Below, in pieces: positions 1 through 64,000 of a stretch of DNA of 64,000 nt. Origin of the DNA: an uncultured Pelagibacteraceae bacterium (GTDB lineage Bacteria; Pseudomonadota; Alphaproteobacteria; Pelagibacterales; Pelagibacteraceae); contig CACGEW010000005.1 of the NCBI GenBank assembly GCA_902572345.1, positions 33,784-97,783 on the forward strand, in the 5' to 3' direction. The notes under the pieces were generated by a model. The model had not been told where the DNA came from. It worked only from the letters and a program-made list of their open reading frames with translations, and did not search any database. Made by a program: the position numbers and the translations under genes. Numbering within the stretch: the stretch's first letter is position 1; each line of letters opens with the position of its first letter.

Positions 1-931
1 GTTTGGTTAATCTTGAAGCGAAAGTTATGGCAATTGCTGTTGATAAAAATAATAATAATGTAACTACTATGATGTATATAATTGCAAAAGTAACTTTTAT
101 TCCTGTCTGACTATTTTCGACAGAATAATAAAAATTAACCGCTTGTTCGGTTTCATTTAAATATCTTAAAATTTCTGTATCGATATTTCTCGATATATAA
201 AGGTAAGTATCAACTAAAGATGTAAGTTTAACCATTATTGTAGTTTTATTTTCTAAGCTGTCTGTTACAAAAACTGCTTTTCCTTCTAGAGCTTGATCAT
301 AATCGCTATCAGCTGGAACTATAAATTCTTCATTTATATCTCTTACATCTGAAAGCAAAATATTACCTAGACTATCAATTAGATAAACATCGTCAATTTT
401 TCTTAAAAGTTTCTCAGATCTTAAAATATTTTTAAAACGATTTGAATTAGAATAATAAAAACTTGATGCACGATTTAAACCAACACTCATTAGAATAACA
501 TCGGATAAAACGTTTTCTTTATTTTCCTCTAAATAATTTTTTGCAACATCGTATGAGTTATTAACAGCTTTTGTAATTTGTTTATCAAAATAATTTTGTA
601 TGCCAAAATTAAAAATGAATAATGAAAAAATTGCCACTATTAGTGAGGGTATTACGGTAAAAAGTGAAAAAACAGAAATATATTTTAAATTTGTTTGTGA
701 TCCCTTTTTATTTTTTTTTCCTGTATAGTAGAAACGATAAAAATTTCTAAATATTAATGTAAAAAAAATTAATAATAAAACGATGTCTACTATTAATAAT
801 GACTGAAGATTTTGATCTGTTAATGGAATAAATCCCTCGTTTATAAAAGTAAGAATAGTGACAATCCCCATAAAAATACATAAAAATGAGGATAAAATAA
901 TCCAATTAAAATTTTTAATTATCTTGAACAT
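1..931 (-). CDS. ntrY: Nitrogen-regulation sensor histidine kinase NtrY, N-terminal part (runs off window edge)
   Basis: This frame is missing from the ORF track because its 3' end lies outside the window. Translating the minus strand from the ATG at 929-931 gives about 310 residues without a stop, beginning MFKIIKNFNWIILSS. Three hydrophobic segments occur in the first 110 or so residues, followed by a periplasmic-type sensor region (about 115-280) and a fourth hydrophobic segment (about 285-305) where a HAMP linker would follow. This layout is that of NtrY, the membrane kinase of the NtrY/NtrX two-component system linked to nitrogen and redox control. HAMP, PAS and kinase domains would lie upstream of base 1. 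The gene is divergent from ispDF, as is common near ntr genes in Alphaproteobacteria. The family call rests on the membrane layout and context; the kinase core is not visible. Confidence 0.75.
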   Translation of the reverse strand, partial: MFKIIKNFNWIILSSFLCIFMGIVTILTFINEGFIPLTDQNLQSLLIVDIVLLLIFFTLIFRNFYRFYYTGKKNKKGSQTNLKYISVFSLFTVIPSLIVAIFSLFIFNFGIQNYFDKQITKAVNNSYDVAKNYLEENKENVLSDVILMSVGLNRASSFYYSNSNRFKNILRSEKLLRKIDDVYLIDSLGNILLSDVRDINEEFIVPADSDYDQALEGKAVFVTDSLENKTTIMVKLTSLVDTYLYISRNIDTEILRYLNETEQAVNFYYSVENSQTGIKVTFAIIYIIVVTLLLFLSTAIAITFASRLTK

Positions 932-979
932 CTTAAATAACCATTAAATATCTGTATAAATATTATATAAGTTAATATC
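932..979. promoter_or_regulatory. Divergent intergenic region between ntrY and ispDF
   Basis: This 48-bp AT-rich gap separates the two divergent starts, so both promoters must lie in it or in the flanking coding sequence. On the minus strand an exact TATAAT (plus 962-967) lies about 30 bp from the ntrY ATG. I found no convincing TTGACA-like -35 at the right spacing, so the promoter call is tentative. Confidence 0.3.
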
Positions 980-2125
980 ATGAGTTTTTGTTTAATAATT
1001 CTTGCTGGAGGTGATAGCCATAGATTTAGGTCTAAAATTGCCAAACCTTATCAAAAAATTGCAGGCAAATCATTAATCGAAATTAACATTATTAAAGCGC
1101 GTAAATTCAAACAAATTAAAAAGATTATTCTAGTTTATAACAAAAAAGACTTAAAAAAAGTAAAATCACTAAAACTTAAAAATGTTACATTGATAAAAGG
1201 TGGAAATAGCAGACAACAATCTACTTTTAATGCTTTAAAGCATCTTAAAAATCAAAAAGGAGTTTCTAAGGTTTTAATTCACGATGTAGCTAGGCCTAAT
1301 TTTTCATTAAGATTATTGAGTTCAGTTATTAAACATATGAAAAATGCTAGGGCTGTAGTTCCAAGGATCAGCATTCAAGATGCAATAAAACAAATAATCG
1401 ACTCAAGTAAAGAGGAATATATTATTGGTAAAAAAAGAGATAATTTATTTTTGACACAAACACCTCAAGCTTTCAATTTGAAAGAAATTTTTCATTTACA
1501 TAAAACTAATTCTAATAAATACAGAGATGATGATATCTCTTTATTTATGGATCTAAATAAAATTGAATTTGTTGAAGGTGAAAAAAGTAATTTTAAAATT
1601 ACAGACTATTCAGATTTTGAAAATTTAAAGAATATTTATAAATCTAAACAAAGTGTTGGAATAGGTTTTGATGTTCATAGATTAGTACCAAAAAGAAAAC
1701 TTTATTTAGCTGGTTTAAAGATAAAATCAAAGCTGGGGACACTGGGTCATTCAGATGGAGATCCTGTTCTACACTCAGTGGCTGATGCGATTTTAGGTGC
1801 TTGTAAAATGGGTGATATTGGCCAAATGTTTTCTGATAAAAATAAAAAATTTAAAAACATAAGATCCACAATTTTACTTCAAAAGGTGGTAGAACAAATT
1901 AAATTTAATGGTTATTTCATAAATAACATTGATATTAATATTATTACTCAAACACCTAAAATCAAAAATTATAAAAACAAAATGATCAATAATATTGCTA
2001 AACTTTGTAAAATTTCAAAAGACCAAATAAATATTAAAGGGAAAACAACTGAAAAACTTGGTGTGATAGGTAAAGAAAAGGCAATAGCATGTGAAGTTAT
2101 ATGTTCAGTTATAAAATATGATTAA
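980..2125 (+). CDS. ispDF: Bifunctional IspD/IspF (MEP isoprenoid pathway)
   Basis: This is a fusion of two MEP-pathway enzymes making isopentenyl precursors. Residues 1 to about 215 are IspD (MEP cytidylyltransferase), with the nucleotide-binding LAGGDSHRF motif near the N-terminus. Residues 226-381 are IspF (MEcPP synthase), starting VGIGFDVHRL, where Asp231 and His233 are the expected metal ligands. The IspF part is about 156 residues, normal for the family. Alphaproteobacteria commonly carry this fusion. The substrate passes on through IspG/IspH, not seen here, while dxr for an earlier step of the same pathway is in this window. The stop overlaps the pgpA start by 8 bp. Confidence 0.96.
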   Translation: MSFCLIILAGGDSHRFRSKIAKPYQKIAGKSLIEINIIKARKFKQIKKIILVYNKKDLKKVKSLKLKNVTLIKGGNSRQQSTFNALKHLKNQKGVSKVLIHDVARPNFSLRLLSSVIKHMKNARAVVPRISIQDAIKQIIDSSKEEYIIGKKRDNLFLTQTPQAFNLKEIFHLHKTNSNKYRDDDISLFMDLNKIEFVEGEKSNFKITDYSDFENLKNIYKSKQSVGIGFDVHRLVPKRKLYLAGLKIKSKLGTLGHSDGDPVLHSVADAILGACKMGDIGQMFSDKNKKFKNIRSTILLQKVVEQIKFNGYFINNIDINIITQTPKIKNYKNKMINNIAKLCKISKDQINIKGKTTEKLGVIGKEKAIACEVICSVIKYD

Positions 2126-2621
2126 AACTTTCAATTATTTATTTGTAACATGTTTTGGAATTGGATCATTTAAATTTGCTCCTGGAACAATAACGTCTCT
2201 TATAACAACTGTTTTTCTATACAGCTTATTTCATATAATTAATTTACCTAACATCGCAATTTTGATTATTTTACTAATAGTTTTTATTTATTCTTTTTAT
2301 GCTGTGTCTGAATATATAAAATATAATGAAAACAAGGATCCTAAAGAAGTTGTTGTAGATGAATTCATCGGGCAATCTATTCCAATTTATTTATATGAAA
2401 TTGCTCATGGAAGTACGAAAGACTCAAATGAAGCAGCTCTATTTTATTTATATATTTTTATTTTGTTTCGATATTTTGACATCAAAAAACCTTTTCCAGT
2501 CAGTTTTTTCGATAAAAAATTTAAAAATAGTTTTGGAGTAATAATGGATGATGTTGTTGCTGGCTTATATGTGGTTCTTACATTGATAATTTTTATGGTA
2601 ATTAAATCAAAATTTTTCTAA
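2118..2621 (+). CDS. pgpA: Phosphatidylglycerophosphatase A
   Basis: PgpA dephosphorylates phosphatidylglycerol phosphate to phosphatidylglycerol at the inner membrane. The family motifs are present: the N-terminal GIGSFKFAPGTITSL, the acidic DPKEVVVDEFIGQ, and RYFDIKKPFPVSFFDK followed by GVIMDDVVAGLY. At 167 residues it has the usual length, with about four hydrophobic segments. It starts 8 bp inside ispDF and ends with its stop overlapping the pncC ATG by 1 bp, so the three plus-strand genes are almost certainly one transcription unit. The shorter in-frame-shadow ORF at 2359-2541 is not a gene. Confidence 0.95.
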   Translation: MIKTFNYLFVTCFGIGSFKFAPGTITSLITTVFLYSLFHIINLPNIAILIILLIVFIYSFYAVSEYIKYNENKDPKEVVVDEFIGQSIPIYLYEIAHGSTKDSNEAALFYLYIFILFRYFDIKKPFPVSFFDKKFKNSFGVIMDDVVAGLYVVLTLIIFMVIKSKFF

Positions 2622-3100
2622 TGAGTTTAAATAAAAAGATAATTTCATTAATCAAAAGAAAAAAGATAAAACTTGCGATTGCTGAGTCTTGTACAGGAGG
2701 AATGCTGTCTAGCACTATTACCTCTGTAAGTGGCTCATCAAAAGTATTTACGATGGGCTTAGTTACTTACTCAAATCAAGCCAAAACAAGTATTTTAAAA
2801 GTGCCTCAAAAAATAATAAAAAAGTATGGCGCTGTAAGTGTTCAATGTTGTTTGGCTATGGTTAATAACCTAAGTAAAATTAGTAAATCAAAATTATGTG
2901 TTTCCATAACAGGGATAGCTGGTCCTAAAGGCGGATCTAAACAAAAACCAGTTGGTTTAGTTTATATTGGAATTAGAGTTGGAAAAAAGGTTGTTGTAAA
3001 TAAATGTAATTTTAAAAATAAAGGTAGAGCTTACATTCAAAGACAAACAGTAAAAAAATCTCTTAATCTGTTATTTAGATTAATTAAACAGGGTAACTAA
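2621..3100 (+). CDS. pncC: Nicotinamide-nucleotide amidohydrolase (CinA C-terminal domain)
   Basis: PncC deamidates nicotinamide mononucleotide to nicotinate mononucleotide in NAD salvage. Diagnostic stretches are AESCTGGMLSSTIT near residue 21, the GLVTYSN strand, and SITGIAGPKGGSKQKPVG near residue 105. The protein is 159 residues, so it is the standalone amidohydrolase domain without the N-terminal CinA part. The first ATG overlaps the pgpA stop (ATGA-like coupling). The 3' end overlaps the convergent minus-strand membrane protein gene by 17 bp, so the two transcripts must share complementary ends. Confidence 0.93.
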   Translation: MSLNKKIISLIKRKKIKLAIAESCTGGMLSSTITSVSGSSKVFTMGLVTYSNQAKTSILKVPQKIIKKYGAVSVQCCLAMVNNLSKISKSKLCVSITGIAGPKGGSKQKPVGLVYIGIRVGKKVVVNKCNFKNKGRAYIQRQTVKKSLNLLFRLIKQGN

Positions 3101-3395
3101 ATTCTGGGTTTACTATAAAATTCAACAAATGAGCCGTAAAACTATTTAATAATAAGAATATACCAAACGCATTAAGGTAAAGGATAAAAACTAAGAAATT
3201 TCTTGCTCTTTTTTTAGCTAAAAGATTTTTATTTTCGGGCACCCAATTTTTGTTTGGAGATTTAAAATCATATGAAAACATCCAATAAGTTATATCGCTT
3301 TCATTAGGGTCACCGGTTCTAATTTTTTTAATATATGAAGCTAGACTTTTAAATGTAAAAATAAAAACTACTAATAAGACTGTAATAACTAACAT
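3084..3395 (-). CDS. Small hypothetical membrane protein (103 aa)
   Basis: I do not recognise a named family. The protein has an N-terminal hydrophobic segment (about residues 2-20), a polar central part rich in Asn/Asp/Lys with YWMFSYDFKSPNKNW, and a second hydrophobic segment (about 70-92), so a two-helix inner-membrane topology is likely. Its start abuts the preceding COQ10-like gene by 1 bp, which suggests it is translated from the lipA transcript. Its last codons overlap the end of pncC on the other strand. The reading frame is intact and the position in a tight operon supports a real gene, with function unknown. Confidence 0.7.
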   Translation of the reverse strand: MLVITVLLVVFIFTFKSLASYIKKIRTGDPNESDITYWMFSYDFKSPNKNWVPENKNLLAKKRARNFLVFILYLNAFGIFLLLNSFTAHLLNFIVNPEFSYPV

Positions 3396-3838
3396 TATTT
3401 ATATAATTGAACTGCCCTTTCTTCAAAAGCTTTTGCAATTTTATTTAAACCAAGCTCAAAAGATTTTTTCATTATTCCATTTAAAATGGGATTTTTCAAT
3501 TCAAAATCAATAAAAAATTCTAATTGAGTATTGTTGTTTATTTCTTTGAAATGCCACTCATTTTTTAAATGCTTTAAGGGACCATCTAAATTCGTAACAA
3601 TAATTTTATCACTTTCCTTATGATATGAAACATGGCTTGAAAAAGTTTCATTTAAGATACTTTTACCGACTTTTAGATCCCCATTGAATGTAATTAAATC
3701 TGAACTTTCATTCTTGTCAAAAATCTTACCTTCAATACACCAAGGAACGAATTCAGGATATTTTTCAATATCAAGAACCATCTCGACAAGTTGATTTTTT
3801 TTACAAGGAATAATTTTTTTTAGTGTTGCGGATGACAT
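3395..3838 (-). CDS. COQ10/RatA-like START-fold ubiquinone-binding protein
   Basis: This 147-residue protein belongs to the SRPBCC (START-like) family that includes mitochondrial COQ10 and bacterial RatA/YfjG. The signature is the N-terminal [18 protein letters not shown], followed by alternating beta strands and a long C-terminal helix around [18 protein letters not shown]10-type members bind ubiquinone and aid its delivery to the respiratory chain; that role fits a genome carrying complex I and is more likely than the toxin activity claimed for E. coli RatA. Its ATG lies 19 bp inside lipA, consistent with translational coupling. In Alphaproteobacteria lipA and this gene are usual neighbours. 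Confidence 0.88.
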
Positions 3839-4764
3839 TCAAGCTTTTTATTTCTTGCGTCCTGTAATCTTCTGAAGTCTTCATCAGCGTGATATGATGA
3901 TCTAGTTAAAGGTGAAGAAGAAACAAGTAAAAAGCCTTTTGTTTTAGCAATATTCTCAAATTCTTTAAATTCATCCGGATGATAATATCGATCTAAAGGA
4001 TGATGTTTTGCTGAAGGTTGAAGGTATTGACCTATTGTAATAAAATCAACTTCTGCCGATCTTAAATCATCCATCACTTGAATTACTTCATCTTTTGTTT
4101 CACCTAGGCCAACCATAATACCTGATTTGGTAAAAACTTTTTTATTAAATACCTTTGCATTTTTAAGTAATTCCAATGAAGCAAAATATCGAGCGCCAGG
4201 TCTTACTTTTGTATAAAGTCTCGGAACTGTTTCTATATTATGATTGAAAACATCTAAATCAGCTTCCAAAACTTTTTTATATGCATCATCTTTTCTTAAA
4301 AAATCAGGCGTTAGAACTTCAATAGAAGTTTCAGGATTTTTTTCTCTTGTAGCTTTAACAACTTTATAAAAATGCTCTGATCCTCCGTCTTCAAGATCGT
4401 CTCTATCAACAGATGTAATTACTACATGTTTTAAATTAAGGTCTTTTACTGCTGTAGAAATTTTTAATGGCTCAAAAATATCAAGATCAGTAGGTTTGCC
4501 AGTTTTGACATCGCAAAATGCACAAGCTCTTGTACACGTATCTCCCATTATCATAAACGTTGCATGTTTCTTACTCCAACACTCAGTAATATTTGGACAG
4601 TTTGCTTCCTGGCAAACTGTTACAAGATTGTTTTGATTTACAACTTTTTTGGTTTGAAAAAATACTTGAGAGTCCACGATTTTAGATCTTATCCAATCAG
4701 GTTTTTTCTTTATTGGGTTTATGGGTTTGTTTACTTTTTCTGGATGTCTAGGTTTTTCACTCAT
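3820..4764 (-). CDS. lipA: Lipoyl synthase
   Basis: LipA is a radical-SAM enzyme inserting two sulfurs into octanoyl groups on lipoyl domains. Both iron-sulfur sites are visible: the auxiliary cluster cysteines in [13 protein letters not shown], and the radical SAM cluster [10 protein letters not shown] (CxxxCxxC). [22 protein letters not shown], characteristic of the family, is near residue 245. At 314 residues the length is normal. In many Alphaproteobacteria lipA follows the pyruvate dehydrogenase genes; here it directly follows ftsB with a 4-bp overlap and pdhABC is not between them. Confidence 0.97.
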
Positions 4765-5054
4765 TTTAATTTAATTATTATCTCATCCTCAGTCACATAT
4801 TTAAATTTCTGTCTATATAATATATCTAAATAATCTGGATCATTTTTGTTAATTAATGAAATTTTATGATCTAAATTTTTTAATTCGGAAGTCAAAACTT
4901 TTTCCTCCTCAAGCAATTTTTCATAAGTATTTTTTTTATCAAAATAAGAGATCAATCCTCTTTCGCCTCCAATTAGATTGATACCTATGTAGAGAGTAAA
5001 AAAAATATTAAATAAAAGAAATTTCTTATTTTTTAAACTTTCAATTAACCTCAT
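4761..5054 (-). CDS. ftsB: FtsB/DivIC-type septum formation initiator
   Basis: This 97-residue bitopic protein has a short cytoplasmic N-terminus, one membrane helix (about residues 12-30, [19 protein letters not shown]), then a coiled-coil-like periplasmic stretch (about 35-70) rich in Glu/Lys/Leu, ending in a [20 protein letters not shown] tail. That is the DivIC/FtsB pattern; the family scaffolds FtsL and FtsQ at the division site. Sequence identity in this family is always low, so the call relies on topology and on the conserved position next to eno. The gap to the enolase stop is 3 bp. Confidence 0.82.
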
Positions 5055-5057
5055 AAG

Positions 5058-6314
5058 CTAGATTCTAGCCATTTTGGCTTGATTGCCAAGTTCTTCTTCG
5101 ACGCGTAATAATCTGTTGTATTTAGCTACTCTTTCAGATCTCGCTAATGAACCTGTCTTAATTTGAGTAGACAGGGTGGCCACTGCCAAATCAGCTATAA
5201 ACGTGTCTTCTGTGTCTCCTGATCGATGTGAAATAATAGTACTGAAATTTGCTTTTTTTGCCATTGAAATTACTTCTAGGGTTTCGGTCAAAGTTCCTAT
5301 TTGATTAGGTTTTATTAAAATACTATTAGCAGATTTTTCTTTTATACCTTTTTCTAGTCTTTTTGAATTCGTGACAAATAAATCATCCCCAACAATTTGG
5401 ACTTTATTTCCTATTGCGGCAGTAACCTTTTTCCATGATTGCCAATCCTCTTCTGCAAATGGATCTTCAATAGATCTGATCGGGTAGCTGGATGTTAATT
5501 TTTTATAATAGTTTACAACATCATCTACAGGCAGAAAGTTAGATGATTGAATAGAATATTCTCCTTTTTCATTCTTTAATTCGTTTGCAGCTACATCCAA
5601 ACAAATTACAACGTCGTTACCTGGTTTTAATTTTGATTTTTCAATAGCTTGAACTATTAGGTCTAGAGCTTCCTCATTAGAATTAATTGATGGAGCAAAA
5701 CCGCCTTCGTCTCCAACATTCGTTAACATTTTTTTAGATTGTAATAGTTTTTTTAAATTTTGTATTACAAGAAAACATTTTTCTATAGCATCTGTAAAAT
5801 TTTTTGCAGAGTCAGGCCTAATCATAAATTCTTGAATATTTAAATCATTATCAGCATGTGCACCGCCATTAATAATATTCATCAATGGAATTGGTAGAGA
5901 GTAAGATTTGCCTAAACTTTTATAAAGTGATTGCTTATTTGCAATCGCAATACACTTTGCATAAGCTAATGAAACTGCCAATGTTGCGTTTGCACCTAAG
6001 TTAGTCTTATTTTCACTGCCATCTAACTCTATTAAAATTTTATCGATTTTTTCTTGCTGATTGAATCCTAGGTTTTTTAGTTTATTTGAAATTTTACTAT
6101 TAATATTTTGAACTGCAGTATTAACACTTTTACCTAAAAATTTATCTTGATCTTTGTCTCTTAATTCGTGAGCTTCGAATGCGCCAGTAGATGCGCCTGA
6201 TGGCGATATTGCAGTAGCTGACAAACCGTCATCTAAAAAGATTTCAGCTTCAACAGTAGGATTTCCTCTGCTATCAAAAACTTGACGACCTTTAACACTT
6301 TTGATTTTTGCCAT
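5058..6314 (-). CDS. eno: Enolase
   Basis: Enolase converts 2-phosphoglycerate to phosphoenolpyruvate. Family landmarks: SGASTGAFEAHELRD near residue 40, NGGAHADNDLNIQEFMI near 150, VGDEGGFAPS near 200, the metal-binding SIEDPFAEEDW near 280, and SHRSGDTEDTFIADL near 362, where the usual SHRSGETEDT has a conservative Asp for Glu. The length of 418 residues is typical. The gene sits 4 bp after kdsA on the same strand. With tpiA further upstream, it forms a glycolysis/gluconeogenesis pair within this operon. Confidence 0.98.
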   Translation of the reverse strand: MAKIKSVKGRQVFDSRGNPTVEAEIFLDDGLSATAISPSGASTGAFEAHELRDKDQDKFLGKSVNTAVQNINSKISNKLKNLGFNQQEKIDKILIELDGSENKTNLGANATLAVSLAYAKCIAIANKQSLYKSLGKSYSLPIPLMNIINGGAHADNDLNIQEFMIRPDSAKNFTDAIEKCFLVIQNLKKLLQSKKMLTNVGDEGGFAPSINSNEEALDLIVQAIEKSKLKPGNDVVICLDVAANELKNEKGEYSIQSSNFLPVDDVVNYYKKLTSSYPIRSIEDPFAEEDWQSWKKVTAAIGNKVQIVGDDLFVTNSKRLEKGIKEKSANSILIKPNQIGTLTETLEVISMAKKANFSTIISHRSGDTEDTFIADLAVATLSTQIKTGSLARSERVAKYNRLLRVEEELGNQAKMARI

Positions 6315-6318
6315 TCTT

Positions 6319-7139
6319 TTATTTAACTAACTTATCTATTTCAGTTAATTTTTTTAATAATGCTTTTACTTCATTTAATGGCACCATATTTGGACCATCT
6401 GATGGCGCATTGTCAGGATCTTCGTGCGTTTCCATAAAAATTGCTCCAACCCCTACAGCTATTGCAGCTCGGGCTAGATAAGGAACAAACTCTCTTTGTC
6501 CTCCACTTTTTTCACCCATGCCACCTGGTTGTTGAACTGAGTGCGTAGCATCAAAGACAATTGGAAAACCAAATCTTGACATTATTGGCAAAGCTCTCAT
6601 GTCAGATACGAGAGTGTTGTAACCAAAACTTGCGCCTCTTTCCGTAATTAAAATATTTTTATTTCCACTCTCTTCAATTTTTTTAATCACATTTGCCATA
6701 TCCCAAGGTGCTAAAAACTGTCCTTTTTTCACATTAATTATTTTTCCAGTTTTAGCAGCAGCAATTAATAAATCTGTTTGACGGCAAAGAAATGCTGGGA
6801 TTTGCAAAACATCAACATGTTTAGCAACTACCGAACATTGCTCTGCAGTGTGTACATCTGTTAGCACAGGTAATCCAACTTCCTTTCTAATTTTGTCAAA
6901 TATAGGCAGAGATTTTTCTAATCCCATACCTCTTTTTCCTTTAAGACTTGTTCTGTTAGCTTTGTCAAATGAAGTTTTGTAAATTAAATTAATTCCAAGT
7001 TCACTAGTAATTTTTTTAAGCTCTGATGAAATCTTTAAAGCATGTTTTTCATTTTCTAACTGACAAGGCCCTGCTATTAAAGTAAATGGCTTATCATTAG
7101 CTATTTCAAAGTTAGAACATTTTACTTTATGATTTGACA

Positions 7140-7140
<1 letters not shown>
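6319..7140 (-). CDS. kdsA: 3-deoxy-8-phosphooctulonate synthase (Kdo-8-P synthase)
   Basis: KdsA condenses PEP with arabinose-5-phosphate to give Kdo-8-phosphate for the LPS inner core. Diagnostic motifs are [11 protein letters not shown] near the N-terminus, [22 protein letters not shown], and [11 protein letters not shown], all canonical. The length is 273 residues. It overlaps the pyrG stop by 1 bp and lies directly before eno, which makes its PEP substrate. Presence of kdsA, with the lpx genes in this window, indicates a lipid A-Kdo outer membrane. Confidence 0.97.
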
Positions 7141-8771
<1,631 letters not shown>

Positions 8772-8806
8772 TTATACTTTATATTTTCTTAATTACAAAG
8801 ACTTAA

Positions 8807-9106
8807 TTACTTAGACTGAGGAATTTGTGGAAGGTTTGAATTTTCTTCTTCCTCTTTCTCTAAAACTGACTGTGTTTCGCGAAGTTCATCCCTTGAAATT
8901 GCCACAATAGCAATACTGCAAATTATAAATAATGCAGCAACTATCGAAGTAAATTTTGTTAAGAAAGTACCAACTGATCTTGCTGACGTGAAATTATCTT
9001 GTGAAACACCTAAACCTAACGCGCCACCTTCAGATCTTTGCAACAAAATAATTATTACTAAGATTACAGCTAAAACTATATTTACAAAGATAAGTAAACT
9101 TTCCAT
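8807..9106 (-). CDS. secG: Protein-export membrane protein SecG
   Basis: SecG is an auxiliary subunit of the SecYEG translocon. The 99-residue protein has two membrane helices (about residues 3-22 and 50-70) joined by the characteristic LLQRSEGGALGLGVSQDNFTSARS loop, and an acidic C-terminal tail (EKEEEENSNL). Its place between tpiA and pyrG is the usual one in Alphaproteobacteria. The gap to tpiA is 5 bp. Confidence 0.94.
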   Translation of the reverse strand: MESLLIFVNIVLAVILVIIILLQRSEGGALGLGVSQDNFTSARSVGTFLTKFTSIVAALFIICSIAIVAISRDELRETQSVLEKEEEENSNLPQIPQSK

Positions 9107-9111
9107 TCTGT

Positions 9112-9855
9112 TTATCTATAGTAATTTTTTATTATATCAATAAATTTTTTGGAAGTTTTTGAAGCTCCACCTATTAGAAAACCGTCTATTTCCCTGATTT
9201 CTTTAAACATCTTAACATTGCTGCCATCTACAGAGCCGCCGTATAAAACTGCTGGACTATTTTTTTTAAATATTCCATTTAAAACTTTTTTGATATGGAT
9301 TGTTGTTTTTTTTAATTCATTTGCAGTTGGAATTTTTCCTGTTCCAATTGACCAAATAGGTTCGTAAGCTACAATAATATTTTTTTTGTTAAATTTTTTT
9401 TCTAAAACTTTAGTCAATTGTCTTTTTAGAACACTAAGTGTTTTTTGATTTTTTTTCTCTAATTTGTTTTCACCAATACAAAAAACTACTTTCAAATTGT
9501 TACTAAGAGCATATCTTACTTTATCCTTTAACATTGAGTCAGTATCGCCTTCTCCTCTATTATCTGAATGTCCAACTAAAGTGTATTTAGCACCTACGCT
9601 TTTGAGCATATAAGGGCTTATAGCAGCAGTGTTAGAGGAAAATTGTTCTTTCTGATAGCAGTTTTGAGCACCTATTAAAACTCTCTTATTTTTAAAAAAC
9701 TTAGAATAATTTTCAATTAAAGTGTATGGAGGAGTAATTATTACTTTATAATTGTTTCTATTTTTGTCTTTTGCATAGTATGAATTAATTTTATTAAGAA
9801 TACCTATAGATTTTGGCGTACCAAACATTTTCCAATTACCAATAAAATATCTCAT
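9112..9855 (-). CDS. tpiA: Triosephosphate isomerase
   Basis: TpiA interconverts dihydroxyacetone phosphate and glyceraldehyde-3-phosphate. The catalytic Lys9 sits in GNWKMFG, His96 in the loop GHSDNR, and Glu165 in VAYEPIWSIGTGK; the phosphate-binding YGGSVDGSN is near residue 206. The almost universal GHSERR loop is altered to GHSDNR, replacing the conserved Glu with Asp and the following Arg with Asn. The length of 247 residues is normal. It is the first gene of the minus-strand run that ends at lipA and the small membrane protein, divergent from the PpiD-like gene. Confidence 0.95.
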   Translation of the reverse strand: MRYFIGNWKMFGTPKSIGILNKINSYYAKDKNRNNYKVIITPPYTLIENYSKFFKNKRVLIGAQNCYQKEQFSSNTAAISPYMLKSVGAKYTLVGHSDNRGEGDTDSMLKDKVRYALSNNLKVVFCIGENKLEKKNQKTLSVLKRQLTKVLEKKFNKKNIIVAYEPIWSIGTGKIPTANELKKTTIHIKKVLNGIFKKNSPAVLYGGSVDGSNVKMFKEIREIDGFLIGGASKTSKKFIDIIKNYYR

Positions 9856-9918
9856 AATTTGCCTTAATATAAATTTTAATTTATAGGTGTATAAATTTGA
9901 ACTTATTAAATTAATATA
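9856..9918. promoter_or_regulatory. Divergent promoter region, tpiA versus ppiD-like/trp
   Basis: The 63 bp between the two divergent ATGs is nearly all A/T and must carry promoters for the tpiA run on minus and the ppiD-trp run on plus, unless they lie in coding sequence. Several TATAAT-like hexamers are present, but AT-richness makes a precise -10/-35 call unsafe. Confidence 0.35.
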
Positions 9919-11376
9919 ATGGCAACATCAATAGGAAAATTATCAAAATCTTTTTTTCTAAAGCTTCTGGTGGGTATAATAATCTTGCCTTTTGTCTTCT
10001 GGGGAATGGGTGATGTTTTTAGAGGTGGAAATCAAAATGTGATTGCAACAGTTGACTCTAAAAAAATAAGCACACAAGAATTCGTTAATTATATTAATCG
10101 ACTAAATTTGAAAGAAGAACAGATTAAAAATTTGTCGAAAACAGACCTAGTTGAACAAATCTTATCTGACTATATTGGAAAAAAAGTTATGTCACTAGAA
10201 ATAGAACAACTTGGCATTGTTATTACAGATAAGGCTCTTAGAAACGTAATTAAAAACGATAAATCATTTTTTAAAGATAAAGAATTTTCAAGAACTGAGT
10301 ATGAAAAATTTTTAATTAAAAGTGGAATAACTGCGCCTCAATTTGAAGCTAATATTGTTGAACAAGAAAAAAGAAGACAGTTTTTAAGCTCTTTAGCTGG
10401 AGGAATAGTTATCCCAGAAATATTAACTGAAAAGGAATTTAGAAAAGAAAATCAAACAAAAATAATTCAATATATTGACTTAGATAAATATCACTCAAAA
10501 AATAAACCGTCTCAAGAAAGTATTAAAGAGCTTTATGAGAGAAATAAAAATGTGTTTATTGCTGAATTTAAATCAATAAGGTACGCAGAAATTAAGCCAG
10601 AGTTAATTAGTGGTAGTAAAGAATACAACGAAAGTTTTTTTAAACAATTAGATATTATAGAAAACAAAGTTTTAGATGGACAGTCTTTTGAAGCAACAGC
10701 AAAAGCAAATAATTTAAAGATTGTAGAATTCAATAAAATTAATGCAAAAAAAGAAAACGAGGCTAAAACCAAAATAGAAAACCTGCCAGATAATCTCTTT
10801 CAAAAGATATATAATATAAAGTTACCTCAATCTCCTGAGGTTATAAATATTGAGAGCAAATATTATTTAGCTGAGATTAAGGACGAAGAGAAAAAAAATA
10901 GATCAATTAATGATCCTGAAGTTTTAGAGGCGCTTAACGCACAACTAAGTTTTAAAGAAAAAATTGAAAATAATACATCTCTAGCTAAAGATATTAGTTT
11001 AGGTGCTTTTGATGGAGATAATTATAGAAAATTTGCTGACGATAACGGATTGGTTATAAAAGATTATCAAATATCTAGTTTAAAACAAAATGATATATTT
11101 AGCGAAGGTTTGATAAAACAAATTTTCTTAACTAAAGATGGTGACATTAATCTTTTAACTAACAACACGCTTACCAAAAGTTTTTTAATATCTACAAAAA
11201 AAACAGAATATAAAAAACTTGATAAAAATAGTAATGAATTTGAGCAATACGAAGCTAAGGCACGCTTAAACTTGATTAATAAAATATATCAATCTTATGA
11301 CGAAAATGCTAATCAGAAATATAAGGTTGAGGTAAATCAAAGAACTATAGATCGTGTCAAAAATTCATTTCAATGA
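9919..11376 (+). CDS. PpiD/SurA-family periplasmic folding factor
   Basis: The protein has an N-terminal cytoplasmic tail and one membrane helix (about residues 13-30, FLKLLVGIIILPFVFWGMGDVFRGG), then a SurA_N-type helical region with the telltale VIATVDSKKISTQEFVNYINRL. This is the architecture of PpiD, an inner-membrane-anchored chaperone for exported proteins. At 485 residues it is shorter than E. coli PpiD, and I cannot identify a clear parvulin PPIase core between about residues 215 and 320, so it may act as a chaperone only. In other Alphaproteobacteria a ppiD-like gene also lies between tpiA and trpE. Its stop overlaps the trpE start by 4 bp. Confidence 0.85.
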   Translation: MATSIGKLSKSFFLKLLVGIIILPFVFWGMGDVFRGGNQNVIATVDSKKISTQEFVNYINRLNLKEEQIKNLSKTDLVEQILSDYIGKKVMSLEIEQLGIVITDKALRNVIKNDKSFFKDKEFSRTEYEKFLIKSGITAPQFEANIVEQEKRRQFLSSLAGGIVIPEILTEKEFRKENQTKIIQYIDLDKYHSKNKPSQESIKELYERNKNVFIAEFKSIRYAEIKPELISGSKEYNESFFKQLDIIENKVLDGQSFEATAKANNLKIVEFNKINAKKENEAKTKIENLPDNLFQKIYNIKLPQSPEVINIESKYYLAEIKDEEKKNRSINDPEVLEALNAQLSFKEKIENNTSLAKDISLGAFDGDNYRKFADDNGLVIKDYQISSLKQNDIFSEGLIKQIFLTKDGDINLLTNNTLTKSFLISTKKTEYKKLDKNSNEFEQYEAKARLNLINKIYQSYDENANQKYKVEVNQRTIDRVKNSFQ

Positions 11377-12830
11377 AAATAAACTTAAGTTTAAAAGAAT
11401 TTAAAAATAATCATTCTAAAAAAAAACATCAAATTTTATTTAGATCAAGATCTTGTGATCAATATAATAAAGTTGAAAACTTATTCAGATTTCTATTGGC
11501 TGAAAAAAATAGCTTTATTTTTGAGTCAGTTGAAAAAGGGACTATTAAGGGTCGTTATACAATAATTGGCCTTAATCCTGATAAAATATGGGATATTAAT
11601 AAGAACATAATTACAATTAATAGCTCAGATAAAAAATCTAAAATTAAATCTGATCCATTAAAATATATAAACAAACTAATTAAGGAATTTAAAATAAAAA
11701 TTCCAAATCAATTGCCTTCAATGTCTTCAATGCTTGTAGGTTATTTTTCTTATGATGTTATCCGTTATATAGAAAAAATACCCAACAGTTGTAAAGATGA
11801 TCTTAAAGTGCCTGATGTAAGGTTATCAAGACCTAAAAATTTGGTTATTTATGATAATATTAAAAAAAAGATTTTTTATGTAGAAAATGTTTACGCAGAT
11901 ACAAAAATCAAAAATTATAAAGAAGAATATGATGCAATAAACAAAAGGTTTGATTTGTATGAAGATTTTGAAAAAATCAAACTTCCTGAGCAATTCACAT
12001 TTAAACCTAATAAGAATTTAATAAAATCAAATATCTCAAAAGAAAAGTTTAAATCTCTTGTTAAAAAAGCAAAAAAATACATAGAAAAAGGAGATATTTT
12101 TCAAGTTGTATTAAGTCAAAGATTTGAAAGAAAAATGAATAAAACACCGATAGAAATTTACAATCATTTAAGAAAATCTAATCCTTCACCTTTTATGTTT
12201 TATTTCAATTATAAAGATTTTAACATTTTAGGTAGCAGTCCAGAAATATTAGTAAGGCTTAGAGGTGGTGAAGTAACAATTAGGCCAATTGCTGGTACTA
12301 GACCTAGAGGAAAAAATACTAAAGAGGATAAAAAATATGAATTAGATCTTTTAAAAGATAAAAAAGAATTAGCAGAACATTTAATGTTATTAGATCTTGG
12401 AAGAAATGATGTTGGAAAAGTATCTAAAGTAAATACAGTGAGGGTTACTGAAAAGTTTAAAGTTGAGAGATATTCTCACGTAATGCACATCGTCTCTAAT
12501 GTTATTGGAAAATTTAATAATAAATTCTCATTGTTTGAGACTTTATTGTCAGGCTTTCCTGCTGGAACTGTAAGTGGTGCTCCTAAAATAAGAGCTATGG
12601 AAATCATTGATGAATTGGAAAAAAATAAAAGAAAATTATATGCAGGAGGTATAGGCTATTTCACTCCTGATGGTGAATTTGACACGTGTATTGCTTTAAG
12701 AACAGCATTAATTAAAAATAAAAAATTTTACGTACAAGCTGGTGCTGGTATCGTTGCTGATAGTAAACCTGAAAAAGAGTATGCTGAAACAGTGAACAAA
12801 GCTAAAGCTTTAATGAGAGCGGTAGATTAA
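11373..12830 (+). CDS. trpE: Anthranilate synthase component I
   Basis: TrpE makes anthranilate from chorismate, using ammonia from TrpG. The chorismate-binding domain occupies roughly residues 220-480, with GDIFQVVLSQRFER, PSPFMFYFNY, SSPEILVRL, RPIAGTRPRG, LLDLGRNDVGKV and GTVSGAPKIRAMEIIDE all visible. The length of 485 residues fits. The gene is coupled to the upstream PpiD-like gene by an ATGA overlap, so there is no space for a trp leader or attenuator. It directly abuts trpG (start 1 bp after the stop). Confidence 0.97.
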   Translation: MKINLSLKEFKNNHSKKKHQILFRSRSCDQYNKVENLFRFLLAEKNSFIFESVEKGTIKGRYTIIGLNPDKIWDINKNIITINSSDKKSKIKSDPLKYINKLIKEFKIKIPNQLPSMSSMLVGYFSYDVIRYIEKIPNSCKDDLKVPDVRLSRPKNLVIYDNIKKKIFYVENVYADTKIKNYKEEYDAINKRFDLYEDFEKIKLPEQFTFKPNKNLIKSNISKEKFKSLVKKAKKYIEKGDIFQVVLSQRFERKMNKTPIEIYNHLRKSNPSPFMFYFNYKDFNILGSSPEILVRLRGGEVTIRPIAGTRPRGKNTKEDKKYELDLLKDKKELAEHLMLLDLGRNDVGKVSKVNTVRVTEKFKVERYSHVMHIVSNVIGKFNNKFSLFETLLSGFPAGTVSGAPKIRAMEIIDELEKNKRKLYAGGIGYFTPDGEFDTCIALRTALIKNKKFYVQAGAGIVADSKPEKEYAETVNKAKALMRAVD

Positions 12831-13397
12831 ATGAAAATTTTACTAATAGATAACTACGATAGTTTTACTTATAACTTATACCACTATATCTCTAATTTTA
12901 AAAAGAATGTTGAAGTAGTGAGAAATGACAAAATTGATGGTAAAACAATTTTAAGAAAAAAATATAATAAAATTGTTATATCACCTGGACCAGGTAATCC
13001 AAATCAAGCCGGTAACTGTTTAAAAATAGTAAAAGAAATTCATAAAAAAATACCCATTCTTGGAGTGTGTCTAGGTCATCAAATCATTGGTCAGGTTTTT
13101 GGTGGAAAAATAGTTAGAGCTAAGAATTTAATGCATGGAAAAACAAGTAAAATTAAGCATCAAAGAATGGGTCTTTTTAAGAATATCCAAAATAATTTTG
13201 AGGCCACGAGATATCACAGCCTGGTAGTCGATCGTAAAAAGTTCCCAAAAGACTTAATAATTACTGCAGAAACTAAAAATAAGACAATAATGGGATTGAT
13301 GCATAAAAATTATAATATTCACGGGTTTCAGTTTCATCCTGAAAGTATAAGTACTAAAATGGGTATGAAATTAATTAAAAGTTTTATCACTAATTAA
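12831..13397 (+). CDS. trpG: Anthranilate synthase component II (glutamine amidotransferase)
   Basis: TrpG releases ammonia from glutamine for TrpE. It is a single class I amidotransferase domain of 188 residues: LLIDNYDSFTYNL at the N-terminus, the oxyanion strand SPGPGNPNQAG, nucleophile Cys in GVCLGHQIIG near residue 79, and the catalytic His/Glu in FQFHPES near the C-terminus. There is no fused TrpD. PabA-type use with a para-aminobenzoate synthase is possible as a second role, since trpG and pabA are hard to separate, but the trp operon position favours TrpG. Confidence 0.96.
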   Translation: MKILLIDNYDSFTYNLYHYISNFKKNVEVVRNDKIDGKTILRKKYNKIVISPGPGNPNQAGNCLKIVKEIHKKIPILGVCLGHQIIGQVFGGKIVRAKNLMHGKTSKIKHQRMGLFKNIQNNFEATRYHSLVVDRKKFPKDLIITAETKNKTIMGLMHKNYNIHGFQFHPESISTKMGMKLIKSFITN

Positions 13398-13398
13398 T

Positions 13399-14394
13399 AT
13401 GTCTGATATAACAACTAAATTAAAACAAGGTCAAAATCTTTCATTTGAAGACAGCAAATCTCTATTTTCAGATTTAATGGAAGGTAAACACGCAGAAGAT
13501 AAAATTATTGAAATTCTAGAGGCATTAATAAAAAAAGGTGAAACAAAAGATGAATTAGCCGGTGGTATCTATATTTTAAGAGATAAAGCAACAAAAGTTT
13601 CTTGTGACCCAGGCACTATTGATACTTGTGGAACTGGCGGAGACGGTCAAAATTCTTTAAACATTTCAACAGCCGCTGCGATTGTTTTAGCTAGTATGGG
13701 GGTTAAGGTGGCAAAACATGGTAATAAAGCTGTTTCGTCTAACTGTGGTTCAGCAGATGTTTTGGAAGCTTTAAAAATAAACATTAATTTAAAATCAAGT
13801 GAAGCAGAGGATAGTATAAAAAATTTTAATTTTGCTTTTATGTTTGCTCCAAATTATCACTCAGCTATGAAACACGTTGGGCCTGCTAGAAAAAAGATGG
13901 GTAAGAAAACTATTTTTAATTTAATTGGTCCTTTAAGTAGTCCAGCTCAAGTTAAAAGACAAGTGATAGGTGTTTTCGATAAAAAATGGATGAAACCTTT
14001 TGCTGAAGCTTTAAAAGAAAATAATGTTGTGCATGCTTATATTGTTCATAGCGATGATGGAATGGATGAAATTTCACCTTTTGCAAAAACTAATGTTGTG
14101 GAATTAAAAGATGGTAGAATAAATGAATTTACAATTAATCCAAAAGATCTTGGCATAAATGAAGGTAATAAAGAAAATTTGAAAGGTAAAAATGCAGGAT
14201 ACAATGCAGAAAAAATTATAGATATCTATAAAGGAACTTCTAATGAGTTCTCACAATCTGTTGCTTTAAATGCTGCGGCAGGGTTAATTGTTTCGGGGAA
14301 AGAAAATGATTTTAAAAATGCTTTTAACAAAGCTACTAAACATCTAAGTTCTGGTAAAGTTTTTGAACATTTGACAAAATTACAATCGAAATAA
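13399..14394 (+). CDS. trpD: Anthranilate phosphoribosyltransferase
   Basis: TrpD joins anthranilate to PRPP in the second step of tryptophan synthesis. The PRPP-binding motif GTGGDGQNSLNIST lies near residue 78, followed by KHGNKAVSSNCGSADVLEA, and NLIGPLSSPAQVKRQVIGVF near residue 173. The length of 331 residues is standard. The trpC start overlaps its stop by 1 bp. Confidence 0.97.
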   Translation: MSDITTKLKQGQNLSFEDSKSLFSDLMEGKHAEDKIIEILEALIKKGETKDELAGGIYILRDKATKVSCDPGTIDTCGTGGDGQNSLNISTAAAIVLASMGVKVAKHGNKAVSSNCGSADVLEALKININLKSSEAEDSIKNFNFAFMFAPNYHSAMKHVGPARKKMGKKTIFNLIGPLSSPAQVKRQVIGVFDKKWMKPFAEALKENNVVHAYIVHSDDGMDEISPFAKTNVVELKDGRINEFTINPKDLGINEGNKENLKGKNAGYNAEKIIDIYKGTSNEFSQSVALNAAAGLIVSGKENDFKNAFNKATKHLSSGKVFEHLTKLQSK

Positions 14395-15188
14395 TGACTA
14401 ATGTTTTAAACAAAATCATCGAAGATAAAAAAGATTCTTTGAAAAGTATTAAGAAGACAAATTCTTTAGATTCTATTGAAAATACAATTAAATCTTTAAA
14501 CAACTTCTTAAATTTTAAAGAAGTTATAGCCAATAATAACAGGGCATCGATAATTTCAGAGATAAAAAAAGCAAGCCCTTCTGCAGGAGAATTAGTGAAA
14601 GATTTCAATCATTTAAATATTGCAAAAATGTACGTAGATAACGGCGCTACATGCCTTTCGGTTTTAACTGAAGAAAAACACTTTCTTGGTAAACTCGATT
14701 ATATAAGAGATATTAAAAAAAAGTTTAAAATTCCTGTTTTAGCAAAAGATTTTTTTATTGATCCTTACCAAATCGCTTTATCTAAAAGTTATGGTAGTGA
14801 TTGTATTTTGATCATAGTTGCTGCTTTAGATACTAAACTAGCAGATGATATTTATGCCGAGGCAATGAGACATAAACTTTCAGTGATAGTTGAAGTGCAT
14901 GATAAGAAAGAAGCTGAAAGTGCTTTAAAGTATGAAAATGCTTTAATTGGAATTAACAATAGAAATTTAAAAACATTAGAGATCTCTATAAATAATACGA
15001 TTTCTATTTTTGAAACTTTAAAAGAGCATAAAGGCCCTATCATTTCAGAAAGTGGGATTAAGAATGACGCTGATGCTAAATATATTTATGAAAAGACAGG
15101 AATTAAAAATTTTCTAATTGGTGAATCACTTTTAAAATCCGACAATCCTGCCGAGTTATTAAAAAAATTTACTCAAATAATCCAATAA
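14394..15188 (+). CDS. trpC: Indole-3-glycerol phosphate synthase
   Basis: TrpC closes the indole ring in the fourth step of tryptophan synthesis. The (beta-alpha)8 barrel landmarks are SEIKKASPSAGELV near residue 56, LSVLTEEKHFLG, VLAKDFFIDPYQI, VEVHDKKEAESAL, IGINNRNLKTLE and SESGIKNDADAKYI. It is 264 residues and monofunctional, with no TrpF fusion. The remaining genes trpF, trpB and trpA are not in the window. In related genomes moaC and moeA often follow; here lexA comes next after 70 bp. Confidence 0.97.
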   Translation: MTNVLNKIIEDKKDSLKSIKKTNSLDSIENTIKSLNNFLNFKEVIANNNRASIISEIKKASPSAGELVKDFNHLNIAKMYVDNGATCLSVLTEEKHFLGKLDYIRDIKKKFKIPVLAKDFFIDPYQIALSKSYGSDCILIIVAALDTKLADDIYAEAMRHKLSVIVEVHDKKEAESALKYENALIGINNRNLKTLEISINNTISIFETLKEHKGPIISESGIKNDADAKYIYEKTGIKNFLIGESLLKSDNPAELLKKFTQIIQ

Positions 15189-15221
15189 AATAAGGACTTA
15201 TTTCAAGTTGTAATTTAAATA

Positions 15222-15236
15222 GAACTTTTATAGAAC
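15222..15236. promoter_or_regulatory. LexA-binding SOS box (GAAC-N7-GAAC)
   Basis: Bases 15222-15225 and 15233-15236 are both GAAC, separated by exactly seven bases (TTTTATA). This is a perfect match to the alphaproteobacterial LexA operator GTTC-N7-GTTC read on the other strand. It lies 22 bp before the preferred lexA start, in a good place for autorepression. A further GTTC half-site occurs at 15254-15257, between the box and the start codon. Confidence 0.85.
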
Positions 15237-15258
15237 ATAGATGTACGAGGTTTGTTCT

Positions 15259-15933
15259 ATGCTTACAAAAAAACAAAAAAACTTACTAATATTCATTAAT
15301 AAGAAGATTAGATCTTCTGGAATTTCTCCATCATATGAAGAGATGAAAAATTCACTCAACCTTAAGTCGAAATCAGGAATTCATAGATTAATATCAGCTT
15401 TAGAAGAGCGGGGATTTGTAAAAAGATTAGCACATAAAGCTAGAGCTTTAGAAGTTGTCAAATTGCCAGAAAATGCAAGTGCTAACGATATTTTTAATAC
15501 TTTCACACCAAGCGTTATAAAAGGTGGACTTGATAAAGAAAAAACAAAATCAACTGATGTATCTGTTTTAGGAAGTATCGCAGCAGGAACTCCAATTGAA
15601 GCAATTCAACAAGAAGTTGATAGAGTAGCTTTGCCCGAAGATTTACAGAATAACGGTGAACATTATGGATTGAAAGTAAAAGGTGACTCAATGATAGAAG
15701 CTGGTATTAATGATGGCGATACAGTAATAGTTAAGAAAACTTCTAATGTAGATAGTGGTCAGATTGCAGTTGTTTTAATTGATGAACAAGAAGCAACTTT
15801 AAAAAGAGTAAGAAAAAAAGGTAACACTATTGCTCTAGAGGCAGCAAATAGAAATTACGGTACAAAGATTTACGCTGCTAACAGAATAAAAATTCAAGGT
15901 AAACTTGTTTCTTTATATAGAAACTTTCACTAA
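15259..15933 (+). CDS. lexA: LexA repressor of the SOS response
   Basis: LexA represses DNA-repair genes and self-cleaves when RecA filaments form. The N-terminal winged helix covers about residues 1-65 (SPSYEEMKNSLNLKSKSGIHRLISALEERGFV). The cleavage site is Ala109-Gly110 in GSIAAGTP, with catalytic Ser144 in KGDSMIEAG and Lys182 in EATLKRV. The ORF track starts at 15241, but that ATG lies 4 bp from the SOS box and has no ribosome-binding site. The ATG at 15259 is preceded by GAGG with 8 bp spacing and gives the usual MLTKKQ start, so I use it (224 residues). comEC, often placed between lexA and gltX, is absent. Confidence 0.95.
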   Translation: MLTKKQKNLLIFINKKIRSSGISPSYEEMKNSLNLKSKSGIHRLISALEERGFVKRLAHKARALEVVKLPENASANDIFNTFTPSVIKGGLDKEKTKSTDVSVLGSIAAGTPIEAIQQEVDRVALPEDLQNNGEHYGLKVKGDSMIEAGINDGDTVIVKKTSNVDSGQIAVVLIDEQEATLKRVRKKGNTIALEAANRNYGTKIYAANRIKIQGKLVSLYRNFH

Positions 15934-15952
15934 AATAGTCTAATTAATAGAA

Positions 15953-17341
15953 ATGTCTTTTAATTGTAGGTTTGCGCCCTCTCCTACTGGGCCTCTTCAC
16001 ATTGGCGGTGTCCGAACAGCTTTGTTTAATTGGCTTTTAGCTAAGAAGAATAAAGGAAAATATTTCTTAAGAATTGAAGATACAGATAAAGAAAGATCAA
16101 AAGACGAATTTAAAAAGCAGATTATTTCATCATTATCATGGTTAGGCATTAAGCATGATGGTGAAGAATATATCCAATCTAAAAATATAAATAGACACGT
16201 TGCTGTTGCTGAAGAGCTTATTAAAAAAGGTTTTGCTTATGAATGCTATTGTTCTGAAGATGAAATAAATGAACAAAAAGAAAAGTGTAAAAAACAAGGT
16301 ATACCGTATGTTTATAATAGAAAATGGAGAGACGCTAAAGACCTCAAAATTCCAGAAGGAGTAAAACCAGTAATCAGATTTAAGAGTAAAATTTCAGGAA
16401 ACACAATTATAAAAGATTTAGTTCAAGGAGAAAGAAATATCTCTAATTCTACAATTGAAGATTTTGTAATATTAAGAAAAGATAAATCACCAACATATCA
16501 ATTATCAGCAACAGTTGATGATCATGAGATGAAAATTACTCATGTAATTAGAGGTGACGATCATATGATTAATTCTTTTAAACAAAAACAAATCTATAAT
16601 GCCATGGGTTGGGACGTCCCGAACTTTGCTCACATTCCATTAATACATAGTGAACAAGGAAAAAAATTATCTAAAAGAGATAATGCATCTACCCTTGAAG
16701 ATTATGTTAAAATTGGAATTATTTCAGACGCATTAAGAAATTATTTATTAAGATTAGGATGGTCTTATAAAGATAAAGAGATTTTTACTAAGCAAGAAAG
16801 TATTGATTTATTTGATTTAAGTGGCGTTGGTAAATCACCCTCAAAGCTAGATATGAATAGAATTTATTCAATAAATGAAACTTACATAAAAACAATAGAT
16901 GAGAAAGATCTTTTTAATTTTTTCAAAGAATACGTCTCGAAATACAAAAAACCTATAGATCAATCTAAAGAGAATATACTTTTAAAATCAATGAGTTTTT
17001 TAAAAAATAAAGCAAAAACCCTAGAGGATATTTGGAATAATGCTCAATATATTATTAATGATAAAATTGAGATTGGCGCAGATGATAAAAAACTCATTGA
17101 TGATTTATCCAAAAAAGTAATAAATGACTTTATCAATGAATTTGAAAAACTTTCCTCTCCGTCTAGAGAAACTTTAGAGCCTGTAATTAAATCTTTAATA
17201 GATAAACATAAAACTAATTTTAAAGGTGTGGGACAGCCTTTGAGAATATCTTTGGTGGGCTCAAGATTTGGACCAGGTCTATATGATGTAATATTATCCT
17301 TAGACAAGGCTGAAGTAATAAAAAGACTAAAATCAGTTTAA
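15953..17341 (+). CDS. gltX: Glutamyl-tRNA synthetase
   Basis: GltX charges tRNA-Glu with glutamate. The class I signature is PSPTGPLHIGGVRTALFNW at the N-terminus (the HIGH equivalent is HIGG), and the KMSKS-type loop is KKLSKRDNAS near residue 241. The C-terminal anticodon-binding domain ends with GQPLRISLVGSRFGPGLYDVI. The length of 462 residues is normal. Whether this copy also mischarges tRNA-Gln for the Gat pathway cannot be told from sequence here. The next gene begins right after its stop. Confidence 0.97.
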   Translation: MSFNCRFAPSPTGPLHIGGVRTALFNWLLAKKNKGKYFLRIEDTDKERSKDEFKKQIISSLSWLGIKHDGEEYIQSKNINRHVAVAEELIKKGFAYECYCSEDEINEQKEKCKKQGIPYVYNRKWRDAKDLKIPEGVKPVIRFKSKISGNTIIKDLVQGERNISNSTIEDFVILRKDKSPTYQLSATVDDHEMKITHVIRGDDHMINSFKQKQIYNAMGWDVPNFAHIPLIHSEQGKKLSKRDNASTLEDYVKIGIISDALRNYLLRLGWSYKDKEIFTKQESIDLFDLSGVGKSPSKLDMNRIYSINETYIKTIDEKDLFNFFKEYVSKYKKPIDQSKENILLKSMSFLKNKAKTLEDIWNNAQYIINDKIEIGADDKKLIDDLSKKVINDFINEFEKLSSPSRETLEPVIKSLIDKHKTNFKGVGQPLRISLVGSRFGPGLYDVILSLDKAEVIKRLKSV

Positions 17342-18109
17342 ATGAAAGACGCTGTATCTTTCAGAACAAGAAAAACATCCATTTACGATAAAAAATCAAA
17401 CACCCCTTTTAAAATAAGTAGGTCTAAATTTTTTAATTTTCTCAGTTGTAAACGGTGCTTTTATCTAGATCGAGTTAAAGGCCTAAAAGAACCTTCTATG
17501 CCTGGTTGGGCTCTAAATGTTGCAGTAGATGAGTTGTTAAAAAAGGAATTTGATCTTTATAGAGAAGAGCAAAAACCTCATCCAATTATGATTAAACACA
17601 ATTTAAATTTTGTCCCTTATCAGCACAAAGATTTAAATACATGGAGAAATTCTTTAAAAGGTGGAATTTCATATTTAGATGAAAAAACTAATCTTATTAT
17701 TCATGGAGGAATTGATGATCTTTGGTTTGATTTGAATGAAAAGAAGATAGTTGTTGTAGATTATAAAGCTCAATCTTCAACTTACCCTGTTACTGTTTCC
17801 TCTTACCTCGATGCTGAATGGCATCTTAGTTATAAATTGCAAATGGATATATATGTTCATATTTTAAGAAAAATGAATTTCGATGTCTCAGACCGAACTT
17901 TTTTTTATGTTTGTAATGGAGAGAAAACAAATGACAAATTTGAAAACAAAATAGATTTTAAAACTACATTAATACCGTATCGTGTAGATACATCGTGGAT
18001 TGAAAAAAAATTAGTTGAGATGAAAAATGTTTTAAATCTTGAAAAAGCACCTGAAATTGAAAAAACTTGTGAGAAGTGTGCTTATTTAGAAGGAGGAAAA
18101 AAATTTTAA
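17342..18109 (+). CDS. Standalone PD-(D/E)XK nuclease-like protein with four cysteines
   Basis: The 255-residue protein shows a RecB/Cas4-type PD-(D/E)XK core. The motifs are GGIDDLWFD with Asp125/Asp126, VVVDYKAQ with Asp140 and Lys142, and QMDIY (QxxxY) at Gln167-Tyr171. Two cysteine pairs lie at the ends, CKRC (Cys36/Cys39) and CEKC (Cys243/Cys246), which could hold an iron-sulfur cluster or zinc. Cas4 and AddB instead place one cysteine before and three after the core. There are no cas genes, helicase or transposase nearby. The start abuts the gltX stop, so it is probably co-transcribed. The fold call is fairly safe; substrate and role are unknown. Confidence 0.72.
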   Translation: MKDAVSFRTRKTSIYDKKSNTPFKISRSKFFNFLSCKRCFYLDRVKGLKEPSMPGWALNVAVDELLKKEFDLYREEQKPHPIMIKHNLNFVPYQHKDLNTWRNSLKGGISYLDEKTNLIIHGGIDDLWFDLNEKKIVVVDYKAQSSTYPVTVSSYLDAEWHLSYKLQMDIYVHILRKMNFDVSDRTFFYVCNGEKTNDKFENKIDFKTTLIPYRVDTSWIEKKLVEMKNVLNLEKAPEIEKTCEKCAYLEGGKKF

Positions 18110-18121
18110 AACTTTTTTGAT

Positions 18122-19216
18122 TTATTTTAATAAGTTTCTAATGGATTTATTATCGTAATCACCAGTTATTGAATGATAAGTTAAAACTCTATTTTTTTCT
18201 AAATCAATATGAATGTGTTGGCTACCATGACCACGCATTTCTGCATGTCTCGACTTATTTTTACTATCGTACCAAAAGTATCCTGAATATTTAGAATTCT
18301 TGTTATCAGATTTATCTTTCATAGATTCAATATTTTTTAGGTAATCTCCAATACAAGTATTAGAATTCCAATCTTTAGAAACTTGAATACCAAGTTTTAA
18401 AAAGTCTTCTCTTGTAGCATAAGTCCAAGCATGTAATAAAGGCCATCCGTTATCATCAATTATAAAAAACATTTCTGAACTAGTGCCTGCTTTATTTGCA
18501 AAATCTTGATAAGCCTTTTTAAGACCTCCAGAAGATTTTGTGTCTATTGCTCTAGCTACCAAATCGGTAAGGAAGTTATTATAATTAAAAACTTTCTTTG
18601 TAGTTTTTAAATTGCTCGATGAAGCTAAATATTCTTTTACTGTCTTTTTTTTTTGAACAACTTGACCAGCATAAATGAATGTTGCGGAACCTGCTTTTCT
18701 GCTTGCAAAATTAGTATCACCAGCTTTCATGTTAATTAAATCTTTAAACGTAGAATTTTCATATATTGTTCCTTTAGTTTCTGGAACGTAGTCAGAAATC
18801 TTATCATCTAAACTTTTTATATCTCCATTGCAAATAGCATTACCTAAAATGTAGCTTACAAAACTTTTTGAAATAGAAAAACTATATAACTTTGTATCGT
18901 CTTGAATTTTATCGGATTTTTTATCTACTACTACATTTTGACCATCAAAATATAAAACACTTAACAAACTTTTTTTCTTAAGATTTTCATCTATTTTTTT
19001 TGTATTTTTGTTTTCTATTAATTCTCTATTCAAGTTTTTGACAGTTGAAGCTGGTGAAATTTTTATTTTTTTAAATCCAGCAGGTATGTCTACTATTCTA
19101 GCTTTTAAGTAACCATCCTTTTCAGCTTTAGACTTTCCTTTTAAGTGCTCTGCTAGTGCAAGTGTGTTAAATAAAATACTTAAAGTTAATGTTAGAAAAA
19201 TTGTTCTTAATTTCAT
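18122..19216 (-). CDS. Exported serine hydrolase, beta-lactamase/DD-peptidase (class C) fold
   Basis: An N-terminal signal peptide (MKLRTIFLTLTLSILFNTLALAE) predicts export. The serine-hydrolase motifs are Ser114-Ile-Ser-Lys117 (SxxK) in FSISKSF and Tyr212-Asn-Asn214 (YxN) in VFNYNNF; a C-terminal HGSQHIHID may supply the third element in place of KTG. This matches the beta-lactamase-related family that includes esterases, DD-peptidases and 6-aminohexanoate-dimer hydrolase. The 364-residue length fits. The substrate is not predictable. The gene is convergent with the nuclease gene, 12 bp apart, and lies in the accessory stretch between gltX and lpxB. Confidence 0.82.
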   Translation of the reverse strand: MKLRTIFLTLTLSILFNTLALAEHLKGKSKAEKDGYLKARIVDIPAGFKKIKISPASTVKNLNRELIENKNTKKIDENLKKKSLLSVLYFDGQNVVVDKKSDKIQDDTKLYSFSISKSFVSYILGNAICNGDIKSLDDKISDYVPETKGTIYENSTFKDLINMKAGDTNFASRKAGSATFIYAGQVVQKKKTVKEYLASSSNLKTTKKVFNYNNFLTDLVARAIDTKSSGGLKKAYQDFANKAGTSSEMFFIIDDNGWPLLHAWTYATREDFLKLGIQVSKDWNSNTCIGDYLKNIESMKDKSDNKNSKYSGYFWYDSKNKSRHAEMRGHGSQHIHIDLEKNRVLTYHSITGDYDNKSIRNLLK

Positions 19217-19253
19217 TCTTAATTATCAATTAATTTTGTAAAATTGTAAAGTG

Positions 19254-19910
<657 letters not shown>

Positions 19911-20025
19911 TATTAAGTTTTAAACCTTAATTCACAAAATTCACTTATAAACATGGACAAATTGGGTGCTATCTGTGAACAAAAAAGCTTCAATAATAAG
20001 AGATTTTTATTTAATTAGATGGTCT

Positions 20026-20484
20026 TCACTCTGGCTTAAAAATTAAACAAAGTCCATTATTACAAAATCTTTTACCCGATTCTTTTGGACCGTCATTGAA
20101 AACATGTCCATGATGCGCACCACACTTTGCACAATGGTATTCTACTCTCTCCATGCCAAAACTTCTATCAATTTTTGTTTTAAAAGCTCCTGGTAAAGCT
20201 TCAGAAAAAGAAGGCCAGCCAGTACCGCTGTCAAATTTCGTAGTTGATGCAAATAGTTTATTTCCACAATTAGCACAATGATAAAAACCCTTTCTTTTTT
20301 CATTTAATAATTCACTTGTAAACGGTCTTTCTGTCTTTTCATTAAACATAATGTTTTTTTGCTCTCTAGATAAATTTGGATTAACGATTTTTTTAGAAGC
20401 TGCTAAAAGAGTTTTGACTGGAAATAGTAATACTAAAGCCGAAAAACTAAGGATTTTAGTAAATTTTCTTTTACTAAATTTCAT
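20026..20484 (-). CDS. msrB: Peptide-methionine (R)-S-oxide reductase, exported
   Basis: MsrB reduces methionine-R-sulfoxide in oxidised proteins. Two zinc-binding CxxC pairs are visible, YHCANCGNKLF and YHCAKCGAHHGHVF, with FDSGTGWPSF between them and the catalytic cysteine in KRFCNNGLCLIF near the C-terminus, where the usual form is RYCINSAAL. The N-terminal 30 residues (KFSKRKFTKILSFSALVLLFPVKTLLAA) form a signal peptide or anchor, so this copy probably works in the periplasm. At 152 residues it is the single-domain form without MsrA. It is transcribed away from the small ORF at 20510. Confidence 0.92.
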   Translation of the reverse strand: MKFSKRKFTKILSFSALVLLFPVKTLLAASKKIVNPNLSREQKNIMFNEKTERPFTSELLNEKRKGFYHCANCGNKLFASTTKFDSGTGWPSFSEALPGAFKTKIDRSFGMERVEYHCAKCGAHHGHVFNDGPKESGKRFCNNGLCLIFKPE

Positions 20485-20509
20485 AAGATTAGTTTAATAT
20501 ATTAAAGAA

Positions 20510-20632
20510 ATGAAAACAATTTTTTTGTTTTTTCTAACAATATATATTGCTTACTATCTATTTAGACCGGTAACTGAAAAAGAAATAAAAAAATTTAATG
20601 ACCCAGATAATTGGTCAAACATGGGGTTTTAA
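20510..20632 (+). CDS. Possible 40-aa single-helix membrane peptide
   Basis: This ORF is too short for the supplied track. It starts at an ATG preceded by AAAG and encodes 40 residues: a hydrophobic N-terminal helix (MKTIFLFFLTIYIAYYLF) followed by a charged tail ending DPDNWSNMGF. It fills most of the 130-bp gap between divergent msrB and the HDAC gene and overlaps the end of the HDAC gene by 18 bp. The helix-plus-polar-tail layout resembles a real small membrane protein more than random sequence, but AT-rich DNA readily gives hydrophobic stretches. No homology can be claimed. Confidence 0.4.
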   Translation: MKTIFLFFLTIYIAYYLFRPVTEKEIKKFNDPDNWSNMGF

Positions 20633-21544
20633 AGCATTTAAGTGTTCTATAATACTTTCAGACAAAGCTTGTAAATCATAACCACCCTCAAGAAAAGATA
20701 TAACTCTACCTTTAGAATGTGTGTTAGCAATATCGACAATATTTTTTGTGATTTTAAAAAAATCATCCGACTCCAAACTTATATTTGCTAAAGGATCTCT
20801 TTTATGAGCATCAAAGCCTGCTGAAATTAAAATTACCTCTGGTTTAAATTTATCAATAGCTCTAAGAACTTTTTGATCAAATATTGCTATAAACTCTTTA
20901 CTTTTAGTGCCAGCTTTTAAAGTTGCATTAAAAATATTTCCAACTCCAGTTTCATTTTCCGCTCCTGTTCCTGGAAATAAAGGATATTCATGAGAAGACC
21001 CATATGCAACTGATTGATCTTTATAAAAAATTTCTTGGGTCCCATTACCGTGGTGAACATCAAAATCAATTATTGCAACTTTATTTATTTTGTATTGTTT
21101 TTGCAAATATCTTGCTGCTACTGCAATGTTATTGATAAAACAAAAACCATTAGCTCTTACAGTTTCAGCATGATGCCCTGGTGGTCTTACAGCGCAAAAC
21201 ACCCTCTCATTTTTAACCATGAGGTCCTTTACTGCAGCAATACCAGCTCCACACGATCTTAAAATTGCATTTTTACTTTCTGGACAAAGCATAGTATCTG
21301 CATAAGGTTCTTTTTCAACACCTACTACACCTTCTTTAGGAATATTAGAAAAAATTTGGTCTATATGCTGTTTTGGATGAACTAATGTAACAGTTTCTAA
21401 ATCAGCCAAAGGAGCTTCTTTAAATTCTACTTTTAAATTTGATGATTTTATTGAACTTAAAATACTCTCTAGTCTTTCTTTTCTTTCAGGGTGAGTATGA
21501 CCATTGAATTTTTTTAAGCAATCATTATGAGTATAAATGATCAT
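20615..21544 (-). CDS. Histone deacetylase-family amidohydrolase (AcuC/acetylpolyamine-type)
   Basis: The protein belongs to the arginase/HDAC superfamily of zinc amidohydrolases. The active-site landmarks are present: RPPGHHAE, DFDVHHGNGTQEIF with the Asp/His ligands, SAGFDAHKRDPLA with the third ligand Asp, and EGGYDLQAL near the end. At 309 residues it matches bacterial class II HDAC-like enzymes, which deacetylate acetylated lysines, polyamines or small amides; the substrate here cannot be assigned. The start overlaps the end of lpxB by 4 bp, so it reads as the tail gene of the lipid A operon. Confidence 0.9.
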   Translation of the reverse strand: MIIYTHNDCLKKFNGHTHPERKERLESILSSIKSSNLKVEFKEAPLADLETVTLVHPKQHIDQIFSNIPKEGVVGVEKEPYADTMLCPESKNAILRSCGAGIAAVKDLMVKNERVFCAVRPPGHHAETVRANGFCFINNIAVAARYLQKQYKINKVAIIDFDVHHGNGTQEIFYKDQSVAYGSSHEYPLFPGTGAENETGVGNIFNATLKAGTKSKEFIAIFDQKVLRAIDKFKPEVILISAGFDAHKRDPLANISLESDDFFKITKNIVDIANTHSKGRVISFLEGGYDLQALSESIIEHLNALKPHV

Positions 21545-22686
21545 AAATGCTTATTTATCGCATTAGCAGCTAAGATTGAGGATAAAGTATTAGTTTCAAA
21601 ACTTTTTAAAATCATTTGAGTTTTTGATACCTGTTCGTCAATTTTATTTGGGTTATCCAAATAATCAGAAACAACTTCAAATATTTTTTTTGGGTTGCAG
21701 TTGGATTGTAGTAATTCTGGTATGATCTCTTTTTTAGCAGCTATATTAATAATATTTGCAAATTTAGTTTTTACTAACATCTTTATAATAAAAAAATTTA
21801 TTAAACCTATCTTATATAATATTACTGACGGTATTTTAGCTTTACATATCTCAAGAGATATTGTCCCTGATTTGGAGACGGCAAATACTGATTTTTTTAA
21901 AATATGATTTTTAATTTTATCATCATTTATAACTTCACAATTACTTAAATTATTATTTTTTATGTGATATAGAATTAAATCTGAATATTCTTTTGTTGCA
22001 TGAAAGACGTAAGAAAAATCATTATACTTTTCATTCATTAGTTTAATAAAATTTAAAAGTATTGGAGTTAAAACATCTATCTCAGACTTTCTGCTACCTG
22101 CAAAAATAGAAATTAATGCCTTGTTCTTTCCTAAAATTTGATTGATATCAATTGCACTCTCTGTTGATGAGTCAAGTAAAGGGTGGCCGACAAACTCATG
22201 ACTCATATTTTCTTTTTCAAAATAGCTTTTTTCAAAATTAAATAATAAAAGTATATGATCAATATATTTTTTAATTTTTTTAACTCTACCTTCTCTCCAA
22301 ACCCATACTTGGGGAGCCACGTAGTGAATAGTTTTAATTTCTGGGTTTCTTTTTTTTATTCTTTCAGCTACTCTCATAGTAAAATCAGGGCTATCGACGG
22401 TAAATAATATATCAGGTTTAAAATTTTCTATAGCCTTAACTGTTTGATTAATTTTTTTCTTAATCTTAAAAAGATTAAATAATACATTTGTAAATCCTAA
22501 ATATGTTATTTCTTTAAGATCATAAATAGATCTAATACCTAACTTTCCTAAATTTTCACCTCCGACAGATAAATATTCTATATTTGAATTTAGTTTATTT
22601 AATTCACCTATGACTTTTGACGCTAATTTATCTCCCGATGCTTCACCTGTAAGAATAAATATTTTTTTCACTTTTGTAGTCTCCAA
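21541..22686 (-). CDS. lpxB: Lipid-A-disaccharide synthase
   Basis: LpxB joins UDP-2,3-diacylglucosamine and lipid X at the inner membrane to give the lipid A disaccharide. Family motifs: ILTGEASGDKLASKVI at the N-terminus, VDSPDFTMRVAERIKK, YVAPQVWVWREGRVKKI, FVGHPLLD and FAGSRKSEI, with SGTISLEICKAKIPSVILYK near residue 275. The length of 381 residues is typical. The start lies 19 bp inside the upstream sugar dehydrogenase gene, which separates it from lpxI. Confidence 0.96.
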   Translation of the reverse strand: METTKVKKIFILTGEASGDKLASKVIGELNKLNSNIEYLSVGGENLGKLGIRSIYDLKEITYLGFTNVLFNLFKIKKKINQTVKAIENFKPDILFTVDSPDFTMRVAERIKKRNPEIKTIHYVAPQVWVWREGRVKKIKKYIDHILLLFNFEKSYFEKENMSHEFVGHPLLDSSTESAIDINQILGKNKALISIFAGSRKSEIDVLTPILLNFIKLMNEKYNDFSYVFHATKEYSDLILYHIKNNNLSNCEVINDDKIKNHILKKSVFAVSKSGTISLEICKAKIPSVILYKIGLINFFIIKMLVKTKFANIINIAAKKEIIPELLQSNCNPKKIFEVVSDYLDNPNKIDEQVSKTQMILKSFETNTLSSILAANAINKHL

Positions 22687-23735
22687 ATAGAACCTTCATC
22701 TGATAAAAGAAAAATTTTTCCTGTACTTTCTTGAATTTCTATATCTCTAATTCTTCCGATAGTGTCCTTAAATATAATTTTTTCATCAAGAAATTTATTA
22801 TCTTTAAATTTAATTTTTCTTAGTGATTGATCACGAAGAGAGGTTACTAAAGCATCGCCATTCCATTCTTTAAATTCATCTCCTTTGTATATAATCATTG
22901 AACTTACTGCTATTGAAGGCACCCAATATTTGATAGCTTTTGTAAATCCTGGTTTCCATTTAGGTCCAATTTTTGTTCCTGAATAATTTGTTCCTCCCCA
23001 TCCTAAAATTTTCCAACCATAGTTTTCACCATACTTAGCTTCACCAAACCAATCACCGCCTCTAGCTCCATGATTTGTTAAATAAATTTTGTTATCATAA
23101 GGAGATACGTCCATGCCTTGAGGATTTCTTACGCCTATTTGGTAAATCTCTGGTAGCCAATTACTTTTACCATTAAATTTGGGATTATCTTTCGGAATCT
23201 TGCCATCTAAATGTATCTTTATAATGCTCCCAGGATGTTTTGTGGGATCTTGTGCAATCATTCCCTCGCCCCTTTCTCCAGCTGTTATAAATAGAAAATT
23301 ATCTTTTATAGCAAGCCTAGATCCGAAATGATAACCAGAGTTTATAGGTGGCTCAGCTCTAAAAATATTTTTAAATTGTAAATTATCATAATCAAAATTT
23401 GCAGAAGCCACAGAAGTGCTAGATTTACCTTTTCCTCTATTTTCTGAATAAGAAACAAAGACTATTTTATTGTGATAAAGTATTTCAAGTAGTCCACCCT
23501 GCCCGTCTTCTAGTATTTTTAAATTATGATTTATCTTTTTTTTTTTATTATCTTTTAAATTGACTAATATAATTTGACCTGATTTTTCTGTTATCAAAAT
23601 TTCATTTTGACTTTTAAAAGTCAAACTCCAAGGTTTGTCAAATGTAGAAATGATTTGATTTAATTCAATGTCTTTAGCTTTAAGATTTAATGTTTGGATC
23701 AGAATAATAATCAAAAATGAGGTAATTTTTCTCAT
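22668..23735 (-). CDS. Exported glucose/sorbosone dehydrogenase-like (PQQ type) protein
   Basis: This 355-residue protein has an N-terminal signal peptide (MRKITSFLIIILIQTLNLKAK) and the six-bladed propeller of the soluble PQQ sugar dehydrogenase family (YliI/Asd type). Landmarks are FDKPWSLTF, LEDGQGGLLEI, NSGYHFGSRLAI, YQIGVRNPQGMD, and NHGARGGDWFGEAKYGENYGW. Members oxidise aldose sugars in the periplasm with PQQ. No PQQ-synthesis genes are in the window. It overlaps both neighbours, lpxI by 4 bp and lpxB by 19 bp, so it is translated as part of the lipid A operon. The cofactor and substrate are inferred from the family only. Confidence 0.88.
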   Translation of the reverse strand: MRKITSFLIIILIQTLNLKAKDIELNQIISTFDKPWSLTFKSQNEILITEKSGQIILVNLKDNKKKKINHNLKILEDGQGGLLEILYHNKIVFVSYSENRGKGKSSTSVASANFDYDNLQFKNIFRAEPPINSGYHFGSRLAIKDNFLFITAGERGEGMIAQDPTKHPGSIIKIHLDGKIPKDNPKFNGKSNWLPEIYQIGVRNPQGMDVSPYDNKIYLTNHGARGGDWFGEAKYGENYGWKILGWGGTNYSGTKIGPKWKPGFTKAIKYWVPSIAVSSMIIYKGDEFKEWNGDALVTSLRDQSLRKIKFKDNKFLDEKIIFKDTIGRIRDIEIQESTGKIFLLSDEGSIWRLQK

Positions 23736-24517
23736 ATTACTAAAATAAATATCTTATTTTTGTTTGCATAATTGATCGCTTTAATCTTGTCTAAAAAAAT
23801 ATTATTTTTATGTTTTAATACTATTCCTTTTAAACCAGCAAATTTACATTGTTTTATAGTATTTAAGCCGACTGTAGGTAAATCTAATCTCTTGTCTTGT
23901 TTTTTTTTAGGAAATTTAACTAAAACACCACTTTTGTTTTTATTTTTTTTTATATTTTTAAGCATATCTTGAGTGCCTTTTCGTTTTTCAAGAATCACTG
24001 AATTATTCCTTCCAACAGCAGCTTGAACATAGCTATAAGGTTTGGATTTATTCAAAAACTTAATTGCATTTTTAATATTCCTTTTATCATCATTATCTGG
24101 CTTAAATTTTGTATAATTTCCTCTTGAAAGATTAAGTTCTGGAGTAAAAAAAGTTGAACTTATCGTTTTTATACCTTCTCTTTTAAAAATGTTAATTATT
24201 TCTTTTAAAATTGCTGCGTCACCTATTTTTGATTTTTTTATAATCTTAGAAATATAATAAACTCCTTTAAAATCTAATTTCAGTTTTGAAAACTTAGGTT
24301 TATAAACTTTTCCAGCAAATAAAACTTTTTTACAATTTTTTTCTTTTAAAATAGATATTATCTTTCCAAATTGACCAATTGAGACTTTATGTGAGTTTTT
24401 ATCTTTTTTAAAAAGATTTTTATTTGTTAAATCAATTATTGTATATTTTTTTTTATTTTTTATTTTTCTATATATATACTTTGGAAAGTCAGTTTCTCCA
24501 AAAATTAGACCAATCAT
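23732..24517 (-). CDS. lpxI: UDP-2,3-diacylglucosamine pyrophosphatase LpxI
   Basis: LpxI hydrolyses UDP-2,3-diacylglucosamine to lipid X, replacing LpxH in most Alphaproteobacteria. The N-terminal part starts MIGLIFGETDFPKYI and includes FAGKVYKPKFSKL and GDAAILKEIINIFKREGIK. The C-terminal catalytic part shows AAVGRNNSVILEKRKGTQDML and RLDLPTVGLNTIKQCKFAGLKGIV, characteristic of the family. The length of 261 residues is slightly short but complete. The order lpxA-lpxI is the expected one, with 3 bp between them. Confidence 0.93.
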   Translation of the reverse strand: MIGLIFGETDFPKYIYRKIKNKKKYTIIDLTNKNLFKKDKNSHKVSIGQFGKIISILKEKNCKKVLFAGKVYKPKFSKLKLDFKGVYYISKIIKKSKIGDAAILKEIINIFKREGIKTISSTFFTPELNLSRGNYTKFKPDNDDKRNIKNAIKFLNKSKPYSYVQAAVGRNNSVILEKRKGTQDMLKNIKKNKNKSGVLVKFPKKKQDKRLDLPTVGLNTIKQCKFAGLKGIVLKHKNNIFLDKIKAINYANKNKIFILVI

Positions 24518-24520
24518 AAT

Positions 24521-25300
24521 TTAATTTTGAGGTGTGCAAATAGGTCTTTTTTTATCTTTCTCAATAAATCTTATTACTTCCTTTACCAATTCATTATCTT
24601 TATATTCTCCATTAATTTTATTTAAATTTTCATGTAAATTTTTCGAGGAAAAAATTTCTTTGTAAGCTTTATCAAGTCCTATAATTTTTTTGTTATCATA
24701 TTTTTTTCTTCGTAATCCAATTAGATTTAACCCTTGTAGATAATTTCTGTTCCCAATTGATAGTCCAAATGGTGTAACATCTTTTAAAACTCCCGTCATA
24801 CCCCCAATCATTGCAAGGCGACCTATTCTTGTAAATTGTTGAACTGCAGAATTTCCTCCAATTACTACAGAGTCCTCTATTGTTACATGTCCTCCTAACG
24901 GTACATTGTTAGCTATTATAACGTTATTACCGATTTTACAATCATGAGCAACATGTGATGAGATCATGAATAAGCAGTTATTACCTATAATTGTTTTTGA
25001 ACCACCGCCCTCGGTTCCAGGATTTATAGTCACATATTCCCTAATAATATTATACTCGCCTATTAATAAACTATTTTTTTCATTTTTAAATTTTAAATCT
25101 TGAGGTTGTGTGCCTATAGAAGCAAAAGGAAAAATTTTCGTTCCATTTCCAATTTTTGTATTACCTTCTATATGAACATTAGAAACTAATTCTACATTTT
25201 CAGATAACTCCACCTCAGGCCCTACGTAACAAAATGGTCCAATTTTAACTGATTTTGAAACTTTGGCTTTTTTATCGATTACGCTTGAAGTATGTATCAT
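24521..25300 (-). CDS. lpxA: UDP-N-acetylglucosamine acyltransferase
   Basis: LpxA adds the 3-O-acyl chain to UDP-GlcNAc, the first lipid A step. The N-terminal two thirds consist of left-handed beta-helix hexapeptide repeats, and SSHVAHDCKIGNNVIIANNVPLGGHV contains the catalytic His. The GGMTGVLKDVTPFGLSIGNRNYLQGLNLIGLRR segment is typical of LpxA, followed by the C-terminal helical bundle. The length is 259 residues. The start overlaps fabZ by 4 bp. Confidence 0.97.
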   Translation of the reverse strand: MIHTSSVIDKKAKVSKSVKIGPFCYVGPEVELSENVELVSNVHIEGNTKIGNGTKIFPFASIGTQPQDLKFKNEKNSLLIGEYNIIREYVTINPGTEGGGSKTIIGNNCLFMISSHVAHDCKIGNNVIIANNVPLGGHVTIEDSVVIGGNSAVQQFTRIGRLAMIGGMTGVLKDVTPFGLSIGNRNYLQGLNLIGLRRKKYDNKKIIGLDKAYKEIFSSKNLHENLNKINGEYKDNELVKEVIRFIEKDKKRPICTPQN

Positions 25301-25758
25301 TTTTTTCTATCTACAATAGTTGCTGACCACTCTGCATCAGCCATTCTTTTTCCATCAACTTTAGCAGTCCCTTTATATTTCCATACTCTTCCATGAGATC
25401 TGATAGCTTCAATTTCAAGATGAAGTTCGCAATCTGGTATTACTGGGTTTCTAAACCTAGCTTTATCGACACCCATTAAATAAACCAGTTTGTTAGCATA
25501 TTCTTTTGGATCAATTCCATGAGCTGTCAAAGCTGCGGCGGCTTGGCCAAAAGCTTCAACAATTAAAACACCTGGCATTACTGGTTGATCTGGAAAATGA
25601 CCTTGGACATAGAAACCATTTTTTTTAACATACATTATTGCGGTGGCTGATTTTAGATGGATGATATTTATTAACTTATCAATCAACAACATAGGTTCTC
25701 TATGGGGTAGTAATTTTTCAATCGCTTTTTTATCTAATTCAGTTGTGTTCATTTTCAT
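25297..25758 (-). CDS. fabZ: 3-hydroxyacyl-ACP dehydratase FabZ
   Basis: FabZ dehydrates 3-hydroxyacyl-ACP during fatty-acid elongation and competes with LpxA/LpxD for hydroxyacyl-ACP. The hot-dog fold signature is [14 protein letters not shown] near the N-terminus, with the catalytic pair in [23 protein letters not shown] (His and Glu). The length is 153 residues. The annotated ATG overlaps lpxD by 4 bp; a second ATG two codons in (MNTTEL) is equally possible. Confidence 0.97.
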
Positions 25759-26711
25759 TTTTTTTTTAAAAACTCTCTTAATGGCACCGCAGGATATCCC
25801 ATTACTACTTGATTATCGTCAATATTTTTTACCACACCACTACCACCGCCAATTTTTACATTGTTTCCTATTTTTAAATGACCAGAAACACCTGCTTGAC
25901 CACCAATAGAAACGTTATTTCCAACTTGAGAGCTCCCGGCAAAACCGACTTGCCCTGCAATCATGCAATCAGATCCAATCTGAACATTATGAGCAATGTG
26001 AACTTGGTTATCAAGATATGTATTATTACCAATAATAGTATCGCTAATAGAGCCACGGTCTATTGTGCATGAAGAAGCAATTTCCACATCATCTTTGATA
26101 AGAACTTTACCTATATGCGGAAACTTAAAATTTTTATTTTTCATAGGAATGAATCCAAACCCTTTTTGTCCGATTTTGCAACAATCTTGTATTACTACTC
26201 TATTTCCAATTATTGTGTTTTTTATTATATTTCCAGATCCAATAACACAATTATTGCCAATAAAGACACCATGTTCAATAATTGTATTTGAACCAACAAA
26301 GGTATTTTTACCAATTTTAACATTTTTCCCAACCAAAACATTATTACCAAATTTTACATATTTAAATTTACTTTTTGCTGGTTTTTTTAATGTATAATCA
26401 GGATGATCAATATCTGCATTTGGATAAATATTTTTTAAAACTTTTGCAACTTCAAATAATACATTTGAAACAATTATTTTTTGAATAGTTTGTGGTAAAA
26501 AAGACTCTAGTTTACTCGTAGTAATACATAATCCTGCTTTGGTCGTTTTCGCCTGATCTTTATACTTAATAGAGTCAAAAAAAGTAAGATCATTTTTATT
26601 TGCCAAATTTAAAGTTTTAAAATCATTAATTTTAATATTATCTTTAAATCTTATATTAGGGAAAATTTTATTAATATGTAATTTTTTTTTTTTGAAAAAA
26701 TTTGAATTCAT
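25755..26711 (-). CDS. lpxD: UDP-3-O-acylglucosamine N-acyltransferase
   Basis: LpxD adds the N-linked acyl chain to UDP-3-O-acylglucosamine. The N-terminal domain (about residues 1-100) is the LpxD-specific uridine-binding fold, then the hexapeptide-repeat beta helix runs to about 300 with [52 protein letters not shown] holding the catalytic His. The length of 318 residues is a little short of the E. coli enzyme at the C-terminus. The gap to the ompH gene is 6 bp. Confidence 0.96.
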
Positions 26712-26717
26712 TCAAAT

Positions 26718-27239
26718 TTATTTTATATCAATCGACTTAAGTTCTTTATTTAGTAATGTCATAATATCTTTTGTAATATCTAGACTCTCATCGGCTAATA
26801 GTATGCTTTTTTTATCTAAAACTATTCTAATATTTTTTTCTTTCATATAATTTTCTACTATCGGATTGAGTGTTTTCAGAAGATCTTTTCTTGCTTTACT
26901 TCTTTTTTTAGCAACATCATCTAATAAAAAATTTCGCTCTTTTTGTAGGGAAGAAACTTTAGTTCTTAGCGCTTGAACTTGTTTTTTATATTCTTCTGGC
27001 GCTAATATTTTTTTTTGTTGAATAATTTTTTTTTCTTCTGCTTGAATGTTCTTCTGCTTATCATTAATATTTTTTATTCCTTTTTCAAGCTTCGACTTTA
27101 AGAAAGATTGTGCTTTTTTGCCAGCATCACTTTGATTTAAAATCAGCTTGAAATCAATATAATGAGGTATCGTAGAATTTGCATTTTTAAAAAATACTGT
27201 AGAAAACAAAATTATTAAAATTATTTTTTTTAAATTCAT
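26718..27239 (-). CDS. OmpH/Skp-family periplasmic chaperone
   Basis: The 173-residue protein has a signal peptide (MNLKKIILIILFSTVFFKNANS), then two long Lys/Glu/Gln-rich coiled-coil arms (about 45-135) and a C-terminal strand with NIRIVLDKKSILLADESLDITKDIM, the pattern of Skp/OmpH. Skp shields unfolded outer-membrane proteins on the way to BamA, whose gene ends 1 bp upstream. The location between bamA and lpxD is the standard one. Confidence 0.9.
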   Translation of the reverse strand: MNLKKIILIILFSTVFFKNANSTIPHYIDFKLILNQSDAGKKAQSFLKSKLEKGIKNINDKQKNIQAEEKKIIQQKKILAPEEYKKQVQALRTKVSSLQKERNFLLDDVAKKRSKARKDLLKTLNPIVENYMKEKNIRIVLDKKSILLADESLDITKDIMTLLNKELKSIDIK

Positions 27240-27240
27240 T

Positions 27241-29472
27241 TTAGAAAGTTGTTCCTAAATTAAAGCTAAAGCTTCTAGTTTCGTCTGTTTCAGCTTTTGA
27301 TAAATTTTTTGAAAATATTACAGATAATGGACCTATAGGTGACATCCAGTTTGCAGCCACACCAGTTGATGATCTTAATTTATTACTTTCATCCAAAGAG
27401 CTATCGTAATCAACGCCCCAAACACTTCCAAAATCAAGAAAAACACTTAAATCTGTATTAGTATTTTCTGGTAAAACATTAGGTAAGCTAGCCTCAAAAT
27501 TAACAGCTGCAGCATAATTTCCCCCTATGTGGTCACTTCCATCCACTGGGCCAATTTTATTTCTCTCAAATCCTCTTAATCTTCTCTCGCTGAGCCCTTT
27601 TCTTTTACTTAATCGAACGTCATCTTCTCCTAATCCATTGATGGAAGATAAGTAAATTTTACTCGCGCTTATTACACCATTTGTAAGTTCCTTGTATTTG
27701 CTGGCTGAAAAAGTGTTGGAGATGAAAGATTTGTCAGCATAAAATGGTAAAGTTTGTCCAAAATCAATTATTGAACCACTTGTTGGCATAAATGATCTAT
27801 CTCTTCCATCAAATGTAAATCCATAAATTGCAGCCATTTCGCTAAATTTTCCACTTTGTTTTTTAAGTGAGTCACTTGCGTTACTAGTGGTTTGTAAATC
27901 ATCGTAACTAGCACTTAAACCTAAAGAGGCGATTACATTTCTGTATTGTTCAAATGATGTTCCTATTCTTCCTGATATAATAGAATTTTCATAGCCTTGG
28001 TCTGGCTTATCATTTTGCTGACTCGAAATAGAATAGTTAACAGAGTTTCCTAAAAAATCATAATTTGGATTTGTGTATCTTAAAGTTCCGTGCAATGACT
28101 CCTCGTCTACTTGAAGATCTAGACCAACTATTTTACCTTCTCCTAACCAATTGTTTTCTTGTATATTAAAAGCAAACGTCCCTCCACTAGAACCAACTCC
28201 TGCTCCAGCACTTATTTCACCTGTTGGCTGCTCCTCCACAAGGATATCAATAATTTTGAGATTTTTTTTGCTTCCATTTTTAACTTCGTAATTTACACTG
28301 CTAAAAATTCTTCTAGCTTTTAATTCAGCAATGGACTTTTCTAAGTTTAATTTGGTGAAAGGATCTCCTTCATCCAAAATCAACTCCCCTCTTAAAACAT
28401 CCTCGTTAGTAATTCGATTCCCTTTAATATTTATTCTTTCAACTAAAATCTTTTCTCCCTCAAAAACATTAAAAGTAATATTAATTTTATCACCTTCAAG
28501 AGTTTCTTCTACATTATGTTCTACAAACTGAAGATTGTTATTAGCTATAATTTTATCTAGTTCTTCTAAAAGTTTTTTAGTTTTGAATGGAGAATAATAC
28601 TGACCAACGTAATCTTTATAAAAATTGTTTAGTGGAAAAAAAATTTTTTTATCAAAAACTGGATCAACATTCGTTGAAATTTTATCTACTCTATACCTTG
28701 TTCCTTCATCAATTGAATAAACTAAATCAATTTTTCCTTGTTTTGTGATATTTGCAGAGTTAGAGGTAACTTTAATATCGTAATATCCAAGAGATTTATA
28801 ATAATTTGTTAAAAGACGTAAATCTAAATCAATCAGCCGTTTGCTAAAATTTGTATTGTTAGTAAGAACTTTCCAAAATTTGTCTTCCTCACTGGCTATA
28901 ACATCTTTTAATCTATTTGCTCTGATATTTTTATTGCCTATAAAATTAATTGAGGAGATTTTACTTTTTTCTCCTCGATTGATCTCAATTAAAAGATCAA
29001 AACTATCTTCATTTAATTTTTTTACTTTTGCTTCAACAGAGCTTGAGTTGTAACCTACTGAAGAGTACAAGTTTTTAATAATTTCGATATCTTGCGCAAG
29101 ATATGATTTTATATAGGGTCTTTTCTCTTTTAACTTAAGATTGTCTCTTATTAGTTTTTTGTATTTGTTACTTTTTTCTCCAACAATAATTAATTGGTTG
29201 ACTATGGGATACTCTTTAACTTCTACAATAAGAGTTTTATTCAAGATTTTTAACTCAACATTTTCAAAAAAATCTGTTTTATATAAATTTATCAATACTT
29301 GATTTAAATCTTTTTCTAAATAGTTTTGATTTAATTTTATTTCACCATAAACTTTTATTGTCTCTTCAGAAATTCTTTTGTTACCACTTATTTCTAGTTT
29401 ATTAATAATTTCTGCATTAACACTTGAGATGATAAAGAAAATCGTTGCTGCTATTATTAAAAGTTTATTCAT
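27241..29472 (-). CDS. bamA: Outer membrane protein assembly factor BamA
   Basis: BamA inserts beta-barrel proteins into the outer membrane. A signal peptide (MNKLLIIAATIFFIISSVNAE) is followed by five POTRA repeats (about residues 22-410), then a C-terminal 16-strand barrel. The barrel includes the family loop motif GLSERRLRGFERNKIGP near residue 630, and the chain ends with phenylalanine (SFNLGTTF), the usual Bam recognition signal. The length of 743 residues is slightly short of E. coli. Its start overlaps the dxr end by 8 bp; rseP, which commonly sits between these two, is absent. Confidence 0.96.
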   Translation of the reverse strand: MNKLLIIAATIFFIISSVNAEIINKLEISGNKRISEETIKVYGEIKLNQNYLEKDLNQVLINLYKTDFFENVELKILNKTLIVEVKEYPIVNQLIIVGEKSNKYKKLIRDNLKLKEKRPYIKSYLAQDIEIIKNLYSSVGYNSSSVEAKVKKLNEDSFDLLIEINRGEKSKISSINFIGNKNIRANRLKDVIASEEDKFWKVLTNNTNFSKRLIDLDLRLLTNYYKSLGYYDIKVTSNSANITKQGKIDLVYSIDEGTRYRVDKISTNVDPVFDKKIFFPLNNFYKDYVGQYYSPFKTKKLLEELDKIIANNNLQFVEHNVEETLEGDKINITFNVFEGEKILVERINIKGNRITNEDVLRGELILDEGDPFTKLNLEKSIAELKARRIFSSVNYEVKNGSKKNLKIIDILVEEQPTGEISAGAGVGSSGGTFAFNIQENNWLGEGKIVGLDLQVDEESLHGTLRYTNPNYDFLGNSVNYSISSQQNDKPDQGYENSIISGRIGTSFEQYRNVIASLGLSASYDDLQTTSNASDSLKKQSGKFSEMAAIYGFTFDGRDRSFMPTSGSIIDFGQTLPFYADKSFISNTFSASKYKELTNGVISASKIYLSSINGLGEDDVRLSKRKGLSERRLRGFERNKIGPVDGSDHIGGNYAAAVNFEASLPNVLPENTNTDLSVFLDFGSVWGVDYDSSLDESNKLRSSTGVAANWMSPIGPLSVIFSKNLSKAETDETRSFSFNLGTTF

Positions 29473-30634
29473 AAATTTCTTTAATTTTTTTTAATGTAAT
29501 GTTTCTTGCCCAAGTATCAATTTCGTTGATTTGTTTAATATTTTTAGCAATTCTTATAGCATATTTTTTATAATTAACATCTTTAAGAATGCTCATAATG
29601 ATTTTAAAAATACTTAAAAATGGTATCTTTTTAATGAGAAATTGATCAACTAATATTTCATTACTAGCATTGATAATAATTGGAGCAGATGGATGCTTAT
29701 TTGCTTTTGCCTTAAGTTTTATAGCTGGAAATAATTTATGTGAGACTGGTTTAAAAATAAGATTTTCAGGGACAAAACTCTCCTGTTTTTTTGATTTATA
29801 AAATTCGCTGATATCTAAATTTCCATCAAATATAGCATTTACCAAAGGTATAGTCATAGACGTTTCATGATAAATAAATTTTTTAATTCCATTATTAAGC
29901 TCTATAATTGCATGTACTAATGAGTTTGGGTGTATCAAAATATCAAGCTTATGATTTGGTAAATTAAAGAGTTTTTCAGCTTCAACAATTTCAAATATTT
30001 TATTCATTAAGGTTGATGAGTCTATAGTGATTTTTTTTCCCATTTTCCATTTTGGATGTTTTAGAGCGTGTTTAGGTTCGATTTTATTAAATTGTTTTTT
30101 TTTATAATTTAAGAATGGTCCTCCTGATGCTGTAATATAAATTTTTTTAATAGAGGTCGGTTTAATGTCTTTTATTAATTTGGATATTGAATAATGTTCT
30201 GAGTCAATTGGAACTATATCCGTATTATTTTTTTGTGACTCTTTTTTTAATAAACTCCACCCACAAATAATAGACTCTTTGTTGGCGATTAAAACCTTTT
30301 TACTCAATTTTACTATTTTAATAGTTGGTTCCAGGCCAGCTAAACCAGGAATTGCAGAAATTGAAATATCAAATTTTAAATTTAGATTGTTAAAATCATT
30401 TAATATTTTAATTTTGTAATTTCTAAATTTTTTTAATACTTTTTTATAAACAAGTTGATTTGTTATGATAAATATTTTTGGCTTATACTTTTTTATTTGT
30501 TTGCAAATTAAGTTATAATTTCTATTAGCAACAAGGACACAAATATTAAAATTTTTTATCTTTTTATCAAAGATCTTTAATGACGTGACACCGATTGATC
30601 CAGTAGAGCCTAAAATACAAATTTTTTTTTTCAT
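29465..30634 (-). CDS. dxr: 1-deoxy-D-xylulose-5-phosphate reductoisomerase
   Basis: Dxr makes MEP from DXP with NADPH, the step before IspD. The NADPH-binding ILGSTGSIGVTSLKI is at the N-terminus, ANKESIICGW near residue 118, the metal-binding PIDSEHYSI near 143, TASGGPFLNY near 169, and HPKWKMGKKITIDSSTLMNK near 192, all canonical. The length of 389 residues is normal. With ispDF at the other end of the window, two MEP-pathway loci are present. Confidence 0.97.
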   Translation of the reverse strand: MKKKICILGSTGSIGVTSLKIFDKKIKNFNICVLVANRNYNLICKQIKKYKPKIFIITNQLVYKKVLKKFRNYKIKILNDFNNLNLKFDISISAIPGLAGLEPTIKIVKLSKKVLIANKESIICGWSLLKKESQKNNTDIVPIDSEHYSISKLIKDIKPTSIKKIYITASGGPFLNYKKKQFNKIEPKHALKHPKWKMGKKITIDSSTLMNKIFEIVEAEKLFNLPNHKLDILIHPNSLVHAIIELNNGIKKFIYHETSMTIPLVNAIFDGNLDISEFYKSKKQESFVPENLIFKPVSHKLFPAIKLKAKANKHPSAPIIINASNEILVDQFLIKKIPFLSIFKIIMSILKDVNYKKYAIRIAKNIKQINEIDTWARNITLKKIKEIYE

Positions 30635-31285
30635 TTAGTAAATAAAAATAACTGATAATAATCCAATTGGGAGGCCTAATAATATTCCGTCTATTCGATC
30701 TAAAACACCGCCATGTCCTGGAAGAAAGCTTCCGGTGTCTTTAATCTTAGCTTTTCTTTTTAAATAAGAAAAAAACAAATCTCCAATTTGGCAAGACGTT
30801 GACGTAATTAAAGCAATGATTAAAATTTTTATGTTGAAAGTACTTGTTAAAAGAAATACCGAGGACGATAAAACTATCATTGTAAATAAAATTGATCCTA
30901 GCGCACCTGAAATAGTTTTTTTTGGACTTATCTTTGTCAATTTAGGTCCTTTTAATATATTGCCAATTACATAGCCTCCGATGTCAGAAAATGTACATGC
31001 TAGTAAAATTAAAAATATCAATAACTTAAATTGAAAATTAACAGATAAGTAAGTAAATAAACTACATAAGGTAAAAATATAAATAATAAAAACAAAGTTG
31101 GATAAATATAATTTAAAACTTCTTTTTAGAATTTTTTTCGTTATATCTAAAAATTCTAATACTGAAAATACTCCCAAAATTAATAAAGAAAAAACTAAAA
31201 ATATTTTAGAAAAAAATATTACAAAAAGTAAAACAAGTAATACTATCGAAGTAAATAATCTCTTTTTAAAATTGTTTGAAATCAT
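30635..31285 (-). CDS. cdsA: Phosphatidate cytidylyltransferase
   Basis: CdsA activates phosphatidate to CDP-diacylglycerol, the precursor of all bacterial phospholipids, including the phosphatidylglycerol made via PgpA. It is a polytopic protein with about six hydrophobic segments, and the family signature occurs near the C-terminus as KIKDTGSFLPGHGGVLDRIDGILLGLP. At 216 residues it is shorter than the roughly 280 of E. coli, mainly at the N-terminus. It abuts dxr by 1 bp and overlaps uppS by 4 bp. Confidence 0.94.
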   Translation of the reverse strand: MISNNFKKRLFTSIVLLVLLFVIFFSKIFLVFSLLILGVFSVLEFLDITKKILKRSFKLYLSNFVFIIYIFTLCSLFTYLSVNFQFKLLIFLILLACTFSDIGGYVIGNILKGPKLTKISPKKTISGALGSILFTMIVLSSSVFLLTSTFNIKILIIALITSTSCQIGDLFFSYLKRKAKIKDTGSFLPGHGGVLDRIDGILLGLPIGLLSVIFIY

Positions 31286-31950
31286 ATTCCTCCAAAATTT
31301 CTCTTACTTTTTTTATATTTATTAATAATTCTTATTAAATCACTTGGAGTAAAATCTGGCCATAATTTTTTCAAAAAAAATAGCTCTGAATATGCTAATT
31401 GCCATAACATAAAATTGCTTAACCTTTGATGTCCTCCAGTTCGTATCAAAATATCAGGATTAGGCATACTTCTAGTATAAAGATTTTTTTCAAAACTTTT
31501 AATATCAATTTTTTTTCTAGTTTTTTTAAAAGCATTTAAAATTTCATTTTTTGAACCGTAGTTAATTGCTAGGTTAACAATTATCTTATTGTTTTCTTTT
31601 GTTAAATTTTCAGTTTTTTTTAAAACTGATTTAAGATCTTTGGAAAACTTATTTAATTCTCCAATTATATTTATTTTAATTTTTTGTTTTACTATACTTT
31701 CTATCTCTTGAGAAAAATAATTTTTGATTAACTTAAATAGAAATACTATTTCACTTTTTGGTCTTTTCCAATTCTCTGATGAAAAAACATAAAATGTAAT
31801 ATATTTAATTTTAAGTTTAATTGAGCTTTTAACAATTTTTTTTACTGTTTCAACACCTTGTAAATGTCCGAAATTTCTTCCTTTTTTTTTCTTCTTTCCC
31901 CACCTGCCGTTCCCATCCATAATGAAAGCGACATGGTTGAGCTTATTCAT
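31282..31950 (-). CDS. uppS: Undecaprenyl diphosphate synthase
   Basis: UppS elongates farnesyl diphosphate to the C55 carrier lipid for peptidoglycan and glycan export. The cis-prenyltransferase motifs are HVAFIMDGNGRWGKKK near the N-terminus with the catalytic Asp, GHLQGVETVKKIV, YVFSSENWKRP, and RTGGHQRLSNFMLWQLAYSELFFL near residue 170. The length is 222 residues. It overlaps frr by 4 bp and cdsA by 4 bp. Confidence 0.96.
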   Translation of the reverse strand: MNKLNHVAFIMDGNGRWGKKKKKGRNFGHLQGVETVKKIVKSSIKLKIKYITFYVFSSENWKRPKSEIVFLFKLIKNYFSQEIESIVKQKIKINIIGELNKFSKDLKSVLKKTENLTKENNKIIVNLAINYGSKNEILNAFKKTRKKIDIKSFEKNLYTRSMPNPDILIRTGGHQRLSNFMLWQLAYSELFFLKKLWPDFTPSDLIRIINKYKKSKRNFGGI

Positions 31951-32507
31951 ATTTGAATGATCTCTTTTTCTTTCTCAGCTAAAATTTTTTCTATATTTTG
32001 TATGTTGCTATCTGTCAATTTTTGAATATTTTTTTCAAAATTTTTACTATCGTCCTCAGAAATTATTTTATCTTTTAGTTTTTTCTTTAAATCCTCATTA
32101 GCTTCCCTTCTAATGTTTCTTATCGAAATTTTACCTTTTTCTCCCATGCCTTTTAATATTTTTATTAAATCTTTTCTTCTTTCTTCCGTTAAATCTGGAA
32201 TTCTTAATCTTATAATTTGTCCATCTACTTGGGGATTTATCCCAAGTTCAGATTTTTGAATGGCTCCCTCTATTAAAGGTGTGTTTGCTTTGTCCCAAAC
32301 TTGTATAGAAATTAATCTTGCTTCAGGAACGCTTACTGTTGCCAGCTGATCTATAGGCATTAATTGTCCGTAAACATCAATTTTGAGAGTATCTAACATG
32401 TTAGTGTTTGCTCTACCAGTTCTCAGTGTTGAAATGTCTTTTTTTAATGATTGAATGCTTTTATCCATCTTTGTGGAATAATTATTTTCATTAAATTCGT
32501 TGCTCAC
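31947..32507 (-). CDS. frr: Ribosome recycling factor
   Basis: RRF splits post-termination ribosomes with EF-G. The 186-residue protein shows the three-helix/beta domain pattern with LRTGRANTNMLDTLKIDVYGQLMPIDQLATVSVPEARL and GQIIRLRIPDLTEERRKDLIKILKGMGEKGKISIRNIRREAN, both highly conserved. It begins 2 bp after tsf; pyrH, which normally lies between tsf and frr, is not here. Confidence 0.97.
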   Translation of the reverse strand: MSNEFNENNYSTKMDKSIQSLKKDISTLRTGRANTNMLDTLKIDVYGQLMPIDQLATVSVPEARLISIQVWDKANTPLIEGAIQKSELGINPQVDGQIIRLRIPDLTEERRKDLIKILKGMGEKGKISIRNIRREANEDLKKKLKDKIISEDDSKNFEKNIQKLTDSNIQNIEKILAEKEKEIIQI

Positions 32508-32509
32508 TA

Positions 32510-33376
32510 TTAAATTCCTTCTCCGACTTTATATCTTACAAAATTTATAACCTTGAGTGGTTTATCTTTAGAATTTTCTTTTAAAATATCCTGAACTTTT
32601 TTTTTTGGATCCATTATCCATAATTGATTTAAAAGTGAATTGTCATTTAAAAATTTTGATATTTTTCCTTTAGAAATTTTTTCAGCCATTTCAGATGGTT
32701 TACCAGAATTCGTAATTTCTGCTTTTATGATTTCCATTTCTTTTTCCACGATACTCTTATCTATATCTTTCTTATCTAAAGCTAATGGATTAGAAGCAGC
32801 AATATGCATTGCGATTTTAGATCCAATATCTTCATTTTTTCCTTTTGATATTCCATCTAATTTGACGATTGAGATTATTTTTCCTATACCTTTTTCAATA
32901 GCTGAATGAACATATGCAAAATTTATTCCAGTATCCTTGTTAAAAAAAGTGGCTCTTCTAATAGTTATTTTTTCTCCAATTTTAGCAATTAAATTTACTA
33001 AATTATCTTTTACTAGTGAACCATTAGACATTTTACTCTCATTTAATTTATTTATATCACCTTCAATTAAAAAATTAATTTCTGATATTTCTTTACAAAA
33101 ATTTATAAAATCTTTATTTTTAGCAACAAAATCAGTTTCACTATTGATTTCGATAAGAGATATTTTGCCATCACTTTCTTTTACTAAAGCTAAGCCCTCT
33201 GATGCAGTTCTGCTCATTTTTTTTGAAGCTTTGGCAATCCCTTTTTTTCTTAAGAACTCAACTGATTTCTCTATATCGCCTTTAGTTTCATCTAAAGCAT
33301 TCTTGCAATCTTTAAAACCTACGCCAGTCATTTCTCTCAATTTTTTAATTTTGTCTAGAAGATCTTTGTTTGACAT
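32510..33376 (-). CDS. tsf: Elongation factor Ts
   Basis: EF-Ts recharges EF-Tu with GTP. The N-terminal UBA-like domain has LREMTGVGFKDCKNALDETKGDIEKSVEFLRKKGIAKASKK, and the core contains INSETDFVAKN, needed for EF-Tu contact, and MHIAASNPLALDK. The length is 288 residues. It lies 17 bp downstream of rpsB, the usual pairing, and presumably shares control by the rpsB leader. Confidence 0.97.
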   Translation of the reverse strand: MSNKDLLDKIKKLREMTGVGFKDCKNALDETKGDIEKSVEFLRKKGIAKASKKMSRTASEGLALVKESDGKISLIEINSETDFVAKNKDFINFCKEISEINFLIEGDINKLNESKMSNGSLVKDNLVNLIAKIGEKITIRRATFFNKDTGINFAYVHSAIEKGIGKIISIVKLDGISKGKNEDIGSKIAMHIAASNPLALDKKDIDKSIVEKEMEIIKAEITNSGKPSEMAEKISKGKISKFLNDNSLLNQLWIMDPKKKVQDILKENSKDKPLKVINFVRYKVGEGI

Positions 33377-33393
33377 TAGAAAATTATATGAAA

Positions 33394-34134
33394 TTATTTT
33401 TTTTGTTTTCTTGAATTTTTCTCTTCAGCCTTTTCCTCTGATCCTTTGATGTGTTTCTGAGCATCTATAATTGTATTTTTTAGGAGTTCGCAATAAAGGC
33501 TAATAGATCTTCTTGCGTCATCGTTACCAGGTATTGGGTAATCAATTCCAGTCGGATCAGAATTTGTATCTAACACAGCTATAATAGGTATTCCTAATTT
33601 TTTTGCCTCCGCGACAGCTAGAGACTCTATATTTGTATCAACAATAAAAATTAAATCTGGTGTCTTCTTCATTTCTGCAATTCCACCTAATGATCTTTGT
33701 AATTTTTCTTTTTCTTTACTGAATTTTAGCATTTCTTTTTTTGTAAAACCTAAGTTTTCTTTTGATAGTTGGTTTTCCAACATCTTTAATCTTTTAATTG
33801 AATTTTGTATTGTATTCCAATTGGTTAACATGCCTCCGAGCCATCTGTAATTTACATAAAATTGATCTGTTTCCTTTGCTAAATCACTTATCTGCTCCGA
33901 AGCTTGCTTCTTAGTTGAGACAACTAATAATTTTCCACCACTAGATATTACTTTATGCACTTGAACTAATGCATTTTTAAGATAATCAACTGTTTGGATT
34001 AGATCTATAATGTGAATTGAGTTTTTTTCTCCAAAAATATATTTCTTCATTTTTGGATTCCATCTGAGTGTTTTATGGCCTAGATGTACACCAGCTTCTA
34101 ATAATTGTTTTATGTCTACTTTTGGTACGTTCAT
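33394..34134 (-). CDS. rpsB: 30S ribosomal protein S2
   Basis: S2 binds the 30S head. Conserved stretches are [61 protein letters not shown], and [31 protein letters not shown]. The length of 246 residues has a basic/acidic C-terminal tail of low complexity. It has its own promoter region and a folded 5' leader downstream of dnaE, which suggests S2 autoregulates rpsB-tsf. There is no strong Shine-Dalgarno apart from CCGGA, which is part of the predicted pseudoknot. Confidence 0.98.
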
Positions 34135-34141
34135 AATTTTT

Positions 34142-34205
34142 CCGGTTAATCCACCACAGTAATTCCATATTTATGGACCGGTAGGGCAATGCCCTTATAA
34201 CTGTG
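34142..34205 (-). ncRNA. Predicted structured rpsB leader (two hairpins, closing stem, pseudoknot over the RBS)
   Basis: On the transcribed strand CACAGU (34205-34200) pairs with ACUGUG (34160-34155), closing a junction. Inside are hairpin AGGGC-AUU-GCCCU (34195-34183) and hairpin UCCAU-AAAU-AUGGA (34177-34164). CCGGU between them (34181-34177) can pair with ACCGG (34146-34142), placed 7 bp before the rpsB ATG and containing the only Shine-Dalgarno-like GGA. The pseudoknot shares one base with the second hairpin. Such a fold would block initiation when stabilised, the usual logic of ribosomal-protein autoregulation. The pairings are seen directly; S2 as ligand is inference. Confidence 0.7.
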
Positions 34206-34221
34206 TGCGAAATTAGGACAA

Positions 34222-34249
34222 CATATATACAATCAATCTAAAAAATCAA
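34222..34249 (-). promoter_or_regulatory. Candidate promoter for rpsB-tsf
   Basis: On the minus strand TTGATT (34249-34244) and TATATG (34227-34222) are separated by 16 bp, fair matches to the -35 and -10 consensus. Transcription would start near 34215, just ahead of the predicted leader fold. AT-rich context makes the match only moderately significant, but the 119-bp gap between dnaE and rpsB and the leader structure favour a promoter here. Confidence 0.45.
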
Positions 34250-34253
34250 CTGT

Positions 34254-37200
34254 CTAAACGGATATTTTTTTGACATATTTCATGCCTTTTAGGGCTTTTA
34301 AGTGATTTAAGTCAAATTTTCTTGTTTCCTCTAATGAAAAAAAAGCATGTTGATTTTTATCTTTAATAATCAAATTAATTTCTGTACCTCCCTTACACGA
34401 TAACAATTTCTTCAGCTCATTCAAATCACAATCTTTTTTTAATTCAATCGTTACTTTAGAATATGGTTTATTGATTACCTCTTCTAAACTTACTATTTTT
34501 TTAACATTAATTCTTTTTTTAGATGTTTCACTGGAAACTTTATCTTTTTGTAAAGTTAAAACAAAAGATTCTGACTCTTTTAATATTTCTCTATTAGAAA
34601 CTAATATATCAGCAAATAAAAAAAGTTCGAACTCTGCTTGTTTATCGCTAAATTTTACAATTGCGTAAGGAGTACCTTTTAAACTTTTTTTTTCTTGTAT
34701 TGACATAATTGTGCCAGCCACTAAACCCTCATTTTTATCATTTTCATGAAATTGATTATAAGAAATAATATTTAATTGACTAAAAATCTCTTCAAATTCA
34801 TTTAAAGGGTGATTGGTCAAAAAGAAACCAATAGATTTAAATTCTTCAGCTAGTAGCTCTTTTTGCTTCCATGTAATGGCTGGTAAAAAGTCAAAATTAT
34901 TTTGATCGTTTTCTTGTTCATCAAATAAGTTTGATTGATTATTTTCTTTATCATCGTTAATATTTTTAATTTTCTGTATAATTTTCGGTATTGAATTTAA
35001 AATTTTATTTCTATCTTGTTCAAACTCATCGAACACACCAGCTTTTACCAAGCCTTCTAATTGAAGTTTATTTACGTCTTTTATGTTTACCCTATTAACA
35101 AAATCATTAAAAGATTTGAAAATTCCATTAGTTTCTCTCTCATTAATAATATTTGATATAGCTTCAAAACCTACATTTTTAATTGCTCCTAATCCATAAA
35201 CGATTTTACCATCAATAGCTCTAAAATCTGAATAACATTTATTTATTGATGGTTTAATTATACTAATTTTAAGTTTTTTTAATTCCTCAACAAATTCTCT
35301 TAACTTAGCAGTATTGGTAAGTTCTGTTGACATCGTTGCTGCTATAAAATCTTCTTTATAATAAGTTTTTAAAAAAGCAGTTTGATAAGCAATTAATGCG
35401 TAAGCAGCTGCATGGCTTTTATTAAAACCGTATTGTGCAAAAGGTTCAATCTTTGTAAATACAAAATTTGCAACATCTTTTGCAATACCATTTTTTAAAG
35501 CTCCATTAATAAATCTTTCTTTTTGCTTATCTAACTCTGCCTTTTTTTTCTTTCCCATAGCTCTTCTTAAAATATCTGCTTCACCTGCAGTAAATCCTGC
35601 AAGTGTCTGTGCGATTTGCATTACTTGCTCTTGGTAAATAATAATACCATAGGTTGGTGTAAGTATTTCTTTTAAAATCGGATGAATATAATCAGGTTCT
35701 TTGAGTCCATTTTTACAATCATTATAAATGGGAATGTTGCTCATAGGGCCAGGTCTGTAAAGAGCAACTAGTGCAATAATGTCGTCAAATTTATTAGGTT
35801 TCATTTGCTTGATTGCTTCTCTCATCCCAGCACTTTCAAGTTGAAACAGCCCTGTCGTTTCACCTGTTGAAAGCATTAAAAAAACTTTTTCATCATTTTG
35901 ATCGATTTTGCTAATATCAAAATCAATTTTTTTTAATTTTAGTCTTTTTATAGTATTGTCTATTACTGTAAGTGTTTTTAAACCTAGTAAATCAAATTTA
36001 ACTAGTCCCGCATTTTCAGAAGAATACATATCATATTGAGTAGATGGCAAAGTTAAATTTGAGCTGTGGTCAATGTACAAAGGGAACTGCTCAGCTAATT
36101 TATCTCCTGCGATCACTACACCTGCAGCATGTGTTGCCATATTCCTATTTAGTCCCTCTAATCTTAAAGAAAGTTCTAAAAGTTTTTTAACTTTAGAATT
36201 TTTTTTGACCTCTTCTTTAAATCTTGGTTCCCGATCAATAGCCTCTTGCAATGTAAGAGGTCTTGAAGGATCGAAAGGTACCATTTTACAGATTCTATCT
36301 ACGTGGCCATAAGAAAGACCAATTACTCGACCAACATCTCTTAATACCATTCTGGCCTTTAATTTTCCAAAAGTTATAATATGAGCTACTCCGTTTTTAT
36401 ATTTCTTTTTTAAATACTCAAACACTTGATCCCTTTTTTCCTCACAAAAATCTATGTCAAAGTCAGGCATAGAAATTCTATCGGGATTTAAAAAACGTTC
36501 AAAAATTAAATCAAATTCAATCGGATCCAAATCTGTGATGTCTAAAGAATAAGCTACCAATGATCCAGCACCTGAGCCTCTGCCTGGACCAACTGGGATA
36601 AAATTTTTTTTAGCCCATTTTATATAATCAGAAACTATTAAAAAGTAGCTAGCATAGTCCATTGAATTAATTATATTAATTTCATGAGTTAATCTATCTT
36701 CATAAATCTTTTTAATCTCTTCGATTGACTCTTTTTTATTTTTTTTCAAGATGAAATTTTCTAACCTATTTTTCAGACCATTTTTTGCTAAATTTGATAA
36801 TTCTTCTTCAGGAGAGCCACTTTCTTTACTGGCTATAGAAGGTAAAATCGGTTTTGATTTTTTTGGCTTAAAATTGAATCTCAAATGAAAATTATAATTA
36901 TTTTCTAATGCTTCAGGTATGTCTGAATATAATTTTTTTAATTCCTCTTGAGATTTTAAATAATGTTGATTATTGTATTTAAACCTATTTTTATCATCTA
37001 CAAAACTTTTTTCTCCAATACAAATTAATGCATCATGTGCCTCATACATATCTGTATTTAAATAAAAAATTTCTTGAGTTGCAATCAGGGGAAGCTGCAG
37101 AGATTTTGAGATATTTAGCAAATAATTTTCAAAATTTTTTTCTTGTAATTCATTATGACGTTGAATTTCTAAATATATTCGATTTTTGTAACTATTTTTA

Positions 37201-37670
37201 AGAGAATTTAATATTTGTTCGATATCTTTAAGTTTATTTTTGTAAAAAAGTTTACCAAAAAAGTTTGTAAAATTGCCAGTAAGTAGTATTAAGCCATCAT
37301 TATTATCAGCAAGGTCTTTTAAACTACACGCAGGATCTAACATTTCATTATTCTTTAAATAACTTGATGAAGACAATTTAGTTAAATTTTTATACCCCTC
37401 CTCAGAAGTCGCATATAAAGAAACTTTTCCAATTATCCCAGACATATTGATATTTATTTGAGTGCCTATGATTGGATGAGTGCCAACTTTTGATATTTTT
37501 TCTGAAAATTCAAGAGCTCCGCATAAATTATAGCTATCTGCTAACCCTATTGATTTAATTTTATTTGATTTACAGTAATCAGCTAACTCGTCAATTTTTA
37601 TTGCACCTTCACAAATTGAATATTGAGTATGAATTTTAATATGATTAAAAATTTTATTATTAACGAGCAT
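34254..37670 (-). CDS. dnaE: DNA polymerase III subunit alpha
   Basis: This is the replicative polymerase catalytic subunit. The N-terminal PHP domain begins [26 protein letters not shown]. The C-family polymerase core has [61 protein letters not shown], where PDFDIDF holds two catalytic Asp, and [12 protein letters not shown] and [19 protein letters not shown] follow. A helix-hairpin-helix region and an OB-fold lie toward the C-terminus. The length of 1138 residues fits the DnaE1 type. The start overlaps lolD by 11 bp. Confidence 0.97.
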   Translation of the reverse strand: [1138 protein letters not shown]

Positions 37671-38346
37671 TAACTCGTTTTATATCACCATTGGAAATAA
37701 ACAACTTGTAATCTGCCCTGTTGGCAAGTTCTCTATTGTGAGTTGCAAAAATTATAGTTTTTTTTAATTTCTTTAATTTTAAAAAATATGAAAAAATTTC
37801 TTTTGAAGTTTTAAAATCTAGATTACCAGTTGGCTCATCTGCTAAGATTATATTTGTTTCAGCTATTAACGCTCTAGCAATAGCAACTCTTTGTTGTTCT
37901 CCACCTGAAAGTTGATTTGGGAAATGTTGTGACCTATCTATGATTTTAACTGCTTTGAGAATTTTTTGAGCCTCATTTTTAGCATTTGATATATTATTAC
38001 CTTTAATAATTAGTGGCATCATCACGTTTTCAATAGCAGTAAAGTCACTTAGTAAATTATTATCTTGAAATATTATTGATATATTTTTTCTTCTAGTTTC
38101 ATCTTTTTTTTTGTCTGTAAATTTTTTTGTAAAAATATCGTTTATTTTGATATCTCCTTTTGTTGGTTCATCCAACAAAGCTAGCAAATGAAGCAATGAA
38201 GATTTTCCAGATCCAGATGGGCCCACTAGTGCTACGAGGTCTCCCTGTTTTATTTTTAAATTAAGGTTGTTAAATAATGTGATATTGCCATTAAAATGTT
38301 GGTAAGTTTTTTTTAAATTTACAGTTTCAATTAAAATTTTATTCAT
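37660..38346 (-). CDS. lolD: LolD-type ABC transporter ATPase (lipoprotein release)
   Basis: The 228-residue ATPase carries Walker [17 protein letters not shown]-loop FQDNNLL, signature [15 protein letters not shown] and Walker [12 protein letters not shown], plus the LolD/MacB-type spacing. It sits 3' of, and overlaps by 8 bp, the LolC/E-like permease gene, so the pair most likely forms the Lol complex moving lipoproteins from the inner to the outer membrane. Generic MacB/FtsE-type function is the alternative, but the permease topology and the alphaproteobacterial order proS-lolC-lolD-dnaE favour Lol. Confidence 0.93.
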
Positions 38347-39571
38347 ATTTTAGCGCCCTAAACGTTTTCATTTTTGTGACATGTCTAGCTGGAATATAGG
38401 AAGCGATAGCTGAAACTAACATCGATAGAATAAAAATTATAAATATTGAATATAGGTTTATTTCACTTGGTAACTTTTCTAAAAAATAAATGTCACTTGG
38501 AAATATTTCTAATTTAAAAACTGTTGAAAGAAATATTCTTACTTTTTCAATATTTGATGAAAATAATATTCCTAAAATAATGCCAGTTATTGTAGCAAAA
38601 AAACCTATTGTAAAACCTGTTAAAAAAAAAGATTTTTTTATTGAAGTATTATTTAAACCTAAAGTTTTTAAAATAGCTATTTCTTTTGTTTTATTTTTAA
38701 TTAATATTGTTAGGCCTGAAATAATATTAAATGCAGCCACAATAATAATTAAAGTAAGAATTATAAACATTACATTTCTCTCAACTTTTAGAGCGCTAAA
38801 GAAAGATTTGTTCAAATCTGACCAAGTATAAATAAAATAATTTTGATTTAGTTTCTCAATTTCTTTTTTGTATACATTGGCCTTTAGAGGATCATTTAAA
38901 TATATTTCAAGGTTTTGATCTTTGGTATTCTTGTCAAAAATTGATAAAGCGTCTTCAGAAGTTAAAAAAATGATATTCTGATCAAACTCAACAAATCCAG
39001 TATTGAAAATTCCTGCTATTCTAAAGTTTTCTTGTTTTGGTAAACTCCCTAAAGGTGTAGCAACAAATGCTGAGGACATTAAATTTATCCTGTCTCCTTC
39101 ATTTAAATTTAAATTAAATGCGAGTTCAGATCCTATAAATACGTAATTTTTTTTAAATTTATTTATATCTCCACTTACAATATTTTTTTCTAAAAAAATT
39201 TTTATTTTTTTTTCTTTATTATTTACTCCTTTGAAAATGATACCTTTCGCTTGATTATTATTAATTATTATACCTTCTCCCGAGTAAGTTTTACTTACAG
39301 AAATATCTTTGAAATTATTTTTAATTTTAGAAATATATTCTTCATTAATATTTAAACCATTTGGTTGAATTACAATATGTGGATTTAAACCAAGTATTTT
39401 ATTTGTTAATTCAGTTTTAAAACCATTCATTACTGACATAACAATTATTAAAATTGCTACTCCAAGCATAATTCCTAAAAAAGAAAAAATAGAAATTATT
39501 TTTAAAAAACCTTCTTTTTTTTTAGGTCTTAGATTTCTTGATGAAATTAATCTTTCTACTTTTGTGAACAA
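38339..39571 (-). CDS. LolC/LolE-family lipoprotein-releasing permease
   Basis: The 410-residue permease has the MacB/FtsX layout: one membrane helix near the N-terminus (about residues 24-50, FSFLGIMLGVAILIIVMSVMNGFKTEL), a large periplasmic domain (about 50-265), and three C-terminal helices (about 270-300, 320-345, 375-395). ERLISSRNLRPKKKEGFLKIISIFSFLGIMLGVA is typical of the LolC/E family. Many Alphaproteobacteria use a single LolC/E-type permease with LolD (sometimes called LolF), which appears to be the case here. It follows proS by 4 bp. Confidence 0.92.
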   Translation of the reverse strand: MFTKVERLISSRNLRPKKKEGFLKIISIFSFLGIMLGVAILIIVMSVMNGFKTELTNKILGLNPHIVIQPNGLNINEEYISKIKNNFKDISVSKTYSGEGIIINNNQAKGIIFKGVNNKEKKIKIFLEKNIVSGDINKFKKNYVFIGSELAFNLNLNEGDRINLMSSAFVATPLGSLPKQENFRIAGIFNTGFVEFDQNIIFLTSEDALSIFDKNTKDQNLEIYLNDPLKANVYKKEIEKLNQNYFIYTWSDLNKSFFSALKVERNVMFIILTLIIIVAAFNIISGLTILIKNKTKEIAILKTLGLNNTSIKKSFFLTGFTIGFFATITGIILGILFSSNIEKVRIFLSTVFKLEIFPSDIYFLEKLPSEINLYSIFIIFILSMLVSAIASYIPARHVTKMKTFRALKYE

Positions 39572-39575
39572 AATA

Positions 39576-40889
39576 TTATCTTTTTAGTTTAGATTTGATG
39601 CCCTCTAGACCCAACATTTCACTTTCAGAGTTTATTTCTTTAAACTCAAATTTGTTTTCTTCAGATTTTGATCCAATGATAATTTGGAAAGGAATACCTA
39701 TTAAGTCATGTTTTTTAAATTTATTAGACATATTCTCATCAACATCATCCAACAATACGTCAATATTTTGTTTTTTTAATTCTTGATAAATTTTTTCTGC
39801 TTTTTTCATGTTTTCTTTATTGCTTTTGCTTAAGCTTGGAATGATGACAGCATCAAATGGTGATATTGAGTTTGGCCACTTCATAATACCATTATTGTAG
39901 TTTGCCTCAATTGCAGCCCCCACAAGTCTTGAAACTCCAATACCATATGATCCCATTTTTACAGAAATTTTCCTACCGCTTTTATCATCTATTAAACAAT
40001 TCATTGGTTTTGAATATTTATCACCGAAGTAGAATATATGTCCTACTTCAATACCTTTTGTTTTAATCTGATTTTTTTTATCAACTTCCAAGTTGAATTT
40101 TTTTTCATCAAATTTTTCATCTGTTGCAGCATAAATATCTGTAAAATCTTTTCTCATTTGTGAGAGAGATTCATCACTAAAGTTATATTTATCTAAATTA
40201 ATCTCAAATATTCTTTTGTCAGCAAATATTTGGCTTTCACCTGTATCTGCTAAAATAATAAATTCGTGAGAAAGATCTCCACCAATCGGGCCTGTATCCG
40301 CAGCCATTGGAATAGCTTTTAAACCCAGTCTGTTAAAAGTTTTTAAATAAGAAAAAAACATTTTGTTATAAGATTTTTTGGCATCATCATCAGTCAAATC
40401 AAATGAGTATGCATCTTTCATAAAAAATTCCTTACACCTCATTACACCAAATCTTGGTCTTATCTCGTCTCTAAATTTCCATTGTATATGATAAAGGATT
40501 TGCGGAAGTGATTTATATGATTTTATACTTGATCTAAAAACGTCTGTAATTAATTCTTCATTAGTAGGTCCATAAAGCATTTCCCTTCCTTGCCGATCTT
40601 TAATTCTTAACATTTCTTCACCGTAATCATCATACCTACCGCTCTCTTTCCAGATCTCAGCCGATTGAATAGTTGGCATTAACATTTCTTGGGCTCCAAT
40701 AGAATTTTGTTCCTCTCTTACTATTTTTTCAATTTTCTTCATGACCTTAAATCCTAATGGTAGCCAAGAGTAAATACCTGCGGAAGATTGTCTTATCATT
40801 CCGGTTTGTAGCATTAATTGATGAGATTTAATTTTAGCCTCAGCAGGTGAATCTTTAGTTACTGGAATAAATAATTGAGATAGATACAT
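39576..40889 (-). CDS. proS: Prolyl-tRNA synthetase (short alphaproteobacterial type)
   Basis: ProS charges tRNA-Pro. Class II motifs: motif 1 region LMLQTGMIRQSSAGIYSWLPLG, motif 2 QWKFRDEIRPRFGVMRCKEFFMKDAYSFD, and motif 3 GSYGIGVSRLVGAAIE. The protein is 437 residues, lacking the large editing insertion of E. coli ProS (about 570 residues), as usual in Alphaproteobacteria and mitochondria. A C-terminal anticodon-binding domain (about 350-437) is present. Confidence 0.97.
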   Translation of the reverse strand: MYLSQLFIPVTKDSPAEAKIKSHQLMLQTGMIRQSSAGIYSWLPLGFKVMKKIEKIVREEQNSIGAQEMLMPTIQSAEIWKESGRYDDYGEEMLRIKDRQGREMLYGPTNEELITDVFRSSIKSYKSLPQILYHIQWKFRDEIRPRFGVMRCKEFFMKDAYSFDLTDDDAKKSYNKMFFSYLKTFNRLGLKAIPMAADTGPIGGDLSHEFIILADTGESQIFADKRIFEINLDKYNFSDESLSQMRKDFTDIYAATDEKFDEKKFNLEVDKKNQIKTKGIEVGHIFYFGDKYSKPMNCLIDDKSGRKISVKMGSYGIGVSRLVGAAIEANYNNGIMKWPNSISPFDAVIIPSLSKSNKENMKKAEKIYQELKKQNIDVLLDDVDENMSNKFKKHDLIGIPFQIIIGSKSEENKFEFKEINSESEMLGLEGIKSKLKR

Positions 40890-40890
40890 T

Positions 40891-41145
40891 TTATTGCAAA
40901 TATTTTCTTAAATTTAATAAATCAAATTCAACTAGATAATATATTACAATAAAGATTATTGAAGTAATTATCGTAGTAATTAAAAATTTTCTAGCTATTT
41001 TAGGATTATTAGGGGCTCCAGGATCAGCTCCCTCTATTCTTTCTTTAAATTTTTCTTTATTTGATTGAATTCCTACAGGCAAAACAGAAAAGAAAATTAT
41101 CCACCAAATTAATACATAAACTATAATTGAACCAGTTATACCCAC
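40891..41145 (-). CDS. DUF1467-family small membrane protein
   Basis: The 84-residue protein has two membrane helices (about residues 5-25 and 52-72) and the family motif WWIIFFSVLPVGIQS, followed by EGADPGAPNNPKIARKFLITTIITSIIF. DUF1467 proteins are nearly confined to Alphaproteobacteria and occur between proS and the ribonuclease J gene, as here. The function is unknown. The gap to proS is 1 bp, and its start overlaps the rnj stop by 1 bp. Confidence 0.88.
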   Translation of the reverse strand: MGITGSIIVYVLIWWIIFFSVLPVGIQSNKEKFKERIEGADPGAPNNPKIARKFLITTIITSIIFIVIYYLVEFDLLNLRKYLQ

Positions 41146-42806
41146 TAGATTCTCGCTATATTTATATTTGTAAAAGGTTTTTTTCCTGTTTTTTCTCTAA
41201 CGATTCTCCTACAATTTTGTTTAATGGTCTCTATTAAATTTTTTTGTTGATTTTTATTATCTAAAGAAAAAGTTCTACAAATATTAAAAATTTCGTCTTC
41301 CATATCAAAGATAAAATGCTCAGAATTTTCTTTTTCAGGAATGCCTCTAAAAGAAATAATTGGTTTTTTTATTTTTCCATTATTAGATACTAAAAGTGTG
41401 ATTTCTAAATATCCATTAATTGATAAATTTTTTCTATCTTTAATTGACTGAGCATCTGTTTCAACGTTGATGCTTCCATCTAAATAGACTCTCCCCGATG
41501 GTGCTTTATCAACTACTTTAGGAGCGTCCCCAGGTAAAAGTTTAATAATATCTCCATTCTCAATCAATAATGTTTTTGGAACTTGCATTTCTTTTGCAAA
41601 ATTTACATGCTCTTGCATATGTCTATGCTCGCCATGGACCGGAATAACGCTTTTTGGTTTTACCCACTTATACATATCTTTTAAATCATCTCTATTCGGA
41701 TGACCGGATACATGAACAAAAGCATTTTCTTCACTTATAATTTCAATATTATTTCTGACTATTTGATTTTGTAAGTTATAAAGTTTTTTTTCATTTCCAG
41801 GAATAATTTTAGATGAAAAAATTACACAATCTCCCTCCTCTAAAAAAACCTCTGGGTGTGAACCGTTCACAATTCTATTCATTGCTCCCATAGGCTCACC
41901 TTGACTGCCAGTTGCTAAATAAAGAATTTTATTTTTTGCAACTTTTTTCGCTTCTCTTGGTTCAATAGGATCAATTAATCCTTTTAAATAACCGCACTTT
42001 TTAGCAGCTTTAAATATTCTATGCATTGACCTGCCTACTAAACAAATGGCCCTACCTGTTTTTTTTGCACAATAAAAAATTGACTCCATTCGAGCCACGT
42101 TTGAAGCAAATGAAGTTACTAAAATTCTTTTAGTTTTTAATTCCATTATACGCAACAAACTTTCTCTCACGTCAGACTCTGACCCTGCTCTCCCAGGACT
42201 GAAAATGTTTGTTGAGTCACATATCATTGCTGACACACCTTCATCACCAATTTTTTTTAATTTATCTTCATCGATTTTATTACCAATTAATGGGTTTGGA
42301 TCGATTTTCCAATCTCCAGTATGCAAGATTGTTCCTAGAGGTGTTTTTATACTTAATCCATTTGGTTCTAATATCGAATGAGTAAGAGTAACAAAATCTA
42401 TTTCAAAATCTCCTAGTTTGATTTTACTATTTAATGGAACAATTTTTAAAAAAGAGGAAATATCAATTTTTTTTTCTTTAAATTTTTCATTAATCAATGC
42501 TGCTGTAAATGGAGTGGCATATAATTTGCATTTTAAATCTGGCCAAATATGTGCTACTGCACCGATGTGGTCTTCATGAGCATGTGTTAACACAATACCT
42601 AACAGATCATCTTTTTTATCAATTATAAAACCAGGATCTGGCATAATTAAATCAATGCCCGGAATAGAGTCGTCTGCAAAAGTCACGCCGAGATCAACAA
42701 TGATCCATTTTTGATTGTCTTCTTTGCCGTAAGCATAAAGATTCATATTCATGCCTATTTCTCCTGACCCACCTAAAGGACAAAAAAGTAATTCTTCTTT
42801 GCTCAT
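41145..42806 (-). CDS. rnj: Ribonuclease J
   Basis: RNase J is a metallo-beta-lactamase/beta-CASP nuclease for 5'-3' exonucleolytic and endonucleolytic RNA processing. Zinc-binding motif HAHEDHIGAVAHI is near residue 76, THSILEPNGLSIKTPLGTILHTGDWKID near residue 165, the beta-CASP ATGSQGEPMGAM near residue 290, and HVSGHPNRDDLKDMYKWVKPKSVIPVHGEHRHMQEH near 360. The length is 553 residues. It overlaps coaX by 4 bp and is part of the nuo-birA-coaX-rnj-proS series. Confidence 0.96.
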   Translation of the reverse strand: MSKEELLFCPLGGSGEIGMNMNLYAYGKEDNQKWIIVDLGVTFADDSIPGIDLIMPDPGFIIDKKDDLLGIVLTHAHEDHIGAVAHIWPDLKCKLYATPFTAALINEKFKEKKIDISSFLKIVPLNSKIKLGDFEIDFVTLTHSILEPNGLSIKTPLGTILHTGDWKIDPNPLIGNKIDEDKLKKIGDEGVSAMICDSTNIFSPGRAGSESDVRESLLRIMELKTKRILVTSFASNVARMESIFYCAKKTGRAICLVGRSMHRIFKAAKKCGYLKGLIDPIEPREAKKVAKNKILYLATGSQGEPMGAMNRIVNGSHPEVFLEEGDCVIFSSKIIPGNEKKLYNLQNQIVRNNIEIISEENAFVHVSGHPNRDDLKDMYKWVKPKSVIPVHGEHRHMQEHVNFAKEMQVPKTLLIENGDIIKLLPGDAPKVVDKAPSGRVYLDGSINVETDAQSIKDRKNLSINGYLEITLLVSNNGKIKKPIISFRGIPEKENSEHFIFDMEDEIFNICRTFSLDNKNQQKNLIETIKQNCRRIVREKTGKKPFTNINIARI

Positions 42807-43549
42807 ATTAATTTTTTATAAACATTTGCTATACCTTTTACAGTTATATCTTGATCAACAGTAACATTCTTTTTAATAATTTTTTTAAAAAAATTTGCAT
42901 AACCTCCGGTTAGTATAATCTTAAATTTTTTTTTATTTTTTGAAATTATTTTATCAATAATATTATTTATTAACCCTTCATATCCCCAAACAAATCCTGC
43001 GTTTAATGCGTCTTTAGTATTTTTTCCAAAATTTTTTTGATTAGAGCTTAAATTAATTAAAGGAAGTAAAGCAGTGGCTTTACTCAAATTTTTTATGGAA
43101 AGTTTTACACCCGGTGCAATTACTCCTCCTTCATATACGCTATTTTTAATGACGTCAAAAGTCGTTGCTGTTCCAAAATCTAAAACTAAACAATTTTTGA
43201 ATCTTTTTGCACCAATTGCATTTGCAATTCTATCTGATCCAATCTCTATTTTGTTTTTAACATTTATTTTTATTACTTTCTTTAAATTTAAATTCTTTAT
43301 CTCTAAAACTTTATATTTAGTCAATTTTAAATTCTTTTTAATATTTATAAATACCTTTGGCACAACACTTGAAAATAAAAATATTGGATTAAGATCTTTA
43401 TTACCTTTTTTTCTTATAATAGACTTTATAAGATTACCTTTAAACATCTTAATAGTCTCAAAATTATATGATCTTAAAATTTTGAAATTATTATTTAAAA
43501 CACATATTTTCGTTGTAGTATTACCAATGTCTCCAATTAAAAATTTCAT
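42803..43549 (-). CDS. coaX: Type III pantothenate kinase
   Basis: CoaX phosphorylates pantothenate at the first step of CoA synthesis. The ASKHA-fold motifs are FLIGDIGNTTTKICVL at the N-terminus (phosphate 1), KIEIGSDRIANAIGAKRF near residue 103, LVLDFGTATTFDVI near 122 (phosphate 2), and GGVIAPGVKLSIKNLSKATALLP near 141. The length is 248 residues. It overlaps birA by 4 bp and rnj by 4 bp. The plus-strand shadow ORF at 43074-43559 is not a gene. Confidence 0.94.
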   Translation of the reverse strand: MKFLIGDIGNTTTKICVLNNNFKILRSYNFETIKMFKGNLIKSIIRKKGNKDLNPIFLFSSVVPKVFINIKKNLKLTKYKVLEIKNLNLKKVIKINVKNKIEIGSDRIANAIGAKRFKNCLVLDFGTATTFDVIKNSVYEGGVIAPGVKLSIKNLSKATALLPLINLSSNQKNFGKNTKDALNAGFVWGYEGLINNIIDKIISKNKKKFKIILTGGYANFFKKIIKKNVTVDQDITVKGIANVYKKLI

Positions 43550-44115
43550 AAATTTTTAGTGAATTTTTTTAACTCCGAGAAAGAATTTTGATTAGCTTTA
43601 AGTAAAAATTTTTCATAATTTTTTTTAATCATAATAAATAGTTTTTTATTATCTATATTTTTTTTTGTAATATGTTTCAAAGATGTAGACGAAAAATTTT
43701 TGTTTTTTGGTTCTATATTAGTATTAATTCCTATTCCTACTATTAAAAATTTTTTTCCAGCATTAGAAACGATCTCTTGCAAAATTCCACAAATTTTTTT
43801 TTCCTCAAATAATAAGTCATTTGGCCATTTAATTTTTATTTTATTTGAAAATTTTTTCATAAAAATACTTTTTAATAAAAATGCATTTAAAACAGCAAAT
43901 TTCTTAAAATTTACTTTTTTTGTACTTATGTCAAAGAAAATAGTTAAAAATAAGTTTCCTTTTTTAGATATCCATGTTTTTCCCATTGTGCCTCTTCCTT
44001 GAGTTTGTTGTTCAGATAAAATTATTGTTGGCCTTATATTTTTTTTTTTAATTAGTTTATGAGCTATATCATTTGTGCTTTTAACACATTTAAATTTTAA
44101 TAATTTTAATTTCAT
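43546..44115 (-). CDS. birA: Biotin-[acetyl-CoA-carboxylase] ligase
   Basis: BirA attaches biotin to the carboxyl carrier protein of acetyl-CoA carboxylase. Motifs: KSTNDIAHKLI near residue 13, the biotin/AMP-binding EQQTQGRGTMGKTWISKKGNLFLTIF near 36, KWPNDLLFEEKKICGILQEI near 95, and VGIGINTN near 126. The protein is 189 residues and lacks both the N-terminal repressor HTH and most of the C-terminal domain, so it is an enzyme only. It abuts nuoN by 1 bp. Confidence 0.92.
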   Translation of the reverse strand: MKLKLLKFKCVKSTNDIAHKLIKKKNIRPTIILSEQQTQGRGTMGKTWISKKGNLFLTIFFDISTKKVNFKKFAVLNAFLLKSIFMKKFSNKIKIKWPNDLLFEEKKICGILQEIVSNAGKKFLIVGIGINTNIEPKNKNFSSTSLKHITKKNIDNKKLFIMIKKNYEKFLLKANQNSFSELKKFTKNL

Positions 44116-45530
44116 TAATTTAAAAACAATGTATCTACCACATTATTTAAAACTGAAGGATATAAGAAGAATGTTAATAATATGCTACAGGTAATAAAAA
44201 TTGATAATTGAGCAAATTTATTTTTTGTTACATCAAAACTTATGGCGCTATCATCAAAATAAATAGTCTTGATTATTTTAAGATAATAAAAAGCTGATAT
44301 TACTGTAGTTAACAATCCTATTATTGCTAATGCATACATCTTTTGTTCAACCACAGAGGTGAAAACATAGAATTTTGCAAAAAATCCACCAAGCGGTGGG
44401 ATGCCCGCTAATGAAAATAAAATTACTAAAAATGAAATAGCTAACATTGGATGTTTTTTAGAAATGCCTGATAAGTCAGAAATATTTTCTTTATACTCAC
44501 CATCTTTTTTTAATAAATACAAACATGAAAAAGCCCCAATATTCATTACAACATAAATAGAAATATAAACTATTGCACTTTCATAACCTGAGATCACACC
44601 TGTTGCTACGCCTGCTAAAGCGTATCCTATGTGTCCTATTGAACTGTAAGCTAATAATCTCTTAACATTTTTTTGCCCAATTGCGGCGACTGCACCTAAA
44701 ATCATCGAAGCTATAGATATAAAAATAATTATTGTTTGCCACTCCATTAATATTTTTGAAAAAGGAATAAGCATAAACTTTATTAAAACAGCTAGTCCGG
44801 CAACTTTTGGAACTACTGCAAAATAACTTGTTATTGATGTTGGCGCTCCTTCATACACGTCAGGTGTCCACATATGAAAAGGAACCGCTGAAATTTTAAA
44901 TGCAAGTCCAACCAAAATAAATACCATTGCAAACACTGCGCCAGTATTTTCTTTTCCTAATTCGTTTGCAATTAAATCAAAATTAGTTGATCCAGTAAAT
45001 CCATATAGTAAAGAACAACCATAAAGTAATAAACCTGATGATAAAGCACTTAAAACAAAATATTTTATACCTGACTCGGATGACTTTAAATTGTCTCTGT
45101 CGATAGAGGCTAAAATATATAGTGATAATGATTGTAGCTCTAAGCCTAAATAAAATAAAATTATATCGTTAGAACTTACCATGAAGAACATTCCTAAAAT
45201 TGATAGTAATATTATTATTGGATACTCAAATTTTGCCAATTTATTATCTAAGATAAAATTTTTTGATGAATTAAGTACAAATAAGCTTGAGATAAGTATC
45301 AATATTTTGAAAAAATTTGAAAAGGCATCTCGTGTGAAACTTTCTAAAAATATTTTTTCTACATTATTTGAACCATTTAAAATTATTGCGATTGTCAGTA
45401 AAATTATTAATGAAGTTAAATTGAAGATTAAATTAAAACTATTTTTCATGAATACTCCTATCATCAAGATAGAAAATATTGATAATGTTAAAAAAATTTC
45501 TGGAAGTAGTATATTTAAATTATTTATCAT
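44115..45530 (-). CDS. nuoN: NADH-quinone oxidoreductase subunit N
   Basis: NuoN is one of three antiporter-like proton channels of complex I. The 471-residue polytopic protein has about 13-14 helices with the signature KISAVPFHMWTPDVYEGAPTSITSYFAVVPKVAGLAVL and KRLLAYSSIGHIGYALAG, including the buried Lys residues used for proton transfer. It is the last nuo gene; birA follows with a 1-bp overlap. Confidence 0.96.
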   Translation of the reverse strand: MINNLNILLPEIFLTLSIFSILMIGVFMKNSFNLIFNLTSLIILLTIAIILNGSNNVEKIFLESFTRDAFSNFFKILILISSLFVLNSSKNFILDNKLAKFEYPIIILLSILGMFFMVSSNDIILFYLGLELQSLSLYILASIDRDNLKSSESGIKYFVLSALSSGLLLYGCSLLYGFTGSTNFDLIANELGKENTGAVFAMVFILVGLAFKISAVPFHMWTPDVYEGAPTSITSYFAVVPKVAGLAVLIKFMLIPFSKILMEWQTIIIFISIASMILGAVAAIGQKNVKRLLAYSSIGHIGYALAGVATGVISGYESAIVYISIYVVMNIGAFSCLYLLKKDGEYKENISDLSGISKKHPMLAISFLVILFSLAGIPPLGGFFAKFYVFTSVVEQKMYALAIIGLLTTVISAFYYLKIIKTIYFDDSAISFDVTKNKFAQLSIFITCSILLTFFLYPSVLNNVVDTLFLN

Positions 45531-45531
45531 A

Positions 45532-47019
45532 TTAATTTAAACCATTTGTTTGCACGGCTGTTTCGTAATTATTGATCAAATTATCCACTGAAACATTTAA
45601 AGTTTCCATTAATGGAACCGGATAAAAACCAAAAAAAATAACTAGCAAAGCTAATATACCTAACATAATGATCTCTGATTTATTTACATCTTTTAAATTT
45701 TTAATTTGATCATTTTTAGTTACACCAAAAATAACTCTCTTTGTGAGCCAAAGCATATATGCAGCTCCTAAGACAACTCCAAATGTAGCTAACATTGCAA
45801 CCAAATAATTCTTTTGAAAGGTTCCTGTTAGAACTAAGAACTCACCTAAAAAGCCAGATGTTCCTGGAAGGCCCAATCCAGCTAAAGCAAAAACTATAAA
45901 CAAAAAAGAGTATTTTGGTAAATAATTTACTAATCCGCCATAAGTACTGATCATTCTGGAATGTAATCTGTCATAAACAACTCCTACGCAAAGGAATAGA
46001 GCTGCTGAAATCAGTCCATGACTAATCATCTGAAAAATACTCCCTTCAATTCCTTGTTTGGTAAATGTAAATATTCCAAGGGTTACATAACCCATATGAG
46101 CAACTGAGGAATATGCAATTAATTTTTTCATATCCTCTTGCATTAAAGCCACTAAAGAAGTGTAAATAATAGCAATAATACTTAGTGTAAAAATTAATGG
46201 TGTAAAAAATTCTGAAGCTAGCGGAAACATGGGTAGAGAAAATCTCAAAAAACCATATCCAGCCATTTTTAAAAGTATTGCTGCTAGTATTACAGATCCA
46301 GCTGTAGGCGCCTCAACATGCGCATCAGGCAACCAAGTGTGAACTGGCCACATAGGCATTTTCACAGCAAAAGAACTGAAAAAAGCTAACCATAATAAGT
46401 TTTGATATTCTTTAGGTATTTTAATTTCGTAAATTTGAGTGACATCAGTTGTTCCTGTTATCCAATAGATGGCAATAATAGCAACAAGCATCAAAACTGA
46501 TCCCAATAGAGTAAATAGAAAAAATTTAAAAGCTGAATACACTCTTCTTGGCCCTCCCCAAACCCCTATGATTAAAAACATTGGGATTAATCCAGCCTCA
46601 AAGAATAAATAAAATACAACCAAATCTAACGAGCAAAAAACTCCAATCATGAAAGTTTCTAATACCAAAATCGCTATTAAAAACTCTTTAACTCTGTCTT
46701 TAACACTATTAATGCATGAGATGATACAAATAGGAGTTATTAACGTTGTAAGGACTATAAAGAGGATTGAGATTCCGTCTATACCGAGTTTAAATTTAAT
46801 AAAATCATTAATCCAAGATTGTTCTTCTAAAAATTGAAAATTTGCTGATGTATAATCCATTGAATACCAAACAAATAAAGACAAAATAAATGTTGCTAAA
46901 CTACTAAATAAAGAAATGTAAATTGCGCTAGTATTGTTTTTTTGCCCTCTAGATATGAAAATAAAAAGAGAACTTACTAATGGTAAAAATATAAGAGTAG
47001 ATAAAATTGGAAAGTCCAT
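45532..47019 (-). CDS. nuoM: NADH-quinone oxidoreductase subunit M
   Basis: NuoM is an antiporter-like subunit of the membrane arm. The 495-residue polytopic protein shows MPMWPVHTWLPDAHVEAPTAGSVILAAILLKMAGYG and KKLIAYSSVAHMGYVTLGIF, the family hallmarks, and the conserved Glu in the FFEAGLIPMFLIIGVWGG helix. The gap to nuoN is 1 bp and to nuoL 3 bp. Confidence 0.96.
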   Translation of the reverse strand: MDFPILSTLIFLPLVSSLFIFISRGQKNNTSAIYISLFSSLATFILSLFVWYSMDYTSANFQFLEEQSWINDFIKFKLGIDGISILFIVLTTLITPICIISCINSVKDRVKEFLIAILVLETFMIGVFCSLDLVVFYLFFEAGLIPMFLIIGVWGGPRRVYSAFKFFLFTLLGSVLMLVAIIAIYWITGTTDVTQIYEIKIPKEYQNLLWLAFFSSFAVKMPMWPVHTWLPDAHVEAPTAGSVILAAILLKMAGYGFLRFSLPMFPLASEFFTPLIFTLSIIAIIYTSLVALMQEDMKKLIAYSSVAHMGYVTLGIFTFTKQGIEGSIFQMISHGLISAALFLCVGVVYDRLHSRMISTYGGLVNYLPKYSFLFIVFALAGLGLPGTSGFLGEFLVLTGTFQKNYLVAMLATFGVVLGAAYMLWLTKRVIFGVTKNDQIKNLKDVNKSEIIMLGILALLVIFFGFYPVPLMETLNVSVDNLINNYETAVQTNGLN

Positions 47020-47022
47020 TTT

Positions 47023-48930
47023 TTAATTTAAAATTAAATAAGTGAGTAAAATTGATAAACCTATCAACATTACAAAAGCATAATCATATATAAATCCTGT
47101 TTGAAAAATACCTGCTTTGTCAGAAAGTTTTTTTATTAATTTTGAAATACCGTCAGGGCCAAATCTATCTATAAAACCTAAGTCGCCTTTTTTCCAAAGA
47201 AAAGAGCCAATTTTTTTAGCAGGTTTCACAAATAATAAATCGTATAATTCATCTATATACCATTTATTAAGCAAAAAACTATAAAGTGGTGAATTGGTAT
47301 TTTTAAATTCCTCTAGAATTTTAGTGTTAGAGATAAAATAGTAATATGAGATCGGTATAGAAATTACTACTAATACTGGTGTTAAAATTAAAAACCATAA
47401 AGGGATCGGATCGTGTTTTATTTCATTTAGAAAAAATATTGATGACTGCCAGAATTCATTACTGTGATGACCGATAAATGTCGTTTTAAAAAAATAACCA
47501 GCAAAAATTGCACCAATAGCTAAAAATAATAAAGGACCTAACATTACAAAAGGAGACTCATGAGTATCATTTATTGGTACTCTCAAATTATTGTATGGAC
47601 CGTGAAATGTTTTGAAAAATAATCTCCAAGAATAAATTGAAGTTAAAAATGCTGTAAAAATTCCAATAGTTGCTGCATAGTTTCCCAGGGAAGAATTTCT
47701 TAAATAAGCAAATTCAATAATTGCATCTTTAGAGTAAAAACCAGATAAAAAAGGAAATCCAGTTAACGCTAAAGTTCCTATCAACATAAAAACATAGGTA
47801 TAAGGAAGTTTTTTTCTCACACCACCCATATTCCTTATATCTTGTTCATCTTTAAACGCATGAATTACAGATCCAGAACCTAGAAATAATAAAGCTTTAA
47901 AAAAAGCATGAGTGAATAAATGGAACATTGCTACATGATAAGCACCTACTCCTGCAGCAAAAAACATGTAACCTAATTGACTACAAGTTGAGTAAGCAAC
48001 TATTTTTTTTATATCATTCTGAACAAGAGCAACTGATGCTGCAAAAATTGCGGTAATCATTCCAACTATTGTAACTAGGTTCAAGGCAGTTTGAGAATAT
48101 TCAAATAATGGAGAACATCTAACAACTAAAAACACGCCGGCTGTCACCATTGTGGCTGCATGAATAAGTGCTGAAACTGGTGTGGGCCCTTCCATAGCAT
48201 CTGGCAACCAAGTATGTAATAAAAATTGGGCTGACTTACCCATCGCTCCAATAAATAAAAATAAACAAATCAATGTGATTAAAGTTGTCTCAAAACCAAA
48301 GAATACCAATTTTTTTTCAATAAATTGTGGAGCTAATTCAAAAACTTCTTGAAAATTTATCGTACCGAAATAAAAAAATATAAGAAAAATTCCAATCGCT
48401 AAACCAAAATCACCTACCCTGTTTACGATAAAAGCTTTTATTGCTGCGTTATTTGCGCTCTCTTTTTTATACCAAAAACCAATTAACAGATAAGAACATA
48501 GCCCTACTCCCTCCCAGCCAAAAAATAATTGAAGAAAGTTATCTGACACAACAAGAACCAACATTGAGAACGTAAATAAGGATAAGTAAGACATAAATCT
48601 TGGTTTGTGCGGATCATGGCTCATGTAGCCAATGGAATAAATATGTACCAATGCTGAAACAAAAGTGACAACTACTAGCATTACTGAACTCAAAGGGTCA
48701 ATATTTATTGACCAATTAGCAACAAAATTTCCCGAACTAATCCATTCAAATATTTTAAAATTTCCGTATGTATTATTTTGAATTCCATTCCAAAACAAAA
48801 TTATTGAAAACACAGCTGAAATACTTACGAATAAACTCGTGGTAATTTCAGAAAAATATTTAATTAATGATTTACCTAAAAATCCAAGAATAGATCCAAC
48901 TAAGGGTAACAAAATTACAGCGTACTCCAT
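47023..48930 (-). CDS. nuoL: NADH-quinone oxidoreductase subunit L
   Basis: NuoL is the distal antiporter-like subunit with the long lateral helix. The 635-residue protein has GWEGVGLCSYLLIGFWY, KSAQFLLHTWLPDAMEGPTPVSALIHAATMVTAGVFLVVR, and KKIVAYSTCSQLGYMFFAAG, plus a C-terminal extension consistent with the lateral helix and anchor. It directly abuts nuoK. Confidence 0.96.
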   Translation of the reverse strand: MEYAVILLPLVGSILGFLGKSLIKYFSEITTSLFVSISAVFSIILFWNGIQNNTYGNFKIFEWISSGNFVANWSINIDPLSSVMLVVVTFVSALVHIYSIGYMSHDPHKPRFMSYLSLFTFSMLVLVVSDNFLQLFFGWEGVGLCSYLLIGFWYKKESANNAAIKAFIVNRVGDFGLAIGIFLIFFYFGTINFQEVFELAPQFIEKKLVFFGFETTLITLICLFLFIGAMGKSAQFLLHTWLPDAMEGPTPVSALIHAATMVTAGVFLVVRCSPLFEYSQTALNLVTIVGMITAIFAASVALVQNDIKKIVAYSTCSQLGYMFFAAGVGAYHVAMFHLFTHAFFKALLFLGSGSVIHAFKDEQDIRNMGGVRKKLPYTYVFMLIGTLALTGFPFLSGFYSKDAIIEFAYLRNSSLGNYAATIGIFTAFLTSIYSWRLFFKTFHGPYNNLRVPINDTHESPFVMLGPLLFLAIGAIFAGYFFKTTFIGHHSNEFWQSSIFFLNEIKHDPIPLWFLILTPVLVVISIPISYYYFISNTKILEEFKNTNSPLYSFLLNKWYIDELYDLLFVKPAKKIGSFLWKKGDLGFIDRFGPDGISKLIKKLSDKAGIFQTGFIYDYAFVMLIGLSILLTYLILN

Positions 48931-49245
48931 TTATCCTTTCATTCCATGGATATCTTCAACTCTTATTGAGCCTCTGTTTCTATAATAAATAACAATTATT
49001 GCTAATCCTATTGCCGCTTCAGCTGCAGCCACTGTCAAAATTAACATTGTGAATATTTGTCCAACTATATCTCCAGAAAAAATTGAGAATGATATTAAAT
49101 TTATGTTTACTGATAATAATATTAATTCAATAGACATTAATATTACTATTACGTTTTTTCTATTTAAAAAAATGCCAATTACACCTAAAAAAAATATTAT
49201 TGCACCTAAAGATAAATAATGACCTAGTCCAATTTCAATCATCAA
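48931..49245 (-). CDS. nuoK: NADH-quinone oxidoreductase subunit K
   Basis: NuoK has three membrane helices in 104 residues: [41 protein letters not shown] carries the conserved Glu in the second helix (SIELIL), and [25 protein letters not shown] has the second conserved Glu. It links the quinone site to the antiporter subunits. It overlaps nuoJ by 11 bp and abuts nuoL. Confidence 0.95.
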
Positions 49246-49861
49246 TTTTTACTCCTTTGTTGCTCTCTACATCTCTAAGCTCAACTGATGATGATGGATT
49301 TCTGGAAATTTGATTAAAATAACTTTGTTTTTTTACTCCTTTTCTTTGCCTAAACGTTAAAAGTATAGCCCCTATCATTGATAATAGAAGTATTATTCCT
49401 GCTAATTGAAAATATAAAATGTAATCAGTGTACATAACTAAACCTAACTGATGTGTGTTTGAAATATTTGATAAATTTAAAGTACTGCTTGACATAAGAT
49501 CATCTTTATATTTCCAACCACCTACTACCACTAACAGTTCTAAAAGTATCAAAACACTTACTATTAATCCTATTGGAATATGGGTTGATTTTTTTCCAAT
49601 AAACCAAGATTGTTTCTGTTCAGCTACGTTAAGCATCATTACTACAAATAAAAATAAAACTGCTACAGCTCCAACATAAACAATTAAAATAATCATACCT
49701 AAAAATTCAGCGCCAACCATTATAAAAAGACATCCAACTGATATAAAATCTAAGATTAAAAAAAAAACCGAATTAACAGTGTTTCTTGATGTGATTACCA
49801 TTAGAGACGAGAAAATTGCTATAACAGAAAAAAAATAAAAAAATACGGAATGAGCTAACAT
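49235..49861 (-). CDS. nuoJ: NADH-quinone oxidoreductase subunit J
   Basis: NuoJ is a five-helix membrane subunit of 208 residues. The conserved third-helix region is [26 protein letters not shown], which holds the pi-bulge in known structures. The polar C-terminal tail ([31 protein letters not shown]) is longer than some homologues. It abuts nuoI and overlaps nuoK by 11 bp. Confidence 0.94.
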
Positions 49862-50347
49862 TTATCTATAAGGTTTATCTAACTTAATATTCTTAGCCAA
49901 GACTGACTCCCATCTATCTCCGTTATCTAATAGTTTTTCTTTATTGTAATAAAGCTCTTCTCTAGTTTCTGTCGCAAATTCAAAATTTGGACCTTGAACT
50001 ATAGCTTCTACAGGACACGACTCTTGACATAAACCACAATAAATACATTTTAACATATCGATATCATATCTCGTTGTCTTTCTGCTACCATCTGCTCTTT
50101 CTGATGACTCAATTGTGATAGCTTGGGCAGGACAAACTGCTTCACAAAGCTTACATGCTATACATCTTTCCTCACCATTCGGATATCTTCTTAAAGCATG
50201 TTCTCCTCTCATACGGGGACTAATTGGACCTTTTTCAAACGGATAATTTACAGTTTTAGATTTTTTGAACATTTCTTTAATAGCCATTAATAAACCTTTA
50301 ATAAACTCAACTAAAAAAATTGTTTTAAAAATTCTGCTTAGTGTCAT
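49862..50347 (-). CDS. nuoI: NADH-quinone oxidoreductase subunit I
   Basis: NuoI carries iron-sulfur clusters N6a and N6b. The two ferredoxin motifs are [12 protein letters not shown] and [12 protein letters not shown], each with a following Pro, and the N-terminal amphipathic part anchors it to the membrane arm. The length of 161 residues is typical for Alphaproteobacteria and mitochondrial TYKY. It overlaps nuoH by 1 bp. Confidence 0.97.
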
Positions 50348-51351
50348 TAAAAATTTCCTTTAGGTAACTTGTCAAAATAAAATAAAAAACTTGCTGTTAA
50401 TACTAGATATATTAAAGAAAACGGAAGAAATATTTTCCACCCTAGTCTCATTAACTGATCATATCTATATCTTGGCACTATTGCTTTTATTAAAGCGAAT
50501 AAGAAAAATAAAAATAAAATCTTTAATATCATCCAGATTGGAGCTGGAACTATATTAACTGGATAAATATCAATTATTGGTAACCAACCACCTAGGAAAA
50601 GTATGGAGCCCATTGCACACATTAAAAGAATGTTAGCGTATTCTCCAAGCCAAAACATAGCATACATCATTCCAGAATATTCAGTTTGATATCCTGCAAC
50701 TAACTCAGCTTCGGCTTCGGGTAGATCAAAAGGAGGTCTATTAGTCTCTGCTAATGCAGAAATAAAAAAAATTACAAACATTGGAAAAAGAGGAATTACG
50801 TACCATAGTTCTTTTTGCGCCAAGACAATATCTTTTAAGTTTAACGATCCAACGCACAATAAAACATTAATAATTATTATTCCGATAGAAACTTCATAAG
50901 AGACCATTTGAGCTGCAGACCTAATAGCGCCTAAAAATGGATATTTAGAATTTGACGCCCATCCACCCATTATAATGCCATAGACACCTAAAGAAGAAAC
51001 AGCAAACAAATATAATATGCCGACATTAATATCAGACAATACTAATTCTTCACTCATTGGAATAACCGCCCAAGCAACTAAAGCTAAAGTCATCGTTACA
51101 ATGGGAGCAAGTATAAAAACCGCTTTATTGGCACTAGCTGGAATAATTATTTCTTTGAAAATATATTTTAAAGCATCGGCTAATGTTTGTAGCAAACCAA
51201 ATGGGCCAACAACATTTGGTCCTTTTCTTTTTTGTACTAAACCCCATACTCTTCTATCCAACCAGACAATCATGGCCACTGAAACTAGTATTGGTACTAA
51301 TAAAAATAAAATTTTATAAACTTCGTTTCCTAAAATTTGCAAATACTCCAT
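50347..51351 (-). CDS. nuoH: NADH-quinone oxidoreductase subunit H
   Basis: NuoH is the eight-helix subunit shaping the quinone cavity. Landmarks are [38 protein letters not shown] near residue 30, [29 protein letters not shown] near 128, and [31 protein letters not shown] near 200, with the acidic loop that faces quinone. The length is 334 residues. The gap to nuoG is 2 bp. Confidence 0.97.
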
Positions 51352-51353
51352 AA

Positions 51354-53408
51354 TTAATTATTTGTTCCATCTTTTTTAATTTTTTGACGAATTTGACGAC
51401 ACTCACTCATTGTTTTTGATGAGCGTGAAATAGAGTTTGTGTAATAATAGTCAAGTTCTCTTACGAAAATCTTCTCACTAAAAAAACTTGTTTCAATATT
51501 ATTTGTTTTAATTACTGATTTTTTTGGCAGTTCGTTTAAACCTGAAAAATTTGGAGCAGTTTCTAAAACTTCTTTTCTTAGCTCATCAAAATTAACTTTG
51601 TAATCTTTAAAACCTATTTTTTTAATAATTTGGTTAAATATTTTCCAATCTTCTAAAGCCTCCCCGATTGGATAAGATGCTTTTTTACATTCTTGTATTC
51701 TTCCTTCAAGATTTTCATACAAACCATTTTGTTCTGTATATGTTGCGCTTGGTAAAATTAAATCTGCGATTTCTGCACCTCTGTCTCCATGGCTTCCTTG
51801 ATAAACAATAAATTCATCATTTTTTTGAAATTCTAAATTATCAGAACCTAATAAATACAAAAGTTTAAATTTTCTATTTTTTAAATTGTCAAAAAAAGAT
51901 GAGGATTGTTCTTTTTTATCTTGCAAAATTTTTAAATCTAAAAGACCTACTGTTGATGCATTTTGTATAAGTATATTTATTCCATTCCAGTTTTCATTAA
52001 TTAAATTATTTTTTATTAAAAATTTTTTAAATTCTTCAAATATATATCTCCCACTTTTAAGCTCTAAAGCTGACTCTCCAATAATGATTATTGGTTTTTT
52101 TGCTGATAAAAGTTTTTGAGAAAAATCATTTTCTTTATTAACAATTTTTTTAATATCTTCAGTGCTATCACCGATAATTTCATATTTATAATTTAATTCA
52201 CCAGGATTTCCTATTGAGAAAATTGGGACTTTTTTTTGTACAAATGTTTTTCTTATCCTAGCATTTAAAATTGATGCTTCATGTCTTGGGTTGGTTCCAA
52301 CTAGTAAAATTAGATCTGCATCTTCAATTCCTGCTATTGAAGAATTGAAGATATAATTCATTTTTTCATCTGAGTTTATGTAAAAATTTTTTTCTCTAAA
52401 CTCTAAATTTTCACTTTTTAGTGTTTCAAAAAATTTCTTGAAGCTTAGAGCGTTTTCCATATTGATCATGTCGCCAATATGGCCAGCTATTTCATTTGGT
52501 TGAACTGAATGAATTTTATCAACTAAAAGATTTATAGCTTCATCCCAGGTAGATTTTTGTAATTTATTATTTTTTTTAATATATGGAACATCTAGTCTTT
52601 GTTTTAATAAACCATCACAAGAGTATCTTGTTTTATCAGATATCCACTCCTCATTAATTTCATTATTTAATCTTGGTAAAATTCTTTTTACTTCCCAATT
52701 GTAAGTATCAACTCTTATGTTAGAACCTACTGCATCCATTACGTCTACACTTTCTGTTTTTTTAAGCTCCCATGGCCTTGCTTCAAAAGCATAAGGTTTA
52801 GATGTAAGTGCTCCTACAGGGCACAAATCAATAACGTTAGCAGACAACTCTGATTCCATTGATTTTTCTAAGTAAGTCGTAATTTCCATATTTTCACCTC
52901 TGCCAATAGCTCCAATTTCTGGAACTCCAGCAACTTCTGTTGCAAATCTCACACATCTTGTGCAATGAATGCATCTTGTCATTTGGGTTTTAATCAAAGG
53001 TCCCATATATTTTTCTTTTACATATCTTTTATTTTCGACAAATCTTGATTTATCTACTCCGTAATACAGAGATTGGTCCTGTAAATCACACTCTCCACCT
53101 TGATCGCACACAGGACAATCTAATGGATGATTAGCTAATAAAAATTCCATAACACCTTTTCTGGCTTTTTCTACTAAAGTAGTGTTTGTTTTTATATTCA
53201 TTCCCTCTGCAGCTGGCATTGCGCAAGATGCGATTGGTTTAGGTGACTTCTCCATTTCAACCAAACACATTCTACAATTTCCTGCTATTGAAAGTTTTTC
53301 GTGATAGCAAAATCTTGGGATCTCAACATCTGCTAGCTCGCATGCTTGAAGAACTGTCATTCCTTTTTCAAACTCAATTTCTTTTCCATTTATTGTTATT
53401 TTAGGCAT
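51354..53408 (-). CDS. nuoG: NADH-quinone oxidoreductase subunit G
   Basis: NuoG holds several clusters on the electron path. Visible are the 2Fe-2S motif [36 protein letters not shown] with the N5 His/Cys ligands, [11 protein letters not shown] for N4, and a molybdopterin-oxidoreductase-like remainder without cofactor. The ORF track starts at 53435, but the ATG at 53408 ([13 protein letters not shown]) has GGAG 7 bp upstream and gives the usual N-terminus (684 residues). It overlaps nuoF by 8 bp. Confidence 0.95.
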
Positions 53409-54732
53409 TTTTGTTCTCCAATAAATGTTGATCAACTAAATAAGGGTTGTTCAATTTTTTCCTTATTAAAGGCTCTTCTCTGCAACGACTTTCCACTTCT
53501 TTTCTAAAATGTCTTAACAAACCTTGAACTGGCCAAGCTGATCCTTCACCGAAAGCACAAATAGTATGTCCTTCAATTTGTTTAGTTACATCAGAAAGTA
53601 AATCTATATCACTAAAAGTTGCTTTTCTTTTAACCACTCTATCTAAAATTCTCCACATCCAACCTGATCCCTCTCTGCATGGAGTGCATTGACCGCAACT
53701 CTCGTGTTTATAAAACCTAGCAATTCTAGCCATGCACTCAACGATATCCTGATCTTTATTAATAACCACTATCCCTGCAGTACCTAATCCACTTTTATTT
53801 TCTATTAAGGAGTCAAAATCCATTTTTAAGGTATCGCAAACTTTTTTTGGCAATAAAGGCATAGATGAACCACCTGGTATAACTGCTTGAAGATTGTCCC
53901 AACCACCAACTACTCCTCCTGCATGTTTTTCGATTAAATCTTTTAAAGAAATTCCCATCTCCTCCTCGACGTTGCATGGAGCATTAACGTTTCCTGAAAT
54001 GCAAAATATTTTAGTCCCAGTATTTTTTGGTCGTCCTATTGAGGCAAACCACTTACCACCTCTTCTTAAAATTGTAGGTACTACAGCAACGGTTTCTACA
54101 TTGTTAACTATTGTAGGACACCCATATAAACCAACTAATGCTGGAAAAGGTGGTTTTAATCTTGGTTGACCTTTATTACCTTCAATGCTTTCTAGTAAAG
54201 CAGTTTCCTCACCACAAATATATGCTCCTGCTCCATAATGAATATGAATGTCAAAATCCCATCCAGAACCACAGGCATTTTTCCCTAAGAAATTTTTGGC
54301 ATATGCCTGATTAATTGCTTCTTGTAATCGTTTACCTTCGTTAAAATATTCTCCTCTTATATATATATAACAAACATGTGCATTAACAGTGTAACCTGCA
54401 ATTAAACATCCTTCGATTAATTTTTGAGGCTCGAATCTTAAAATATCTCTATCCTTACATGTTCCAGGTTCAGACTCGTCTGCGTTAATTACTAAATAGT
54501 GTGGTCGTGAACCAACTTCTTTTGGAGCAAATGACCATTTTAAACCAGTTGAAAAACCTGCTCCACCTCTCCCTCTCAGTTCAGAAGTTTTTACTTCATT
54601 TATTATCCATTCACGGCCTTTATTAATTAAATCTTTAGTATCTTTCCAATCATCACGCTTTAATGAATTTTCAATATCCCAACCAAATTCATTATAAAGA
54701 TTTTTAAATATTCTATTTTCTTTTTTAAGCAT
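53401..54732 (-). CDS. nuoF: NADH-quinone oxidoreductase subunit F
   Basis: NuoF binds NADH and FMN and carries cluster N3. Motifs: [15 protein letters not shown] near residue 55 for [35 protein letters not shown], and the cluster ligands in [12 protein letters not shown] near residue 345 with the distant Cys in [11 protein letters not shown] prefer the ATG at 54732 over the track start at 54744, because GGAG lies 6 bp upstream (443 residues, MLKKENRIF). It overlaps nuoE by 8 bp, mirroring the nuoG-nuoF junction. Confidence 0.95.
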
Positions 54733-55330
54733 GTTTTTCTCCATTGCTAATTAAATTTTTTTCTGGAGAAGTGTTTTTTCTCCCACGATATGAGCCAGGT
54801 TTTAAAGGTTTATCGTTTATCAAAGAGGTAAGTATTTCTTTTGTACTTTTTTCATCCAAGTCTTCATAGTAATCATCATTTATTTGGATCATAGGAGCGC
54901 TGACACACGCACCGAGACACTCCACTTCCATCCAAGAGCAATTACCTTTTTTTGAAATTTCGTTTTCATTTGGAGAAATATTTTCTTTGCATAATTTTAC
55001 TATTTTATCAGCGCCTCTAAGTAAACAAGGTGTAGTTGTGCACACTTGTACAAAATGTTTTCCAACAGGCGAAAGGTTATACATTGTATAAAATGTGGCA
55101 ACTTCATAAACTGATATGTAAGGCATAGCTAAATAGTTTGCTATGTGCTTCATTGCTGCCAAAGGAATCCAATTATTATTTTGTCTTTGAGCTAAATAAA
55201 GTAAAGGCATTACTGCGCTTTTTTTATTTTTTTTAGGATATCTTTTTAAAATTTCTTCAACTTTTTTTAAATTTTCATCTGAAAACTTGAATTCTTTTGG
55301 TTGGTTGTCATGTACTTTTTTTACACTCAT
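54725..55330 (-). CDS. nuoE: NADH-quinone oxidoreductase subunit E
   Basis: NuoE is a thioredoxin-like subunit with 2Fe-2S cluster N1a. The four cysteine ligands are in [12 protein letters not shown] (two) and [11 protein letters not shown] (two). The helical N-terminal domain has [25 protein letters not shown]-type sequence and [12 protein letters not shown]. The length of 201 residues includes a basic C-terminal tail. It overlaps nuoD by 4 bp. Confidence 0.96.
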
Positions 55331-56502
55331 CTATCTACCTCTCCAAAAACTATATCTAATGAACCTAGCACAGCAGGCACATCAGCCAACATATGACCAC
55401 GAATTAGGTAATCCATTGCTTGCAAGTGGGAAAATCCTGGGGCTCTTATTTTGCATCTATAAGGTTTATTGCTGCCGTCAGATATTAGATAAACACCAAA
55501 CTCACCTTTAGGTGCTTCTACCGCTGTGTAAACATTTCCCTTAGGAACTCTATAGCCTTCAGTAAATAATTTAAAATGGTGAATTAATGCCTCCATGGAT
55601 TGTTTAATATCATCTCTATTAGGAGGAGAAATTTTATTATCTATAGATATAACTGGACCTTTTGGTAATCTCTCAATACATTGAAGTATAATTTTTACAC
55701 TCTCTCTCATTTCCTCTATTCTACAAAGATATCTATCGTAACAATCACCATTTTTCCCAACTGGAATTTTAAAGTCTAAATCTTTATAAATTTCATAAGG
55801 TTGTGACCTTCTTAAATCCCATGGAATTCCGGAACCTCTCAACATTACACCAGAAAAGCTATGATCAAGCGCTTCCTGCTTTGAAACAATACCTATTTCA
55901 ACATTACGTTGTTTAAAAATACGATTGTCAGTAAGTAAGCCCTCTAGATCGTCAATTATTTTCGGGAACGACTTACAAAACTTTTCAATATCTTCCACAA
56001 GTTTCATTGGTATATCTTTGTGAACTCCTCCAGTTCTAAAATAATTTGCATGTAGTCTTGAACCGGAAGCTCTTTCATAAAAAGTCATTAAAGTTTCTCT
56101 TTCTTCAAATCCCCATAAAGAGGGAGTTAAAGCCCCTACATCTAAGGCTTGTGTGGTTACATTTAGAATATGACTTAAAATTCTACCAATTTCACAAAAT
56201 ATTACCCTAATATATTTAGCTCTAATAGGCACTTCAACATTCAGCAATTTTTCAGCTGCCAAAGCAAAGGCGTGCTCTTGATTCATAGGCGCAACATAAT
56301 CTAACCTGTCAAAATAAGGTAAGGCTTGAGTATAAGTTTTTTGCTCTATTAATTTTTCTGTTCCACGATGAAGAAGGCCTATATGTGGATCAGCTTTCTC
56401 AACTATTTCTCCATCTAATTGCAAAATTAATCTTAAAACTCCATGTGCTGCAGGATGCTGTGGTCCGAAATTAAGACTTAATGATTTAGTTTTTTTTACC
56501 AT
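55327..56502 (-). CDS. nuoD: NADH-quinone oxidoreductase subunit D
   Basis: NuoD is the 49-kDa subunit forming the quinone site with NuoB. Landmarks: [40 protein letters not shown] at the N-terminus with the quinone-contacting His, [20 protein letters not shown], and [39 protein letters not shown] at the C-terminus. The length is 391 residues. nuoC and nuoD are separate genes here, with a 17-bp overlap. Confidence 0.97.
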
Positions 56503-57100
56503 CTTTTTCCAAGTTTTTTATATCTTTAATATAGTTTGTTCCCTCCCAAGGACTTTCGAAATCGAAATTTCTATAATTTTGCTCGAGCTTAACTGGCTCA
56601 TAAATAACTTTTTTTTCTTTCTCGCTATATCTAACTTCATTAAAGCCGGTTAAAGGAAAATCTTTTCTCAAAGGATGACCTTTAAATCCATAATCAGTCA
56701 AAATTCTTCTTAAATCAGGATGATTTTTAAATTTAATTCCGTACATATCAAAAACTTCTCTTTCCATCCAATTAGCTGATGGAAAAATTTTAGTTAAAGA
56801 GTTCATTGGTTGATTAATTTGAAATTTGATTAAAACTTTAATTCTTAAATTATGCTCATGAGATAAAAAAAGATAAACTAATTCAAATCTTTTTTCATTT
56901 TCTGGATAATCTACCCCAGCAATATCAATTAGTTGTTTAAACCTGCAGCTTTCATTTGATTTTAAAAATTGAACTACATCAATTAAATCATTTTCATCAG
57001 TCTCAATGAGTAGTTCTTCATTTTCAATATATGAGTTTTTTATTTTACTTGAGAGTTCTGAATTAATTAATTTTTCAATTTTTTGAAGATTTAAAATCAT
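56486..57100 (-). CDS. nuoC: NADH-quinone oxidoreductase subunit C
   Basis: NuoC is the 30-kDa structural subunit of the peripheral arm. The conserved C-terminal motif is [44 protein letters not shown], followed by [32 protein letters not shown]. The length is 204 residues. It starts 1 bp after the nuoB stop. Confidence 0.96.
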
Positions 57101-57101
57101 T

Positions 57102-57626
57102 TTATCTTTTTAAAGAACCTTCTCTTCTTATTTTTTTTTGAAGTTGTAAAATCCCATATAACAAGGCTTCAGCTGATGGTGGGCAGCCTGGAATGTAAAT
57201 ATCTACTGGTACAATTTTATCGCATCCTCTTACAACTGAATAAGAGTAGTGGTAATATCCTCCTCCATTAGCACAACTTCCCATTGATACAACGTACCTT
57301 GGTTCTGGCATTTGATCGTAAACTTTTCTAAGAGCTGGAGCCATTTTATTTGTTAAAGTTCCTGCTACAATCATCACATCTGATTGCCTCGGTGAAGCAC
57401 GTGGCGCAGCACCAAATCTTTCAAGATCATATCTTGGCATTGAAGTTTGCATCATTTCTACAGCACAACAAGCGAGTCCAAATGTCATCCAGTGTAAAGA
57501 GCCTGTCCTAGCCCAATTAATTAAATTATCACTTGAAGTAGTTATAAATCCTTTTTCTGCAAAATCTTTTGCCAAATCTTTAAATTCTTCTGGAATTTGT
57601 TTTTGTTTGTCAGAATTTAAATTCAT
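57102..57626 (-). CDS. nuoB: NADH-quinone oxidoreductase subunit B
   Basis: NuoB carries the terminal cluster N2. Ligands are the tandem Cys in [11 protein letters not shown], Cys in [45 protein letters not shown]. The track begins at a GTG (57659) inside nuoA. ATGs at 57638 and 57626 are both better candidates. The one at 57626 has GGGA 6 bp upstream, lies 2 bp past the nuoA stop, and gives a 175-residue protein starting MNLNSDKQ. The start at 57638 remains possible. Confidence 0.93.
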
Positions 57627-57628
57627 TT

Positions 57629-57997
57629 TTATTCCCATTCTAGTGCACCCTTTTTCCACTCATAAATAAAACCAATAGTTAAAACTCCTAAAAAAAACAT
57701 CATCGACCAAAAACCTGTTGGGCCTATCCCTCCTAAAGAAATAGCCCAAGGAAAAAGAAATGCAATTTCCAAATCAAATATAATGAATAGTATTGCTACT
57801 AAATAAAATCTAACGTCAAATTCCATTCTAGAATCGTCAAAAGCTTCAAAACCACATTCATAAGCTGATAGTTTTTCAGGATCTGGGTTAGATGGAGATG
57901 CTAAGAAATTTGCAACAATAAATCCAATGCTTAAAAATAAAGCTATAAATAAAAATATTATTATTGATAAATATTCGGATAAAAAATTATAAATCAT
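57629..57997 (-). CDS. nuoA: NADH-quinone oxidoreductase subunit A
   Basis: NuoA is the first gene of the operon and encodes a three-helix membrane subunit (122 residues). The conserved loop is [42 protein letters not shown], including the Cys used as an active/deactive marker in mitochondrial ND3. A 165-bp noncoding region with the likely nuo promoter separates it from tRNA-Asp. The whole nuoA-N order is the conventional one. Confidence 0.96.
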
Positions 57998-58162
57998 GTT
58001 TTTTTATTAATACCTACCTTAATACCGTGGTTTAAGGATTCTTATATTAACAATGTTTACTTATAGCATTTCTCATTAAAGAGTACAGGACAGAAGGAAG
58101 CATTTTTGTTGATGGATTGATGTTTGTTTTCAACTTTCTAGATGAAAATGATTATCAACTAG
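57998..58162. promoter_or_regulatory. Intergenic region upstream of nuoA
   Basis: This 165-bp stretch is one of the longest noncoding gaps in the window, between the tRNA-Asp 3' end and nuoA, so it probably holds the nuo operon promoter. On the minus strand TTAATATAAG (near 58040) could be a -10, but no clear -35 is seen. A weak GTTGA/TCAAC inverted repeat occurs around 58111-58137. No coding signal is convincing. Confidence 0.35.
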
Positions 58163-58239
58163 TGGCGGGAGTGACGGGACTCGAACCCGCGACCTCCTGC
58201 GTGACAGGCAGGCGCTCTAACCAACTGAGCTACACCCCC
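58163..58239 (-). tRNA. tRNA-Asp (anticodon GTC)
   Basis: The minus strand gives a full cloverleaf. The acceptor GGGGGTG pairs with CACTCCC with one G-T pair, the D-arm contains AGCTCAGTTGGTTAGAGC, the anticodon arm is CCTGC-CTGTCAC-GCAGG with anticodon GTC, and the T-arm has GGTTCGAGTCC. The 3' CCA is encoded. It lies 17 bp downstream of tRNA-Val, probably in the same transcript. Confidence 0.97.
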
Positions 58240-58256
58240 ACAGTTCAAGCATTTAA

Positions 58257-58332
58257 TGGTGGGCGGTAAAGGACTCGAACCTATGACCCTCTCGGTGTAA
58301 ACGAGATGCTCTACCAACTGAGCTAACCGCCC
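58257..58332 (-). tRNA. tRNA-Val (anticodon TAC)
   Basis: On the minus strand, acceptor GGGCGGT pairs with ACCGCCC, the D-arm contains AGCTCAGTTGGTAGAGC, the anticodon arm is CTCGT-TTACACC-GAG-like with anticodon TAC, and the T-arm has AGGTTCGAGTCCT. A 3' CCA is encoded. It is the upstream gene of the Val-Asp tRNA pair. Confidence 0.97.
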
Positions 58333-58348
58333 TATTAAATAAAGTCGA

Positions 58349-58377
58349 GATATACAATAAAAATTTTATAAAGTAAA
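58349..58377 (-). promoter_or_regulatory. Candidate promoter of the tRNA-Val/tRNA-Asp unit
   Basis: On the minus strand TTTACT (58377-58372) and TATATC (58354-58349) are spaced by 17 bp and end 16 bp before the tRNA-Val 5' end. This is a plausible -35/-10 pair for a stable RNA promoter, but AT-rich sequence gives such matches easily. Confidence 0.35.
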
Positions 58378-58431
58378 AAAGTATTTAAATACTAATGCAT
58401 TTTAGTTAAATAGCTGTAATAATAGATATTT

Positions 58432-58941
58432 ATGATTTTAAACTGTAATTCATGTGGAAAAAAATTTGTCGTCCCTGACCAAGCTATTACATCTGAAGGT
58501 AGGCTTGTTCAATGCGGATCTTGCGGCAATAAATGGAAACAGTTTCCTAATGTATCCAAAAAAACCAGCATAAATATAAAACAATCGAAACCCAAAAAAA
58601 TTACAAAAGTCATAAAAAATAAAACAAGGGGAGAAAGAAAACCAAGAGATATTAGTCTATACTCTCCAGAATACTTAGCCAAAAAGCATGGTATTAAACT
58701 AGATGGTAATATTAATGAAACTCATAAAAATAAAAATAAAAATAAAACTAAAGACTCACTTGGTTTTTATAATTTAATAATTGTATTTCTAGTTTTTTTT
58801 ATAGCTCTCTCAAGGGGTTTATATTTTTTTCAAGATTTTATAATACAAAAAATTCCATTTACAGAGTTCTATATTAATTATTTCTTTGAAAGCATGAGAA
58901 ATGTGTTTGAAATTTGGAAAAACCTTATATCTAGTTATTAG
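58432..58941 (+). CDS. MJ0042-type zinc-ribbon membrane protein
   Basis: The N-terminal 40 residues are an MJ0042-family zinc ribbon with ILNCNSCGKKFVVPDQAITSEGRLVQCGSCGNKWKQ (two CxxC pairs). A Lys-rich linker follows, then one membrane helix (about residues 105-125, LIIVFLVFFIALSRGLYFF) and a short C-terminal segment. Alphaproteobacteria carry such proteins widely, often near ftsE/ftsX or other envelope genes; their function is not established. The 3' end overlaps the end of the convergent fusion gene by 11 bp. The length is 169 residues. Confidence 0.85.
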   Translation: MILNCNSCGKKFVVPDQAITSEGRLVQCGSCGNKWKQFPNVSKKTSINIKQSKPKKITKVIKNKTRGERKPRDISLYSPEYLAKKHGIKLDGNINETHKNKNKNKTKDSLGFYNLIIVFLVFFIALSRGLYFFQDFIIQKIPFTEFYINYFFESMRNVFEIWKNLISSY

Positions 58942-61483
58942 TTTCTAAATCTTTAATATTAATAATATCATCTGATAAATGAAGATTATTTTTTTTTATA
59001 TCTTCATAAAAATTCCAAGCAAGAACAAGTAAAACATTGTTTTTATCTTTAATTTGATTTTTATTTTTAATCTGTATTTTTACTCCTGGAATAAATTTGT
59101 TATGTTTTAATTTATTATCTTCAACTATATAATTTATCTCATCAGTTATACCAAAAAAATTTAAAGCTGTAGTTGCTTTCGCAGGTGCTCCGTATCCTAT
59201 TATGTTTTTATTTCTTCCTTTTATTTTTTTTAAATTGTTAAGAACATTAGCTCTAATTTCGTAAACTTTCTCTCCGAATTTTTTATAAGTATTAAAATTT
59301 TTAATACCAAAACTCTCCTCTTCCTTAATCATTTTTTTTACACTAGAATCAATTTTAATTTTTTTATTCTTCGTAATAAATACTCTGATCGATCCTCCAT
59401 GAGTATCAATTTTTTCTGATCTAAATATATTTGCTTCAAATTGTTTGAAAAAATTTATTAAAGAGGTTAATGACCAATAGTTATAGTGTTCATGATAAAT
59501 ATTATCAAAAGTTAAATCTTTTAAAGTATTCATTAAATATTGTACTTCGATAACTATTGTTCCTTTTTTGCTTAAAAGGCTAAGCATACATTCAGCCATC
59601 TCTTTCAATTTGTCAGAGTGAGCAAAAACATTAGATGCTAATATAAGATCTGCATTTTTTTTAATCTTTTTAAGATTCTTTTTTTCTAAAAAACCATTAA
59701 ATGTTTTTATTTTATTTTTATTAGCCATTTTTGCTAAATTTTTAGCAGGTTCTATACCGAGAACTTTTTTAAAACCTAAATTCAAGAAGGGTTTAAGTGC
59801 AACGCCATCATTACTTCCAATATCAATAATATAGGATTTTTTTTTATTCAACTTTAATTCTTTTGCATATTTTTTTGCTGCTTCAATAAAATGATTTCTA
59901 AAAACTTTTGAAGTTGAAGATGTGTAAAGATAATTTGAAAACATTTTCTTAGGATCCACAGCTACAGAAAGTTGACAGTTATGACACTTGTCACAATAAT
60001 TTACCTCTAATGGGTATAGATCACATTTTTCATTTTTTTTATTTAATAAATTGTTTGCTAACGGTTGGTATCCTAAAGAAACAACTCTTTTGAGATTAGC
60101 ATTTCCACAAGATCTGCATTCAAATTTATAGGATTCTAAAAGTAAATTTTTTTCTTTTTCATCAACAAAGACATGACGAATGGTATGTGTAATACCATAA
60201 TTTTCATGATTTCTTTCACCTCTAACAAGATTCAAAAATGTTGTATCTTTTGTAAATACCATTGTATGAGCCACATTAGGTTTAATAATTGATAGTTGTC
60301 CTTCGTTTACAACTTGAGTTATTTTTGGCGCATTAGGATTTATTACATCTTGAAATATTTCAATTATTTGACCTTTAGTAAATAAACATTTTTGTTCTTG
60401 TTGTGGATGATAATGGTTTGCTCTTATTGTACCTTTTTTTGAGTCGATCAAGCCTATTAAGTTAATCGGCTCTGTAAGTTCATGATTACTAATAACCCCT
60501 CTATCATCAACAAACAAATTTTCACCATCCTTCACAAACTCTAGATCTTTAATTAAATCTTGTTTTGACCATTTATAGATCATCTCTTTAATATTTTCAT
60601 CTAAGTTATAAAGAAATTCAAAACCAGTATTGAGTAGTTTTTTATTAGATAACGAAAAACCTAAATTAGGCACTTCATCGTTTGTTTCTTTTAATTCGAT
60701 CTTAGGATTGTGCTTTTTACAAATTTCTGCAACTTCTTTTACAGTAAGAGTTTCTTTAGTTAAATTAAAAATTTCTGAGTTAATCTCACTTTTTTCTTCC
60801 ATAAATTTAAAACATCTGGCTACATCCACTAAAGGAACAAGGCTTTTTATTTGTCTGCCGCCAGCGAAAAGTTTTAATGTGCCATTTTGAGAAGCTATTT
60901 TTGAAAATAAATTTGGCATAATATCAATTCTCATCGTATCAGATGAGTAGCCATAAACTGAACCTAATCTTAAAATAACATAATTTTTTCCAGATCTTTT
61001 TAATTGATCTTCGTTAATTGCTTTAGAGGTAGAGTAAGATAAAACTGGTTTTGTTTGTTCATTCTCTTTTATATCTGTCCTTACTTCGTCAATACCCTCA
61101 TAAACAACATGTGTTGATGGAAAAATAATCTTACATTTGTTGCTTACCGAGTCCAAAATATTCTGCGTCCCTATTTCTCCAACTTCTTTTATTTTTTTAT
61201 CTTGAGAAGATGAAGCTTCGCTTTTAGTTCTGGGAACACTAGTAACACCAGCCAAATGATGCACAATGTCTGCATCACTACAATATTTTTTTATTAAATC
61301 TTTATCCAAAATATCTCCTTGAACAAATTCCATGTTCCAGTTTCTTAATTGATTAACTCTTTCAGATATAAATCTATTGTCGATAACAATAATTTGATGA
61401 TGCCAGCTTACACCAGAGTATAGTTTACATAGCTCAGTGCCTATATATCCAATGCCACCGGTGATAATGATTTTTTTTTTCAT
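58931..61483 (-). CDS. Three-module fusion: NAD-dependent sugar epimerase/dehydratase + cupin + C-methyltransferase
   Basis: Residues 1-310 are an extended SDR: GGIGYIG (Gly9/12/15) binds NAD and Tyr150-x3-Lys154 is catalytic. Residues 320-450 are a cupin-like segment with NHYHP (His357, His359) and His406, similar to sugar isomerases/epimerases of nucleotide-sugar pathways. Residues 455-850 resemble sugar C-methyltransferases of the NovU/TylCIII type: a zinc site from Cys456, Cys459, Cys497, Cys500, the SAM-binding DIGSNDG (554-560), and IYHEHYNYW. The three steps together would make a branched deoxysugar. No frameshift is visible at the joints. It is divergent from the GT17 gene, 46 bp away. 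The product sugar is unknown. Confidence 0.82.
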   Translation of the reverse strand: MKKKIIITGGIGYIGTELCKLYSGVSWHHQIIVIDNRFISERVNQLRNWNMEFVQGDILDKDLIKKYCSDADIVHHLAGVTSVPRTKSEASSSQDKKIKEVGEIGTQNILDSVSNKCKIIFPSTHVVYEGIDEVRTDIKENEQTKPVLSYSTSKAINEDQLKRSGKNYVILRLGSVYGYSSDTMRIDIMPNLFSKIASQNGTLKLFAGGRQIKSLVPLVDVARCFKFMEEKSEINSEIFNLTKETLTVKEVAEICKKHNPKIELKETNDEVPNLGFSLSNKKLLNTGFEFLYNLDENIKEMIYKWSKQDLIKDLEFVKDGENLFVDDRGVISNHELTEPINLIGLIDSKKGTIRANHYHPQQEQKCLFTKGQIIEIFQDVINPNAPKITQVVNEGQLSIIKPNVAHTMVFTKDTTFLNLVRGERNHENYGITHTIRHVFVDEKEKNLLLESYKFECRSCGNANLKRVVSLGYQPLANNLLNKKNEKCDLYPLEVNYCDKCHNCQLSVAVDPKKMFSNYLYTSSTSKVFRNHFIEAAKKYAKELKLNKKKSYIIDIGSNDGVALKPFLNLGFKKVLGIEPAKNLAKMANKNKIKTFNGFLEKKNLKKIKKNADLILASNVFAHSDKLKEMAECMLSLLSKKGTIVIEVQYLMNTLKDLTFDNIYHEHYNYWSLTSLINFFKQFEANIFRSEKIDTHGGSIRVFITKNKKIKIDSSVKKMIKEEESFGIKNFNTYKKFGEKVYEIRANVLNNLKKIKGRNKNIIGYGAPAKATTALNFFGITDEINYIVEDNKLKHNKFIPGVKIQIKNKNQIKDKNNVLLVLAWNFYEDIKKNNLHLSDDIINIKDLETNN

Positions 61484-61529
61484 AAATTTTACTTTTACTT
61501 ATATCATATTTTACTATAACTCAATTATC

Positions 61530-62420
61530 ATGAATATTTATGATTGCTTTATGTATTTTGACGAGGATTTGCTTTTAGATTTGAGGTTAAATATATTAAA
61601 TCCTTACGTAAAAAAATTTGTAATTACTGAAGCTACTTATACGCATAATGGAAATAAAAAAGAATTAAGATTTGATATAAACAAATTTAATAAATTCAAA
61701 GATAAAATTATTTATCTGATTGTAGACAAAGAGCCTGATAATATTTTAGAATTAAAAAAAAATGACTCTGAAGAGAAAAGAGGACAAAAATTAGTTTTAA
61801 ACGGTATGGCGAGGGACTATTTTCAAAGAGAAAACTTAAAAAGAGGTCTCGATAAAGCCAATGATGATGATTTTATTTTAATTAGTGATTTAGATGAAAT
61901 ACCTAATTTAGAAAAATTAAATCTATCAAATGTTAAAAATAACATAATAATCTTTGAACAAAAAATGTTTTACTATAAGTTAAATCTTTTTTACAAAGAT
62001 TTTATATGGCAAGGAACTAAAGGTGCAAAATTTAAAAATTTTTTATCTCCACAGTGGTTAAGAAATATAAAGGGGAAAAAATATTCCAAATTTAGATTAG
62101 ATATTCTTTTTTCAAAAAAAAAATATTCAAATTTATCTTTCGTAAAAGATGGGGGCTGGCATTTTACTTGCCTAAGAACGCCAGAGGAACTTGAAAAAAA
62201 ATTGTTAAATTTTGCTCATCATTTTGAATTTGAAGAGAGTGGTCTTAAATTAGATGACATAAAAAAACTTATTAAAGAAAAAAGAGTTATGTATGATCAT
62301 AATGTAGATCAAAGAGGATATAAATGGTCTGGAAAATCAATCTTAGAAAAGATTGATAGAAGTTTTTTACCTAATTTTATTAATAAAAATTTTGATAAAT
62401 ACAAAGACTGGCTCGATTAA
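61530..62420 (+). CDS. Glycosyltransferase family 17-like (beta-1,4-N-acetylglucosaminyltransferase-like)
   Basis: The protein begins MNIYDCFMYFDEDLLLDLRLNIL and contains RDYFQRENLKRGL, DDFILISDLDEIPNLEKL with a DxD-like metal site, and FYYKLNLFYKDFIWQGTKG, matching GT17 enzymes related to the eukaryotic bisecting GlcNAc transferase. The track start at 61437 would overlap the divergent fusion gene and add 31 hydrophobic residues; the ATG at 61530 gives the usual start (296 residues), so I prefer it. It ends 12 bp from the convergent lon stop. The adjacent sugar-modifying fusion suggests they act in one glycan pathway; acceptor and donor are unknown. Confidence 0.85.
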   Translation: MNIYDCFMYFDEDLLLDLRLNILNPYVKKFVITEATYTHNGNKKELRFDINKFNKFKDKIIYLIVDKEPDNILELKKNDSEEKRGQKLVLNGMARDYFQRENLKRGLDKANDDDFILISDLDEIPNLEKLNLSNVKNNIIIFEQKMFYYKLNLFYKDFIWQGTKGAKFKNFLSPQWLRNIKGKKYSKFRLDILFSKKKYSNLSFVKDGGWHFTCLRTPEELEKKLLNFAHHFEFEESGLKLDDIKKLIKEKRVMYDHNVDQRGYKWSGKSILEKIDRSFLPNFINKNFDKYKDWLD

Positions 62421-62432
62421 AGTTAGAATAAT

Positions 62433-64000
62433 TTAATGAGTACTTAACTTTTCTTTTAACTTTTCCTTTTTAGATATCTGATTTACCTCTACCCACTCTA
62501 CTCTTTTTAATTGTTTTGTTAATGCAACTTTTAAAACTTCATCTACATTTTTAACTGGAATTATTTCTACTGAGTCTAATACAGTTTTAGGTACTTCAAC
62601 TAGATCTTTTTTATTTTCTATTGGAATTAAAACCTTTTTTATTCCCGCTCTATGAGCAGCCAATAATTTTTCTTTCAGTCCGCCTATTGGTAGAACCAAG
62701 CCTCTTAGAGTTATTTCTCCAGTCATCGCAACATCTTTGTTAACTGGTATTTCAGTAATTGCTGATATAATTGATGTTACCATACCTACACCTGCTGAGG
62801 GCCCGTCTTTAGGTGTGGCTCCTTCTGGAACATGGATGTGAAAATCTTTTTTATCAAAAATTGGCGGAATAATTCCATAATCTAAACTTTTTGATCTTAT
62901 GAATGATTTTGCCGCTTTAACTGACTCTTGCATAACGTCACCAAGTTTTCCAGTAATTTGCATTTTACCTTTTCCAGGCATTACAACTGATTCAATTTTT
63001 AAAATTTCTCCGCCTACCTCTGTCCACGCTAACCCTGTAACCACGCCAATACGGTTTTCTTCCTCAATTTCTCCATAGTTGAATTTCTGAACTCCTAACA
63101 AATCTTTTAAATCTTTTTCATTAATTGGATTATTAACCTTTTCATTATTGTCTAATTTTTTTACTAATTTTCTTGCAACTTTAGAAATTTCTCTTTCGAG
63201 GTTTCTAACTCCTGACTCTCGCGTGTAATGTCTAATAATTTTTCTATTAATTTTTTCGTCAATTGCCCATTCATCTTTTTTTAAACCGTTGTTTTTACTT
63301 TGATTAGGTATTAGGTACTTCTGAGAAATATTTACTTTTTCATCTTCTGTGTAGCCTGATAGCCTTATTACCTCCATCCTATCTAATAATGGAGGAAGTA
63401 TATTTAAAGTATTAGCTGTTGTAACAAACATTACATCTGAAAGATCGTAATCAACTTCTAAATAATGATCGTTAAATTCTTTATTTTGTTCTGGATCTAG
63501 TGCTTCCAATAAAGCTGAAGATGGATCGCCTCTGTAATCATTTCCAACTTTATCTATCTCGTCTAATAAAAAAAGTGGATTTTTTGTTCCTGCTTTTTTC
63601 ATCATTTGAATTATTTTACCAGGTAATGACCCAATATAAGTTCTTCTGTGACCTCTGATTTCTGCCTCATCTCTTATACCACCAAGAGAAATTCTAATAA
63701 ATTTTCTGTTAGTCGCTTTAGCAATTGATTTTCCTAAAGAAGTCTTCCCTACACCAGGAGGTCCAACTAAACATAAAATTGGACCTTTCATCTTTTGAAT
63801 TCTTTTTTGAACAGCTAAAAATTCTATAATACGCTCTTTAACTTTTTCTAAACCATAATGGTCTTCGTCTAAAATTTTTTGAGCATTATTTAAATCAGTG
63901 TTAATTTTTGTTTTATTTGACCAAGGAAGTTCAGTCATCCAATCCAAATAATTCCTTACGACTGTAGCTTCTGCCGACATCGGGCTCATAGATTTAAGTT
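62433..64000 (-). CDS. lon: ATP-dependent protease Lon, C-terminal two thirds (runs off window edge)
   Basis: Lon degrades misfolded and regulatory proteins. The track ORF starts at an internal Met (63989), but the frame continues upstream to the window edge ([20 protein letters not shown]), so the N-terminal substrate-recognition domain is outside. Visible are the AAA+ Walker [16 protein letters not shown], Walker [12 protein letters not shown], the sensor region, and the protease domain with catalytic Ser in [10 protein letters not shown] and Lys in [13 protein letters not shown]. The C-terminus is complete. A Lon gene near nuo and clp genes is common in Alphaproteobacteria. Confidence 0.96.

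Follow-up and report, generated by a model that had tools for sequence, protein, structure and literature searches.

The closest described relative of the element analysed here is the 'rpsB motif', which was named and discovered in Cand. Pelagibacter ubique through its GC-rich intergenic regions (Meyer et al. 2009, PMC2704228). It comprises the helices P1, P2 and P3 before rpsB, together with a previously unreported pseudoknot involving the junction J2-3, and is known from Cand. P. ubique and most Alphaproteobacteria (PMC2704228). In E. coli, ribosomal protein S2 acts as the autogenous repressor of rpsB-tsf via the 5' UTR when it is in excess over 30S subunits, with help from S1, the protein that S2 anchors on the 30S subunit (PMC10931766). 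A 2024 review places the Shine-Dalgarno (SD) sequence and the start codon outside the operator, of which the ribosome-binding site is reportedly no part, and describes the mechanism of repression as unclear (PMC10931766). This E. coli version is filed as Rfam t44 (RF00127) and annotated as the ncRNA tff.

We analysed a 64,000-nt stretch of DNA from an uncultured Pelagibacteraceae bacterium (hereafter, the window). The minus-strand RNA element preceding rpsB in the window is the SAR11 copy of the rpsB motif, Rfam RF01815, and as such already described, which answers the question posed by the initial annotation of whether this leader belongs to a known class. Very probably, it functions as a cis-acting 5' UTR element that allows S2, once more abundant than 30S subunits, to repress the translation of the rpsB-tsf mRNA encoding it.

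Architecture and identity of the SAR11 rpsB leader

The regulated gene, rpsB (33394-34134; this and all following features are on the minus strand), encodes ribosomal protein S2 (TIGR01011, 318.7 bits against a cut-off of 76.3) and is followed by tsf for elongation factor Ts (32510-33376; TIGR00116, 260.7 bits against a cut-off of 104). Read 5' to 3', the region ahead of them consists of a promoter-like pair, the 5' strand of P1, the P2 hairpin, CCGGU, the P3 hairpin, the 3' strand of P1, a GAUUA linker, ACCGG, AAAAAUU and the ATG (34134). The four pairings that the initial annotation had described before rpsB are all present where it placed them, with some amendments. P1 (34152-34209, including the enclosed region) does contain the proposed CACAGU/ACUGUG, a 6-bp inner stem (34200-34205 with 34155-34160), but continues past a bulged A (34206) as a 3-bp outer stem, CGC/GUG (34207-34209 with 34152-34154). 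P2 is the hairpin AGGGC-AUU-GCCCU (34183-34195) and P3 the hairpin CCAU-AAAU-AUGG (34165-34176), while the pseudoknot joins CCGGU in J2-3 (34177-34181) to ACCGG (34142-34146), 7 nt before the ATG. The pairings had been called independent, yet U34177 was counted in both CCGGU and the UCCAU of P3: a fifth P3 pair, U34177-A34164, would compete with the pseudoknot, and P3 measures 4 bp once the latter has formed. Likewise, the description of the DNA as very AT-rich fits the surroundings (23% GC) better than the element itself, which is a 42% GC island.

This arrangement reproduces the published motif. The element lies directly upstream of rpsB, its P1 ends in a three-way junction from which P2 and P3 emerge, and a five-pair pseudoknot connects J2-3 with a 3' extension of P1. 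An Rfam scan placed a match to RF01815 exactly at the leader (34126-34209; 32.3 bits, E = 1.7e-4); this falls short of the 40-bit gathering score, a curator's threshold rather than a structural feature. The t44 model (RF00127) did not match the window leader, and RF01815 was the only plausible family to do so, even at E-values up to 10.

Upstream of P1 lies the promoter-like pair (34222-34249), composed of TTGATT (34244-34249) and TATATG (34222-34227) with a 16-nt spacer, whose position relative to P1 is conserved in the window's genus. Nearly every member of this genus has TTGATT at the same distance ahead of P1, and in most of the remaining Pelagibacteraceae a TTG element can be recognised with an AT-rich -10-like box after it. 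Judging from the conserved pair, transcription would begin near 34215, ahead of P1, giving a leader of ~80 nt; a start downstream of 34200, which the initial annotation had named as an argument against its own proposal, would not fit this placement. The promoter assignment rests on positional conservation rather than on the generic sigma-70 consensus scan, which found no promoter above its threshold.

A separate observation concerns the genes downstream. The gene for the bacterial UMP kinase, pyrH, is usually found between tsf and frr; in the window (31947-33376), tsf is followed directly by frr and pyrH is absent. No full match to TIGR02075 was obtained in the window's genome or in 36 further genomes of its genus, many of them incomplete, nor in two single-contig Pelagibacteraceae genomes (G158 and G267); most sister-family genomes contain one at >300 bits. 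Besides, tsf directly precedes a ribosome-recycling-factor-like gene in HTCC9565, and only one ADK-family kinase was found per genome in the six genomes checked.

Compensatory change in stems and pseudoknot

The RNA structure, pseudoknot included, is conserved by compensatory change and precedes rpsB in the loci read. Among 40 distinct Pelagibacteraceae leaders (alignment A1), 95.3% of the pair cells were standard pairs, and changes on both sides occurred at 11 of the 23 pairs, in 66 cells, a level that none of 500 shuffles reached. Sliding the partners by 1-3 columns in these leaders lowered the pairing to 31-48%. By helix, P1 was paired in 99.2% of the cells, with double changes at four pairs, and P2 in 97.4%, with double changes at three of its four outer pairs and covariation at the loop-closing pair as well. 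P3 is variable in length and had double changes at three of four pairs; its pairing of 78.5% includes slips of the alignment at this hairpin. As to the outer P1 pair opposite the variable base of GNGG, inspection of the leaders by eye revealed no covariation.

Within these 40 leaders the pseudoknot is invariant and thus neither supports nor opposes itself, whereas its strands covary across the Proteobacteria. In a set of 127 leaders, nearly all alphaproteobacterial and aligned without structure, the pseudoknot was paired in 96.9% of the cells with compensation at three of five pairs, and the inner P1 stem in 99.7% with compensation at all six. Besides CCGGU/ACCGG, the variants include CUGGU/ACCAG (six genomes from four families) and, in others, UCGGU/ACCGA and CCAGU/ACUGG. 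Gammaproteobacteria, E. coli among them, have GGGGU/ACCCC at the corresponding place; MAFFT had misaligned their J2-3, together with a few further rows, so anchored parsing, a method with a bias towards complementarity, was used to read these pseudoknots, and they were excluded from the compensation counts. One alphaproteobacterial leader with CCAGU/ACUGG (L101, genome G149) carries the element unusually far upstream of the start codon.

RF01815 matches were found in 29 of 61 genomes among the relatives (the window's own included), with none of the 61 reaching the cut-off, and in at least 154 of 240 genomes of the Alphaproteobacteria, a lower bound given the strict filters. Since no relative attains the gathering score although the leaders align with the high pairing given above, this cut-off appears strict for the AT-rich SAR11 branch.

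Could the fold nevertheless be a product of chance pairings in a short intergenic region? The topology (two hairpins inside a P1 of ≥6 bp, together with a 4-bp pseudoknot) does turn up when the 119-nt leader is dinucleotide-shuffled, in 51 of 20,000 cases (0.26%), and the minimum free energy is unremarkable (z = -1.34 over 128 nt) and uninformative. Because folding energy alone is not exceptional, the claim of a real structure rests on the comparative evidence, and the compensation seen in all three helices and in the pseudoknot already refutes a chance origin, whose probability we regard as negligible. Covariation is the decisive evidence, and the compensatory changes whose absence the initial annotation had named as a refutation are plentiful at the stems and the pseudoknot alike. 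Position and covariation, together with what has been published on this class of RNA, support its proposal of a structured leader acting in cis on rpsB-tsf.

Start-site geometry and candidate modes of control

An SD core separates the pseudoknot from the start codon in 82 of 91 other alphaproteobacteria, with a median spacer of 17 nt, and in none of 25 members of the window's genus, where the median spacer is 8 nt (range 4-9). The best remaining SD-like pairing before the window's rpsB, and the only such triplet, is GGA (-3.5 kcal/mol), formed by the GG of the pseudoknot's 3' strand and the next A. Overlap between a GGAG and the pseudoknot strand also occurs in f2, the sister family, and among several further alphaproteobacteria whose spacers are short, so this merged architecture is not unique to SAR11. 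A separate AGGA is kept in one member of the Pelagibacteraceae (G158, leader L081), and an AAGGA in leader L185. Across the window, SD cores precede 18% of 56 genes (≥150 aa) versus 10.5% in shuffles, which suggests that SAR11 initiation relies little on SD pairing. With SD usage barely above that of shuffled sequence, the loss at rpsB may only follow the general drift of the genome away from SDs. A search of the assembly to which the window belongs did not recover the 3' end of the 16S rRNA; one member of the genus (G007) has this end intact (CACCTCCTT).

By homology, the SAR11 leader is most likely subject to the same S2 autorepression as its E. coli counterpart. S2 would bind the fold formed by P1, the junction and the pseudoknot and stabilise it, possibly together with S1, as happens in E. 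coli. The stabilised pseudoknot might then cover the ribosome-binding site directly, since its 3' strand lies so close to the ATG and a separate SD is missing; judging from this geometry, pseudoknot formation and initiation probably compete directly in SAR11. Direct occlusion is not transferable from E. coli, as the ribosome-binding site is reported outside the operator there and the mechanism is unclear. More specifically, the Pelagibacteraceae leader could represent a compact variant in which the 3' strand of the pseudoknot has replaced the SD, such that, unlike at the E. coli operator, the S2-stabilised pseudoknot and ribosome binding exclude each other, a reading that we offer tentatively, as a serious possibility short of a probable one.

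The same geometry could be taken to mean that the fold serves efficient initiation instead of repression, as a platform recruiting the ribosome or S1 in place of an SD. It is precisely the lineage with the pseudoknot right next to the start that lacks the SD, and S2 is the anchor of S1 on the 30S subunit (PMC10931766), yet lineages with strong SDs retain this fold as well and repression by S2 is what the element mediates in E. coli (PMC10931766), making such a platform unlikely in our estimate. Still further from our expectations, and highly improbable, is that the element acts as an independent small RNA and influences rpsB at most secondarily. Rfam types both t44 and rpsB as sRNA, in line with the ncRNA annotation of tff in E. 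coli; however, rpsB follows the element immediately in the loci read, the stretch up to the start codon contains no terminator-like site, and in the window's genus only 4-9 nt lie between the end of the pseudoknot strand and the ATG. We favour a cis-acting leader under S2 control.

Relation to described rpsB leaders

Rfam keeps t44 (gammaproteobacteria) and rpsB (alphaproteobacteria) as separate 'sRNA' families without a common clan (examples are window 34126-34209 and L150 261-347). The two look like versions of one rpsB leader with the same pseudoknot. The window leader and t44 share the gene, a P1 with a bulged A and the position of the pseudoknot. They differ in that the t44 pseudoknot is GGGGU/ACCCC with the SD well downstream of it, and that P2 of t44 is short or absent (Meyer et al. 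2009, PMC2704228).

Well over 100 fresh sequences confirm the RNA described in 2009, including independent covariation of its pseudoknot. No new kind of system is added, and the SAR11 geometry amounts to a small refinement; as a natural minimal version, however, SAR11 could be where the mechanism of S2 repression is simplest to test. Compared with the published rpsB motif (PMC2704228), the gene, the order P1-P2-P3 and the pseudoknot linking J2-3 to the 3' extension of P1 are all as in the window. The window copy departs from it in scoring below the Rfam gathering cut-off, in lacking a separate SD between pseudoknot and start, and in its longer hairpins, which have 5 bp (P2) and 4 bp (P3) where Cand. 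P. ubique is reported to have 3 and 2 bp; a short P2 is also seen in relatives such as Cand. P. ubique HTCC9565 (L190).
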